From Halothiobacillus sp. (GTDB lineage Bacteria; Pseudomonadota; Gammaproteobacteria; Halothiobacillales; Halothiobacillaceae), in contig JAGUXT010000014.1 in the NCBI GenBank assembly GCA_020061705.1, positions 50,769 to 114,768 of the forward strand: a stretch of 64,000 nucleotides of DNA, written 5' to 3'. Positions 1-64,000 of the stretch are shown in pieces; position 1 is the first letter of the stretch, and each line of letters starts with the position of its first letter. The notes under the pieces are model-generated. The model was not told the origin of the DNA. It searched no databases and saw only the letters and a program-made list of their open reading frames with translations. The translations under genes were made by a program, and so were the position numbers.

Positions 1-3000
1 GAGGAAGCACTGATTCAGGAGGTGTGTCGCCAGATCGTCGAAACCGGCAGTCATAAGTTGGCCTGGGTGTCTTATCCCGTTGGAGGGGTGGACAGTCTCC
101 CCGTGCCGTTTGCCCACTTCGGCGACGAAAGTCTGTTCCGGCTCCACGGTGAACTGGGGAATGACCCGGAGTACCAGCGGCATTGCCTGAGCTTTTCCGC
201 CCTGCGCGAACGCCAGACGCGGACATGTAACAGACTTGATGTTATGTCGAAGTGCGCTTTCGAGCCATTGCATGCTGCGGGTGTGGCGGCGATCCTGGCA
301 CTGCCGCTGCTGCAAGGCCAGGAAATCTACGGTGTGCTCTCCATCTTTTCGCCAAGCCCCGATGTCTTTGGCAGCGCCGAGATCCAGCTTATGGAGCAAT
401 TGGCTGGTGACATTGCCTTTGCAATCGTCACCTTGCGCGCCAGAGCCGAGCTCAAAAATGCCACACGCGCCTTGCGCGAGAGCGAGGAGAAATTCCGCCA
501 GTTGTTCGAAGGCTCGCGCGATGCTCTGATGACGCTGGCACCGCCATCGTGGACATTCACGAATGCGAATCTGGCAACGTTGCAATTGTTCGGTGTGTCG
601 AGCGTGGCCGAATACACTGCATTCAGGCCGTGGGATGTTTCGCCGGAGCGTCAACCGGACGGACGCCCCTCCAGAGAAACGTCGCTGGAAATGATTGCGA
701 GCGCTATGCGCGACGGTTCCAACTTCTTTGAGTGGCAACACCAACGGCTGAATGGCGAAGTTTTCCCATGTGACGTATTGCTGACCCGCATGGAGCTGGA
801 CGGCCAGCCATTTCTTCAGGCCACGATGCGCGATATCAGCTCGCGCAAGGCGGCGGAGGCGGCGGTCGAGAACGAGCGTAACCGACTCGCCGCAATCTTT
901 CAGACCGCGAGCGATGGCATTGAAATTGTGGATGCCGACGGCTTGCTGCTTGATGCCAACGAGGTCTTCCTCGGCAGGCTGGGTTATGACCAAACGGCTA
1001 TCGGTCGCCTGCACGTGTTTGATTATGAAGCGCAGCAAGGAAAGGATGAAATTCTTCACAAGATTCGTAATCTGATAAGGCAGCAGACAACCGGACTCTT
1101 TGAGAGCCAGCATCGCCGTGCAGACGGTGAGATCATCGACGTGGAAGTCCATATCAAGGCGATCCGCATCAATGGTAAGGATATGATTTATTCCTCCTCG
1201 CGCGATATTACCGAGCGCAGGCTTGCCGAAAGGGAACGCCAAGCTGCAGGAGAGCTGCTGCGTACCGTCCTGGAGAGCGTGCCAATGCGCGTGTTCTGGA
1301 AGGATGCCGAGTTGCGCTACCTTGGTTGTAACAGCCTTTTTGCCCGTGATGCCGGGCTGTCGAACCCGCAGGATTTGTTCGGCAAGGATGATTTTCAGAT
1401 GACATGGCGGGAGCAGGCCGAACGCTATCGTGCCGATGATATAAGGGTTATGGCATCCGAGATCCCCGTACTTGGCTATGAAGAGCCACAAACCACGCCC
1501 GACGGACACACGATCTGGTTACGCACCTCGAAGGTGCCGTTGCACGATGCCGACGGGAAAGTCATCGGTTTGCTTGGCGTCTATGATGACATCACGACCC
1601 ACAAGCAGGCAGAGACGGATTTGCGTGAAAGCGAAGCATTTATCAAGACTGTGCTGGATCATCTGCCCATGGGGATTGCCGTCAATTCGGTGGCACCCAC
1701 CGTTGTCTTCAGTTACATGAACGACAAGTTTCCCGAAATCTATCGGACAACACGAGAACGCCTCGCCGATCCCGATGTGTTCTGGGACATCGTTTTTGAA
1801 GAGCCGGTGTTCAGGGAAGCGATCCGGCAAAAGGTGCTGGAAGATATCGCCAGTGGCGATGTCAAGCGTATGTACTGGCCAGAGATCCCTCTTACCCGCA
1901 AGGGGGATAAAACCTCATACATTACAGCTCAGAACATTCCAGTACCTGGAAAGCAGATACTGATCTCGATGGTTTGGGATGTGACCGAGGCGAAGCGGGC
2001 GGAGGATCAGATTCGCAAGCTTTCGCTGGCCATTGAGCAGAGTCCGGAGAGCATTGTTATCACCGATCTCGATGCCAGCATTGAGTATGTCAACGAAGCT
2101 TTTGTACGCAATACCGGCTACAGCCGTGAAGAGGCTATTGGCCAGAATCCGCGCATCCTGCAATCGGGCAAGACCCCCCCGGCGAGCTACGATAGGCTGT
2201 GGCAGGCGCTGACCAGCGGCCAGAGCGCGCAACTGGAAATGATCAATAAGCGTAAGGATGGCAGCGAATACACCGAGTTGGCCGTCATTACGCCGATCCG
2301 CCAGGCTGAGGGGCAGGTCACTCACTATGTAGCGGTAAAAACTGATATTACCGAACAAAAGCGTGCGGCCGATGAGCTCGAACAGCATCGTCACCATCTG
2401 GAAGATATGGTTGCAATCCGCACGCAGCAGCTGAATGAATCCAAGGCTTTGGCCGAGGAAGCGAATGCGGCCAAAAGTGCCTTCGTTGCCAATATGAGTC
2501 ACGAGATTCGCACGCCATTGAATGCCATCGTCGGTCTCACCCATTTGTTGCGGCGCGACAGCAGCGATCCCGCGCAGAGAGTGAAGCTGGAAAAAATCGT
2601 CAACGCCTCGCGGCATCTGCTGGCGGTGATCAACGATATTCTCGATTTTTCCAAGATCGAGGCTGGCAAGCTGAGGCTTAGTGTCACTGACTTCGCTTTC
2701 GATCGTATGCTCGACAATGTCATTTCCATGATTGGCCCCCGGCTGCGCGAGAAGCACCTGGATTTTATTGAGGATCGGGACGGGCTGCCGCCGGTGCTGA
2801 TCGGTGACTCCACTCGCTTGGCGCAGGCTCTGTTGAACTATCTTTCCAATGCCGTGAAATTTACCGAGCGTGGCAGGATTACACTGCGACTGTCCAAAAT
2901 CGAAGAGTCCGAAAGTGATCTGCTGGTGTGTTTTGAAGTGACGGATACCGGCATCGGTATTGAGCCCGAAAAGCTCGGTGAGCTGTTCACCGCGTTTGAA

Positions 3001-3945
3001 CAGGCCAATGCGCGCCGCTACGGTGGCACGGGACTAGGGCTTGCCATCACCAAGCGTCTGGCGGGGTTGATGGGCGGCGAAGTCGGCGCACAAAGCGTGC
3101 CCGGTGTGGGCAGCACGTTCTGGTTTACGGCCCGTCTTGGTAAAAGCGAGTTCAGCCTTGCAGATCTGGCTGAGACACTCTCAGTGGCCGATCTGAGCAT
3201 GCAAGCCATGCCAAGCAATGTTCACATCCTGTTGGCCGAGGACAACCGGATTAACCAGGAAGTGGCGGTGGAGCTTCTCACCGAGGCTGGGTTAAAGGTG
3301 GAGATCGCCAACAACGGTTTCGAGGCTTTGGAGAAAGTGCGCACTCGCGATTATGACTTGATCCTTATGGATATGCAGATGCCGGGCATGGATGGTCTGG
3401 AGGCAACCCGTGCCATCCGCAGCCTGCCGGGTTGGGAAACAAAGCCCATTCTGGCGATGACCGCCAATGCCTTCGATGAGGATCGCCAGCGTTGCCACGA
3501 TGCTGGCATGAATGATTTCATTGCCAAGCCGGTCGACCCGGATCATCTGTATGGCACACTTTTGCGCTGGCTACCGTCGACTGCAATGGTTCCGCCCGTT
3601 GCCGCAAAGTCGCTTATTTCTGTTGAGCTTGCGGTCATTCCCGGCTTGGATGTTACTCGTGGTCTCGGTGTGCTGAACGACAACGTGCCGGCTTACCTGC
3701 GGCTGCTGCGCCAATTTACCGTCGATCATGCGAATGATTTGTCGCGCCTGCGCGAGCGCATGGCGCAGTCTGATCGCGTTGAAGCGCGGAGATTGGCACA
3801 TACGCTCAAGGGCAGTTCGGGCATCATGGCGCGACAGAGGTGCAGCGGCTGGCTGCCGCGTTGGAAGAAGCCATCAAGGGGGATCGGGATGCAGCAGATG
3901 TCGAGCGTCTGGTTAATGCCTTGGAAAGTGAGTTGTTACGGTTGA
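1..3945 (+). CDS. GAF/multi-PAS hybrid sensor histidine kinase with receiver domain; 5' end outside the window, C-terminal HPt interrupted by an apparent frameshift
   Basis: Frame is open from base 1. Repeated PAS/PAC-like segments, H-box [15 protein letters not shown]-box [21 protein letters not shown], receiver [13 protein letters not shown], and HPt start [11 protein letters not shown]. Confidence 0.9.
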
Positions 3946-4247
3946 TTGCGGCACTCCATGCAGTTCTGCCGGAAGAGGCTACAGTTCCCATTGCGGGTGA
4001 TGTGGATTGGTCGCTCGTGAAGCATGTACTGGATGAACTGGAGCCTCTATTGGACAACGCCAGTATGCAGGCCAATCTGCTCTTTGAGACTTACGCGGGG
4101 CAACTCAAGACTGCACTCGGTACGCTTGGAGTGGAACTGGAACAACGGATTGAACTTTTCCTCTACCCCGAAGCTCTGGAAACACTGAAGCGGGCGCGTA
4201 AAAAACACTCGGAGCTTCACGTCATGGATTCAAGGACACCTAATTGA
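3840..4247 (+). CDS. C-terminal HPt continuation of the preceding hybrid kinase, in another frame (probably part of the same gene)
   Basis: Translation [33 protein letters not shown] continues the HPt domain after LKGSSGIM. Confidence 0.65.
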
Positions 4248-4274
4248 ATGGGGGGCAGTGAATTGGATGGAGTG

Positions 4275-6422
4275 ATGCGGGAGAAAATCCTGATTGTGGA
4301 TGATGATTCCGGCAATCTGGCTGCCCTGGGTCGACTTCTGAGTTCAGATTACGACGTTGTGGCCGCGCCCAGCGGCGAGCGCGCATTGCGGATTGCCTTC
4401 GGCACGCAGCAGTTGGATCTGATTCTGCTCGACGTGATGATGCCGGACATGGACGGATATGAGCTGCTCAGTCGCTTGCGCGAGCATTCTGCCACTCGTG
4501 ATATTCCAGTCATCTTTGTTACCGGGATGGATTCCGTGGCCGATGAGGAACGCGGTTTAGGGCTTGGCGCAGTGGATTACATTGCCAAGCCCTATCACCC
4601 GCACATCATTCTGGCGCGCGTGCATACTCAGCTTGAACTCAAACGCGCGCGCGACTTTCTCGCCAACCATAATCATATTCTGGAGCAGCAGGTTGCCGCG
4701 CGCACCGCCGAGTTGCGGGCCAGTGAGGCTCGTTTCCGCGTCGCCATGGACAGTATGCGTGATGCCTTCGTCATTCTCGAAGCGGAGCAGGGCTCGGCGA
4801 TTGAGTGGAATCCTTCCGCAGCGAGGATGTTCGGCTTTTCCAGGGAGGAGGTGCTTGGGCAGCCGCTGTATCAGCTCATTGTGCCGGCGCGTTATCGCGA
4901 GCAGGCACAGTACGGTATCAAGCATTTTGCAGCGACAGGCGAGGGCGTAGCCGTTGGCAAGACGCTGGAGATCAAGGCACTGCACCGGAATGGCGAAGAG
5001 TTCCCCGTCGAGGTGTCTCTTTCAGCCATGCGGCTGGATGACAAAAATTACGCGGTAGGTATCGTGCGCGATATTAGCGAGCGCAAACGCTATCAGGCGC
5101 AATTGGAACGTCAAACCAACTTCGACGACCTGACCGGGCTGCCCAATCGCAACCTCCTGGCCGACCGTCTTTCCCAAGCGCTGGCGCGCTGCCAGCAGAG
5201 CAAGAAAGACCTTGCGTTACTAACCTTCAACCTCAATCGTTTCCGCGAAGTCATTGATAGCCTCGGGCATCGCTTGGGCGACCAGTTGTTGTTAGGTGTT
5301 GCCATGCGTTTGGGTAGTGTTGGCGATTCCATCGACACACTTGCGCATATGAATGGTGATGAGTTCGTTCTGCTGGCGGAATGCGGAGAAACGGGAGAAA
5401 CCATTGCACTCGCCCAGCGTGTACTGAAAACGCTCGAGCAACCGTTTCTGCTCAATGGACGGGAGCTGTTCCTCTCCGCCAGTATCGGCATCGCCGTGTT
5501 TCCCAAGGATGGCGAAAACGCTGAAACCCTGCTGAAAAACGCCGCTGCGGCAATGTATCGCACCAAAATGTCCACGGGTAACAGTTTCAGCTTTTATTCT
5601 GCCGAGATGAATGCCCACTCACTGGAGCGCCTCAACCTGGAGGTTGATTTGCGCCACGCCATCGAACGCAATGAGTTGTGCCTTTACTACCAACCGCAAT
5701 TGAGTTTACGCAGTGGCGAAGTAATCGGTATGGAAGCGTTGCTGCGCTGGCAGCATCCCGTGCGCGGACTGGTTTCACCGCTGGATTTCATCCCGCTGGC
5801 CGAGGAAACCGGTTTGATCGTACCTATTGGCGCATGGGTACTACGTACCGCCTGTGCGCAGAATCGGGCATGGCAGGCGGCGGGTCTGCCAGCTATGACG
5901 GTGGCGGTGAATCTATCGGCGCGTCAGTTTGAAGCGCAGGATATGACGGCACTCATCGCACAAGTGCTGCGCGAAAGCGGTCTCGACCCCAGCTATCTGG
6001 AGCTGGAGCTGACTGAAAGCGTGGCGATGGGTAATGCCGAGGCGTTTATCGACGTTACGGATGCCTTGAAGAAGCTGGGTGTGAGCCTGGCCATTGATGA
6101 TTTTGGCACCGGCTATTCTTCTTTGAGCTATCTCAAACGCTTTGCCATTGATCACCTGAAAATTGACCAATCCTTCGTGCGAGACATGGTGGGTGATCCA
6201 GACAGCGCCTCTATCGTCGAGGCAGTGGTCGGGCTATCGCATGGTCTGAGGTTGTCGGTCATCGCTGAGGGGGTAGAAACTGAAGCCCAGCTCAACTTTT
6301 TGCGCTCATGCAGCTGTGACGAGATGCAGGGCTTTTATTTCAGTAAACCGCTGTCCAGTGCCGAGTTCGAACAGCTTCTGCGCGAGGGGCGCAAGCTGGA
6401 TTTGCCTGCCTTATTGCCCTAA
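4275..6422 (+). CDS. Response regulator REC-PAS-GGDEF(NGDEF)-EAL c-di-GMP signalling protein
   Basis: REC KILIVDDDSG/LILLDVMMPDMDGYE; PAS; MNGDEFVLLAE; EAL motifs GMEALLRWQHP, LELTES, IDDFGTGYSSLSYL, VIAEGVET. ORF opens at 4248; 4275 is the likelier start. Confidence 0.9.
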   Translation: MREKILIVDDDSGNLAALGRLLSSDYDVVAAPSGERALRIAFGTQQLDLILLDVMMPDMDGYELLSRLREHSATRDIPVIFVTGMDSVADEERGLGLGAVDYIAKPYHPHIILARVHTQLELKRARDFLANHNHILEQQVAARTAELRASEARFRVAMDSMRDAFVILEAEQGSAIEWNPSAARMFGFSREEVLGQPLYQLIVPARYREQAQYGIKHFAATGEGVAVGKTLEIKALHRNGEEFPVEVSLSAMRLDDKNYAVGIVRDISERKRYQAQLERQTNFDDLTGLPNRNLLADRLSQALARCQQSKKDLALLTFNLNRFREVIDSLGHRLGDQLLLGVAMRLGSVGDSIDTLAHMNGDEFVLLAECGETGETIALAQRVLKTLEQPFLLNGRELFLSASIGIAVFPKDGENAETLLKNAAAAMYRTKMSTGNSFSFYSAEMNAHSLERLNLEVDLRHAIERNELCLYYQPQLSLRSGEVIGMEALLRWQHPVRGLVSPLDFIPLAEETGLIVPIGAWVLRTACAQNRAWQAAGLPAMTVAVNLSARQFEAQDMTALIAQVLRESGLDPSYLELELTESVAMGNAEAFIDVTDALKKLGVSLAIDDFGTGYSSLSYLKRFAIDHLKIDQSFVRDMVGDPDSASIVEAVVGLSHGLRLSVIAEGVETEAQLNFLRSCSCDEMQGFYFSKPLSSAEFEQLLREGRKLDLPALLP

Positions 6423-6520
6423 AACGCCTGTATTAGCCCTGTATTGGTCATTCTGAACGCCCCGGCATGTGTCAAGCGAGCGGGGCGCATCACTCCACGC
6501 AGATCACTATTCGTGGGATA

Positions 6521-6546
6521 AAAAAACCCGGTCAAGCCGGGTTTTG
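6521..6546 (-). terminator. Rho-independent terminator downstream of rpmBG
   Basis: AAAAACCCGG-TCAAG-CCGGGTTTT. Confidence 0.6.
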
Positions 6547-6569
6547 ATGTGCTATTGCAGAACGCCAGA

Positions 6570-6737
6570 TTATTTAATCTTGGCTTCCTTGAAGATAACG
6601 TGCTGGCGCACGACGGGGTCGTACTTGCGGAACTCGAACTTTTCAGGGGTGTTGCGCTTGTTTTTCTTGGTGGTGTAGAAAAAACCGGTGCCTGCGGAGG
6701 ACACGAGTTTGATCTTGTCGCTAGCTGATTTTGCCAT
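6570..6737 (-). CDS. rpmG: 50S ribosomal protein L33
   Basis: Reverse translation [55 protein letters not shown]; below the ORF track cutoff. Confidence 0.95.
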
Positions 6738-6748
6738 GTCTGATTACC

Positions 6749-6985
6749 TTAAACTTTTTCGCCACGGGCGCGCATGTCGGTTAGAACCTGCTCAAGACCC
6801 AGTTTGTCGATCACGCGCATGCCTTTGGCAGAGACGCGCAGGCTGATGAAGCGTTTTTCAGTTTCCAACCAGAAACGGTGATGGTGCAGGTTGGGAAGAA
6901 AGCGACGACGCGCCTTGTTGTTGGCGTGGGATACAGTGTTCCCGGTGATAACAGCCTTGCCGGTGACTTGGCATACTCTGGACAT
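6749..6985 (-). CDS. rpmB: 50S ribosomal protein L28
   Basis: [39 protein letters not shown]. Confidence 0.97.
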
Positions 6986-7275
6986 AATGAACTACCTTTG
7001 ACTCAAAAATCTCCGGATCAGCGTTGTCCGGAATGCGAAAGCCCGCAATTCTACGCGATGTTATTCACGCGCTCAAGCACTGATGTGCGTAAATGGCTCA
7101 ATGTGCATACTGGCAACCTGTCGGACTTAAGGACAGTCGGCTGCAAATCCGTCTGGACGGTGCATATTTCACCGCATTTTTTGGGTAATAGAACTCACTA
7201 TCGCCCTGCATAAGCGGCAAAGTCTGCCCTCGCCCAGCCAGATTTTCGCTACGATTTCTAAAGTCCGACAGGCTG

Positions 7276-8817
7276 CTAGCGTCTACCTTTGCCGATGATC
7301 GCACCCATTACGCCGCGCATGATTTCCTGCCCGAGTCGGCTACCCACTGCGCGCATGGTGCTTTTGACAAAGGCTTCGCCCACCGATTCGCGTGTGCGGC
7401 GCCCCTGGTTTGATGAGCCACCGCCAAATAACCCGTCCAGCAGGCCGCCGGATTGGGCTTCCTCCGGCGCGCGGCTGGGTGTCTGCTGACGGGTGCGCGC
7501 CGTGGATGTTGGCGCATCGGCTTGAGCAGCATTAAGCGCGTCTTCGGTACGCTGCTTGAGAATTTCATACGCCGATTCACGATCAACAGCTTTTTCAAAC
7601 ACGCCATAGACATTGGAGTTGCGAATGATCTGGGTGCGCTCTTCAGGGCTGATGGCACCGATCCGCGAACGCGGGGGCGCGACTAGCACGCGCTCGACCG
7701 GGTTGGGGGTGCCTTTGCTGTCGAGACAGGACACCAGCGCTTCGCCCACCCCGAGTTGGGTGATGGCTTCGGCGGTGTTGAGACCGGGCTTGGGGCGGAA
7801 GGTGTCGGCGGCCACGCGCACGGCTTCCTGGTCGCGCGGGGTGAAGGCGCGCAGGGCGTGCTGCACGCGGTTACCGAGTTGGCCGAGGATGGCGAGCGGC
7901 ACATCAAGCGGGTTTTGGGTAATGAAGTAGATGCCTACGCCTTTGGAGCGGATCAGGCGCACCACTTTTTCCACAGTGTCGATCAGGACTTTGGGGGCGT
8001 CGTCGAACAAAAGGTGAGCCTCGTCGAAGAAAAACACCAGTTTGGGCTGCTCCAGATCGCCCGCTTCCGGAAACTGCTCAAACAGTTCAGCCAACAGCCA
8101 AAGCAGCAGGGTGGCGTAGATCTGTGGCGAGTGAAATAGTTTTTCGGCAGCGAGGACGTTGATGACACCATGGCCTTGCGCATCGGTTTGCAGCAGATCG
8201 TCAAGGGTGATGGCGGGTTCGCCAAATAGATAGGTACCTCCGGCATCTTCCAGCGTGAGCAAGGCACGCTGGATGGCACCGACACTGGCGGCGGAGACGT
8301 TGCCATAGGTCGTGGTTAGTTCGCGTGCATGTTCGGCCACATGCTGCATCAATGCGCGCAGATCCTTGATGTCCAGCAGCAGCAAGCCTTGCTCATCCGC
8401 CACGCGGAAGGCAATGTTCAAAACACCCGCTTGGGTGTCATTCAAATTGAGCAAGCGAGCGAGAAGAAGCGGCCCCATGTCGGAGATGGTGGTGCGCAAC
8501 GGGTGGCCGAGTTCGCCGTACACATCCCAGAACACCACAGGGGAGGCGGCGAGCTGGAAATCGGACAGGCCGATTTTTTGCACACGTTCGCGGATGCGTG
8601 GTTTGTCTTCGCCTGTCTGACTTAATCCGGCCAGATCGCCCTTGATGTCGGCCAGAAACACCGGCGTGCCCATGCGGCTGAAGCCTTCGGCCAGAGTTTG
8701 CAAGGTGACAGTCTTACCCGTGCCCGTGGCGCCTGCAATCAGGCCGTGGCGGTTGGCCATGCGCCCTAAAAGGTGGGCTTCGGCCTCGCCCGCGCCAATA
8801 AAGATGTCATTTTGCAT
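7276..8817 (-). CDS. HerA/YjgR-like (DUF853) NTPase
   Basis: MANRHGLIAGATGTGKTVTLQTLAEGFS Walker A, LADIKGDLAGL, VFFFDEAHLLF Walker B, glycine-rich C terminus. Confidence 0.88.
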   Translation of the reverse strand: MQNDIFIGAGEAEAHLLGRMANRHGLIAGATGTGKTVTLQTLAEGFSRMGTPVFLADIKGDLAGLSQTGEDKPRIRERVQKIGLSDFQLAASPVVFWDVYGELGHPLRTTISDMGPLLLARLLNLNDTQAGVLNIAFRVADEQGLLLLDIKDLRALMQHVAEHARELTTTYGNVSAASVGAIQRALLTLEDAGGTYLFGEPAITLDDLLQTDAQGHGVINVLAAEKLFHSPQIYATLLLWLLAELFEQFPEAGDLEQPKLVFFFDEAHLLFDDAPKVLIDTVEKVVRLIRSKGVGIYFITQNPLDVPLAILGQLGNRVQHALRAFTPRDQEAVRVAADTFRPKPGLNTAEAITQLGVGEALVSCLDSKGTPNPVERVLVAPPRSRIGAISPEERTQIIRNSNVYGVFEKAVDRESAYEILKQRTEDALNAAQADAPTSTARTRQQTPSRAPEEAQSGGLLDGLFGGGSSNQGRRTRESVGEAFVKSTMRAVGSRLGQEIMRGVMGAIIGKGRR

Positions 8818-8931
8818 GATTGATTTGCAGGTTGTTGAGTTGGGTTCTGATTGTAATGTGAAAGTCGAATATTGCCGTGCGTGTTATCTTTCCAAACTTG
8901 GTTGGTCGCTGGTGAAGCAAAGGTGGTACTG

Positions 8932-9465
8932 ATGTTGGGTCGAGTAGGTGCGTGGTGGGGTGTATTGGGTGTAAGTCTGTTGATTGGCTGGGCGGTGATG
9001 CGCCTCACGCCTGTTGCGCTGGAAGCATGGGCGATGCCCTGGGGTTGGCTGGAATGGTTAGTGGCCGTGCCCTGGCTGGTTTTTATGTTGGTGGGCGAGG
9101 GCTATCGCGGCTTTCAGAAAGGTTTTGCCCCGCGTGTGGCGGCGCGCGCGCGCCATTTGCGCGAGCATCCGCATTGGTTGCATGTGCTGCTGGCACCAGC
9201 GTTTTGCATGGGATTTTTTCATGCGACACGCAAGCGCATGATTGTGTCGTGGGCAGTGACTTCGGGTATTGTGTTGCTGATTTTGGCGGTGCGTCTGTTA
9301 CCGCAACCCTGGCGCGGAATCGTTGATCTGGGTGTGGTTGCGGGGCTGACCTGGGGGCTGGTGGCGATTGTGCTTTACGGTATTCATGCGCTTACCACGC
9401 ATACGTTCAACCACCCGGCTGAAACGCCGGAATTGCGCCAGCCCATGGATCGGAACACCGCTTGA
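8932..9465 (+). CDS. Putative membrane protein of unknown function
   Basis: Multiple hydrophobic helices; ORF opens at 8872, ATG at 8932. Confidence 0.6.
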   Translation: MLGRVGAWWGVLGVSLLIGWAVMRLTPVALEAWAMPWGWLEWLVAVPWLVFMLVGEGYRGFQKGFAPRVAARARHLREHPHWLHVLLAPAFCMGFFHATRKRMIVSWAVTSGIVLLILAVRLLPQPWRGIVDLGVVAGLTWGLVAIVLYGIHALTTHTFNHPAETPELRQPMDRNTA

Positions 9466-9478
9466 TTTTCGTGTACAT

Positions 9479-9505
9479 TAAAAAACCCCGCGTTGCGGGG
9501 TTTTG
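9479..9505. terminator. Rho-independent terminator
   Basis: AAAAACCCCGCGTTGCGGGGTTTT between convergent genes. Confidence 0.7.
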
Positions 9506-9535
9506 TGTTTTTGTCACCAAAAACAAGGCGCTGAA

Positions 9536-9829
9536 TCAACTTTTGAGTTTGGCGTAGGCCTCATGAATGGAATGGCTTGCTGAAGTCCATGCCGTTTCAA
9601 TGCCGGATTTTAGATGATCCCATGTGTCATCACTGGCTTCGCCTAATTCCTTTAACTTGGCTTTTGTCGATTCAATACCGCTTTCAATCGCGGTAATTTC
9701 TTTTTCGTATTTAATACGTTCATCGGCGAGCGCGCTATTAGTCTGTGCCTTTATCGCTTCTATTTTGGCTTGGGTGAGCTCGATTTCGGCTTCAATCTTC
9801 TGCAGGTAGGCGGCTTTGGTGCTCATGGG
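9536..9829 (-). CDS. Coiled-coil protein resembling the sll1863-type stress response family (paralogue of 10475..10768); start approximate
   Basis: MSTKAAYLQKIEAEIELTQAKIEAIKAQTNSALADERIKYEKEITAIESGIESTKAKLKELGEASDDTWDHLKSGIETAWTSASHSIHEAYAKLKS. Confidence 0.7.
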   Translation of the reverse strand, partial: PMSTKAAYLQKIEAEIELTQAKIEAIKAQTNSALADERIKYEKEITAIESGIESTKAKLKELGEASDDTWDHLKSGIETAWTSASHSIHEAYAKLKS

Positions 9830-9887
9830 GAATATCCTTGATAAGTGCATTAAATGCGAGGCGAGTAAATTAATTGACGCAAACAGG

Positions 9888-10109
9888 TTAGTTTTTTCTG
9901 CGACCGACTAACAAAAGTAAACCACCCAAGACAATAGCACCACCGCCGACCCATACGGGAACATTGATGGTTTCTTTTTCCGACACTGAAAGCACCAAGG
10001 GCCCGATAACAGCTTGATCAGTTTTTTTGGTGTAGGTGAAACTTCCATACGCCAAACCTAATGCGCCAGCAATAATTAAGGCAATGGCGACAACATTGAT
10101 TGATTTCAT
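9888..10109 (-). CDS. Small two-TM membrane protein (DUF3185-like)
   Basis: MKSINVVAIALIIAGALGLAYGSFTYTKK...VPVWVGGGAIVLGGLLLLVGRRKN; GAGGAG RBS upstream of 10109. Confidence 0.7.
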   Translation of the reverse strand: MKSINVVAIALIIAGALGLAYGSFTYTKKTDQAVIGPLVLSVSEKETINVPVWVGGGAIVLGGLLLLVGRRKN

Positions 10110-10164
10110 TTCAACTCCTCCTCGGAAAACTAATTTTTTAAGACAATGCACACAGGCTAATGAC

Positions 10165-10311
10165 TCAAATGCGACGACCTTGGATAACACGCACGAGTAT
10201 CACGACAACTGCAATGACTAGAAGTATGTGAATAAACCCACCCATGGTGTATGAGGTTACAAAACCCAATAACCATAAGATAATTAAAATGATTGCGACA
10301 GTTTCGAGCAT
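10165..10311 (-). CDS. Lmo0937-family small membrane protein
   Basis: Reverse translation MLETVAIILIILWLLGFVTSYTMGGFIHILLVIAVVVILVRVIQGRRI (48 aa, missing from the ORF track). Confidence 0.8.
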   Translation of the reverse strand: MLETVAIILIILWLLGFVTSYTMGGFIHILLVIAVVVILVRVIQGRRI

Positions 10312-10418
10312 TTTAAATCCTTCTTTCTCATCTTCAAACCCGTAGTTTAAAATTACAACCTGTACGTTGAAGGTAGCACAGAAAAATTTTTTGCATCTGT
10401 TTTATTCTCAATGCTCAT

Positions 10419-10446
10419 GAAAAAACCCCGCATTGCGGGGTTTTTA
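10419..10446 (-). terminator. Rho-independent terminator
   Basis: AAAAAACCCCGCATTGCGGGGTTTTT. Confidence 0.65.
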
Positions 10447-10474
10447 GGCGAGGGGTCAAGGAGGACTCTGGTTT

Positions 10475-10768
10475 TTAGCCTTTAATTTTGGCGTAGGCTT
10501 CGTGGATGGCGTGGCGTGCCGATGCCCACGTGTTTTCAATCCCTTCCTTTAAATGCGTCCATGTGTCACTGGTGGCTTCTTCAAACTCTTTCAGCGTGGT
10601 TTTTGTTGCGTCAAGGTGGGCTTGGAGTTGGGCAATTTCTTCGTCGTACTTAACACGTTCCTCTGCGATAGCGTTTTGGGCGTGGGCTTTTAGATCATCC
10701 AGTTTGACCTGACCCGCTTCAATCTCGGCCTTGATTTCGTGCAGGAATTCTTCTTTTTTGAATTGCAT
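10475..10768 (-). CDS. Coiled-coil protein resembling the sll1863-type stress response family (paralogue of 9536..9829)
   Basis: MQFKKEEFLHEIKAEIEAGQVKLDDLKAHAQNAIAEERVKYDEEIAQLQAHLDATKTTLKEFEEATSDTWTHLKEGIENTWASARHAIHEAYAKIKG. Confidence 0.7.
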   Translation of the reverse strand: MQFKKEEFLHEIKAEIEAGQVKLDDLKAHAQNAIAEERVKYDEEIAQLQAHLDATKTTLKEFEEATSDTWTHLKEGIENTWASARHAIHEAYAKIKG

Positions 10769-10845
10769 GATGGATTCCTATGGTTAGTTAGTTTAGTGGG
10801 TGAAAAGCAGTGTCACACTGCACCCACTCTATGACGCTTTGATTA

Positions 10846-10935
10846 AATAGGACTTACGCAAAAGTGCCCCAGCGGCGTTCGGTGTACTGTCATCGGCGCT
10901 TTGCCTAGCTGGAACACATTTGCGTAAGCCCTATT
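10846..10935 (-). mobile_element. MITE-like element, copy 1 (inverted relative to copy 2 at 34781)
   Basis: AATAGGACTTACGCAAAA...TTTGCGTAAGCCCTATT terminal inverted repeats; its reverse complement aligns with 34781..34891. Confidence 0.6.
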
Positions 10936-10972
10936 AAAAAACCCGACACGCAATGGCCGGGTTTTTGTTACA
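10936..10972 (-). terminator. Rho-independent terminator downstream of actP
   Basis: AAAAAACCCGacacgcaatggcCGGGTTTTTG. Confidence 0.55.
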
Positions 10973-10992
10973 AAAGCAGGATTAGCTTGGGT

Positions 10993-12660
10993 TTAGTGCT
11001 TGGAAGCACCCTCGGCACCAATCCCGGTTTCTGATCGCACATACTGGCGCAGGAAGGCTTCACGCTCAGTCTTGGCACGCTCACTGTTGTCAGTGATGGA
11101 GAAAATCCACGCCATAAGGAAGGCGACCGGCATGGAGAAAATCGCCGGATCCTTGTAGGGCACGATGGCTGCCTTGAAGCCGAAGATGTCGACCCACACC
11201 GTTTTTGACAACACAACCAGCACGACGGCGGTAATCAGGCCACCCAATCCACCCATCACTGCACCGCGTGTGGTCAGGCCGCGCCAGTAAATGGCGAGGA
11301 ATAGCACAGGGAAGTTGGCGGAAGCTGCCACGGCGAAGGCCAGGCCGACCATGAAGGCGATGTTCTGGTTTTCAAAGGCGATGCCAAGGAAAATGGCCAG
11401 AATGCCCAGACCGACGGTGGCGTACTTGGAAATGCGCATTTCGGTCTGCTCATCGACGCGACCATGGCGGAAGGCGCTGGCATACAGGTCATGCGATACA
11501 GCGGATGCGCCCGCCAGGGTCAGGCCGGACACCACCGCGAGGATGGTGGCGAAGGCCACGGCGGAGATGAAGCCGAGGAACATGTCGCCGCCAATGGCGT
11601 GTGACAGGTGAATCGCCGCCATGTTGTTGCCGCCAATCAGCTTCTTGGCCGCATCCAGATACTCGGGGTTGGTGGACACCAGGATAATGGCGCCAAAACC
11701 GATGATGAAGGTCAGGATGTAGAAGTAGCCGATAAAGCCGGTGGCGAAGAACACCGATTTGCGCGCTTCCTTGGCGTCGGACACGGTGAAGAAGCGCATT
11801 AGAATATGCGGCAGACCGGCCACACCGAACATCAGCGCCAGACCGAGCGAAATGGCGGAGATCGGATCCTTCACCAGACTGCCCGGTGCCATGATGGCAT
11901 CATGCTTCGGGCTGATTTCAATCGCCTTGTTGAACATGGCGTTGAAGTCGAAACCGAACGACCACAACACGGCCAGCGCCATGAAGGTTGCGCCGGAGAG
12001 AAGTAGTATGGCCTTGATGATCTGCACCCAGGTGGTGGCCAACATGCCGCCGAAAGTGACATAAAGCACCATCAGCACACCGACGATAATCACCGCGTAG
12101 GTGTAGGGCAGACCGAACAGCACTTCGATCAACTTGCCCGCGCCGACCATCTGCGCGATCAGGTACATGGCGACCACCACCAGCGAGGCAATGGCGGCCA
12201 CGGTGCGTACCGGAATTTGCGCCAGACGGTAGGAGGCCACGTCGGCGAAGGTGTATTTGCCGAGGTTGCGCAGTTTTTCCGCCAGCAGGAACAACATGAT
12301 CGGCCAGCCGACCAAAAAGCCGATGGAGTAGATCAAGCCATCGAAACCGTTGGCATACACCAGACCGGCAATACCCAGGAAGGAGGCGGCGGACATGTAG
12401 TCACCCGCCAGTGCCAGACCGTTTTGCAGGCCGGTAATGCCGCCGCCTGCGGCGTAAAAATCCTTGGTGGTGCGCGTGCGCTTGGCCGCCCACCAGGTGA
12501 TACCCAGCGTGGCGGCAACGAAGACCAGGAACATGATGACGGCGGGTACGTTCACCGACTTGGCGGCGGCTGTGTCAGCCGCCAGTGCGATACCTGCATA
12601 AGCCATGGCAGCCAATCCGGCGGCCAGCATCAAGGGACGCATAACGAGTGATTGATTCAT
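10993..12660 (-). CDS. actP: Cation/acetate symporter ActP
   Basis: SSS-family sequence; [45 protein letters not shown]. Confidence 0.95.
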
Positions 12661-12965
12661 TTCACATGATCCCTAAGTTCAGCAGTTAGACGGTCAAATT
12701 CCTTGTTGGCGCGCATGATGTACATGCCCGTCATGCCGATGGCGATCAGAATGACCAGAAATCCGCCGAGGATGCCGACCGAGAGCGGCGAGCCAGCCGC
12801 GATCTTGGTGGCCAAAAGCGCGGGCTGGAAGGCGATCAGCAGGATGAAGGCAAAATAAATGGCCATCATGATGATGGCCATCGTCCAGTTATAGCGGTTG
12901 CGCGTGTCAACCAGTTCAACAAAACGCTCATCCGCATGGATTTGCGTGGCCAGTTCGTGGTTCAT
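12657..12965 (-). CDS. yjcH: DUF485 domain membrane protein, ActP partner
   Basis: [35 protein letters not shown]; 4 bp overlap with actP. Confidence 0.9.
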
Positions 12966-13237
12966 GCCGTCCGACTCCTTTTTGTTTCGTTTTTATGAAG
13001 GCTCGAAGGCTACGACAGAGCGCGTTTGCGGTAAATCATTTTTTTCAAATTAAGCAATTACTTATGTGTATCACTTAAGCGATTATAGGCATTAAGCGGA
13101 AGGCCATGCCGATGTATTCTGCCATAGTGCAGACAGGTCGGGCTGAATTCATTCAGCTTCAATCAGGCTTTCCGCGCGCTTCGGAAGCTTACGGTCGTGA
13201 AGAATTAAAATTCGATAAATCAATGATGTATCGAATA

Positions 13238-13825
13238 TCAACCAGGGCCTTCATCGTTCTTGTCCTGCCCGAGCAGTTGCGGCGCTTCCCAGTCCTTAAA
13301 CTGTGCCAGAAGTTTGGCCAACTGTTGGAGTGCGGATGTGTCACCGATTTTGTTGAGGGCGAGGATGGAGTAATAACGCCACTCCCGCTCGTCTTTTTTG
13401 CGCGAGGTGAATTCCCGGGTCGCATAGTGCATGAGATAGGGCACAACCTGTGGTGAGCCAATCTTCTGTAAAGCAAAGATACCCAGAAGAACCGAGCCTT
13501 TCGGGTGCTTCATGTAGGCCACCACATCCTCGACGCACTCCTCCAGATGCAACCTCCCCACAAAATCCAGCGCATGGGTGCACCCCTCACGCAGCAAGCG
13601 GCGCATGACCGGGATAGCATCGCGTACTTCGGCATGGGTTGCAGCGTAGATGGTGTTCTGCAGGGCCAGATCGGGCAGTTTGGGACGTTTCAGTAGTTCC
13701 AGAATCAGCCGTCTGCCCACCTCGCTGTCCGTGTTCTGGGTGAGGAAACCGAACACGACGGCGGCCTCGCTCAGATGGCTGGCCTTGAGTTTGCCACGCA
13801 GCAATACCGCCATCTTATTGATCAA
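13238..13825 (-). CDS. HEAT-repeat-like protein, probably the C-terminal part of one gene with 13837..14430
   Basis: Repeating alpha-helical units; upstream frame reads GDDDNAGSSTQSIASKARAEAEALKDSVLINKMAVLL, indicating the coding region begins before 13825. Confidence 0.6.
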   Translation of the reverse strand: MINKMAVLLRGKLKASHLSEAAVVFGFLTQNTDSEVGRRLILELLKRPKLPDLALQNTIYAATHAEVRDAIPVMRRLLREGCTHALDFVGRLHLEECVEDVVAYMKHPKGSVLLGIFALQKIGSPQVVPYLMHYATREFTSRKKDEREWRYYSILALNKIGDTSALQQLAKLLAQFKDWEAPQLLGQDKNDEGPG

Positions 13826-13836
13826 GACCGAATCCT

Positions 13837-14430
13837 TCAGGGCTTCGGCCTCCGCCCTTGCCTTGGAAGCGATGCTCTGGGTTGATGAACCAGCGTTGTC
13901 ATCGTCACCCGGAAATCACTCGAAAAAGAATGAAAGAATGCTAGTCCCTTCGCTGTGTAGTTGTGGCGTATTTCGTTTGCCAGCGTGGCGATTTGCGCCT
14001 TGCGGGCATCGTCAAGTTTTTTGATCTGGTATGCGTATTCGTCCTTGATGCCCGCTGCCCCTGCATTTTCTTCAGCCAGGATTTGCAGAAATGCCAAGGC
14101 CACATCATCGGCAAGCCTGACCTGATTGCAGTAGTCATACATGGCAATACCGTGGCCCAGATACCCGGCATTTCGTCTCTCGTCCTTGACTTTCTCAAGA
14201 TCGTAAAAGGGCGCATTGCCGCCAATGGCGTGTAAAACGGCCAGAATAGAGTGAGCCAAGGGACTAGGCTCGGCGACGGCCAATGCAGAAGCAACCTCGT
14301 AATAGCGCTTTAAGGCGTCGTTGAATCCGCCTTGCTCAAGTGCCTCGAAGTTAAGGCTGGGTAGGAATTGATAGAATTCGAGCAGTTCCTGGTTGGCGGC
14401 CTGGACATTAAATTCGCTTGCGTTTTGCAT
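13837..14430 (-). CDS. Uncharacterised alpha-helical protein, probably the N-terminal part of the preceding HEAT protein
   Basis: MQNASEFNVQAANQELLEFYQFLPSLNFEALEQGGFNDALKRYYEVASALAVAEPSPLAHSIL; terminal residues after SSDF look out of frame. Confidence 0.6.
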   Translation of the reverse strand: MQNASEFNVQAANQELLEFYQFLPSLNFEALEQGGFNDALKRYYEVASALAVAEPSPLAHSILAVLHAIGGNAPFYDLEKVKDERRNAGYLGHGIAMYDYCNQVRLADDVALAFLQILAEENAGAAGIKDEYAYQIKKLDDARKAQIATLANEIRHNYTAKGLAFFHSFSSDFRVTMTTLVHQPRASLPRQGRRPKP

Positions 14431-14521
14431 GGCTTGCGCTCCTGTTTGGTCTTGGTTAATTCAAAGGGTTATCTGGATGAAGACAAAAATAGTCGAATAA
14501 TTCCGTGCTTTAAAGTCCAGA

Positions 14522-15289
14522 TTATTCCTCATCAAGAGCGGCACCAGCATCCACAACGCGCACATCCGAAGCGCCCATGCGGGTCAGCCACATGGTCAGC
14601 TGCTGTCCAAAGGTCTCGATTTCTTGTGGAGTGCCTTCCACGGTAAAGGCGATTTCCCATTCGCTTTCCCCAGCACCGAATTCCGGGTGCAGCCCCCAGA
14701 AAAGTTCGTCCGCCAATAACATTCTAGTTGCTTCGGCGGAAGCCGTTGGCAGTTGCTCAAGCACGGCGATCAGGGCTTCGTCCTCGTCATAAGTCAGCTC
14801 CATTCGCGCCTCGCCAGAAGATTCCAAAAGTAACTCAAGGTGATGCGCACACGCCTGATCCGTAACGCAGAAATGCACATCAAGCTGTTTGCGCTGCGAA
14901 GCTTGCGGATGTCCGAGTATGGCAAGGTTGACAGCCCCCATCGCCTTCAGCCATGCGAGCATGATGTTTTCGAAATTGATTCGATCATGTTCATCCGCTG
15001 GCGAATCGAACGTGATGCTCCAACGCCATTTTCCCGTCGCCAGGGCGAAACCCCAATCCCAGGCATCGGGTCGAAAACTCCAGAAGCGGGCATTCTGCAA
15101 AAGTGCATCCGTGATTTTGGCGCGCTCGGCGGGCAGTCGGCCAACACGATTCTGCAAACGCTCATCCTGGGCGAATGTCTTTCCCTTGATGGCCTTTTCC
15201 ACGAATGTGAAAATCATGTTGAGTCCGTCCTGTGCGTCTTCATCAATGACGTTGAAGACGATCTGGATTGGCTTGGGTGCCTTGCTCAT
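14522..15289 (-). CDS. Uncharacterised protein with an internal duplication
   Basis: 255 aa; NARFWSFRPD...LAWLKAMGAVNLAIL resembles DELFWGLHPE...TMWLTRMGASDVRVV. Confidence 0.65.
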   Translation of the reverse strand: MSKAPKPIQIVFNVIDEDAQDGLNMIFTFVEKAIKGKTFAQDERLQNRVGRLPAERAKITDALLQNARFWSFRPDAWDWGFALATGKWRWSITFDSPADEHDRINFENIMLAWLKAMGAVNLAILGHPQASQRKQLDVHFCVTDQACAHHLELLLESSGEARMELTYDEDEALIAVLEQLPTASAEATRMLLADELFWGLHPEFGAGESEWEIAFTVEGTPQEIETFGQQLTMWLTRMGASDVRVVDAGAALDEE

Positions 15290-15420
15290 GTTGTCATTCT
15301 TCGTTGGTGGGTCTGGCTGGATCTGTCCGGGCGTGGGGGGATATTTTCATCGTGCGGTAGATAGTCTGAAATTCTTGGCTGTTGCTGATTCATGCTGAAA
15401 CGCCCATTTTCCCAGCCTTG

Positions 15421-16353
15421 CTAAGCAAGTTTGGCGAGCTGAACCATGAAATACATAAAAATGCTCGCTGCGAGGAACATCGGTACATAAAGTTGCAAGC
15501 TTACCCAAAAATGCCCACGATCCTGTGGGTAGCGGAAGTAGGTTAAAAGGTAAATCAAGCCGGATAAAACCGGCATACATATCCATATATAAACCTCCAT
15601 GCCGGGAGTGACTCCGGCCATGAAACTCCCGACGAATGGATGCTTGATCCTTCCCCATTCGCCAGAAGAAACCCACCAGGCCACAACGAAGAGGCTGGTG
15701 AAATGGGGTGCCCAAAACCAGAATCGGCGCGCATAGCCGGAGAGAGATTGATCCTTGCGTGACAGGGACGGAAAAATAACAAGGGCTAACAGACAGATAA
15801 TGAATATCATGTTTTCAAAACGCCCCTGTGCCACTGCCCCTCTTAGTTTGCCAAGCGCATTCTTGGCGTACATATCGCCGCCTTCGGCAGCCCGTTGATA
15901 CCAGGCCAAAGCCTGCGCCCTGTCTGCGGAAACGAATTGCCCTTGCTGGTAAAAGGAGCCCAGTTGGAGTTGGGCGCGGATATGACCCTGGTTGGCCGCC
16001 CGCACCATCCACTCCAGAGCCAGACGATCATCCTCCGGAGCCGGATGGCCACGACCTCGCATGTATGAAAGGGAGACGTAATGCTGCGCGAGGAAATACT
16101 GGGCATCCATATCACCCTGATGGGCAAGATGGGCGCAATTCTCCAGTGTAAGGTTTTGGCACACTTCCACCCGGTTTGGGAGCGTTTGCGTATCAGCAGT
16201 GCCGGGCGACTGGGTGGCTGCCGAAGCGGCAAGCGCAAAAAGCATCAGGGCAAACACCTGCACTCCATGCCAAAAGGTTCGAGCCTGCGAGAGGGATTGG
16301 GCAACCGGGTCTTGCTGCTCCTGGGTTTTAATCGTAAGCCGGAGAAGTTGCAT
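15421..16353 (-). CDS. Sel1-repeat protein with C-terminal transmembrane helices
   Basis: LALEWMVRAANQGHIRAQLQLGSFYQQGQFVSADRAQALAWYQRAAEGGDMYAKNALG followed by several TM segments; N-terminal hydrophobic signal. Confidence 0.75.
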   Translation of the reverse strand: MQLLRLTIKTQEQQDPVAQSLSQARTFWHGVQVFALMLFALAASAATQSPGTADTQTLPNRVEVCQNLTLENCAHLAHQGDMDAQYFLAQHYVSLSYMRGRGHPAPEDDRLALEWMVRAANQGHIRAQLQLGSFYQQGQFVSADRAQALAWYQRAAEGGDMYAKNALGKLRGAVAQGRFENMIFIICLLALVIFPSLSRKDQSLSGYARRFWFWAPHFTSLFVVAWWVSSGEWGRIKHPFVGSFMAGVTPGMEVYIWICMPVLSGLIYLLTYFRYPQDRGHFWVSLQLYVPMFLAASIFMYFMVQLAKLA

Positions 16354-16382
16354 GGGTAATGCCGCTGACGGATACGGATTGA

Positions 16383-18341
16383 TTAGCGATTGGCCGGGGA
16401 ATGGTACGCTTCGCCCCATTCGAAACATTGCAACCAGCCCATGGTGTTCGCGTAAATCACCTTGTTTTCGGTGGCGATGCCATGAAAGACCGGGGCGAAT
16501 GCCTTCGCTGCGCGCCAGACCACCTCGCCGGTATGACGATCCCAGGCGACTGGCACGTCATGCAGCGAGCCGAAGATCAAGTCGCCAGCGATGGCCAGCG
16601 CCCTGGCTTGCGGAGCCTCGACCCGCCATAGGCAGCGGCCATCCTCGGTGCTGTGCGCTTGTAGAAAGCCGGCGTCGTCGATGGTCTTGCAGAGGTAGAT
16701 TCCATCCGCACAGCCAAGGATGAAGGAGGGCGCACCGCAGACATACGGAGTCGCATTCTGCTCGATTTCATCCGCGCTACTTTTCCAGAGAATCGTCCCG
16801 CTCGTGAGGTCGATACACCACAGGGTGTCGAAGTTGAGGTGAACATACAGCCGTGTGCCGATGCGCGGCATAAAGCCGGAAGGCAGCATGGGGCGACCAT
16901 CCTGTGCAAGCGGAAAGCTGATGCGCCACAGAATCTCGTCGCCGGGCGCGCGACAGCCGAACAGGCCGCGCCGCTCATGCTCATAGCCGATATACAGATG
17001 GTCGCGAATCTGACGCAGGAAGCCATGTGGTGAGGGCGCGAATGCGTGGCTACCGTCATTGCGCATATGCAGCAGCTCCGGAGCTGGTTCGCGGGTGAAC
17101 GCAGTGAATTCGCCTTCGTTCCCATAATTGAAAAAGCCGCGCTCGATGTCCGGAAAGCGCGCTCCCGCAAAGTCCAGCACATTGGCGACAATCTGGCCGG
17201 TTTCACGTTCGAGCAGGTAGGGAAACACGGCAACCCGCTCGTGATTGATGGCAATGCCCCAGGCACTTTCGGCGGGCAAAGGGGTGCGCCAGCGATACTC
17301 CCCGCTTTCCGCATCGACGCAAACCACCTCGCGTCGGGCGGAACAGGCGAAGATGGCGCCATTGGACATGCAGAGTTCGAAATGCACGCCCCAGATGCCG
17401 CACTTTTTCATCTGCCACTTCGGCTTTCGTCCGGGCAGGCCGCCCTCGATTCCGCCCCAGCGGTGGTCGCCTACATTGGCGGATGCCTCCAGCCAGCCGT
17501 TCGGCATGTCCGGCGTGCGCGGTGGGAAAGCTGCCAGTACGCTGTTGCGGTCGACGGGCTGTTGGATCGCTGGCACCTCTTCAACCTCCGTGTCGAGGTC
17601 TTCCCCGTTTTCAATACGTTCGAGCAGGCGCTTCGCCTCCTTGGTGCGCAGGCGACGCAGGGCACGAACCGCTTCCGCCCGCGCTTCGAAATCAGGATGA
17701 TGCTGGACGACCCGTTTCAGCCCATCGATCGGTAACTTGAGCTTCTGTATTCCAGCCCAAGCGAGCACATCGCAGACCAGTGCAGCCTCTTCAGGCGGGG
17801 TGCGATTGAGGATGGCAAAGGCTTTCTCGGTAGCCAAAGCCTTGTCGCTGGCCGAGATGCCGGCGAAGGCCTTCTTTTTGGTGTAAAAGTCGACGTGCGG
17901 ATCGTCGAGTTTGGCGACCAGTAGCGTGATCTCCTCGGGTTCCAACGCTCGCCCCGACTCGCCCAGGCCGCATACCGCGTGTTTGAGAAAATCCGCATTG
18001 GTTGAACTCAGGATCGCGCGGGTAAAGGCGCGGGCGACGGGATCATCGCGCATGGCCAAGCCCTCGATCAGATCCGGGCGGTTGAACAGGTCGTCGCCAT
18101 CCCCGGTGTACTCATCGAACTTGCGGACCATCAAGCGCGAGATGTCTTCGCCGGGGAAACTGCGCAAACAGAACAGCGCGTCGTATTGCCTCGCCTTGGT
18201 ATGGCAGAGGGGACCAGGCTTTTCGTCAGGGTCACCGCTGTGGTAATCCGCATAGCGGATCAGAGTGGCAACGTCCCCCTGTTTCTTTGCCGCCCAGATC
18301 TCGATTTCTTCGGGGCTTTGAACGATGTCCTGGCTTGCCAT
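16383..18341 (-). CDS. HEAT-like N-terminal domain plus PQQ/quinoprotein-like beta-propeller
   Basis: VVCVDAESGEYRWRTPL, LWCIDLTSGTILWKSS, AWDRHTGEVVWRAA blades; N-terminal alpha-helical repeats; start MASQDIVQSPEE. Confidence 0.7.
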   Translation of the reverse strand: MASQDIVQSPEEIEIWAAKKQGDVATLIRYADYHSGDPDEKPGPLCHTKARQYDALFCLRSFPGEDISRLMVRKFDEYTGDGDDLFNRPDLIEGLAMRDDPVARAFTRAILSSTNADFLKHAVCGLGESGRALEPEEITLLVAKLDDPHVDFYTKKKAFAGISASDKALATEKAFAILNRTPPEEAALVCDVLAWAGIQKLKLPIDGLKRVVQHHPDFEARAEAVRALRRLRTKEAKRLLERIENGEDLDTEVEEVPAIQQPVDRNSVLAAFPPRTPDMPNGWLEASANVGDHRWGGIEGGLPGRKPKWQMKKCGIWGVHFELCMSNGAIFACSARREVVCVDAESGEYRWRTPLPAESAWGIAINHERVAVFPYLLERETGQIVANVLDFAGARFPDIERGFFNYGNEGEFTAFTREPAPELLHMRNDGSHAFAPSPHGFLRQIRDHLYIGYEHERRGLFGCRAPGDEILWRISFPLAQDGRPMLPSGFMPRIGTRLYVHLNFDTLWCIDLTSGTILWKSSADEIEQNATPYVCGAPSFILGCADGIYLCKTIDDAGFLQAHSTEDGRCLWRVEAPQARALAIAGDLIFGSLHDVPVAWDRHTGEVVWRAAKAFAPVFHGIATENKVIYANTMGWLQCFEWGEAYHSPANR

Positions 18342-18510
18342 GAAGCACCCTCGTTGCAATGGTGATGGTTTTGCCGTCGCTTACACGGTGTCCCATACAC
18401 TGATGCATAACTCGCGGCAGGCATGTGATTATTTAGCCAATCCCGCATCATATTGGAAGCCTTTGACATGGCTGGATCGAAAAATCCTCAATCAAGGGAC
18501 TTTGTGCAGT

Positions 18511-20304
18511 TCATGTCGTGCGCTTGGAAGCGTGCACATGTGCGGCGCGCAAGCGGTGCAGCGCCTCAAGAAGCAGGCTGTGTCTTTGCATGCCTCCTGT
18601 ACTTTCTGCAAGTGCGGGCAGATCGGGCAGGCATTCTTCCCCCTGTACCAGTCGTTCGGCGCGTGCCAGTTGTTCCTCGCCATGCAGGCGCGTCAGCACC
18701 GGGCGGAAGTCGTCGAGCGCGAGCTCCTTTTCGGTCTGAAAACGCAAAACATCGCTGACGGCGCGCAGCAGGCGTGCTCGGGAGGGCGACAAGCCGCCAA
18801 AATCCAGCGCCCATTGCAGATCAGCCAGCGCCTTTTTCTTCTTGCCCAGCGCCAGCAGCAACCAGCCGCGCAATTCGCCGACGCGCAACGTCGCCCAGGC
18901 GGAGTCCGTATCCGCCAAGAGGCCGAGACATTCGGCAACCGGTTGTTCATCGGCAAAGCCATGCTCTTCAAGCGCCTTGAGCAGGGCGCGTTGCTCCCCT
19001 GCATCCAGCATGGGCAGGCGGCGCAACCAGTCACGCAGGGGCAGGGCGGCGTTGCTGTTGTTCTCTTGCAGATCGGCATCGGGATAGACCTCGGAAAAGC
19101 CGGGAACCACAATGCGGCAGGCGTACACACCGAGATGTGGCAGATCGAGAATGTAGGCATCCCTGTCTTCAGCGTGAATCAGGCCGACAAGCTGCTGGAA
19201 TTCCTCTTCGGTGCTGCCCGCGTAATCCCATTCGGTAAACTCGATGTCGGGCGTGCGATGAAAAAAGTCCCAGGCAATCAGGCCACTATGGTCGATGAAA
19301 TGCGTTTCCATATTGGATGGGTCGGCCACCGCGTCCAGATCAAATGAAGGCGGATGAAAGTCGCCAAGCTGGTCAAGGTCGCGTCCTTGCAAAAGCTCGG
19401 TCAGGGTGCGCTCCAGCGCAACTTCAAAGCGCGGATGCGCCCCCCAGGAGGCGTACACTCCGCCGTTGTGCGGGTTGAGCAGAATCACGCTCAGCACCGG
19501 ATAGCGCCCGCCAAGTGAAGCGTCCTTGACCAGAATCGGGAAGCCGCTGGCCTCAATCGTCTCGATGGCGCGCAGCACATGCGGATAACGCGCCAGAACC
19601 TCAGCGGGTACATCGGGCAGGCACAAGCCTTCACGGATGACACGATGGCGTACATGGCGCTCGAAAATTTCAGCCAGACACTGGGTGCGCGCCTCGGCGG
19701 GTGTGTTGCCCGCCGCCATGCCATTGCTGGCAAACAGGTTGGCAAGAATGTTGACTGGCACAAACACTTCTTCACCGTCGCGCTGGCGCACAAAGGGCAG
19801 GGCGCAAATGCCGCGCCCGCTGAAACCTGCATTGCGATCAAGTAATTGCTGGACAGTCAGCTCGCCATGCGGATTCCAGGCTTCGAGCATGGCCGCATCC
19901 ATCAGCCCTGCGCTCACCGCCTTGTCAATCGACTTGCAATGGCTTTTGTTTTTGCCTTTTCCTTGACCCACGGCAAACCAGCGTTCACGCGGATGATGCA
20001 CCCAGTCGGCCTGTGCCAGTTCATCGCCAAAATCGTAATCGGAAAAGAAATACTGTGTGGCCAGGCGTTCAAAGTACTCACCCAAGGCCGAAGCCAACGC
20101 CGCCTTGCGACTGGCACCCTTGCCATTGGTGAACAGGAACGGAGCCTTGCGGTCACGAATATGCACCGACCAGACATGCGGCACTGGATTGAGCCAGCGT
20201 GCTTCTTCAATGTCGAAACCGAGTTCGGCAAGGCGGGCAAACATGCGCTCAATCGAGACTTCAAGCGCGGCATCCTTGCCGGTGATAAAGGTTTGTTCAG
20301 TCAT
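18511..20304 (-). CDS. ycaO: YcaO, ribosomal protein S12 methylthiotransferase accessory factor
   Basis: MTEQTFITGKDAALEVSIERMFARLAELGFDIEEARWLNPVPHVWSVHIRD...FTNGKGASRKAALASALGEYFERLATQYFFSDY, recognisable as E. coli YcaO-type. Confidence 0.93.
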   Translation of the reverse strand: MTEQTFITGKDAALEVSIERMFARLAELGFDIEEARWLNPVPHVWSVHIRDRKAPFLFTNGKGASRKAALASALGEYFERLATQYFFSDYDFGDELAQADWVHHPRERWFAVGQGKGKNKSHCKSIDKAVSAGLMDAAMLEAWNPHGELTVQQLLDRNAGFSGRGICALPFVRQRDGEEVFVPVNILANLFASNGMAAGNTPAEARTQCLAEIFERHVRHRVIREGLCLPDVPAEVLARYPHVLRAIETIEASGFPILVKDASLGGRYPVLSVILLNPHNGGVYASWGAHPRFEVALERTLTELLQGRDLDQLGDFHPPSFDLDAVADPSNMETHFIDHSGLIAWDFFHRTPDIEFTEWDYAGSTEEEFQQLVGLIHAEDRDAYILDLPHLGVYACRIVVPGFSEVYPDADLQENNSNAALPLRDWLRRLPMLDAGEQRALLKALEEHGFADEQPVAECLGLLADTDSAWATLRVGELRGWLLLALGKKKKALADLQWALDFGGLSPSRARLLRAVSDVLRFQTEKELALDDFRPVLTRLHGEEQLARAERLVQGEECLPDLPALAESTGGMQRHSLLLEALHRLRAAHVHASKRTT

Positions 20305-20684
20305 GTGGGTTGTCCTGTAGGAATAATCAGTCCGCAACCAATGCGGCGGCCTTCGCTGGCGAGGATGTTGTAAATGCGGCAGGCCGTCGGCGTGCTGACG
20401 AACTCCAAGCCGAGGCCATGGCGTGCAAAGAAACGCATCACGACAGGATTGGGAACGCATGGCTTTGCGCCGGTGCCGATGACGATTAACTCCGGCTCGT
20501 CGGCAAGCAGTGGGGTGAGGTGCTCATCGGAAAACTGGCTGGCATCCTTGATCGCCCAATCCAAGCGCTGATTGGGCGTGAGAATGAGGCTGGTCACATG
20601 CCGTTCGTTATTAAGAATAATGTGTGCATCACCATAGCTTTGAATCACGAAGCGTTGGTCGCTGGTGTTGAGGTGCAGTTTCAC
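20301..20684 (-). CDS. Mth938/Xcc1710-like (DUF498) domain protein
   Basis: PELIVIGTGAKPCVPNPVVMRFFARHGLGLEFVSTPTACRIYNILASEGRRIGCGLI. Confidence 0.82.
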   Translation of the reverse strand: MKLHLNTSDQRFVIQSYGDAHIILNNERHVTSLILTPNQRLDWAIKDASQFSDEHLTPLLADEPELIVIGTGAKPCVPNPVVMRFFARHGLGLEFVSTPTACRIYNILASEGRRIGCGLIIPTGQPT

Positions 20685-20776
20685 GGCGGACTCTTGAGTT
20701 CTGGGGGTGTTTGACAGTTTAAGGGCTGCGCCCTAATGTTGCTCGCTTCCCGTAACAAAATAACCGTGTAATCGCC

Positions 20777-22015
20777 ATGTCCAATACCCAGCTCAATCCC
20801 GTGCGCAAATCGTCCAAACTGGCCAATGTCTGCTACGACATTCGCGGGCCGGTGATGGCGCGAGCGCAGCAGATGGAGGAAGAGGGGCATCGGATTATCA
20901 AGCTGAATATCGGTAATCCGGCGCCGTTCGGCTTTGAAGCTCCGGAAGAGATCATGCAGGATGTGATTTTGAACCTGGGCAATGCTTCGGGCTATTCCGA
21001 TTCCAAGGGGCTGTTTTCCGCGCGCAAGGCCATCATGCACTACACCCAGACCAAGGGCATACGCGGCGTCAAGATAGACGATATTTACATTGGCAATGGC
21101 GTGTCCGAATTGATCGTCATGGCGATGCAAGCCTTGCTGGATAACGATGACGAAGTATTGGTGCCTGCGCCGGATTATCCGTTGTGGACGGCGGCAGTCA
21201 CTCTTGCGGGTGGTACAGCGCGGCATTATGTGTGTGATGAGCAGTCGGGCTGGTTTCCGGATATTGAGGATATTCGCAGCAAGATCAACTCCAAAACCCG
21301 CGCGATTGTGTTAATCAATCCGAATAACCCCACCGGAGCGGTCTATCCCAAGGAAGTGCTCGAACAGGTTATCCAGGTGGCGCGTGAGTACCAGCTCATT
21401 ATTTATGCCGATGAAATTTACGACAAGGTGCTGTATGACGGCGTGGAGCACACGTCGATTGCGTCTTTGGCCGACGATGTGCTGTTTGTGACCTTTGGTG
21501 GTCTGTCGAAAAACTACCGTGCGGCAGGCTATCGTGCCGGCTGGTTGATCGTGTCCGGCGACAAGCGTCATGCGCGTGACTATATTGAAGGTTTGACCAT
21601 GCTGGCTTCGATGCGCCTGTGTTCGAATGTGCCGGCGCAACATGCGATTCAGACCGCGCTTGGTGGTTATCAAAGTATTGATGATCTGGTGACAGCCGGC
21701 GGGCGTTTGTTGCGCCAGCGTGATCTGGCGTATGACATGCTGACTTCCATTCCCGGCGTGAGCTGCGTTAAACCGCAAGGTGCTTTGTACATGTTCCCGC
21801 GTCTGGATCCTGCGATCTATCCGATTGATGATGATCGTCAGTTCATTCTTGAGCTGCTGGAAGAAGAGCGAGTATTGGTGGTGCAGGGCAGTGGTTTTAA
21901 TTGGATAGCCCCCGATCACGTTCGTTTGGTCTTCTTGCCGAATGTGGATGATTTGACCGAAGCCATTCAACGCATTGCACGCTTTTTGGAGCAATATCGT
22001 CGGCGTAATCGCTAG
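20777..22015 (+). CDS. alaA: Alanine/PLP-dependent class I aminotransferase (AlaA-type)
   Basis: RKSSKLANVCYDIRGPVMARAQQMEEEGHRIIKLNIGNPAPFGF; LINPNNPTGAVY; FGGLSKNYRAAGYRAGW. Confidence 0.88.
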   Translation: MSNTQLNPVRKSSKLANVCYDIRGPVMARAQQMEEEGHRIIKLNIGNPAPFGFEAPEEIMQDVILNLGNASGYSDSKGLFSARKAIMHYTQTKGIRGVKIDDIYIGNGVSELIVMAMQALLDNDDEVLVPAPDYPLWTAAVTLAGGTARHYVCDEQSGWFPDIEDIRSKINSKTRAIVLINPNNPTGAVYPKEVLEQVIQVAREYQLIIYADEIYDKVLYDGVEHTSIASLADDVLFVTFGGLSKNYRAAGYRAGWLIVSGDKRHARDYIEGLTMLASMRLCSNVPAQHAIQTALGGYQSIDDLVTAGGRLLRQRDLAYDMLTSIPGVSCVKPQGALYMFPRLDPAIYPIDDDRQFILELLEEERVLVVQGSGFNWIAPDHVRLVFLPNVDDLTEAIQRIARFLEQYRRRNR

Positions 22016-22093
22016 CTATTGGGGTTCGTCACGCGTTTTTGGTAGTTTCGGGCTATATTGCGCGCATGTGTATTCAGAAATCGGGTTGATTTT

Positions 22094-24121
22094 ATGCGCG
22101 TCTCGCGTAGCCAGTTTAGTGTTTTAACCTTGGCTCTGGGCTTGGTGTTTGGCTCGGAGCTGGGGGCACAAGAACAAGCCCTTTTGAGTGACCCGAACGC
22201 CGAGGCCCTATTTGAATCCATGCCGTTGGTGTTGACGGCATCGCGTATGGCGCAATCTGCGCTGGATGCACCAGCCTCGATTTTCGTGATTGACCGCGAG
22301 ATGATCGAGGCTTCGGGCTTCACCGAAATTCATGATCTTTTACGTTTGGTTCCTGGCTATTTGGTGACCGACTGGCCCGATGGTCAGCCGAGCGTTGCCA
22401 ATCATGGTTTGGGTGATGCGTATGGCAATCGCCTCAAAGTCATGCTTGACGGTACAGCGATTAACAACCCCTTGCGTGGGGATGTATTGTGGACGGATCT
22501 TCCATTGCGTGTGGATGATATTCAACGTATTGAAGTGATTCGTGGACCGAACGGTGCGGCCTACGGTGCGGGTGCGTTTCAAGGCGTGGTGAATATCATC
22601 ACCCGCTCACCACTGACCGAGTCGGGCGTGAGTTTTATGGGGCGCGCTGCCGCCGAGGGTAAATACGACGATGCGCAATTGCGGGTGAGCAGTGGTTCCG
22701 ATGAACAGCTCAGTTGGCGTATAAGCGCTTCGCGCCGCCAGATTCAGACCTTTGAAAGCTACAACAATCAATCCATGGAACAGATCGAGCGCGGCGTCGT
22801 CAATGCGTTCGCCACACTGCATGTCAACGACACGGATGAACTTAGTGCGCAACTTGGTTTGACGGATGGCGATGACACACGCGGCTATCCTGCGGGACGG
22901 TTTGCGCCCATCCATGGCGAAAGTGTGCAGGAGCGATTTCTCAAGCTCGCGTGGCAGCGTAGTTTCAATGCCGAATCCGAGCTGTCCATCAAGTATTCGC
23001 ACCAGGGTCATGAAACCAATGGTCAATGGAGTGCGCGAGTGGCGGGTAACCCAATGGTGTATATCGACTTTGATACCACCCGCGATGCGCTTGAGCTTCA
23101 GTATTTTGATCGCATCACGCCAGAGTTAAAGTACCTTTTGGGTGCGGAGTTAAGCCAGGAAAGTGCGCAATCACCACGCTTTTTTTCATCCGATGAAACT
23201 TATCGTGATCAAAATGCCCAGATCTTCGGTAATTTGGATTGGTCGCCGTGGACAGATTTGAGTTTCAATCTTGGCGGCAATCTTGAATATAACTCCTACA
23301 GTGGGGAATTATTTTCGCCACGTTTGGCCATGAATTATAAAATTGATCCGCATTCGTCCGTGCGGCTTTCCACCGGTCAGGCTTACCGTCGCCCGTCGAT
23401 GCTGGAGGCGTATGCGAATGAATCCCTGATATTTAATGGCCAGGTCATTGATACAGGTTTGCGCTCTTTAAGCCAGGTTGTGCCGGAGCGAGTGCGCCAT
23501 GTTGATGCCGCATACTTGATACAGATTCCAGAGTTGAAGCTGGACGTGGATGTGCGTGTATTTTTAGAGAAGTATGATCGTTTTGTGGATGATGAAACCT
23601 GTTATTTCACCGGTAGCGGTGCCATTTTCCAACCGTGCCCATTTCCGCCCCCGTCTTCATTCCCTCCCGTCGGTTCGTCGGTGGATTACCTGCTTAACCA
23701 AGGCAGTGTGAGTACCCGGGGTGTAGAGGGGCGATTTGACTGGCGACAATCCTGGGGGCGTGTTTTGGGCTCTTTGAGTCTAGTGAATATATTCAACGTG
23801 GATAATGTCACTGATGTTGATGCCATTAAAAGTGCGCCGGAGGCTGCTGGAAATGTGCTGTTGATTAAATATCTCCCCGAGCGTTGGCGATTTAGTCTTG
23901 GATATTACTATCAAGGCAGTATGAAATGGCTCAATGATGGCGATTTGGTAAAGCCGCGTAATTTATGGAATGCCAAGTTATCGAAAAGCTTTGGTGCACC
24001 AGGCTCTGAAAGTGAGTTTGCGATTACCGCGTTGAGTATGAGTGGCGACTATCCTGATTTTAATGAGGCCAAGTTCAGGCAGGAGTCGATGGTTTTTGCC
24101 AGCGTAAGGTTGGGTTTTTGA
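22094..24121 (+). CDS. TonB-dependent outer-membrane receptor
   Basis: Plug FVIDREMIEASGFTEIHDLLRLVPGYLV, VEVIRGPNGAAYGAGAFQGVVNIITRSP; ends SVRLGF. ORF opens at 22058. Confidence 0.9.
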   Translation: MRVSRSQFSVLTLALGLVFGSELGAQEQALLSDPNAEALFESMPLVLTASRMAQSALDAPASIFVIDREMIEASGFTEIHDLLRLVPGYLVTDWPDGQPSVANHGLGDAYGNRLKVMLDGTAINNPLRGDVLWTDLPLRVDDIQRIEVIRGPNGAAYGAGAFQGVVNIITRSPLTESGVSFMGRAAAEGKYDDAQLRVSSGSDEQLSWRISASRRQIQTFESYNNQSMEQIERGVVNAFATLHVNDTDELSAQLGLTDGDDTRGYPAGRFAPIHGESVQERFLKLAWQRSFNAESELSIKYSHQGHETNGQWSARVAGNPMVYIDFDTTRDALELQYFDRITPELKYLLGAELSQESAQSPRFFSSDETYRDQNAQIFGNLDWSPWTDLSFNLGGNLEYNSYSGELFSPRLAMNYKIDPHSSVRLSTGQAYRRPSMLEAYANESLIFNGQVIDTGLRSLSQVVPERVRHVDAAYLIQIPELKLDVDVRVFLEKYDRFVDDETCYFTGSGAIFQPCPFPPPSSFPPVGSSVDYLLNQGSVSTRGVEGRFDWRQSWGRVLGSLSLVNIFNVDNVTDVDAIKSAPEAAGNVLLIKYLPERWRFSLGYYYQGSMKWLNDGDLVKPRNLWNAKLSKSFGAPGSESEFAITALSMSGDYPDFNEAKFRQESMVFASVRLGF

Positions 24122-25056
24122 TCGGCTTGGCTGTTCCTCGGCGTCTTCAGCCAAGCAATGTGCTGTCTTGGTTCGGTGTGTTTTTGCTTTGGACTTTGCC
24201 CTTATCCCAGGCTTTAGCCCTGGATGTCATCGTTGTGTCGCCTTCGTCGCAGACTTCTTCGACGCAGTTTGTACAGGCTTTAATGAGCTCACCTGAATTA
24301 GCGGCGATCAAGCTGGAGCAGCTTGAGCTGAACCGTGCGGATGAGTCCGCGTTGGCGCGTGCGGATGTGGTGGTGGCAGTGGGGGTTCAGTCGGCGCAGG
24401 CGGCTTTGAGTCTGAGTAAAAAGCCTGTGCTGGCAGTCATGCTTTCTGAGACGAGTTTTCAGGAGCTTGCGTCGCGTTTCCCGCAGGCTAGCTTGGCTGG
24501 CATCGTGCTGGACCAGCCAGTAACACGTCAGTTAGGTCTATTTAAGGCATTGTGGCCGGATAAAAAGTCCGTGGGCGTTCTCTTGGGTGCACAAGGCTCT
24601 GTGTTGCAGGAAGACTTCCAGAAGGCCAGTAGCGCGTTAGGTTTACCGTTGAAACTCGGATTTTTGCAAGGCACGCAGGGCAGTGTGCCCATTTTGGAAG
24701 CATTGATGGAGGGGCGTGATGCCATCATTGCGCCATGGGATCGTGACGCGTTTAACGTGCAAAATGCACGGGTGATTTTGCTGACCACGTACCGAGCCGG
24801 GCTGCCGTTATTGGCTTATTCGGCCGCGACCGTGGAAGCGGGCGCCTTGGCTGCGGTATTTAGCACACCTGAAAATATTGCCCAGCAGCTTGCCGAGTGG
24901 TTGACACAGCAAAAAACCTCTGCGATCACGCTGCCAAAATCACGCATTCCCCGTTATTTCGATGTGGCTTTAAATAAGCAGGTGGCTCGTTCCTTAAGTA
25001 TGAGTATTCCCGATCGCGAGACAGTCTTGCAACGTATGCGCGAGGTAGAGCCATGA
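24118..25056 (+). CDS. Periplasmic ABC-type substrate-binding-like protein (COG2984-like)
   Basis: N-terminal signal, then a two-lobed binding-protein-like sequence; 4 bp overlap with both neighbours. Confidence 0.65.
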   Translation: MIGLAVPRRLQPSNVLSWFGVFLLWTLPLSQALALDVIVVSPSSQTSSTQFVQALMSSPELAAIKLEQLELNRADESALARADVVVAVGVQSAQAALSLSKKPVLAVMLSETSFQELASRFPQASLAGIVLDQPVTRQLGLFKALWPDKKSVGVLLGAQGSVLQEDFQKASSALGLPLKLGFLQGTQGSVPILEALMEGRDAIIAPWDRDAFNVQNARVILLTTYRAGLPLLAYSAATVEAGALAAVFSTPENIAQQLAEWLTQQKTSAITLPKSRIPRYFDVALNKQVARSLSMSIPDRETVLQRMREVEP

Positions 25057-27149
25057 GGCGCCTTATTTTTACCCAGCCGTTAGCTCTGTGGTTGTTACTT
25101 GCGGTGCTGGCGCCATCAGCGTTGATTGTGGGTTTGGTGTCCTGTTTTATGTACTCGCAAGGTATTGAAGTGCTGGATCGAGTGGCACGCCAACGAGCCA
25201 TGGATACGGCGCGTTTTCTTGCCCCGGCGAGTGAATATGGTGTTTTGACCGGAAGTAGAGATAGTTTGGATGCTTTGATTCAAGGGGTGGTAGCGACACC
25301 AAACTTGAGTTATTTGGCGATCCTCGACGAAAAATGCAGCATCTTGGCGCAGTCTGGCCGTGCGTTAAGGCTGAATGGCCAGGATATATGTGGCACCCAA
25401 AATTTGGTGGTTCTGGAGGACAATACCGAGCTCTTGAGTGCGGCCAATCCCGTGCGGTCACAACCCCTGCGCTTTGAGTTAAGCCCTGATGATGTGCGGC
25501 GCGGTTACGATGATGCGGCTCGCCTAGTGGGTTGGGTGTATGTGGAATTTGATAATGCCGCACGTGAAACAAGAAAGCGTGAAGTTTTGGGGCAATCACT
25601 TGCTTTGGCGCTGCTTGGGCTTTTGTTTGCGGGGTTTCTCGCGGCGGCCTTGGCGCGTGGTATGAGTCGTCCGATCCGTCGTATCGCAGGGGCGGTGCGC
25701 CAAATGCAGAAGGGGGATCTGTCGACGCGCATTCATGGTCAGGCGTTTAGCAGTGAGCTTGCTGCGCTTGAGGATGGTTTTAATGCCATGGCTGAGTCAA
25801 TTGCCACCAATCATGAAAAGCTCCAGGCGCGGGTGGATGAGGCCACGCAACAGCTCTCGTGGCAGGCGCATCATGATCCGCTGACAGGTTTGGCGAATCG
25901 GCGCCGATTTGAGCAGGCGATTGATGAGTTGATGGCCTACGGGTTGCGTAGCGATGATCAGGCAGCTTTGTGCTTTATTGATTTGGATCACTTCAAACGC
26001 GTCAATGACAGTTGTGGTCACCCAGCGGGCGATGCCCTGCTCAAGGATGTGGCAAACATTATTAGTGGGCGGGTGCGTGAAGATGATCTGGTCTGTCGAG
26101 TGGGTGGGGATGAATTCGCGGTGATTTTGCGTAAATGTCCGATGGACAATGCGCGTGCCGTGGCGGAATCGATTCGAGCGGCTGTTGCCGATTATCGTTT
26201 TGCCTGTGAGGGAAAGGTTTTTGCAGTGGGGACGAGTATCGGCTTGATCCCGATGATTGGTGGTGATTATTCCATGCTGGAAATCATGAAGGCGGCAGAT
26301 ACGGCATGTTATTCAGCCAAGAAATCCGGACGTAATCGCGTGGTTGAGGTGGCGCTTTCGGATGGTATGCGTCAGGTTGCGCATGATCCGCAGCAAAGTC
26401 TGGAAACGATGCTGCGTGAGCATCGCTTCGAACTGCACGCACAAAATATTTTTGCATTGGATGTGCCGACAGCACCTCTTTACCGTGAAGTGTTCCTGCG
26501 TTATTTGGATCAGGATATGCATCCACAGTCGCCTCAGCATATCTTGGTGGCGGTTGATCGTGAAGGCGTGGCGCTGGAGCTGGATAAATGGGTTGCGCAA
26601 CAGGCCTGTGCACAGCTTGCGCGTGACATGGCGGTTTTTGGCGCTCAAATGGAGGCGGTGCCTAAACTGTTTCTAAATTTGTCTCGCTCCAGTATGCAAC
26701 ATGCAGAGTCATATCTGGACAATTTGGACGCTGCTTGCCGCGAATACCACGTACCTGCTGCGCTTTTGGGCTTGGAGATGAGTATGACCCTGGTAGAGCA
26801 GGTTCCCCTTGAAGCGCGTGGTTTCGCACAAATGGCGCGTCAACGCGGCTATCTCATTGTTTTGGAACACTTTGATAGTGGTTCGGTAGCTCGGATCGGT
26901 AGTATTCAGCCTGATTTTTTGAAGGCGATGGTGGCTTCGATATGTGGCAGCCAAGTGATTGATGAAGGTTTGAAGGTAATGAAAGCCATGATCACGATGG
27001 CACACGCACTGGGTATCAAGGTCATTATCGCTGGCGTGGAAACGCCACAGCAACGTGCCAAACTTATCGAGGTCGGTGTGGACTTTATGCAGGGCGATGC
27101 TTTGGCTGGGGTAAAGTTGTTGGATGTTTCGATGGAGAATCCGGCTTAA
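25053..27149 (+). CDS. Membrane GGDEF protein with HAMP and degenerate EAL domain
   Basis: N-terminal TM plus periplasmic region, HAMP ARGMSRPIRRIAGAVRQMQKGDL, VGGDEFAVIL; EAL region lacks EAL, DDFG and AEGVE motifs. Confidence 0.88.
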   Translation: MRRLIFTQPLALWLLLAVLAPSALIVGLVSCFMYSQGIEVLDRVARQRAMDTARFLAPASEYGVLTGSRDSLDALIQGVVATPNLSYLAILDEKCSILAQSGRALRLNGQDICGTQNLVVLEDNTELLSAANPVRSQPLRFELSPDDVRRGYDDAARLVGWVYVEFDNAARETRKREVLGQSLALALLGLLFAGFLAAALARGMSRPIRRIAGAVRQMQKGDLSTRIHGQAFSSELAALEDGFNAMAESIATNHEKLQARVDEATQQLSWQAHHDPLTGLANRRRFEQAIDELMAYGLRSDDQAALCFIDLDHFKRVNDSCGHPAGDALLKDVANIISGRVREDDLVCRVGGDEFAVILRKCPMDNARAVAESIRAAVADYRFACEGKVFAVGTSIGLIPMIGGDYSMLEIMKAADTACYSAKKSGRNRVVEVALSDGMRQVAHDPQQSLETMLREHRFELHAQNIFALDVPTAPLYREVFLRYLDQDMHPQSPQHILVAVDREGVALELDKWVAQQACAQLARDMAVFGAQMEAVPKLFLNLSRSSMQHAESYLDNLDAACREYHVPAALLGLEMSMTLVEQVPLEARGFAQMARQRGYLIVLEHFDSGSVARIGSIQPDFLKAMVASICGSQVIDEGLKVMKAMITMAHALGIKVIIAGVETPQQRAKLIEVGVDFMQGDALAGVKLLDVSMENPA

Positions 27150-27213
27150 GTGTCGCCCGCAGAATGGGTAGTATCAGGTAGAATGCTGGCAATCTTTTTT
27201 TGACAGAGCGTGA

Positions 27214-28527
27214 ATGATGGAACCTGTGAAGGTTGGCTTGTTGGGCTTGGGGACAGTGGGCGGCGGTACGGTGAACGTGTTGCGTCGCAATCAGGATGAA
27301 ATTTCGCGCCGCGCCGGGCGTGGCATTGAAGTGGTTGCCGCATCGGTGCGTCAGCTTGATGCGCCGCGCATTTGCGACATGAGCGGCATTCGCATGACGA
27401 CGGATCCGTTTGCGGTGGTCAATGACCCTGAAGTGCAGGTGGTGTGCTTGTTGATGGGCGGCGAAGAGCCCGCGCTTGAGTTGGTCATGCGCGCCATCGA
27501 ACTGGGTAAGCCGGTGGTGACGGCCAACAAGATGCTGATCGCACTGCATGGCAATGAGATTTTCCGCAAAGCGCAGGAAAAAGGTGTGATGGTGGCGTTT
27601 GAGGCGGCAGTCGCCGGTGGCATTCCAATTATCAAGGCCATTCGTGAAGGCTTGGCGGGGAATCGTATCGAATGGCTGGCGGGCATTATTAATGGCACTG
27701 GTAATTTTATCCTTACCGAAATGCGCGACAAGGGCAGCGATTTTGCCGAAGTGTTGGCCGAGGCGCAGCGTTTGGGCTACGCCGAAGCCGATCCGGCGTT
27801 TGATGTCGAAGGTATTGATGCCGCGCACAAACTGACGATTCTGGCTTCCATTGCCTTCGGTATTCCACTGCAATTTGAAAAGGCGGCGATTGAAGGCATT
27901 ACCGGCATTACGCGTGAAGATGTGGGTTATGCCGAGGCGCTGGGCTATCGCATCAAGCATTTGGGTATTGCACGGCGCACCGACAAGGGTGTGGAACTGC
28001 GTGTGCATCCGACCCTGATTCCAGAGCGCCGCCTGATTGCCAATGTGGATGGCGTGAAAAATGCGGTGTTGGTAATGAGCGATGCGGTCGGCCCAACACT
28101 GTATTACGGTGCGGGCGCAGGGGCGGATGCGACGGCTTCGGCGGTGGTGGCTGATTTGGTTGATGTGGTGCGCACGATGACCGCCGACCCGGAGAACCGG
28201 GTGCCGCATCTGGCTTTCCAGGCGGATGCGCTGCGCGACTTGCCCATTTTGCCGCTATCCGAAGTTGAAACGGCGTATTACCTGCGCCTGACTGCTGAAG
28301 ATCGCCCCGGTGCACTGGCGGACATTACGCGCATTTTGGCGGATGAAGAGATTAGTATCGAAGCCATTCTGCAAAAAGAAGCACCGGAAGATGAAACCGA
28401 TATTCCAGTGATAATACTGACCCATCGCGTGCAAGAAGGGCGTATGGATACGGCGATTGGCCGCATTGAGGCCTTGGATGCGATTAAGTGCCCAGTCGCG
28501 CGTATTCGTGTTGAGTCATTGAACTAG
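27214..28527 (+). CDS. hom: Homoserine dehydrogenase
   Basis: VKVGLLGLGTVGGGTVNVL; ANKMLIA; GGIPIIKAIREGLAGNRIEWLAGIINGTGNFILTEM. Confidence 0.96.
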   Translation: MMEPVKVGLLGLGTVGGGTVNVLRRNQDEISRRAGRGIEVVAASVRQLDAPRICDMSGIRMTTDPFAVVNDPEVQVVCLLMGGEEPALELVMRAIELGKPVVTANKMLIALHGNEIFRKAQEKGVMVAFEAAVAGGIPIIKAIREGLAGNRIEWLAGIINGTGNFILTEMRDKGSDFAEVLAEAQRLGYAEADPAFDVEGIDAAHKLTILASIAFGIPLQFEKAAIEGITGITREDVGYAEALGYRIKHLGIARRTDKGVELRVHPTLIPERRLIANVDGVKNAVLVMSDAVGPTLYYGAGAGADATASAVVADLVDVVRTMTADPENRVPHLAFQADALRDLPILPLSEVETAYYLRLTAEDRPGALADITRILADEEISIEAILQKEAPEDETDIPVIILTHRVQEGRMDTAIGRIEALDAIKCPVARIRVESLN

Positions 28528-28586
28528 TTTTTGTTTTAGCCTGTATTAGCCACAGAAAACAATAGATTTACTTGTCGGAGTTTATT

Positions 28587-29741
28587 ATGCCATTTCGTAC
28601 CCGTTATACCGGTTTGATTGAACGTTACCGTGACCGCCTGCCGGTTTCAGCGAACACTCGCATTATTAGTTTGGGTGAGGGTAATACTCCGCTGATTCGT
28701 TTGCAGAATATCCCCAGGCTTTTGGGTAAGAATGTGGATATTTACGTCAAATATGAAGGCCTGAATCCTACCGGTTCATTCAAGGATCGTGGTATGACCA
28801 TGGCGGTGACCAAAGCCGTTGAATCAGGCTCCAAGGCGATTATTTGTGCCTCCACGGGGAATACTTCAGCAGCGGCAGCGGCGTATGCGGCGCGGGCCGG
28901 GATTACGGCGTTTGTGCTGATTCCCGATGGAAAAATCGCCATGGGCAAGCTGGCACAGGCGATGATGTATGGCGCGATTACCCTGCAAATTCGCGGTAAC
29001 TTCGATGACGGGATGCGCCTAGTAAAAGAGGTTGCCGATCATGCGCCAGTAACCATTGTGAATTCGGTCAATCCGTATCGTTTGCAGGGTCAGAAAACCG
29101 CCGCGTTTGAAATTGTCGAAGAACTGGGGCGTGCGCCGGATTATCACTGCTTGCCGGTGGGTAATGCGGGCAATATCACCGCGCATTGGATTGGTTATTG
29201 CGAATACTCCGCTGTTGCCGGTTCGCATGTCACCGATGCCTGTGCGTTCTGCAACGGTGATTGCAAATTTGCCAGTGGTGCGATTGTAAGTAGTCGCCCA
29301 AAGATGATCGGCTATCAAGCTGCGGGTTCTGCGCCGTTCTTGCGCGGGCATATGGTCGATCATCCTGAAACCATTGCCACGGCGATTCGCATTGGTCATC
29401 CGCAATCCTGGGATCGTGCCTGGAATGTCATGCAGGAGTCCAACGGCTGGTTCGCTGAAGTGACCGACGAGGAAATTCTTGCAGCACAACGCATGTTAAC
29501 TCGCCACGAAGGAGTTTTCTGTGAGCCGGCTTCAGCAGCATCTTTGGCGGGGCTGATTAAAGACATCAAGAACGGCAAGATTGAAGAGGGTGCAACCATT
29601 GTGCTGACCTTGACCGGTAACGGACTGAAAGACCCCGATACTGCGATTGCCCAGTGCCAAGGTGAGGATAAGGCGAGCATGGTGACCATTGAAGCCACGC
29701 TGGATCAGGTCAAAGGCGCCATTTTGGACAATATGGCCTGA
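28587..29741 (+). CDS. thrC: Threonine synthase
   Basis: [53 protein letters not shown]. Confidence 0.95.
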
Positions 29742-29746
29742 CAGTC

Positions 29747-30520
29747 ATGGCACTTTCGGTTGTACGCGAAACCCTGTTGAGTTACTGCGAGCAATTATTG
29801 CGCGTGGATGCCTTTGCAGATTACGCACCGAATGGCTTGCAGGTTGAGGGGTGTGCTCGTATTGAGCGCATCGTCAGTGGTGTGTCAGCCAGCCAGGCCT
29901 TATTGGATGCAGCGGTGAAGCAGGGTGCCGATACGGTATTGGTGCATCACGGCTATTTCTGGAAGGGCGAAGATGCGCGCGTGTTGGGGATGAAGCGCCA
30001 GCGCTTGGCAACCCTGTTGCGCCATGATATCAATCTTGTGGCCTTTCACCTGCCGCTGGATGGTCATTCGATTTACGGTAATAACGCGCAGTGGGCGATG
30101 GCGCTGGGCCTGAAGGAGACGCAGGGCTTTTTGGGTGCGCCGAATGCTCGCATTGGTGTGCGCGGCGTTTTACCTGATGCGCAGACGGGCGCTGCACTCA
30201 AACATAGCCTGGAACGTATTCTGCACCGCGAAGTGCTGCATATTCCAGCCCATAGTGCGGCTCGCCCTTTACGTAGCCTTGGTTTGTGTAGCGGCGGAGC
30301 GCAGGGCTATATTGCCGAGGCTGCGGTCTTGGGTTTGGATGCTTACCTGAGCGGTGAGATTTCCGAGCAAACCGTACACATCGCGCGGGAAATGGGCATT
30401 GATTACTTTGCCTGCGGTCATCACACAACCGAGCGTTTTGGCGTGCGCGCCTTGGGTGAGCATCTGGCTGATACGTTTGGCATTGAGCATAGCTTTTTGG
30501 ATATGCCCAATCCAGCTTGA
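29747..30520 (+). CDS. Nif3-like dinuclear metal centre protein (YbgI-type)
   Basis: YAPNGLQVEG; VLVHHGYFWKGED; LVAFHLPLDGH; GHHTTERFGVRALGEHL. Confidence 0.92.
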   Translation: MALSVVRETLLSYCEQLLRVDAFADYAPNGLQVEGCARIERIVSGVSASQALLDAAVKQGADTVLVHHGYFWKGEDARVLGMKRQRLATLLRHDINLVAFHLPLDGHSIYGNNAQWAMALGLKETQGFLGAPNARIGVRGVLPDAQTGAALKHSLERILHREVLHIPAHSAARPLRSLGLCSGGAQGYIAEAAVLGLDAYLSGEISEQTVHIAREMGIDYFACGHHTTERFGVRALGEHLADTFGIEHSFLDMPNPA

Positions 30521-30717
30521 ATAAATCGTGTCTTAAGCGTTTGTCACATACATAAAACATGGGTATTTCATCGGATGCTAATATGCCCATAAAAAATCCA
30601 AAGGCTAAAGTCGTGATTTCTGTCTTGTCAGTCACTTGATGTTCATAGATGCTTGCACCCGATTATAAAAACAGACATTGGTTAACTCGATGTCTGCATA
30701 ACCCTTAGGAGATGAGG

Positions 30718-31356
30718 ATGTCCGAGCAGACAGTAGCAAGCCCAGGCGCAGTGAGTGGCACAACGGAGCCAAGCGTTGACCTGCGTCGTCGTCGCTTTCT
30801 GACCGGCGCGGCCACCGTGGTCGGCGGCGCGGGCGTGGCAGCAGCCATGGTGCCTTTTTTAAGTTATTGGCAGCCGAGCGCCAAAACACGTGCGGCGGGT
30901 GCGCCAGTCGAGGTCGATATTGGCAAATTGGCTGAAGGGCAGATGATGACCGTGGAATGGCGCGGTATGCCGATTTACATTTTGCGTCGCACAGCAGGCA
31001 GCGTGGCAGAACTGGCCGCTCTGGATGGCGGCTTGCGTGATCCGGGCTCTGAAGTCGATCAACAACCCAAGTATGCACAAAATGCCTACCGTTCACGCAC
31101 ACCGGAAGTCTTCGTCGCCGTGGGGATTTGCACCCATTTGGGTTGTGCGCCGACCTTCCGCCCGGACGTCGCGCCTGCGGATTTGGGTGCCGACTGGAAA
31201 GGCGGATTTTTCTGCCCATGCCACGGCTCGCGCTTTGACTTGGCGGGGCGGGTTTTTAAAAACGTGCCTGCACCGACCAATCTTTTGGTGCCGCCGTACG
31301 CGTTTATGACTGAAACTCGCCTGATGATTGGTAGTGATGCGGAGGCTCAAGCCTAA
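30718..31356 (+). CDS. petA: Ubiquinol-cytochrome c reductase Rieske iron-sulfur subunit
   Basis: Tat-like RRRRFLTGAATVVGGAG; CTHLGCAP and CPCHGSRFDLAGRVFKNVPAP. Confidence 0.97.
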   Translation: MSEQTVASPGAVSGTTEPSVDLRRRRFLTGAATVVGGAGVAAAMVPFLSYWQPSAKTRAAGAPVEVDIGKLAEGQMMTVEWRGMPIYILRRTAGSVAELAALDGGLRDPGSEVDQQPKYAQNAYRSRTPEVFVAVGICTHLGCAPTFRPDVAPADLGADWKGGFFCPCHGSRFDLAGRVFKNVPAPTNLLVPPYAFMTETRLMIGSDAEAQA

Positions 31357-32567
31357 TGAATAAGCTATTCCAATGGTTTGATGCGCGCCTGCCGATCTCC
31401 AGTTTCTGGAACGCGCATTTGTCCGGTTACTACGTGCCGAAAAACTTCAATATTTGGTATTTCTTCGGCTCGTTGGCCTTGACCGTGTTTGTGATTCAGA
31501 TTGTGTCCGGCATCTGGCTGACCATGAATTACAAGCCCTCGGCGGCGGAAGCCTTTGCCTCGGTTGAGTACATCATGCGCGATGTCGAGTGGGGGTGGCT
31601 GATTCGCTACATGCACTCCACTGGGGCTTCGGCCTTCTTTATTGTCATCTACCTGCACATGCTGCGTGGATTAATGTATGGCTCGTATAAAAATCCGCGC
31701 GAGCTCATCTGGATCTTCGGCATGTTGATTTATGTCGTGCTGATGGCTGAAGCTTTCATGGGCTACTTGCTGCCTTGGGGGCAAATGTCGTACTGGGGTG
31801 CGCAGGTCATCATCTCGCTGTTTGGCGCAATTCCTTTTATCGGGCCGGATTTGGCGCTGTGGATTCGCGGTGATTATGTGGTGGGTGATGCCACGCTCAA
31901 TCGCTTCTTTGCGCTGCATGTGATTGCGTTGCCGTTAGTTCTGCTGTTCCTGATTGGTGGTCACATCATGGCGCTGCATGAGGTTGGTTCAAACAATCCG
32001 GAAGGCATCGACATCAAAAAGCATAAGGACGCCGACGGTAAGCCGCTGGATGGAGTCGCATTCCACCCGTACTACACGGTCAAGGACTTGGTTGGTGTGG
32101 CGGTATTCCTGTTCTTCTTCGCTATCGTGGTGTTCTACATGCCTGAAATGGGCGGCTATTTCCTTGAAAAACCGAACTTTATTCCAGCCAACCCGCTGCA
32201 AACCCCGGAGCACATTGCACCGGTCTGGTACTTCACCCCGTTCTACGCCATTTTGCGTGCCGTGCCGGATAAATTCCTTGGCGTAATGGCGATGGGTGGA
32301 GCGATTTTTGCGTTGTTTTTGTTGCCTTGGCTGGATCGCAATCCGGTGCGTTCGATTCGTTACCGTTCACCGCTTTTCAAGGCTTTGTTGGCGATGTTTG
32401 TCATCAGCTTCATCGTGCTCGGCTGGCTGGGAATGCAGCCGGTCACCCCGCTGTTAACCTTTATGGCGCAGTTCTTCACCATTCTCTACTTTGGCTACTT
32501 TGTTGCCTTGTGGTGGATGAGTAAAAACGAAAAGACCCTGCCCGTGCCGGAGAGGATTACACGATGA
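31356..32567 (+). CDS. petB: Cytochrome b, bc1 complex
   Basis: WLIRYMHSTGASAFFIVIYLHMLRGLMYGSYK; LLPWGQMSYWGAQVI; PEWYFTPFYAILR-type region. Confidence 0.97.
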   Translation: MNKLFQWFDARLPISSFWNAHLSGYYVPKNFNIWYFFGSLALTVFVIQIVSGIWLTMNYKPSAAEAFASVEYIMRDVEWGWLIRYMHSTGASAFFIVIYLHMLRGLMYGSYKNPRELIWIFGMLIYVVLMAEAFMGYLLPWGQMSYWGAQVIISLFGAIPFIGPDLALWIRGDYVVGDATLNRFFALHVIALPLVLLFLIGGHIMALHEVGSNNPEGIDIKKHKDADGKPLDGVAFHPYYTVKDLVGVAVFLFFFAIVVFYMPEMGGYFLEKPNFIPANPLQTPEHIAPVWYFTPFYAILRAVPDKFLGVMAMGGAIFALFLLPWLDRNPVRSIRYRSPLFKALLAMFVISFIVLGWLGMQPVTPLLTFMAQFFTILYFGYFVALWWMSKNEKTLPVPERITR

Positions 32568-33301
32568 ATGCTGTGAAATATGCTTTGGGTGCATGTCTTG
32601 CACTGCTTTGCGTGATGGCTTCGCCAGCGCAGGCCAGTGGAGGGCATGTCGCCGGCCTGGTCAAAGCCGAAATTGACCTGGGCGATACCGCCTCCCTGCA
32701 ACGTGGTGCGCAGATTTTTGTCGATCGCTGCCTGAGCTGTCATTCGGCGAATCTGATGCGTTACAACCGCATTGGTCAGGATTTGGGCATGAGTGATGCT
32801 GAAGTCAAGGAGCGACTCATCCGGGGTGCGGATGTAAAAATTGGTTCGACCATGCAAAGCAACATGTCCGCCGCACTGGCGAACACAGCATTTGGTGTCG
32901 TACCGCCGGATTTGTCGCTCACCGCTCGTTCACGCGGTACAGATTGGCTCTATAGCTATCTGCGGGCTTTTTATGTCGATCCCGCACGCCCTCTGGGGGT
33001 GAATAACCTTGTCTTCAAGGATGTGGGTATGCCAAATGTATTTTGGCGCGAACAGGGCGAACAGGTTTTGACCAAGGATGCGCATGGTGAGGCTGTTTTG
33101 AGCTTGGCCAAGCCCGGTAGTATGAGCCCGGCCGAGTTTGACGGCATGATGGGTGATTTGGTGGGCTTTATGAGTTACATGGCCGAGCCGGCGGTTTTGC
33201 AGCGCAAGAGCCTGGGATTATGGGTGCTGGGCTTCCTTGCGGTGTTGTTTGTTCTGCTGCTTTTGCTCAAACAGGAGTACTGGCGAGATATCAAGAAGTA
33301 G
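32564..33301 (+). CDS. petC: Cytochrome c1, bc1 complex
   Basis: DRCLSCHSANLMRYNRIGQDLGM; C-terminal TM anchor. Confidence 0.96.
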   Translation: MNAVKYALGACLALLCVMASPAQASGGHVAGLVKAEIDLGDTASLQRGAQIFVDRCLSCHSANLMRYNRIGQDLGMSDAEVKERLIRGADVKIGSTMQSNMSAALANTAFGVVPPDLSLTARSRGTDWLYSYLRAFYVDPARPLGVNNLVFKDVGMPNVFWREQGEQVLTKDAHGEAVLSLAKPGSMSPAEFDGMMGDLVGFMSYMAEPAVLQRKSLGLWVLGFLAVLFVLLLLLKQEYWRDIKK

Positions 33302-33311
33302 CTGTTGGCTT

Positions 33312-33469
33312 TTAACAGGCTACTGAAATAAGTATTCAGTAGCCTGTTAAGGCGGGACATGGATGTCCCGCACGCAAATCAATCACGCAAGTGATTGATT
33401 TCGCATACCGAGTCCGGGCATGTACCGGACTCGGTATGGCTGAAAAACTCATGGATGAGGTTTTTCAGC
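33312..33469. repeat. Array of five abutting inverted repeats (tandem hairpins)
   Basis: Stems read directly: 33312-33350 (16 bp), 33352-33371 (9 bp), 33376-33401 (11 bp), 33404-33438 (14 bp), 33439-33469 (14 bp with one bulge). Confidence 0.9.
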
Positions 33470-33603
33470 ATTCTGCTAAGGGCGGTTTATTGGTAAACGG
33501 GTGTGCTAGAATCACGCCCGTTTTTGCTTTTGTCGTTTTGCTTTTTCAGCGCTAACTTTGCTGCGTTGATTTTGCTGTTCAGTTATTTTTGGAGAGTGCC
33601 GCA

Positions 33604-34278
33604 ATGGCTGTTAGTACAAGTCGCCGTGGGGTGATGACCCTGTTTTCTCACCCGGATTGCCCGGAAAGTCATCGTACCCGCCTTGTGCTGGCGGATAAGG
33701 AATTGATTGCGGACATGGTTGAGGTTAACCCGGCCAATCCGCCGGAAGACTTCCTTGATCTTAGCCCTACGGGAACCCTGCCGACCCTGGTTGACCGCGA
33801 TTTGGTACTGACTCAAGCGCGCGTCATCATGGAATACCTTGATGAGCGTTTCCCTCATCCGCCGCTCATGCCTATTGATCCGGTCAGCCGAGCTCGTGTG
33901 CGCTCGGCGCTTTACCGTATCGAAAAAGATTGGTATCCGCTGTTGCCGGAACTGGCTGAAGGTGGCAAGGGCGCGGCTAAAGCGCGTAAGGCGCTGCGTG
34001 AAGGTCTGCTGTCCATCATGCCGATTTTCTCGGCCAGCCAATTTGTCATGAGTGATGAATTTAGCCTTGCGGACGCAACGTTGGCACCGATTCTATGGCG
34101 TTTGCCGATATACGGCATTGACCTGCCCGCGCAGCCGCAAACTCAGCCGCTGCTGGATTACATGGCACGAATTTTCAAGCGTGCAACCTTCCGTCAAAGT
34201 CTGTCTGACCTTGAGCTTGAAATGCGTCCGGAAATGCGTGCTGAAATGCGCCAGGATGTGCGGGAAGCGCGCAAGTGA
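33604..34278 (+). CDS. sspA: Stringent starvation protein A
   Basis: VMTLFSHPDCPESHRTRLVLADKELIADMVEV; YLDERFPHPPLMPIDPVSRA. Confidence 0.93.
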   Translation: MAVSTSRRGVMTLFSHPDCPESHRTRLVLADKELIADMVEVNPANPPEDFLDLSPTGTLPTLVDRDLVLTQARVIMEYLDERFPHPPLMPIDPVSRARVRSALYRIEKDWYPLLPELAEGGKGAAKARKALREGLLSIMPIFSASQFVMSDEFSLADATLAPILWRLPIYGIDLPAQPQTQPLLDYMARIFKRATFRQSLSDLELEMRPEMRAEMRQDVREARK

Positions 34279-34775
34279 CTTCAAGCCGTCCTTATTTGCT
34301 GCGCGCCTTGTACGAATGGATTGTGGACAATGAACACATTCCCTACATCGTGGTGGATGCGACCATGCCCGGCGTGGTCGCCCCGCCTGAGCACGTCAAG
34401 GATGGCCAGATTACCCTGAACATTGCGCCCCATGCGGTGCAGAGTTTGAGTTTGGGTAACGCGGATGTGCGTTTTTCGGCACGCTTTAGCGGCCGCCCCT
34501 GGATGATTACAATTCCCGTCATGGCCATTCTGGCGATTTATGATCGTGATACGGGGCAGGGTATGGGTTTCCCACCCGGAACCATGCCGGGAGAAACCGG
34601 CGACGATGCGGATAACGACACCGCGACACGCGCATCACGCCCGCCTGCCCTGCGTGCTGTACCTTCGGAAGGTGAGCGTAAAACGCAAAGCGTCGAATCG
34701 AATGACGAGGATGAGTCAACGCCACCTGATGATGAACCTCCGGTGCGTGGTGTTCATTTGCGGCGCATCAAATAG
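34275..34775 (+). CDS. sspB: Stringent starvation protein B, ClpXP adaptor
   Basis: SSRPYLLRALYEWIVDNEHIPYIVVDA; FSARFSGRPWMITIPVMAILAIYDRDTGQGMGF. Confidence 0.94.
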   Translation: MTSSRPYLLRALYEWIVDNEHIPYIVVDATMPGVVAPPEHVKDGQITLNIAPHAVQSLSLGNADVRFSARFSGRPWMITIPVMAILAIYDRDTGQGMGFPPGTMPGETGDDADNDTATRASRPPALRAVPSEGERKTQSVESNDEDESTPPDDEPPVRGVHLRRIK

Positions 34776-34780
34776 CTTCC

Positions 34781-34891
34781 ATAGGACTTACGCAAAAGTG
34801 TTCCAGCAAGGCAAAGTGCCGAAGACAGTACACTTGGTACGGCGAGGCGCTTGAACGCCGCTGGGGCGGTTTTGAGTAAGTCTCGTTCTAT
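34781..34891 (+). mobile_element. MITE-like element, copy 2
   Basis: ATAGGACTTACGCAAAAGTGTTCCAGC...; collinear with the reverse complement of 10846..10935 plus an internal ~20 nt insertion. Confidence 0.6.
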
Positions 34892-34911
34892 ACGGCTTAG
34901 GGTTCGTTCAA

Positions 34912-35724
34912 ATGAGCAACACATTCAGTGCGACCGAGCGTTTAGCAGCGACGGCGCAATGGTGGCAGAGCATTGTAGGAGTGCAGCTGAGGAACGATGA
35001 ATCGGCTGCACTCGAACCTTGGCTCGCGCGTTGTTTTGGCTATCACGCCCTGCACTTGAGTCTCCAACCCTTGGCGCAACCTGCGACCGAGGGTGTGAGT
35101 TCCAGTCCATCTGCGCCGCTGGCTGGATTGCGCATTCCTCATGCCTTTCAGCTTGGCCCCTTGGGTGGTGAAGTACGCGCGCGCTTTGAATCACTGCCCT
35201 TGCAGGCCGAATCGGTGGATTTGGTGGTGGTGCAGCATGTTTTGGAGTTTGCCTCCGATCCGCATGCTGTTTTGCGTGAGCTGGATCGGGTGTTGGTGCC
35301 TGAAGGCCGTGTGGTGTTGATAAGTTTTAACCCCATGAGCTACTGGGGGCTGCGTCACTTATTCAACCTGAATCATCAAGCACCGTGGTTTGGGCTTGGC
35401 CTTGGGCGCAAGCGTTTGCGCGATTGGATGGCGTTGTTGGGCTACGACGTTGAGGATGAGCTGTGGGTCGGACATGGTTGTTTATCGCACGCACCGCCAT
35501 TCATCGCCGGATTTTTGCAGCGATGGTTAGCGCGTCTTTTACCGCGTAGCGGTGTGGGTTATGCGCTGCTGGCGCGCAAGCGAGTGAGTATGCCTGCCCC
35601 GATCCGCCATCGCTGGCACCTGATGCCCAATCTAGGAGTAACAACGGCGGGGCATGCGGTCGGATCTTCCGTGCATCAAGTTAAACGCAGTCGACGCGAT
35701 GCTGTGGATGGATGCTCTCAATGA
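34912..35724 (+). CDS. Class I SAM-dependent methyltransferase
   Basis: LPLQAESVDLVVVQHVLEFASDPHAVLRELDRVLVPEGRVVLISFNPMSYWGLRHLF. Confidence 0.88.
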   Translation: MSNTFSATERLAATAQWWQSIVGVQLRNDESAALEPWLARCFGYHALHLSLQPLAQPATEGVSSSPSAPLAGLRIPHAFQLGPLGGEVRARFESLPLQAESVDLVVVQHVLEFASDPHAVLRELDRVLVPEGRVVLISFNPMSYWGLRHLFNLNHQAPWFGLGLGRKRLRDWMALLGYDVEDELWVGHGCLSHAPPFIAGFLQRWLARLLPRSGVGYALLARKRVSMPAPIRHRWHLMPNLGVTTAGHAVGSSVHQVKRSRRDAVDGCSQ

Positions 35725-36173
35725 CTGATGATCGTGCGTCATCATGCACCGCGTCGCACAGTTCATCAGCCTGCCCTGCTGACTCGCCGTGGGTACGTTG
35801 GTTATGTTTGGGTGTCGGTGTGAGCTGTGTAGTGGTTGGCGGTGTTGGCGTATTCGTGCCGATCTTGCCAACGACACCGTTTCTGTTAATGGCGGTTGCC
35901 TGCTTTGCCCGTTCATCGCAGCGTTTGCATTGCGCTATCCTGCAACACCCATGGGCGGGGCCATTGATCCACGATTGGGAGTTGCGTCGCAGCCTGCCGC
36001 GCAAGGTTAAACAGGGCGCAATCCTGATGATGACGTGCAGTTTTATACTTTCGATCAGCCTGATTCAGCCCATGGTTGCCAAATGGGGATTGTTTGCGCT
36101 TTGGGCTGTATTGCTGCTTTTTATTCTACGGATTCCGAGCTATCAACCAGAGAGCATTAAAATTCATGAGTGA
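35712..36173 (+). CDS. YbaN/DUF454 inner membrane protein
   Basis: [52 protein letters not shown]. Confidence 0.88.
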
Positions 36174-36636
36174 TGCTGATGCGAATTCAGACAAAACGAC
36201 TGTCGTTGACATCTGGACCGATGGCGCATGTCGCGGTAACCCTGGGCGAGGCGGTTGGGGAGTGGTGCTGCGTGCCCAGGGCCAGGAAAAACAGCTTTGT
36301 GGCGGAGAAAATCACACCACGAATAACCGTATGGAAATGACGGCAGCGATTCAGGCCCTGGCAGCGCTCAAGCGGCCTTGCCGGGTGAATCTCACCACCG
36401 ATTCGCAATATGTGATGAAAGGGATCCAGGAGTGGCTGCCGAACTGGAAAAAGCGCGGCTGGCGCACTGCGGGCAATCAGGCGGTGAAAAATGCCGATTT
36501 ATGGCAGCAACTTGATGCGCTCTGTGCACAACATGAGGTGCATTGGTTTTGGGTACGCGGGCACGTCGGTCACCCGGAAAATGAGCTGGCGGATCAGTTG
36601 GCGAATCGTGGCATTGATGAATTGAAGCGGGGATAA
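36166..36636 (+). CDS. rnhA: Ribonuclease HI
   Basis: [50 protein letters not shown]. Confidence 0.97.
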
Positions 36637-36640
36637 AACA

Positions 36641-37363
36641 ATGCGACAAATTCTTCTCGATACTGAAACGACGGGGCTGGAGCCACGTGAAGGGCATCGA
36701 ATTGTCGAGATCGGCGCGGTGGAGCTGGTGAATCGCAGCTTAACCGGCTTGACGTTTCATGAGTACCTGAATCCTGAGCGGATTATGGATGATGAGGTGA
36801 TCCGGGTTCACGGTCTTACCAACGCGTTTCTGGACGACAAACCACGCTTTGCTGCGGTGGCACAGTCATTTTTGGATTTTGTGCGTGGCGCAGAGCTGAT
36901 TATTCACAATGCCGCGTTTGACCTTGGTTTTATCAACCACGAGCTTGCCAAGCTTGATGCGGACAGCGGGACAAGCTTCGGGCGGATCGAAGATCACGTC
37001 AGTGGGGTGGTGGATAGCCTGAAGCTGGCGCGCCGCCTGCATCCTGGGCAGCGTAATAGTCTGGATGCGCTGTGTCGCCGTTATGGCATCGACAATAGTC
37101 ATCGCCAGTTGCACGGCGCCTTGCTTGACTCGGAAATTCTGGCGGATGTGTATTTGGCCATGACGGGTGGCCAATCCAGCTTGGGACTGGAGTCGCATGA
37201 GGCACATGGGCACGCTGAGGGCGGTGAGGTGCCGCGTATGCTGCCTGCCTCGCGTCCGCGGGTGGCGGTGTTGTGTGCCAATGAAGTTGAGATTGAAGCG
37301 CATGAGATGCGCATGGCGGCGATTCAAAAAGCGGCAGGTGGGGTGACGATTTGGGGTGGATGA
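36641..37363 (+). CDS. dnaQ: DNA polymerase III epsilon subunit
   Basis: RQILLDTETTGLEPREGHRIVEIGAVELVNRSLTG; HNAAFDLGFINHEL. Confidence 0.96.
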   Translation: MRQILLDTETTGLEPREGHRIVEIGAVELVNRSLTGLTFHEYLNPERIMDDEVIRVHGLTNAFLDDKPRFAAVAQSFLDFVRGAELIIHNAAFDLGFINHELAKLDADSGTSFGRIEDHVSGVVDSLKLARRLHPGQRNSLDALCRRYGIDNSHRQLHGALLDSEILADVYLAMTGGQSSLGLESHEAHGHAEGGEVPRMLPASRPRVAVLCANEVEIEAHEMRMAAIQKAAGGVTIWGG

Positions 37364-37379
37364 GTTTGGGCTTGTTTGC

Positions 37380-37605
37380 CACTTCGGCAAATGACGCGGA
37401 TTTTGCTTTCATCCCCCCTTTGATGCCGCCGTGAACGCAGCGCCTACGGCAAGGCCGTCCCGACGCAACATCCATGTTGCGACGGGACTAAACAGGCCAT
37501 CCATGGCCTGTTTACCCTGCCTACGGCACTCCGTTCACGGTGACCCCACACGGGGGGTTAAAACCCGCGCAGTCGGCGGAGACCGCCAATCAAACCTTCG
37601 TTTGA
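37380..37605. repeat. Structured intergenic repeat with outer inverted arms and two inner hairpins; related to 54291..54955
   Basis: Outer CCGTGAACG/CGTTCACGG; inner 37457-37488 and 37489-37514 hairpins with CATCCATG apices. Confidence 0.8.
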
Positions 37606-37634
37606 CCACTACCCCTTGACGTGCATGAGCAAAA

Positions 37635-38120
37635 CTACGCCCTCACGCTATGCCGCATGATTCGGCCTTTCTCACGCGCCCAATCACGCTCTTTTTCTGT
37701 GGCGCGTTTGTCAAACTCCTTTTTACCCTTGCCCAAGCCGATTTCGACCTTGAGGCGGCTACCTTTCCAGTACATGGCGAGCGGAATCAGCGCGAAACCT
37801 TTGCGTTCCACTGCGCCGATGAGTTCAGCAATTTCCTTGCGGTGTAGCAAAAGTTTGCGTGTAGCAGTGGGGTCGGGTTTAACGTGGGTGGACGCGGACA
37901 GGAGGGGCGAGATTTGCGCGCCAAATAAAAACGCTTCACCATTTTTCAACAGCACATAACTGTCGGTAATTTGAATTTTGCCGTCGCGAATAGCTTTAAC
38001 TTCCCAGCCTTGCAGTACGATACCCGCCTCGTAGCGCTCCTCAAAAGCAAAATCATGTTTCGCTTTTTTGTTGAGAGCGACGGTGGACGAGCCCTGGGTG
38101 CTTTTTTTATCTTTTGCCAT
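37635..38120 (-). CDS. smpB: SsrA-binding protein SmpB
   Basis: [41 protein letters not shown]. Confidence 0.97.
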
Positions 38121-38229
38121 GATCTTTTAGTGTGGGCAGCACGCACAGCATTCAAGCCGGGTCTGTTTATTCGGAGGCGCGCATCTTACCATTAAGCTTT
38201 AATGAACCCCTTGCAGAGCAACTCAACCC

Positions 38230-39594
38230 ATGTCACAAGCCAAGCGCGTTTCTATCCATGGTCAATGGTCATCCCGTTGGGCCTTCATTCTTGCCGCCAC
38301 AGGCGCGGCGGTAGGTTTGGGTAACATCTGGAAATTCCCTTACATCATGGGGCAGAACGGCGGTGGTGCATTTGTCATGCTCTACCTGGCTTGTATTTTG
38401 TTGGTTGCGACACCCATTTTTATTGCAGAAGTAATGCTTGGGCGCCGTGCGCGGCGGAGTCCGGTGCAAGGCATGGCCGTATTGGCTGAGGAAGAACACG
38501 CTGCGCCCGCGTGGAAGTACCTGGGTTGGATGGGCGTGGTCGCTGGCTTTCTTATTCTTAGCTATTACAGCGTGATCATGGGTTGGGCTATGGCTTATGT
38601 GGAGCGCGCGATCACCGGTAGTTTTCATGGCCTGGATGGCGCAGCCCTGAAAAGTATGTTTGAAGCTTTCAAAGCCGATCCCATGGAGCTGCTTTTTTGG
38701 CACAGCCTTGCCATGTTAATCACCATGCTGGTGGTGGTGCGCGGGGTACGTGCCGGGCTGGAAGCCTTTACGGTGCTGCTAATGCCAGCTCTGTTCGTGA
38801 TTTTGCTGCTGTTAGTTGGCTATGGCATGAGTACCGGGCATTTCATTGAGGCGTTTACGTTCATGTTCGCGCCGGATTTCGGCAAGCTCACTGCCAATTC
38901 GGTCGTTGTGGCGTTGGGGCATTCTTTTTTCACCCTGAGCATTGGCATGGGGCTGATTATGGCTTACGGCTCGTACATGCCGGATAAGGTATCGATTACA
39001 CAGACGGCATTGTTTGTGGTGGCGGCGGATACGACGATCGCGTTGCTGGCAGGCCTGGCGATTTATCCGGTGGTGTTTGCCAATGGTTTGGAGCCGTCTG
39101 CCGGACCTGGGCTGGTGTTTCAGACACTACCGATAGCCTTTGGCCAGATGCCTTTGGGGGTGTTGATTGGTACGTTGTTTTTTGCGCTGTTAACTTTGGC
39201 GGCCTGGACATCGTCGATTTCAATGATTGAACCCGCCGTGGCGCACATGGTGGAAAAGCGTGGATGGACAAGGGTGAAAGCAGGAATTTGGCTGGGGTTG
39301 GGGGCGTGGTTCCTCGGTATTGCCAGCGTACTGTCCTTTAACCATTGGAACGAGTTCAAAATGTTCGGCAAGACATTTTTTGAACTGCTGGATTTCACGA
39401 CCTCGAATATTATGTTGCCGCTCGGTGGGCTGTTGATTGCGATTTTTGCCACGTGGATGATGCGCCGTCAAACGAGTTTTGATGAGCTGGGTCTGTCGCC
39501 GCATATGTACGCCGTCTGGCGTGTGCTGACCCGTTACGTTGCGCCTTTGGGTATTATCGTAATCTTTCTGTACGGCTTGGGTATTCTTGGATGA
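38230..39594 (+). CDS. Sodium-dependent transporter, NSS family
   Basis: WSSRWAFILAATGAAVGLGNIWKFPYIMGQNGGGAFVMLYL. Confidence 0.94.
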   Translation: MSQAKRVSIHGQWSSRWAFILAATGAAVGLGNIWKFPYIMGQNGGGAFVMLYLACILLVATPIFIAEVMLGRRARRSPVQGMAVLAEEEHAAPAWKYLGWMGVVAGFLILSYYSVIMGWAMAYVERAITGSFHGLDGAALKSMFEAFKADPMELLFWHSLAMLITMLVVVRGVRAGLEAFTVLLMPALFVILLLLVGYGMSTGHFIEAFTFMFAPDFGKLTANSVVVALGHSFFTLSIGMGLIMAYGSYMPDKVSITQTALFVVAADTTIALLAGLAIYPVVFANGLEPSAGPGLVFQTLPIAFGQMPLGVLIGTLFFALLTLAAWTSSISMIEPAVAHMVEKRGWTRVKAGIWLGLGAWFLGIASVLSFNHWNEFKMFGKTFFELLDFTTSNIMLPLGGLLIAIFATWMMRRQTSFDELGLSPHMYAVWRVLTRYVAPLGIIVIFLYGLGILG

Positions 39595-40031
39595 GTCGTT
39601 TGCATCGTGAGGCGATCGTGCCGTATTCGGCGCATGAGATGTTCGTTTTGGTTGGCGCAGTAGAGGACTATCAGCATTTCTTGCCATGGTGTAGCGATTC
39701 TGGCCAACAACAAAAATCCGAGGATGAAGTGATCGCCAGCGTGACCATCAGCAAGGGGGCACTGAGCAAGAGCTTTACCACGCACAACTTTTTGCAGCAG
39801 GACAAAATGATTGAGATGCGCCTCGTGGATGGGCCGTTCAAGCACTTGCACGGCTTCTGGCGTTTTACCCCGATGGGCGAGCGCGGCTGCAAAATCAGCC
39901 TAGATCTTGAATTTCAATTCACCAACAAGTTGATTGAGTTTGCCGTCGGCCCGGTATTCACCACGGTGACGGGTGAAATGGTGCGCTCATTCCAGCGGCG
40001 CGCGGAACAAGTGTATGGGCGACGTGTATGA
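39591..40031 (+). CDS. ratA: RatA-type START/coenzyme Q-binding family protein
   Basis: VPYSAHEMFVLVGAVEDYQHFLPWC; FQRRAEQVYG. Confidence 0.92.
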   Translation: MSRLHREAIVPYSAHEMFVLVGAVEDYQHFLPWCSDSGQQQKSEDEVIASVTISKGALSKSFTTHNFLQQDKMIEMRLVDGPFKHLHGFWRFTPMGERGCKISLDLEFQFTNKLIEFAVGPVFTTVTGEMVRSFQRRAEQVYGRRV

Positions 40032-40357
40032 GTGATGCGAACGAGCTGACCAAGTCTGAATTGATTGAGGTCGAAGTGGCGTATGCCTTGCCTGAGCGGC
40101 AAACTCTGTTAAGACTTAAAGTTCCTGTGGGGACGACGGCTGAAGAAGCCGTACAGCGTTCGGGGTTGCTTACGCGATATCCTGATCTGGATTTAAATGC
40201 CAGCAAGCTGGGGATTTTTGCCAAAGTTGTACCGCCTCAGCGCGAGCTGCGCGAGGGTGATCGGGTTGAAATCTATCGTCCACTGATTGCCGACCCGAAA
40301 GCTGTGCGACAGAAGCGCGCCGAAGAAGGTAAAAAGCTGAAAAAAGGCGGAAGTTAA
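40028..40357 (+). CDS. RnfH/RatB family ubiquitin-like protein
   Basis: VEVAYALPERQTLLRLKVPVGTTAEEAVQRSGLL; LREGDRVEIYRPLIADPKAVRQKRAE. Confidence 0.92.
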   Translation: MSDANELTKSELIEVEVAYALPERQTLLRLKVPVGTTAEEAVQRSGLLTRYPDLDLNASKLGIFAKVVPPQRELREGDRVEIYRPLIADPKAVRQKRAEEGKKLKKGGS

Positions 40358-40725
40358 AGAGTATTTAGTGGCAACGTAGGCAGCTCGCTCAACGGTGGCT
40401 CGGAGCGCTCAAGTTTGCCATTCGCATCAAAAAACAAGGCAAATTTACGTTGCACCGGAGCATCCTTGCCGGCTTTGTGGAAATAGATGTAGTCCCAACG
40501 GTTAGCATGGAACATGTCGTCGAGCATCGGTGTGCCGAGCAAAAAGCGTACCTGCTCCTTACTCATGCCGAGTTTGAGTTGTGCCATTCTGTCATCTTCA
40601 AGGATGTTGCCTTGGTTGATGTCCATCTGGTAAGGCTGTAAAAATGTGGGCATGGAGCCTGTTGAGCAGGCGGTCAACAGGCATGGAAGGGCGGCGGAAA
40701 GAAGGAGAAGGCGTGCGTGTTGCAT
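40354..40725 (-). CDS. bamE: Outer membrane assembly lipoprotein BamE
   Basis: Lipobox LLTACS; QPYQMDINQGNILEDDRMAQLKLGMSKEQVRFLLGTPMLDDMFHANRWDYIY. Confidence 0.95.
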   Translation of the reverse strand: MQHARLLLLSAALPCLLTACSTGSMPTFLQPYQMDINQGNILEDDRMAQLKLGMSKEQVRFLLGTPMLDDMFHANRWDYIYFHKAGKDAPVQRKFALFFDANGKLERSEPPLSELPTLPLNTL

Positions 40726-40870
40726 GGTGTTGTGTAACGATGGGTGAAGGTATCCGCGATAAAATACACGCCAAGTCGATTTGCATCTACTATTTCTGCT
40801 CGTATGGGTAGCTGGCTGAGTTGTGAATCATGTGAATAGCTTCGTTTTTTAATCGTTAAAAGGACAAATT

Positions 40871-41281
40871 GTGGAAGCTAATGATCTAAAAAAAGCGGGA
40901 TTGAAAGTGACTCTGCCGCGCGTGCGCATTCTTGAATTGTTGGAGCAGCATGCGGATCAACATCTTTCGGCGGAAGATATTTATCGTTTGTTGCTGGATA
41001 ACGAAGAAGATATTGGCCTCGCTACGGTGTACCGCGTGCTGACCCAGTTTGAGGCGGCGGGCATTGTGTGCCGTCATCAGTTTGAGGGCGGCAAAGCCGT
41101 GTTTGAGCTGATTTCCAAAGGGGAGCATGATCACATCGTTTGTGTGAAAACTGGGCTGGTGGAAGAATTCCACGATCCGGTGATTTTTGAACGCATCCAA
41201 AAAATCGCCGAGGAGCATGAATTTGAAATGACCGATCACTCGCTGGTGATTTTCGGCATTAAACGCAAGTCCAAGGCGTGA
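40871..41281 (+). CDS. fur: Ferric uptake regulator
   Basis: DLKKAGLKVTLPRVRILELLEQHADQHLSAEDIYRLLL; divergent from bamE. Confidence 0.95.
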   Translation: MEANDLKKAGLKVTLPRVRILELLEQHADQHLSAEDIYRLLLDNEEDIGLATVYRVLTQFEAAGIVCRHQFEGGKAVFELISKGEHDHIVCVKTGLVEEFHDPVIFERIQKIAEEHEFEMTDHSLVIFGIKRKSKA

Positions 41282-41285
41282 ATGA

Positions 41286-41990
41286 TTGAAAATTCTTGCC
41301 CTTGATACCTCGACCGAAGCCTGTTCCGCTGCGCTCTTGATGGATGGATATGTCATTGAGGAGTTTGCACTTACGCCACGTGAACATACCCAGATGATTT
41401 TGCCCATGGTGCAGCACGTGTTGTCTCAGGGCGGAGTAGCACTGCATCAACTGGATGGTATTGCTTTTGCGCGCGGGCCGGGTGCCTTTACGGGGCTGCG
41501 CATCGCCGCCGGAGTGACTCAGGGGCTGGCCTTGGGTGCGAATCTTCCGGTCATGCCGGTCTCCAGTCTTGCGGCCCTGGCACATGGCGTATGGCGTGTG
41601 CATGGGGCTGAAAAAATATTGACCGCCTTGGATGCACGGATGCACGAAGTATATTGGGGTGCATGGCATGTGTTGGGCGAGGGTAATGTTCAGGCAGAGG
41701 ATGCGGGTGAGTGCGTACTCGCTCCTGCGAGCGCGCAAGTCCCCCATACGGCAGACTGGTTTGCAGCAGGTTCAGGCTGGTCAGCCTATGCGGATACGCT
41801 TTTACCGCGTTTTGCGGCCGTGCTGCGTGCCGTGGATCATGAGTTATTACCGCGTGCGCACGATGTGGCTTTAATCGCAGCGCATCAGGTCATGCAACAC
41901 GGCTGGTTGCCTGCTGCGCAGGCTCAGCCTATGTATTTGCGCGATAACGTGGCCGATAAACCCAAGCCGAAAGTCGCAGTCAGACCGTAG
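41286..41990 (+). CDS. tsaB: tRNA t6A biosynthesis protein TsaB
   Basis: KILALDTSTEACSAAL; GIAFARGPGAFTGLRIAAGVTQGLA; TTG start. Confidence 0.94.
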   Translation: MKILALDTSTEACSAALLMDGYVIEEFALTPREHTQMILPMVQHVLSQGGVALHQLDGIAFARGPGAFTGLRIAAGVTQGLALGANLPVMPVSSLAALAHGVWRVHGAEKILTALDARMHEVYWGAWHVLGEGNVQAEDAGECVLAPASAQVPHTADWFAAGSGWSAYADTLLPRFAAVLRAVDHELLPRAHDVALIAAHQVMQHGWLPAAQAQPMYLRDNVADKPKPKVAVRP

Positions 41991-42429
41991 GCGGGGGAAC
42001 CGGCGACTCCTTGGCCGCCGCTGCCTTGCCTGTGGCCACAAACTGCATCAAGGCCTCGTCATGCGCGTGAATCAGCGGGATAAGTGCCGGGTCGTCGCAG
42101 GTCAGTTCGGCGCACAGCCCATCCTCGCGCGCAATCAGCTCGACATGAATCGCGTCGCGCTGCTCAAACAACATGGCGAATAGTGGATCCCAGGAGCGAA
42201 TGGCGCGTCCCTTGGCAAAGCGCGCTTTCATGTCTTCGGCGTGGCGCAAAAGGATGGCAGCAAGCTCGGGATCGTCGCTGGTCGTGCAGGTGCGAATGCC
42301 ATTGGGCAGGTGCTCGGTCACGCGGCGCAGACGGTTGTGACCATCGAGCAACATCGTAATATCGGCCTGATGCGCCTGATGTTCCGCATCGTCGCCACCG
42401 CGACCGTATTTGTAGACTTTTTCGCTCAT
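41980..42429 (-). CDS. Uncharacterised protein
   Basis: MSEKVYKYGRGGDDAEHQAHQADITMLLDGHNRLRRVTEHL; overlaps the RDD gene start by 4 bp. Confidence 0.65.
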   Translation of the reverse strand: MSEKVYKYGRGGDDAEHQAHQADITMLLDGHNRLRRVTEHLPNGIRTCTTSDDPELAAILLRHAEDMKARFAKGRAIRSWDPLFAMLFEQRDAIHVELIAREDGLCAELTCDDPALIPLIHAHDEALMQFVATGKAAAAKESPVPPPTV

Positions 42430-42875
42430 GTTTTGCGTTCTCTCTTCTCGACAACAACGCGAGTATGACTGAAGCGATCCTGCCACGCACGCCTTGAGGG
42501 ATCGACGTAGAGCCATAGCACCCCCAGCCCGCCCAGTCCCCAACTTGGAATTGCCCACAAGGCGCGACGGACTAAATCAGGCCACGCGGGCGTTGCGCCC
42601 TGCGCATCGACCAAGCGCAACTGCCAGGCGCGCATTCCCAGCGTCTGGCCGTTTTTACGCCAGAAAAACAGGAAAAATCCCAGCGCAGTCAGGTACAGCA
42701 TGGCGACATACAGCCAATGCACGAGACCTTCCTGCGGCAAAGCCTCGCCGTGGGTGAAAGGAAGCAGCAAGGCGGTTTGCAAGAACCAGATGGCGATGAT
42801 CAGCAGCCAGTCGTAAAGCAGGGCGCCGATGCGGCGGATCAGGCCGGCGGAGGAGGGTGCAGAAATCATATCCAT
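42426..42875 (-). CDS. RDD family membrane protein
   Basis: GLIRRIGALLYDWLLIIAIWFLQT; KNGQTLGMRAWQLRLVDAQG. Confidence 0.9.
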   Translation of the reverse strand: MDMISAPSSAGLIRRIGALLYDWLLIIAIWFLQTALLLPFTHGEALPQEGLVHWLYVAMLYLTALGFFLFFWRKNGQTLGMRAWQLRLVDAQGATPAWPDLVRRALWAIPSWGLGGLGVLWLYVDPSRRAWQDRFSHTRVVVEKRERKT

Positions 42876-42884
42876 GGTGTCAGC

Positions 42885-43559
42885 TCAATTTGCCAGTCGT
42901 TCGAGTCCGTCAAGAATCAAATCAAGCCCGAAGGTGAACTCGTTGATGCCGGAGTGCCGACCGGAAATCACTTCTTCTGCCCAGCCGCGTGCGTGTGGGT
43001 AGATCGAAGCGGGAAACATCGGAAGAAACTGTTCGGCGGCCTGAGCATATTCCTGTTCCTCGATTGGAAAATTCGACTTCAGGAGCGTAAAGCCATAGAT
43101 GTGGCTGTCAATCGCATTGATGGCGTGATCGGCCAAAGCATAAGAAAAACCGGCGGCGCGCAGGCATCCCATGGTGGCATCGGTATAGCGCAGCATCGCC
43201 GGGCCGATATTGATACGCGAAACGATCAGCATGGAGGCCCAAGGGTGACGCAGCAACATCTCTTGCGCCGAAATGGCGCGTTGTCGCATCGCTAGCTTCC
43301 AATGGATGTTGGTGGCGGGCAGTTCAATCTCGGCCACAACCATGTTCACCATGCCATCCAGCAGATCGTCCTTGTTTTTGACGTGGTTGTAGAGCGACAT
43401 GGCTTCGATGCCAAGCGTCTCGGCCAATTTACGCATGGATAACGCGTCAATGCCGCGCTCATCGGCCAGCGCGACGGCGGCGTTAAGAATGGCATCTCGC
43501 GTCATGGATTTTGTTTGCGTTGCGCTTTTGGGGCGGTTTTTTTCAGAGTGTTCTGTCAT
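42885..43559 (-). CDS. TetR family transcriptional regulator
   Basis: TRDAILNAAVALADERGIDALSMRKLAETLGIEAMSLYNHVKNKDDLLDGM HTH. Confidence 0.93.
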   Translation of the reverse strand: MTEHSEKNRPKSATQTKSMTRDAILNAAVALADERGIDALSMRKLAETLGIEAMSLYNHVKNKDDLLDGMVNMVVAEIELPATNIHWKLAMRQRAISAQEMLLRHPWASMLIVSRINIGPAMLRYTDATMGCLRAAGFSYALADHAINAIDSHIYGFTLLKSNFPIEEQEYAQAAEQFLPMFPASIYPHARGWAEEVISGRHSGINEFTFGLDLILDGLERLAN

Positions 43560-43574
43560 CAGTGACCTTGACGT

Positions 43575-43619
43575 ACTTACATCGTAAGTCTATTCTCGCC
43601 CTGGACTTACGATGTAAGT
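43575..43619. promoter_or_regulatory. Pair of palindromic TetR-type operators
   Basis: ACTTACATCGTAAGT (43575-43589) and ACTTACGATGTAAGT (43605-43619), each a 6-3-6 palindrome. Confidence 0.75.
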
Positions 43620-43633
43620 TCGAGGCTGGGTTG

Positions 43634-44734
43634 ATGGGTTTGTTTCGATTAAGCGGGAGCGATTGTACGTTGATGTATCAGAACATGAAGTCTTCTATGT
43701 CCGGGCGCTTGGCAGATCTCCCGGAGGGTCGTGAGTTTGTCCCACAAGAAACGATGCGCGCCGTTGTAACCGACGCTTACGGTATGCCGAACCGGCTTAA
43801 GGTGAACCAAGTCCCTCGACCCTCGCTTCGGGAGCATGAGATTTTGGTGCGGGTCTGCGCGGCGGCGGTATGTCGGGGCGACACTTATCTTTTGGCGGGA
43901 AAGCCCTACCTGCTGCGCTTAAGCGGCTACGGTCTGTTCCGCCCGCTGCGCGCGATACCGGGGCAGAGCTTTTCAGGTGTCATCGTGGAACTCGGATCGA
44001 GTGTAAGCGCGCATCGCGTCGGGGACTCGGTCTATGGCGAGGTTTCTTCCGGTGCGTTCGCAGAATTCGTGGCGTGTGACGCTTCTCGGCTTGCGCCGAA
44101 GCCTGTCAATGCGTCCCACGCGGAAGCCGCGGCGCTTGCACTGTCCGGAGTCGCCGCCCTGCAAGGGCTCCGCGATGTGGGGCGATTACAGCCCGGCGAG
44201 AGCGTGCTCATCAATGGAGCCTCAGGAAGTGTCGGCACGCTCGCTGTGCAAATTGCCAAAGCACTGGGCGCAACCGTCACGGCGGTGTGTAGCACACGCC
44301 ATGCGGAGCGTCTGCGCAAAATGGGCGCGGACGACATTATCGACTACACGCAGAGTGACTACACCCGCTGCGGGATGCGCCACGATGTCATATTCGATCT
44401 GGTCGCCAACCACACCCTCAGGGACAACCAGCGCGCCCTGAAACCCAAGGGGCGATTCGTTGCAGCGGCCATCCCGCAGGGTAGGGGTTGGATTGGCCCC
44501 GTGGCGTGGATGCTCAAGCTCGCCATCGCGGATGCCTTATCAAGATTGAATTTCAGATCCATGTTTGCCGAACCCAATCGCGCTGATCTCGAACACCTAG
44601 CGCGCATGGTTGACGGCGGCCTGTTGCGTCCCCTGGTCGAGCGTCGTTACAGCATGTTCAACATTGCTCAAGCCTATGCGCATGTTGCCAGCGGACATGC
44701 GCAAGGTTCGAGCGTAATGGAGGTACTGCCATGA
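43634..44734 (+). CDS. NAD(P)-dependent alcohol dehydrogenase / quinone oxidoreductase (MDR family)
   Basis: MRAVVTDAYGMPNRLKVNQVPRPSLREHEILVRVCAAAV; GESVLINGASGSVGTLAVQIAKALGATVTAVCST. Confidence 0.9.
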   Translation: MGLFRLSGSDCTLMYQNMKSSMSGRLADLPEGREFVPQETMRAVVTDAYGMPNRLKVNQVPRPSLREHEILVRVCAAAVCRGDTYLLAGKPYLLRLSGYGLFRPLRAIPGQSFSGVIVELGSSVSAHRVGDSVYGEVSSGAFAEFVACDASRLAPKPVNASHAEAAALALSGVAALQGLRDVGRLQPGESVLINGASGSVGTLAVQIAKALGATVTAVCSTRHAERLRKMGADDIIDYTQSDYTRCGMRHDVIFDLVANHTLRDNQRALKPKGRFVAAAIPQGRGWIGPVAWMLKLAIADALSRLNFRSMFAEPNRADLEHLARMVDGGLLRPLVERRYSMFNIAQAYAHVASGHAQGSSVMEVLP

Positions 44735-45576
44735 AGAAAAAACTACTGCCCTCTGTGAAGACAAGTGCTGCGGCCTGCCTTTGTTTGCTCCTTGCGGGTT
44801 GCGCATCAGTTAACGGTGTCACCACATCGGTGATTGCCGATAAAAGCGTGGAGCATGTGCTGATAGGCAGCGGCTCACCTACGGTCGTGTTTGAAAATGG
44901 CTTGGACGGTCGGCTTGAGTTGTGGGCGCAGGTGCTGGCCGTGATCGCCAAGGAAACGCAGGTATTCGCTTACAACAGACCAGGCATTGGAGACAGCGCC
45001 GAGTTTTCAACACCACGGGATGGCGAGACGGTCATCCGGGAATTGAGGGCGTTACTGCATGCCAAGGGAATCGCGCCGCCCTATGTGCTGGTTGGGCACT
45101 CCTTGGGCGGGCTGTATATGCAGCTTTATGCCAGGCGTTATCCAAACGAGGTCGCGGGTCTGGTTCTGGTCGATTCAACACATCCGGAACAATTTAAAGG
45201 GGCTGGGTCGAAAGAAAACTGGCCGGGTTGGTTCAACCTATTACTCGAAGCTTCGCTCTCCGAGGCTGCCCTCAAGGAGTTGGAAGCCATTCCTGTCACG
45301 GGAACCGAAATGCTGGCTTTACCCGCGTTCAGCGGAAAACCCGTCATCGTGCTAAGTGCGCAAAAGCCAATGGAAGAAACTTCGGAGATGGCGAAGTATG
45401 CCAATAGCAAGCGTGTCGATATTGCGCGTTTGCATCCGGGGGCGAAACAGGTTTGGGTGGATAGCGGCCATGTCATACCCCTCGAAAATCCGGAAGCGGT
45501 GATTGCGGCGGTTCGAGAAGTCCTGTCGATGCTCAATAAGCAATCGACTGCAAAACAAGCTCAGGTTCAGCCATGA
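44731..45576 (+). CDS. Alpha/beta hydrolase lipoprotein
   Basis: Lipobox LLLAGC; YNRPGIGDS; YVLVGHSLGGLYMQLYARRYP. Confidence 0.9.
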   Translation: MKKKLLPSVKTSAAACLCLLLAGCASVNGVTTSVIADKSVEHVLIGSGSPTVVFENGLDGRLELWAQVLAVIAKETQVFAYNRPGIGDSAEFSTPRDGETVIRELRALLHAKGIAPPYVLVGHSLGGLYMQLYARRYPNEVAGLVLVDSTHPEQFKGAGSKENWPGWFNLLLEASLSEAALKELEAIPVTGTEMLALPAFSGKPVIVLSAQKPMEETSEMAKYANSKRVDIARLHPGAKQVWVDSGHVIPLENPEAVIAAVREVLSMLNKQSTAKQAQVQP

Positions 45577-46154
45577 AAACACTTAAAAGATTGCATTTCT
45601 TGCTCATTATTTTATTCGCGGCAAGTGCGAGCTTAATCTTGGCAGGGTGCTCCACCACGGTGGCCACGCTTAATCCGTCGCCGCAGAAGCCGGTTTGCGA
45701 ACGGACATCAAGTGCTCTTGTGCTATGGGATACACAGTGGCGGCAGAATCAGAAGGATATTGCCGAGCGCGAATTTGCTGCTGAAACCGGTCTGCGGCAG
45801 TTTCTTGTTCACTCCGGCTGCTTTGCTCAAGCGGAATTACGGCGCATGAGCCTTAAAGATTTGGAGCCATTAAAAGGCTCACACGAGAGGTTCGATAAGG
45901 TCATTGCCATTACGGTGCGAGAAATAGGCCCCATTGTCATGCTGTTTTCCACCGATGGAATAATCGAGGGTGGAACGGAGGTGGTTTTGAATATTACGGA
46001 GTATTCACAGCCTGAGTTAAGCCCAATGCGTCAGTTCAGCGTCAACTGGTTCAATGGAGGTGGTTTCGTAATCAAGGGTGTGGAGTCTCTGCCAAGCGAT
46101 ATGCAGGAGGCATTGCGAGTTGGAATGAAGCCAGATGAGGGGCAGAAGAGGTAG
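45573..46154 (+). CDS. Uncharacterised lipoprotein
   Basis: MKTLKRLHFLLIILFAASASLILAGCS lipobox; 4 bp overlap with the upstream gene. Confidence 0.7.
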   Translation: MKTLKRLHFLLIILFAASASLILAGCSTTVATLNPSPQKPVCERTSSALVLWDTQWRQNQKDIAEREFAAETGLRQFLVHSGCFAQAELRRMSLKDLEPLKGSHERFDKVIAITVREIGPIVMLFSTDGIIEGGTEVVLNITEYSQPELSPMRQFSVNWFNGGGFVIKGVESLPSDMQEALRVGMKPDEGQKR

Positions 46155-46245
46155 AGTTCCTTTTGTGGCTGAGGAGTTGATTGTGCTTGCATTTCAAGCG
46201 TAAAACTTACAGCCGATGCGCGATACCTTGCCAGAGCGGAGCCTT

Positions 46246-46313
46246 AACCAGATGGTGATAATCAGTAGCCAGTCGTAAAGCAGGGCGCCGATGCGGCGGA
46301 TCAGGCCGCGGAG
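46246..46313 (-). pseudogene. Remnant of an RDD-family gene 5' region (duplicate of 42784..42854)
   Basis: AACCAGATGGTGATAATCAGTAGCCAGTCGTAAAGCAGGGCGCCGATGCGGCGGATCAGGCCG, nearly identical to the RDD gene; encodes (L)IRRIGALLYDWLLIITIW. Confidence 0.7.
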
Positions 46314-46376
46314 TGAAAGGGCTTAGCTGGTTTCAAGAATGTGGGTCTTTGTGCTTGGTTGTTATACAGAAGCGGG

Positions 46377-46892
46377 TTAGTCGAACTGAATGACCGAGCG
46401 AACGCGCATCCCATTCATGCTGAAACTGTTGAGCGATTTCAGGTCAATGAGGCAGGCCATACCTAAAACGTGATAGCCAACTTCTTCACATAGTTCAACG
46501 GCGGCCTTCATGGATCCGCCTGTTGCAATCAGGTCATCAATCACGACCACGCTTTCACCGTTTCCCTTCTGCATTTCCAGCCTGTCCGAACCGTACTCCA
46601 GACCATAGGCTTTGGATGCGTGGACGTTGGGTAGCTTCCCCGGCTTTCTGGCCTTGATGAAGCCCTTGTGGTGCTTGTAGGCCAGTGCTGATGCAAAAAT
46701 AAATCCCCTGGACTCCAAACCAACCAGACAATCGATGCACCCCCATTCATCAGGGGAAAACAGCTCAGACATGGCATCTATCGTTTCCGTGAATTGGGTT
46801 TTCAGCAGGGGAGAGATATCTTGAAAAACAATGCCGGGCTTGGGGAAGTCAGGCGTGGAGAGGATGTGCCTGGCCAAAGGGTGCTGGTGCAT
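46377..46892 (-). CDS. apt: Adenine phosphoribosyltransferase
   Basis: PDFPKPGIVFQDISPLL; GLESRGFIFASALAY; VVVIDDLIATGGSMKAAVELCEEVG. Confidence 0.93.
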   Translation of the reverse strand: MHQHPLARHILSTPDFPKPGIVFQDISPLLKTQFTETIDAMSELFSPDEWGCIDCLVGLESRGFIFASALAYKHHKGFIKARKPGKLPNVHASKAYGLEYGSDRLEMQKGNGESVVVIDDLIATGGSMKAAVELCEEVGYHVLGMACLIDLKSLNSFSMNGMRVRSVIQFD

Positions 46893-47017
46893 ATTTTGTA
46901 TCCTGTTGCTCAATACACTCGGCTGATTCGCAATACTTAACCTGCTGTATTTTCGCTCTAAGAGGGCGAAGTACCTGCGCATTTTTTTCCTGTATGTGCT
47001 GGGTAAATTGATTGATT

Positions 47018-47710
47018 TCAATTCCCCCCCCAAACCGCCATGGCTAGCACAAGAATGAGCGGGAGTTGTAGTAGCCAGCCGTAGAGTACGGCGATGCGCC
47101 CGCGCAGTATTTTGGTGCGGCGTATGACCTTGACGCCCGGTGGCGGCCACTGTCGGTGACGTATCGTCCGATAGCCAGTCCAATTGATTGGTAGCGTCAT
47201 GAGAAAAACGAAAAAAAACATAAAGGCATAATTGCCATAGATAAGTACGGTAGTGCCCGGTATTCCCCACAGGTAAACGCACTCAGCGTGACTGGATAAG
47301 CGGGCGATTGCCGGAAAAAGCCAGAACTTGCCAATGGTATAGACAATGCCCCCAAACAGGGCGATATAGAAGGCTTGGCGCATTCGTTGCGCTCTTGTGT
47401 ACTCCTCTGCGTACTCATTGACAGCTTCATTCTCCAAGTTGAGCTTTCCCAGCAGATTTTGCACGGCCTTGTCGAGTTTTTCTTCTGTCGCCTGAGATGG
47501 GATTCGCGGTCCAGTCCAACCTGTGGCAAACAAGGCGGAAGCGAGGACGATAAATACATACAAAGCCAGCGTCACAAAGGCCGAAACACTTGCTTCGAAA
47601 TCGGAAAGCGCCATACCTTGAATAAAAAACAGAAAGAGCGGTATGCCGACGCCAGCGATAATGATCAGCGCGGCTGCAAATCGACCATGGATGCTTAAGC
47701 CCATCTTCAT
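47018..47710 (-). CDS. Uncharacterised membrane protein
   Basis: Several TM segments; no family recognised. Confidence 0.6.
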   Translation of the reverse strand: MKMGLSIHGRFAAALIIIAGVGIPLFLFFIQGMALSDFEASVSAFVTLALYVFIVLASALFATGWTGPRIPSQATEEKLDKAVQNLLGKLNLENEAVNEYAEEYTRAQRMRQAFYIALFGGIVYTIGKFWLFPAIARLSSHAECVYLWGIPGTTVLIYGNYAFMFFFVFLMTLPINWTGYRTIRHRQWPPPGVKVIRRTKILRGRIAVLYGWLLQLPLILVLAMAVWGGN

Positions 47711-47757
47711 CTCGCGATCAGTCTGACGGTGCTTATCATATCGACGGAGCCTTGATC

Positions 47758-48060
47758 TTACGCCGCCTGTCGCGGCTCAACTTCACTGGCAATCTGATCT
47801 GCCACGGCCAATTCAGCGACGCGCAGATCATAAATGGCCTGAAGATTCATCCAGCTTTGCGCGTCGCCGCCAAAGTAGCGGGCGAGGCGCATGGCTGTGT
47901 CGGCGGTGATGCCGCGCCGCTCGCGGGCGATGTCATTGATGCGCGGGGCGGGGACGTGCAGAGCCTTGGCCAGCGCGTTGGCGCTCAAGCCAATGGGGAT
48001 AAGGTAATCTTCTCGCAAAATTTCTCCGGGGTGTACCGGGCGCATACCGTTTTTGAACAT
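47758..48060 (-). CDS. higA: HigA-family antitoxin
   Basis: MFKNGMRPVHPGEILREDYLIPIGLSANALAKALHVPAPRINDIARERRGITADTAMRLARYFGG. Confidence 0.93.
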   Translation of the reverse strand: MFKNGMRPVHPGEILREDYLIPIGLSANALAKALHVPAPRINDIARERRGITADTAMRLARYFGGDAQSWMNLQAIYDLRVAELAVADQIASEVEPRQAA

Positions 48061-48073
48061 GATGAATGGCTCC

Positions 48074-48352
48074 TTAGTGGTAGTCGACGATTTCAACGTC
48101 TTCCGCACCGTTTTCGCTCCAGCGGAAACATATTCGCCACTGGTTATTGATGCGAATGCTGTACTGTCCTGCACGGTCACCTTTCAACGCTTCAAGCCGA
48201 TTACCCGGCGGACTGCGCAGGAAGTCGAGCGTGACTGCGGCGTCGAGTTGAACAAGTTTGCGCGTGACAACATTACGAATATCGCTCCAACAGCGCGAAG
48301 AACCGGTTTCAAATAGGATTTGGGTTTCGGTGCAGCGGAAGCTTTTAATCAT
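48074..48352 (-). CDS. higB: HigB/RelE-family toxin
   Basis: FRSPPGNRLEALKGDRAGQYSIRINNQWRICFRW-type sequence directly upstream of HigA. Confidence 0.92.
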   Translation of the reverse strand: MIKSFRCTETQILFETGSSRCWSDIRNVVTRKLVQLDAAVTLDFLRSPPGNRLEALKGDRAGQYSIRINNQWRICFRWSENGAEDVEIVDYH

Positions 48353-48376
48353 GGTGTAAATTTATAACGCTTAACG

Positions 48377-51826
<3,450 letters not shown>

Positions 51827-51915
51827 GCGCGCATTCTCCCATGCCGGGGCGGTCATCGTCAGCCAGATCGTCTCAAGTTCGACAGGCTCCTGGCCATCCT
51901 CATGCACACGGGCAG

Positions 51916-51938
51916 AAAAAACCCCGCCAAGGCGGGGT
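51916..51938 (-). terminator. Rho-independent terminator
   Basis: AAAAAACCCCGCCAAGGCGGGG. Confidence 0.6.
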
Positions 51939-51966
51939 AGTGCGTTCAGACCAAAGCCAGCCGGAT

Positions 51967-52185
51967 TCAGTGTGCGGAATCCGCATCCGAGCCCTTGGTA
52001 TTGATGCCAAGAAGAGTGTAAAGAGGGCAGAACTTTACCAGGCCGGTGGCGAGTGGAACGACGCCCACGATGCCGATAATCATGTCCCAAGGCGCGGGGA
52101 ATACGCCCGCAATCGCCATGCCGATGGCAACGACACCAAGGAAAATGCGGATGAACATATCAAGGAAACCAACGTTTGCTTTCAT
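51967..52185 (-). CDS. DUF2892 (YgaP-TM-like) inner membrane protein
   Basis: MKANVGFLDMFIRIFLGVVAIGMAIAGVFPAPWDMIIGIVGVVPLATGLVKFCPLYTLLGINT. Confidence 0.9.
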   Translation of the reverse strand: MKANVGFLDMFIRIFLGVVAIGMAIAGVFPAPWDMIIGIVGVVPLATGLVKFCPLYTLLGINTKGSDADSAH

Positions 52186-52339
52186 GAGCTAACTCCTAAT
52201 CTACGCGGGTGAAATAACACAGACTGATTCTATACGCCTTTATCTATGGAGATAAAACTTTTTGTATGCTCAATCAGTCCACGCTGATTGGCCTGCGTTG
52301 GGCTATGATTCCGCCCACTTGATTGGAGTAGGTTGCTGC

Positions 52340-53587
52340 ATGTTTCGTCCTTTTGAATTTTTCGTGGGTTTGCGTTATACGCGTTCCAAGCGGCGTAATC
52401 ATTTTATTTCTTTTATTTCAATGAGTTCGATGCTTGGAATCGCGGTCGGTGTGACTGCGTTGATTACCGTTTTGTCGGTGATGAACGGCTTTGAGAAGGA
52501 GTTGCGCGACCGCATTCTGGGCATGGCCTCGCATCTCACCATTACCGGGTCGGGCGAGCGCTTGGGTGACTGGCAGGCGGTGGTGAAGGCCGTGCAGCCG
52601 ATGCCGGGTGTGATGGCGGCGGCACCGTTTACGCAGGCCGAAGCGATGTTGTCGTTGCCGAGTGCTGTGAGTGGTGCGGTGGTACGTGGGGTTGAGCCGG
52701 AGTTGGAAAACACGGTCACGGACATCGGCCAGCACATGCAGGCGGGGCAGTTGACGGACTTGCGCCCCGGAGAATATGGCATCGTGCTGGGACGTGAATT
52801 GGCGAATAGCCTCGGAGTGGGCGTAGGCGACCCGCTGATGCTGATTACCTCCAATATCGCCATGACCCCGGTGGGGGCGCTGCTGCGTGAAAAGCGCTTT
52901 ACCGTGGTGGGGATTTTTGAGGTCGGTATGTATGAATTCGACCGTGGCACGGCGCTGATTCATATGAATGATGCACAAAAGCTGTTCCGCCTTGAGTCGT
53001 CGGTGAACGGGGTGCGCCTGAAGCTGGCGGATATGTTTGCCGCACCGAGTCTTGGGCGTGAGATTGCCGCGAGTTTGGGCGCAGGTTATTACGTCGGCGA
53101 TTGGACACAGCGCAATGCGAATTTCTTCCGTGCGATTAAAACCGAGCGCGCGGTGATGTTCATTATTTTGGCACTTATTGTGGCGGTTGCGGCGTTCAAT
53201 ATCGTCTCGACCTTGGTGATGGTGGTGACTGACAAGCAGGCGGACATTGCGATTTTGCGCACTCTGGGCGCGTCGCAGGGTTCGATCATGCTGATTTTTA
53301 TGGTGCAGGGCACGCTGATCGGGCTGGTCGGCATGGTGATGGGCCTGGTCGGGGGGCTGGGGTTGGCGCTGAATGTGGAAACGCTGGTGCCTTGGCTTGA
53401 GCATACGTTTAACGTCACCTTCCTGCCTGCAGATGTGTATTACATCAGCGAGTTACCCTCGGATGTGCATGCCGCCGATGTGGTTCGTGTGGCTATTCTG
53501 TCGTTTACCCTGTCGGTGTTGGCGACCATTTATCCGGCGTGGCGTGCTTCGCGCACTCAGCCGGTGGAGGCGTTGCGTTATGAGTGA
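52340..53587 (+). CDS. lolC: Lipoprotein-releasing ABC transporter permease LolC/LolE
   Basis: [56 protein letters not shown]. Confidence 0.94.
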
Positions 53588-54278
53588 GGCCGCTGTGAAT
53601 CAAGCTGTGGTTCGTTGTGTCGGCGTAGGCAAGACCTATGCCGAGGGTAAGCTCAAGGTCGAAGTGTTGCGCGGGGTGGATTTGGTGATTGCCAGCGGCG
53701 AGCGTGTGGCGATTGTCGGTTCATCGGGCGCGGGCAAAAGCAGCCTGCTGCAATTGATGGGCGGGCTGGATGTGCCAAGCGTCGGCGAGGTGTGGGTTGA
53801 TGGGCGTGATTTGGCACGCTTATCGGAAACCGCACGTGGGCTTCTGCGTAATCAGAGCATCGGGTTTGTCTACCAGTTTCATCATTTACTTGGTGAATTC
53901 AGTGCGCTGGAAAATGTGGCCATGCCGTTGTTGATTCGTGGCGCCTCGGTGAGCGAAGCGCGCGAACGGGCACAAGCCATTCTGGATCGCGTGGGTCTGG
54001 GCAAGCGTTTGGAGCACAAGCCCGGCGAGCTATCAGGTGGCGAGCGTCAGCGCACGGCGTTGGCGCGGGCGTTGGTGACCAGGCCGAAAGTGGTGCTGGC
54101 GGATGAGCCTACCGGGAATTTGGACTCGCGTAATGCAGGCGCGATGTTTGATTTGCTGATGGAGCTGAATGCGGAACAGGGTACGGCCTTGGTCGTTGTG
54201 ACCCATGATTTGAGCCTGGCCGCACGCATGGATCGCGTGCTGCATATGCGTGATGGGGCGATTGTGGAGGCGGAATGA
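53580..54278 (+). CDS. lolD: Lipoprotein-releasing ABC transporter ATPase LolD
   Basis: [57 protein letters not shown]. Confidence 0.95.
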
Positions 54279-54290
54279 GTGGGTGTTGAT

Positions 54291-54955
54291 TAAACGAAGG
54301 TTTGATGCGCACTTGCGCCGAAGGTGCGGTGGATTTTGATTTCAGCTTTCATCCCCCGTGTGGGGTCGCCGTGAACGAAGTGCTGGAGGCATGGTAAACA
54401 GGCCATGGATGGCCTGTTTAGTCCCATCGCAACAGGACGTTGCGTTGGGACGGCCTTGCCGGAGGTGCTTTGTTCACGGCTTGCCCGCAGGGCGACCCCT
54501 CAGGGGTGCATTTCTTTGGTGACTTTCTTTGTGCAAGCAAAGGAAGTTACTCGCCCGCAGCCAACGCAATTTGCAACGAAGCGTCTGCGTCAAGACGGGC
54601 GAAAAAGCCCACCACCTGTTCAAGTGCGGTGGTATTGTTTCGTCCGTTTCAAGTTCGCACGCTGCCCAGGCCATGTTTGTCACGGACGAGTTCCTTTCTT
54701 TGCTTGTCCAAAAAAAGGAACCAAAGAAAAGACACCCCGTTGATGCCGCCCTGCGGGCAAGCCGTGAACTGACCTGTTCCAGCCGGGTCGCCCCGACGCG
54801 ACATCCATGTCGCGACGAGGCTAAATGCGCCATCCATGGCGCTTTTACCCGGCCTCCACAGGTCAGTCCATGGCGGCATCAAAAGGGGGACAGTAAATCC
54901 AAAACCAAATCCGCGGCTTCGGCGCAAGTGCGCATCAAACATTCGTTTGCTGGGC
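54291..54955. repeat. Composite intergenic inverted repeat made of two related structured elements head-to-head
   Basis: Outer arms AAACGAAGGTTTGATGCGCACTTGCGCCGAAG / reverse complement of CTTCGGCGCAAGTGCGCATCAAACATTCGTTT; inner hairpins at 54395-54420, 54421-54451, ~54790-54850. Confidence 0.8.
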
Positions 54956-54970
54956 ATCAATAAAAAGCGC

Positions 54971-54997
54971 AAAAAAAACCCGCCAATCGGCGGGTTG
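54971..54997 (-). terminator. Rho-independent terminator downstream of fabI
   Basis: AAAAAAAACCCGCCAATCGGCGGGTT. Confidence 0.7.
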
Positions 54998-55021
54998 TGT
55001 CACGCTGGCTAGACGGAAAAA

Positions 55022-55810
55022 TCAGTCACACCGCCCCATGCCAGTAATGAAATACCCCGAATCCACATAGATATTCTCGCCGGTGATGCCGCGCGCCAGC
55101 GGGGAACCGAGGAAGGCGGCGGTGTTGCCGACGTCGTCGATGGTGACGTTGCGGCGCAGCGGGGCGTTCTTTTCCACGTAGTCGAGGAACATCTTGAACT
55201 CGCCAATGCCGGAGGCGGCCAGAGTCTTGATCGGGCCGGCGGAGATTGAATTCACGCGGATATTGTCCACGCCCATGGAGGCTGCCATGTAACGCACGCT
55301 GGCTTCCAGTGCGGCCTTGGCCACGCCCATGACGTTGTAGTTGGGCATGGCGCGCTCGGCACCGAGGTAGGAGAGGGTGAGGATGGAGGCATCTTCACGG
55401 TCTTTCATCATCGGGCGCAGTACCTTGGCCATGGCGGTCAGGCTCCATGCGCTGATGTCATGGGCGACACGGAAGCCTTCGCGGGTGGTGTTTTCCACGT
55501 AATCACCCTTGAGTTGGTCCTTGTCGGCAAAGGCTACGGCGTGAACGAGAATATCAAAGCCGTCCCAATATTGGCCGAGCAGGCCGGGCAGCGCATCAAG
55601 CTGTTCATCACTGCTGACATCCAGCGACAGGACAATACTGGAGCCAAATTCGGCTGCGACTTTTTCTACGCGCTCCTTGAATCGGTCGCTTACATAGGTG
55701 AAAGCAAGATCGGCACCCTGGCGGTGCATGGCGCTGGCAATGCCATAAGCAATGGAACGTTCATTAGCAATGCCTACGATCAGTGCGCGTTTTCCGGTGA
55801 GAAAGCCCAT
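55022..55810 (-). CDS. fabI: Enoyl-[acyl-carrier-protein] reductase (NADH)
   Basis: [57 protein letters not shown]. Confidence 0.96.
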
Positions 55811-55844
55811 GCGGTGACTCCTTGGTCTGTGTTTTAATCGCGGC

Positions 55845-57650
55845 ATGATAACACTCCGTTCAAAAAATCATTTTTTCAGCAGTGTGGCACTGTGCCTTGT
55901 CATGCTTTTTTCCGCGCCGCTGCGCGCTGAACCCGCCTTGGCGCTAGGTTATACGCCCGCCTACCCGCCGGGATTCACGCATTTCAACTACGTCAATCCC
56001 GCTGCGCCCAAGGGCGGCAATTTGGCTATGTCGGCATTCGGCAGCTTTGACTCGCTTAATCCGTTTTTACTCAAAGGCTTGCCTGCCGCCGGTTTGGGCA
56101 GTTTGGTGTTTGAAACATTGCTGGAAAAAAGCTGGGATGAGCCGTTTTCGATGTACGGCTTGTTGGCCGAGGATGTTTCTCTGGCACAGGATGGCTTGTC
56201 GGTCAGCTTTCGCCTGCGTCCACAGGCGCGCTTTTCCGATGGTTCGCGCATGACGGCACAGGATGTGGTGTTTTCCTTCGATGCCCTGCGCTCAGCCAAG
56301 GCGCACCCGCAATATCGTGTGTATTGGGCGGACGTGGAGCGTGCTGAGGTGCTGGATGAGCGAACAGTGCGTTTTGTGTTCAAGAAGCCTAATCCAGAGC
56401 TGCATCTTATTTTGGGTGAAATGCCGGTCTTGTCGAAGCAATGGGTGAATGGACGGGCATTTGACGAGTTGGCGCGGGTTAAACCCATTGGCAGCGGGCC
56501 CTATATCCTGGAATCGTATGACTGGGGTAAACAGGTGGAATACCGGCGCAACCCGGATTATTGGGCGAAGGATTTGCCGGTGCGGCGCGGTATGTATAAC
56601 TTCGATCAGATCAGCTTCAAGTATTACAAGGATCGTACTGTATCGCTGGAGGCTTTCAAGGCGGGGGAGTTTGATTTCTTTTATGAAAATCACTCGAAGC
56701 GTTGGGCGCGCGATCATGCCGGTCTTAACTACGCCAATGGCAAGATCATAAAGACCACGATTGCTCATAGCAATAATGCGGGTATGCAGGGCATTGTTTT
56801 CAATACGCGCCGCCCTTTATTGCAGGATAGACGCGTACGCCAGGCGCTGAGTTTGGCGATGGATTTTGAATGGTCGAATCGCAATCTTTTTTATGGGCAA
56901 TATACCCGTTGTGATAGTTATTTCAGCAATAGCGAGCTGGCCGCGCATGGTTTGCCTTCGGCAGCAGAGTTAAAGTTGCTTGAACCCTTCCGTGATCAAT
57001 TGCCGCCCGAAGTATTTACCCAAGTCTATCGCCCTCCCTCGGCTGAAAATTCGCAGGCACTGCGCAGCAATCTGATTCAGGCCAAGAACCTGCTGGCTGA
57101 GGCCGGATGGACGGTGCAGGATGGCGTGCTTAAAAATAAGGAAGGCCGGGTGTTTGCGTTCGAAATACTGCTCGGTCAAAAGGGTTTTGAGCGTATTATG
57201 GCACCCTATGTCTATAATCTGCGTAAACTTGGTATCAACGCCGATTATCGTACCATTGATGCGGCACTCTACCAGCGCCGCGTAGATACCTTTGATTTTG
57301 ATGCGGTGATTGAGGTTTTTGGTGCTTCGCAATCACCGGGAAACGAGTTGTTTAATATGTTTCATTCCTCCAGCGCAAATCAGGAGGGTTCAGGCAATGC
57401 CGCAGGGGTATCCAGCCCGGTGGTTGATGCTTTGGTGAAAAAAATTGTCTATGCCCAAAATCGCGAGCAATTAATCACGGCAACCCATGCGCTGGATCGG
57501 GTATTGTTGTGGGGATATTACCTGGTGCCGAACTGGTATATTGCGAATCATCGTATTGCGTATTGGGATTATTTTGAGCGACCCAGGACGCTACCCTTGT
57601 ATTTTGAAGCCGAGCCTTGGGTGTTGAAAACATGGTGGCGCAAACCATGA
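55845..57650 (+). CDS. Oligopeptide ABC transporter substrate-binding protein, YejA-like
   Basis: [46 protein letters not shown]; signal peptide. Confidence 0.93.
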
Positions 57651-58045
57651 GTATCGAGGTGAGTTTGGCCATGAGCAGCATGAGTGTGCAGGATAGTAAC
57701 CATCCCTGCCTGCATTGCGGTGCATGTTGCTCCACATTTAGGGTAAGTTTTTACTGGACGGAGTCCGAGCCTGCGGCAGGCGGTGTTGTTCCCGCTGAAT
57801 TGACCGATAAGCTCAACGATTTTCGTGCGGTGATGAAAGGTACCAATCGCCCGGATCCGCGTTGCATTGCGCTTGACGGCGAGGTGGGTGGTTTTACTCC
57901 GTGCCGAATTTACACTAATCGCCCCACACCGTGCCGTGATTTTTTGATGGCACTGGATGATCCGGAGCTGGATTCCGCCTGTGACCGTGCGCGTGAAAAG
58001 CATGGACTACCACGTCTGAAGCCTTGGCCGGAGCAGAGCACATGA
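57647..58045 (+). CDS. YkgJ-family cysteine cluster protein
   Basis: CLHCGACCSTFRVSFYW; CRIYTNRPTPCRDF; ATGA overlap with the upstream gene. Confidence 0.88.
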   Translation: MSIEVSLAMSSMSVQDSNHPCLHCGACCSTFRVSFYWTESEPAAGGVVPAELTDKLNDFRAVMKGTNRPDPRCIALDGEVGGFTPCRIYTNRPTPCRDFLMALDDPELDSACDRAREKHGLPRLKPWPEQST

Positions 58046-59097
58046 CTGCCTATATCCTCAAACGTTTAATGTTGATGTTGCCAACCTTGTTTGGCGTACT
58101 ACTGATTACTTTTGTGGTGACCCAATTTGTTCCCGGCGGGCCGGTGGAGCAGTTGGTGCATCAGTTACAGCACGGCGGGCGCGAAGGCGGTGAAGCGAGC
58201 GCGGGTGCTGAGGGGATGTATCGGGGCGCTCAGGGCCTGGATGAAGAACGCCTGGCAGAAATTCGTGCTTTTTACGGCTTTGATAAACCGGCATGGGAGC
58301 GTTTTATCGCTCTCGTCGGCAATTATTTGACCTTCAATCTTGGCGATAGTTATTTTCAACACCAAAGTGTTCTGAGTTTAATGGCGGAGAAAATGCCGGT
58401 ATCCATTAGTTTGGGTTTATGGACATTTCTTATTACTTATTTGGTCAGTATTCCGCTCGGTGTGCGCAAGGCGGTACGTGATGGCACGCCGTTTGATGTG
58501 TGGACAACGACGGTGCTTTTGGTCGGCTATGCTATTCCTGGATTTGTGTTGGGCTTGTTTCTATTGGTTTTATTTGGCGGCGGTAGTTTTTGGGATCTGT
58601 TCCCCCTGCGCGGTTTAACTTCAGACAATTGGGCTGAGTTATCGTGGCCGGCGCGCATTGCCGATTATATATGGCACATGATTTTACCCGTGACCGCCAT
58701 GGTGGTGGGGCAATTTGCCGTGATGACGCTGCTAACCAAAAACAGCTTTCTTGAAGAAATTCGTAAGCAATATGTGCTGACAGCACGTGCCAAGGGACTG
58801 GCTGAAAATCAGGTTTTGTATGGTCATGTATTCAGAAACGCGGTCATTCCTCTCGTGACCGGCTTTCCTGCGGCGTTTATTGGTGCATTCTTTACCGGTA
58901 GTTTGCTGATTGAAACCCTGTTTTCATTGGATGGCTTGGGTCTGTTGTCTTACGAGGCGGTATTGCAGCGTGATTATCCTGTGGTTTTGGGCACGCTTTA
59001 TATTTATACCTTGCTTGGTTTGGTCGCAAAACTTCTTACCGATTTAACCTATGTGTGGGTTGATCCACGTATCCAGTTTAATGCGGTGGCGCGATAA
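58042..59097 (+). CDS. yejB: ABC transporter permease, YejB-like
   Basis: MTAYILKRLMLMLPTLFGVLLITFVVTQFVPGGPVEQ; ARAKGLAENQVLYGHVFRNAVIPLVTGFP. Confidence 0.94.
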   Translation: MTAYILKRLMLMLPTLFGVLLITFVVTQFVPGGPVEQLVHQLQHGGREGGEASAGAEGMYRGAQGLDEERLAEIRAFYGFDKPAWERFIALVGNYLTFNLGDSYFQHQSVLSLMAEKMPVSISLGLWTFLITYLVSIPLGVRKAVRDGTPFDVWTTTVLLVGYAIPGFVLGLFLLVLFGGGSFWDLFPLRGLTSDNWAELSWPARIADYIWHMILPVTAMVVGQFAVMTLLTKNSFLEEIRKQYVLTARAKGLAENQVLYGHVFRNAVIPLVTGFPAAFIGAFFTGSLLIETLFSLDGLGLLSYEAVLQRDYPVVLGTLYIYTLLGLVAKLLTDLTYVWVDPRIQFNAVAR

Positions 59098-59111
59098 TCT
59101 GTGCAATAAAA

Positions 59112-59133
59112 AAGGAGGCCTGTTGGCCTCCTT
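59112..59133. terminator. Bidirectional rho-independent terminator
   Basis: AAGGAGGCCTGTTGGCCTCCTT between convergent genes. Confidence 0.6.
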
Positions 59134-59154
59134 GTTGGGGTTCAAGTCAAGAGT

Positions 59155-59748
59155 TTATTTCTTGACGACCGCAGGCTCCAGCAGGATGGCCACGGCATCG
59201 GTAAATACGACATCCACCTGGTCACCGACTTTGAGGGTATGCAGCAATTCTTTGCCAGCGGTGGTTTTGGCAGTGGTGGTGCGCACTTCACCGTTGGGCA
59301 AGGTGAATTTGACAAAGTCTTTTTTCATATCGAGGGCTTGAATGGTCACGACCGTAGAAATGCGACGGCCTGTAGCCATACCTGGTTGCCCGCCCTTTGG
59401 AGCAAGGGCGACACCTTCTTCAACTTCGGTGCGTGTAACGAGGGTGTTATGAGGACGAACTTCCATGAGCAAGGATTGCATCATGCGTACACGCAGGATG
59501 TCACCAACCTTAATTTGTGGGAAATTGCGCACTTCCTCACCCGCCACTATGGTGGTTGTCTCGCCTGTATTATCGCGTAGGGTGATTTGGCGGGTTTTGG
59601 GGTCAACCGCGGTGACGGTGGCCAGTGGAAGATCGACGGCATCAATGATCACTGTGGGTTCACTGGGTTTGCTTTCTGCAATACTTAGCCCGCTGTTGAG
59701 AGCTAAGCCAAGTGCCAGTATAGCGAGTACGATTTTTGAATGTTTCAT
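59155..59748 (-). CDS. Uncharacterised secreted protein
   Basis: N-terminal signal MKHSKIVLAILALGLALNSGLSIAES; beta-rich TAVDPKTRQITLRDNTGETTTIVAGEEVRNFPQIKVGD. Confidence 0.7.
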   Translation of the reverse strand: MKHSKIVLAILALGLALNSGLSIAESKPSEPTVIIDAVDLPLATVTAVDPKTRQITLRDNTGETTTIVAGEEVRNFPQIKVGDILRVRMMQSLLMEVRPHNTLVTRTEVEEGVALAPKGGQPGMATGRRISTVVTIQALDMKKDFVKFTLPNGEVRTTTAKTTAGKELLHTLKVGDQVDVVFTDAVAILLEPAVVKK

Positions 59749-59809
59749 GAATGCAAAGTCCTTAAGTCAATGATGAAAGGCCAAGTGAATTTAGCAGATT
59801 TGGACGCTT

Positions 59810-60886
59810 ATGGGGGCAAATGTGAGTGCAAGCGTTGAAGTGACTGTCGGAGCTCCAACTGCAGTGTCAGTAATGACGCCGGGGGCGCGCAGTTGGCAGC
59901 GTTTTCGTAGCCACCGTCGCGCATGGTGGAGCTTGTGGATATTTATCGTTTTATTCTCATTGAGTCTTTTGGCCGAAATGATTGCCAACGACAAGCCCTT
60001 GCTGGTGAGTTATCAAGGCAACTTGTACGTGCCCTTTATTCATGATTACCCTGAAAGTACGTTTGGTGGCGAGTTGGAAACACCTGCGGATTATCATGAT
60101 CCGTATGTGACCCACCGCTTGACTGAAAATGGCAATTGGATGTTGCGCGCACCGATTCCATATAGTTATAACTCGATCAATTATTACGCTGCACAACCCA
60201 ATCCAGCCCCCCCGGATGCGCAGCATTGGCTGGGAACCGATGACCGTGGTCGGGATGTGATGGCACGCCTGATTTATGGTTTCCGGCTGTCGGTTTTGTT
60301 CGGTTTGGCACTGACTGCTGTAGGTTTGGGCTTGGGATTACTTACCGGTGCGCTGCAGGGTTATCTTGGTGGGCGTTTCGATCTGGCCTTTCAGCGTTTC
60401 ATCGAAGTATGGGGTTCAATGCCAGAGTTGTATTTGCTAATTATTTTCAGCTCGATTTTTAGTCCAAGTATTTGGCTTCTGTTGATTCTATTATCACTAT
60501 TCGGCTGGATGGGTTTGTCTGATTATGTGCGTGCCGAGTTTTTGCGTGGCCGTAATCTTGAGTATGTGAGTGCGGCACGCGCCTTGGGGGTTTCCGATCG
60601 ATCCATCATGTGGCGGCATTTAATGCCCAACGCCATGACGCCGGTATTAACCTTCCTTCCATTTCGCCTGTCGGGGGCGATTCTTGCGCTCACAAGCCTG
60701 GATTTCCTGGGTTTGGGCGTGCCACCCTCAACGCCGAGCCTGGGAGAGATACTTTCCCAAGGTAAGGAAAATATTGATGCATGGTGGTTATCTCTGTCGG
60801 CCTTTGGCGTGCTGGTCGGCTTGCTGGTATTGCTGATCTTTATTGGCGAAGGCTTGCGGGATGCGTTTGATACGCGGAAACGATGA
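59810..60886 (+). CDS. yejE: ABC transporter permease, YejE-like
   Basis: SLLAEMIANDKPLLVSYQGNLYVPF; HWLGTDDRGRDVMARLIYGFRLSVLFG. Confidence 0.94.
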   Translation: MGANVSASVEVTVGAPTAVSVMTPGARSWQRFRSHRRAWWSLWIFIVLFSLSLLAEMIANDKPLLVSYQGNLYVPFIHDYPESTFGGELETPADYHDPYVTHRLTENGNWMLRAPIPYSYNSINYYAAQPNPAPPDAQHWLGTDDRGRDVMARLIYGFRLSVLFGLALTAVGLGLGLLTGALQGYLGGRFDLAFQRFIEVWGSMPELYLLIIFSSIFSPSIWLLLILLSLFGWMGLSDYVRAEFLRGRNLEYVSAARALGVSDRSIMWRHLMPNAMTPVLTFLPFRLSGAILALTSLDFLGLGVPPSTPSLGEILSQGKENIDAWWLSLSAFGVLVGLLVLLIFIGEGLRDAFDTRKR

Positions 60887-60952
60887 GTTAAATATGGGTG
60901 CGTCTGTACGCATTTGTGTATGCAGTCGTGGTACCTGAGTGTGCCGCTGTGT

Positions 60953-60967
60953 TAAATGAGTCATTTA
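60953..60967. promoter_or_regulatory. Perfect palindrome, candidate enhancer-binding site
   Basis: TAAATGAGTCATTTA about 85 bp upstream of a sigma-54-like promoter; related TTAAATG half-site near 60984. Confidence 0.4.
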
Positions 60968-61046
60968 GCGCATGTTTGACTGAGTTAAATGCCCCACTCC
61001 TGTCTGTGAATATTCTAAAAAAACTATTTAATCAATAGCTTATAAG

Positions 61047-61062
61047 TGGCATATCCTTTGCT
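61047..61062 (+). promoter_or_regulatory. Candidate sigma-54 (RpoN) promoter of the bd-like oxidase operon
   Basis: TGGCATATCCTTTGCT: GG-N10-GC spacing, close to TGGCAC-N5-TTGCW. Confidence 0.65.
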
Positions 61063-61122
61063 TATGAGGTATTCGATCGGTTTTATAGCCGACGATCAAC
61101 CTTCAGCTTAGGAGAGCACGCT

Positions 61123-62523
61123 ATGGACCTGATTGGTCTTTATCCCATGTGGTATGAACCGGGTATCGGCAGCGGCTGGGTGGTGGGCTTTATTGCCACG
61201 ATTCACGTGTTGTTTTCGCATACCTCGGTCGGTGCCGCGATTTTCTTCATGATTCTCGCGACGATTGCCTACCAGCAAAACAAGCCTGAGCTTCTTGATT
61301 TCATTAAGAAGTACGGTCTTTTCTTGCTTGTTTTTTCGTACATCCTTGGCTCCATCACCGGGCCAGGTATCTGGTACTCGACCACGGTCGCCAGCCCGCG
61401 CGGGATATCCTCACTGATTCATAGTTTTGTGTGGAAGTGGGCTACCGAGTGGGTGTTCTTCGTCATCGAAGTTATTGGTGTTTACATGGTGACGTACCTT
61501 GTAGGCAAGGTTGATCAGAAAACCCATCTTAAACTGACCATTATTCTTGGTCTGGCGTCGTATACCACCATGCTTATTATCCTTGGTATCCTGAGTTTCA
61601 TGATGTGGCCAGGCAAGGAAGAGTGGTTTAGCGAAGGTGGATATCTCTTGGGCTTCTACGGTGAAAATACGTTTGCCCAATTGGCCATGCGTACCGCCTT
61701 TATGTTCTCCATGACTGCCGTGGTGGGCAGTATTGTGACTGCAGGCTTCAAGGATCAGGTTTTCCGTGCGCAAATGAACCGTTGGCTAGCGTTGGCGGGC
61801 ATCGGTGGCACGGTGGTGGGCGGGTTGTTGTTCTACTGGTATCTGAATACCCTGCCTGAGTATGCGCACCTGATTATGGAAAATCGGCTTCCGGCATGGT
61901 TTGCGCCAAGCCTGTACTCGATTCTGGCCGCCATGCTGGTGTATTTCCTGATGATGATGGTTACCCCGCGTGCAATCACCACTTGGGTGGCAGCGACGGC
62001 TACGGTTGCCTTGGTTGTGTTTGGTCTGTGGCCGGAAGAGGTGGCGCGTGAGTCGATTCGCAAGCCTTATGTGTCGGGTCAGTATGTATATTCCAATCAG
62101 CTGATTGCGCGTGATGTGCCAGGCATGGGCATCAAGAGTGAAATCCCGTTGGTTGAGGCGCATGGCTTGTTGAAAACACAGGTATTCATGCCTGAAAACC
62201 TGCGCACAGTGACACCGGATAATATCCTTCAGGTAGGCCAAGCCTTGAGCACTCAAATGTGCTCTAACTGTCATTCGCTCTCGAAAACCGGGATCCGTCC
62301 GATTGGTAATTATATCGGCAAAAATACCGATATTCCGGCCATCAAGGTTTATCTGAAAGCGGCGTTGACGACGGGAAATACCTTGTATATGCCGAAAATT
62401 CCTTTGCAGGATGATGAGGCCGAGGCGATTGCACTGTATCTCGCTAATCTTAATGACCCCACGCAGGCCGCCCGCCATAAGGCAGAAAAAAGTGCTGTGG
62501 CTCAAGCTGTAATTAAGGAGTAA
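61123..62523 (+). CDS. Cytochrome bd-like oxidase subunit I (CydA-like) with C-terminal cytochrome c domain
   Basis: FIATIHVLFSHTSVGAAIFF, SYILGSITGPGIWYSTTVASP, FVWKWATEWVFFVIEVIGVY; C-terminal MCSNCHS...LYMPKIPLQDDEAEAIALYLANL. Confidence 0.82.
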   Translation: MDLIGLYPMWYEPGIGSGWVVGFIATIHVLFSHTSVGAAIFFMILATIAYQQNKPELLDFIKKYGLFLLVFSYILGSITGPGIWYSTTVASPRGISSLIHSFVWKWATEWVFFVIEVIGVYMVTYLVGKVDQKTHLKLTIILGLASYTTMLIILGILSFMMWPGKEEWFSEGGYLLGFYGENTFAQLAMRTAFMFSMTAVVGSIVTAGFKDQVFRAQMNRWLALAGIGGTVVGGLLFYWYLNTLPEYAHLIMENRLPAWFAPSLYSILAAMLVYFLMMMVTPRAITTWVAATATVALVVFGLWPEEVARESIRKPYVSGQYVYSNQLIARDVPGMGIKSEIPLVEAHGLLKTQVFMPENLRTVTPDNILQVGQALSTQMCSNCHSLSKTGIRPIGNYIGKNTDIPAIKVYLKAALTTGNTLYMPKIPLQDDEAEAIALYLANLNDPTQAARHKAEKSAVAQAVIKE

Positions 62524-62526
62524 CTC

Positions 62527-63765
62527 ATGGACGCACAAGCTTTATATGCCCTGCGTGACGTGGCAGGTGTTCCCACACATCCAGTTGTGTTTTTGATTCT
62601 CGGCGTGGTGACCTTTGCGCTGCATATTGCTGCGGTGCAAATCATGCTCGGAGCATCCGGTTTGACCATTTGGGGAGCGTTGAGTAAAGACTCGCATCAG
62701 CGCCGTTTGGCGCAGTCGATGGTTATGGTTTCCAAGGTCATGCTCTCCATCGCTATTGTGATTGGGGTGGCACCGCTCTTGTTTGTACAAGTGACCTATG
62801 ACCCCTTTTGGTATACCTCCAACGTGCTTTCTGCCTGGTGGGTGATCGGTTTTCTGGTGTTTCTGACTGTTGGCGCGTTGCTGTGGTTTTTCTTCAATGC
62901 CAAAAACGAAAACCTGGCGACAGAGAAAACCTTTTGCCCGGGCTCGGCCATTTTCGCGGTGGTGATGTTCCTGATTGTTGGTTTCATCATGCATGTTTTA
63001 ACCAATCAAATGCTTTCACCGGAAAAGTGGATGCAGTGGTATGCCCCCAATGGGGTAATTGATACCTCAGGGCGTGGGATTCATGACTTCAATCTGGCGC
63101 GCTTCCTGTTCTTTATTAGCTTGAGTGTTCCAGTGATTGGCGCCGTGCTGGTGGGGTATCGCCGTTACTATCTGCCGCGTCTGGCTGATAAGACTTTGAA
63201 CATGACACAAGACTATCTGGATTGGGCGGGTCGTTTGGGACAAAACCTGATTGTGGTGGGTGGTGTGGTCAGCGTGCTGATCGGAGCGTGGTGGATGGCG
63301 ACCCTGCCAGCCAATCAGGCGGCGTTTGCACTTTCGCCGTGGGTGTTGTTGTCCCTGGCTTTGTTGCTGGCATTTGTGGCGTTCGCCTTCTGGGTGCGCA
63401 TGGGCAAGATGGATACGCTGTGGGCCTATGCCGTGCTGCCGGTCGGTGCGGTGGCGCTGATTATGGTGGCGGCGGCACGCGAAATTCTGCGCTACCACGT
63501 CCTCATGGGCGCGCATGGCTACGACGTGTTCACTTACCCGATCAATATGGATTGGTACAGTACCCTCATGTTCTTTGGCACCTTCCTGATCGTGGGCGGC
63601 GGTGTGCTGGCTTACATGCTCACCGTGGCGTGGAAGGCCGGGCAGGCCGAAGGGGTTTACACGCCAGGGCCGATTATCTCCCGCATGGGTGATATTGGTA
63701 TTGCTCTGATCGTGTTGTGGATCGTGCAGTATTTCGCTGTAGGACTTTACGTCTGGTTAAGTTGA
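62527..63765 (+). CDS. Multi-TM partner subunit of the bd-like oxidase, possibly CydA-related
   Basis: Starts 3 bp after the previous stop; multiple TM helices; FALHIAAVQIMLGASGLTIW aligns by eye with FIATIHVLFSHTSVGAAIFF. Confidence 0.7.
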   Translation: MDAQALYALRDVAGVPTHPVVFLILGVVTFALHIAAVQIMLGASGLTIWGALSKDSHQRRLAQSMVMVSKVMLSIAIVIGVAPLLFVQVTYDPFWYTSNVLSAWWVIGFLVFLTVGALLWFFFNAKNENLATEKTFCPGSAIFAVVMFLIVGFIMHVLTNQMLSPEKWMQWYAPNGVIDTSGRGIHDFNLARFLFFISLSVPVIGAVLVGYRRYYLPRLADKTLNMTQDYLDWAGRLGQNLIVVGGVVSVLIGAWWMATLPANQAAFALSPWVLLSLALLLAFVAFAFWVRMGKMDTLWAYAVLPVGAVALIMVAAAREILRYHVLMGAHGYDVFTYPINMDWYSTLMFFGTFLIVGGGVLAYMLTVAWKAGQAEGVYTPGPIISRMGDIGIALIVLWIVQYFAVGLYVWLS

Positions 63766-63829
63766 ACCCTTCTTTCCTTAATTTCGGCCTGAGTGTGCTT
63801 CACGCTCAGGTCTACACGAGAACACGTCT

Positions 63830-64000
63830 ATGTTGAAACAGATTTTGATTACAGGGGCTGTGCTTGTGCTTTGCACTCCACTCTACGCGGCGCAAACCAC
63901 TGCCCCGCAAGCCAGTGGCGAGATGATGGGCAACACCTGTGCGGGGTGTCACGGTACACATGGTCGGCTTAGTGGAGAGGCCTTTGTGCCCTTGGCGGGC
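63830..64000 (+). CDS. c-type cytochrome, FccA-like (flavocytochrome c sulfide dehydrogenase cytochrome subunit); truncated by the window end
   Basis: MLKQILITGAVLVLCTPLYAAQTT signal; MGNTCAGCHGTHGRLSGEAFVPLAG. Confidence 0.65.
   Translation, partial: MLKQILITGAVLVLCTPLYAAQTTAPQASGEMMGNTCAGCHGTHGRLSGEAFVPLAG

Follow-up and report, generated by a model that had tools for sequence, protein, structure and literature searches.

Genes at the end of a Halothiobacillus contig point to a respiratory route from sulfide to O2 that bypasses quinol. The window, the whole stretch of 64,000 nucleotides analysed here, comprises bases 50769 to 114768 of contig C24 in a genome of 2.27 Mb; its last genes encode a membrane protein with a fused haem c domain (gene A), a second membrane subunit (gene B), and the first part of an FccA-like cytochrome (Table 1). 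We propose that A-B is a copper-free, quinol-independent O2 reductase of the bd superfamily, of the OR-C kind, fed from sulfide via FccAB and cytochrome c and bypassing both quinol and the bc1 complex, and we put the probability of this reading at roughly 0.6. A sulfide- or cytochrome c-linked bd-type system had already been suggested by a sequence-only reading of this DNA, and the features it predicted (the gene downstream, the loss of the Q-loop, and the identity of the gene at 63830) all held. We infer that sulfide donates the electrons and O2 accepts them, that the carriers act in the order given below, that the fused haem c receives electrons directly, and that bc1 is bypassed.

Two questions meet in this operon, namely what feeds the quinol-independent bd families and what FccAB does in vivo, and each can be tested through the other. 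While the OR-C family itself has already been published, the coupling of FccAB to an OR-C-like pair, in a combined operon conserved in more than 50 genomes, appears to be new. If the proposal is correct, electrons from sulfide would reach O2 by a copper-free path that avoids quinone and probably tolerates sulfide, a path of interest for biodesulfurisation, for sulfidic waters, and, through Sutterella and Duodenibacillus, for the gut.

Table 1. Features at the 3' end of the window (window coordinates).
Feature	Position	Strand	Evidence
Gene A, CydA-superfamily subunit, 8 TM, C-terminal monohaem cytochrome c domain	61123..62523	+	466-aa ORF; PF13442; AlphaFold/Foldseek; hhalign
E109-V117 codons (EWVFFVIEV), candidate counterparts of the E. 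coli CydA E99/E107 pair	61447..61473	+	E109 82/82, E116 81/82
E310-P315 codons (ESIRKP), paired by eye with the CydA E445xxR448QP haem b595 motif, periplasmic end of TM8	62050..62067	+	E310, R313, K314 82/82; E445, R448 26/26 canonical CydA
Haem c attachment motif C380-S-N-C383-H384	62260..62274	+	C380, C383, H384 in 82/82
Met423 (YMPK), candidate sixth ligand of haem c	62389..62391	+	82/82
Gene B, second bd-superfamily membrane subunit, ~10 TM, homologous to A	62527..63765	+	412-aa ORF; AlphaFold; hhalign of A vs B; conserved residues
fccA-like monohaem cytochrome c gene, 5' part (signal peptide, CAGCH), cut by contig end	63830..64000	+	ORF; full length 119 aa in congener G023
Collapsed two-copy repeat, 99-bp edge, identical to last 99 bp of contig C22	63902..64000	.	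Far edge (C22 start, C10 end) encodes FccB C-terminus

Gene layout and annotation

The open reading frames of genes A and B lie where the sequence-only reading had placed them, 3 bp apart, and B is the multi-TM protein described there. The third gene, whose product had been described as starting with CAGCHGTHG, is open from an ATG at 63830 to the end of the window, with 57 codons visible. Genes farther upstream (window 53373 to 60886) are not respiratory; they include a LolD-like ABC ATPase, an enoyl-ACP reductase-like gene on the minus strand, and a peptide ABC transporter (PF00496 and two PF00528 permeases). A promoter scan of positions 60600 to 64000 gave a signal no higher than that of shuffles. 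Standard annotation misses A-B, as the membrane part of neither subunit reaches the Pfam cut-off and NCBIfam models gave no match for A or B; plasmid-borne relatives are annotated merely as "cytochrome c" and "hypothetical protein."

Gene A has a CydA-like core without a quinol site

Gene A encodes a divergent cytochrome bd-superfamily protein that keeps the TM1 His, E109/E116, and E310xxR313KP and has lost the Q-loop and the TM5 His. Because its sequence HMM similarity to CydA is below threshold (PF01654, 12.2 bits against a cut-off of 26.2, in a curated model that describes quinol oxidases), the bd assignment was made by profile and structure comparison. The AlphaFold model of A (pLDDT 82.5, medium confidence; pTM 0.78) was compared with PDB structures using Foldseek. 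Matches 1 to 17 were bd-oxidase subunits, with CydA ahead of CydB, and the next six were ACIII or bd; the ten best, all CydA, had TM-scores of 0.43 to 0.60 and E values of 2e-5 to 6e-4. For the models of A and B alike, PDB matches were solely bd-oxidase subunits (with ACIII as well for A) until a sharp drop. A plain sequence search of the PDB returned no bd match for A or B and matched the haem c domain alone. Aligned by hhalign to a profile of 26 CydAs, A gave an E value of 6e-5 over TM1 to TM6, with H28 falling on E. coli H19; global hhalign gave nothing significant.

Fourteen positions are invariant among 82 A sequences (H28, W84, E109, W110, R190, E306, R309, E310, R313, K314, C380, C383, H384, and M423). 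The CydA-like N-terminal His region and acidic residues (ATEWVFFVIEV) noted from the sequence are borne out by the pairing of H28 with H19 and by the conservation of both acids (Table 1). At the end of TM8, E310-S-I-R313-K-P of A resembles E445-x-x-R448-Q-P of CydA in the same place; this match was made by eye, and the equivalence of E310 with E445, like the exact partner of E99, is motif based and not taken from a residue-level structural alignment. A thus resembles canonical CydAB (qOR) in its fold, TM1 His, acidic pair, and ExxR motif.

The quinol side of the protein differs. The segment between TM6 and TM7 is 26 aa in A (26 to 35 aa in the family) compared with 76 to 204 aa in the 26 canonical CydAs, in agreement with the earlier claim that the Q-loop is missing. 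Mapping of the haem ligands and quinol site onto CydA, which had been named as a check on that claim, found H28 and E310xxR kept, whereas K252 and E257, as well as the haem b558 ligands H186 and M393, have no counterpart in A (all four are present in 26/26 of the canonical set). The only His columns common in the membrane part of A are H28, H33, H100, and H135, with none in TM5. In place of the last CydA helix, A carries the haem c domain (approximately residues 340 to 444; PF13442 match at residues 370 to 440), and the monohaem domain first recognised from CSNCH and YMPK proved invariant at its attachment and candidate Met residues. Loops 1-2, 3-4, and 5-6 carry a mean of 3.2 to 3.8 K/R and the N-terminus carries none, which together with eight helices places both ends of A in the periplasm, with the haem c domain facing FccAB.

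The ACIII matches bear on the possibility that A-B runs the opposite way, as an ACIII-like or uphill quinone reductase that passes electrons from FccAB/cytochrome c through haem c to quinone and not to O2. Such a direction has been proposed in the Nitrospina paper for other bd-like proteins without a quinol site (PMC3578206), and reverse electron flow is required by the autotrophs, of which there are many among the hosts. We nevertheless consider it improbable: the ACIII components that match the A model, ActC and ActF, come after nearly all bd matches, A keeps the TM1 His and E/ExxR of the oxygen site and none of the canonical quinol residues, and gut Sutterella and other heterotrophs carry the same operon.

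Gene B encodes a second subunit with the bd fold

A family search of gene B returned no relevant match, and, in a difference from subunit II of CydAB (qOR), B is not CydB-like by sequence profile. Since hhalign of B against CydA or CydB profiles gave nothing significant, its assignment rests on fold and on A-B homology. The AlphaFold model of B (pLDDT 93.9, pTM 0.91) had bd-oxidase subunits as all of its top 15 PDB matches, the best being a CydA, with CydB chains nearly as high. Alignment of A with B by hhalign reached a probability of 92.4% (E 5e-7) and put ARESIRKPY of A on AREILRYHV of B. His33 in TM1 of B is invariant, and E319xxR322 is conserved except in a divergent clade with His. Judging from these residues (H33 and E319/R322), B may bind haem too.

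The divergent clade comprises an Agrobacterium plasmid and genome G278 (L030:12010-14573 and L046:7258-10031), and E319 of B is His in both. B of G278 has a CXXCH motif; the annotation of the Agrobacterium protein is cytochrome C.

An FccB gene probably follows beyond the contig end

The end of contig C24 (C24:114768) is exactly window base 64000. A collapsed repeat causes the contig to stop there, inside the fccA-like gene, and fccB therefore cannot be read from C24. The last 99 bp of C24 equal the last 99 bp of C22, the signature of a collapsed two-copy repeat, and the other repeat edge opens C22 (first 99 bp) and closes C10 in reverse orientation (last 99 bp). Each far edge codes for the C-terminal 31 residues of an FccB, which share 71% identity with those of a relative; the repeat interior is absent from the assembly, and this short C-terminus is the readable part of the genome's own FccB. 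Past the repeat edge, C22 runs into a dihaem cytochrome c of 262 aa (L066:100-888), and C10 into a short ORF, a CuA-type subunit II, haem-copper oxidase subunit I, a dihaem c, and a copper-type P-ATPase.

Since C22 has both repeat edges and chromosomal genes, we infer that C24-fccB-C22-fccB-C10 is the sole linear order. Joining C24 to C10 instead was rejected, as it would leave C22 a closed circle despite its chromosomal housekeeping genes. With this order, the bd-like operon would read A-B-fccA-[fccB]-dihaem c, and a second fccA-[fccB] would precede the haem-copper oxidase. On a single contig, the congeneric genome G023 has A (96%) and B (99%) together with a full-length monohaem fccA and, within ~30 bp of fccA, the beginning of a gene that encodes an FccB-like twin-arginine sequence (MNRRDFLKLG). 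The expectation that fccB would follow position 64000 is therefore supported by the fccB start in G023, 56 named relatives, and the FccB C-terminus at the genome's own repeat edges, but the gene is not on the window's contig. Because it lies directly upstream of fccB, the gene at 63830 is FccA by context, in line with the sequence-only reading, though it is monohaem; the idea of a stray c4/c5-type gene was rejected for the same reason.

The same genome also has a canonical CydA, a stand-alone fccAB, and the second fccAB copy beside the haem-copper oxidase, so FccAB may feed several acceptors. The second fccA-fccB (L067:3154-6405 on contig C10; L006:4041-4208 at the end of C22) is identical at the repeat edge and has a different signal peptide; it precedes the haem-copper oxidase (CuA subunit and subunit I), dihaem c, P-type ATPase, and an SCO1-like gene. 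An fccA-fccB-A-B-dihaem c cluster directly adjoins the haem-copper oxidase cluster in Halothiobacillus KUB_Bin10 (L114:1-11438).

FccB and FccA of the operon

In the relatives, operon FccB has the domains PF21706 and PF09242 and matches 1FCD with an E value of 1.9e-106; it shares these domains, the redox-active cysteines, and a Tat signal with Allochromatium vinosum FccAB. Cys161 and Cys337 (1FCD numbering) are kept in 57/57 sequences, including all 56 operon copies. At position 42, where a Cys binds FAD covalently in A. vinosum FccB, the 56 operon FccBs have Cys in 14, Pro in 38, Gly in 2, and His in 2 (the window's own FccB is unreadable there), a replacement in 42/56, whereas Cys42 is kept in 31/31 stand-alone FccBs. 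These patterns indicate that the active site is retained and that the flavin is probably non-covalent in most operon FccBs. The 56 operon and 31 stand-alone FccBs, the latter taken from a class-wide search and picked by Pfam score (a possible bias), are split by one branch with support of 100. Operon FccA also differs from that of A. vinosum in being monohaem rather than dihaem, with one CXXCH in the congener and relatives, and in being encoded with an oxidase. A monohaem FccA has also been reported for Guyparkeria (PMC6504805).

The operon is conserved mostly in sulfur oxidisers

At least 578 relatives were confirmed by tblastn, and a genome scan with the family alignment yielded 80 named loci, the neighbourhoods of which were searched by tblastn with chosen partner genes only. 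Among these loci, 56 have fccA-fccB beside A-B with all genes on one strand, and dihaem c comes next in nearly all. The order is A-B-fccA-fccB-dihaem c or, in Halothiobacillus and Guyparkeria, fccA-fccB-A-B-dihaem c. Given numerous homologues and the conserved next genes at 56 loci, A-B is not a chance pair of ORFs. Comparison with the named relatives puts the genome in Halothiobacillaceae or close to it; the nearest A among them (L070, 90% identity) is from a MAG labelled "Thiomicrospira cyclica." The oxidase family is rare overall, as a profile search of 399 genomes of the phylum found one further genome with a full-length match; the remaining matches were to the haem c domain alone.

The other 24 loci comprise 10 cut by contig ends, 4 clade members without fccB, and 10 from a sister clade with A2-B2, mostly with a monohaem c and without FccAB. 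The fccB gene is absent from only 4 of ~60 clade-1 loci with enough sequence (three Methylococcus-type and one Thiobacillaceae). The three Methylococcus-type loci read A-B-dihaem c without fccAB, so the oxidase does not strictly require FccAB. Presence of fccAB is strongly clustered on the A tree (3 changes versus 14.5 in shuffles).

Hosts of the operon are Beta- and Gammaproteobacteria, mostly sulfur oxidisers, and include Thiomicrospira, Thiomicrorhabdus, Thioalkalivibrio, Thiomonas, Thiobacillus, Thiothrix, Thiohalocapsa, Hydrogenophaga, Tepidimonas, and gut Sutterella. The complete A-B-fccA-fccB-dihaem c operon occurs in the gut bacteria Sutterella wadsworthensis and Duodenibacillus massiliensis (L136 and L141).

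That obligate sulfur lithotrophs keep the operon and that its FccBs form a clade of their own agree with a route in standing metabolic use. These two observations fit less well with a cytochrome c-fed oxidase whose FccAB partner acts as a broad thiol/polysulfide or sulfide-detoxifying dehydrogenase, with the system serving O2 scavenging or sulfide tolerance, not energy conservation. This alternative appears unlikely but deserves weight: an A. vinosum FccAB knockout oxidises sulfide at normal rates (PMC10892978), and the sister A2-B2 does without FccAB, accompanied by a monohaem c and sometimes by a histidine kinase and regulator. Host lifestyle also bears on whether A-B uses cytochrome c electrons to reduce NO, H2O2, or another substrate, with O2 not the main acceptor. 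Side activities with NO and peroxide are a property of bd enzymes, and we found no activity report in the open literature for cytochrome c-type bd homologues, both of which count towards that idea. We regard it as very improbable, considering that the hosts are mostly aerobic or microaerophilic and that the partner genes searched by tblastn in the recurring neighbourhood give no such pointer.

Proposed electron path and comparison with known systems

In the sulfide-to-O2 reading that we prefer, sulfide would reduce FccB through its disulfide and FAD flavin, and the electrons would pass to the haem c of FccA and then, optionally through the dihaem c as a shuttle, to the fused haem c of A. This periplasmic haem c would be the point of electron entry, in place of haem b558 and quinol, and would hand electrons to the bd-like active-site haems (TM1 His and E310xxR positions kept) and so to O2, with B as the same-fold partner of A. 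Whereas ~1 µM H2S inhibits haem-copper oxidases, bd promotes respiration that resists sulfide (PMC8657789 and its reference 92); a bd-like oxidase for sulfide respiration therefore makes physiological sense. More tentatively, the five genes might encode a physical sulfide:O2 oxidoreductase supercomplex, and so a whole membrane respiratory chain from a single operon, with FccAB docked on the haem c of A, B binding haem, and no need of quinol, bc1, or copper, although we hold this arrangement to be doubtful.

Murali, Gennis and Hemp (2021, ISME J 15:3534) reportedly found a conserved quinol site in qOR only, and its definition of OR-C is said to include bound haem c. We found no description of an FccAB-bd operon in the open literature, with Murali 2021 or its supplement a possible place of mention. 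Three bd families (qOR, OR-C, and OR-N) are recognised in PMC10839748 and PMC13189123, and OR-C is described there and in PMC11707229 as having a CydA-like core without a quinol site and a predicted other electron donor. The A-B pair fits OR-C as published, compared by description only: the core without a quinol site is common to both, whereas the OR-C descriptions found make no link to FccAB. The OR-N or CydAA' oxidases of Nitrospira and Nitrospina likewise have no quinol residues and a presumed cytochrome c donor, and their second subunit is related to CydA, as B may be; they belong to another family, and the Nitrospina protein has 14 TM and occurs with NXR genes rather than FccAB (PMC3578206).

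Sister A2-B2 operons

A paralogous A2-B2-monohaem c operon of the sister clade, without fccAB, is present in the same genome (L007:4276-7327, contig C16), not far from molybdate transport genes (modA, modB, and modE-like). On the Methylosinus plasmid pMSC49c (L028:12001-16943), A2-B2-cytochrome c occurs with a histidine kinase and response regulator and adjoins methanobactin (copper-scavenging) genes, a neighbourhood that suggests a copper-free oxidase for copper starvation.
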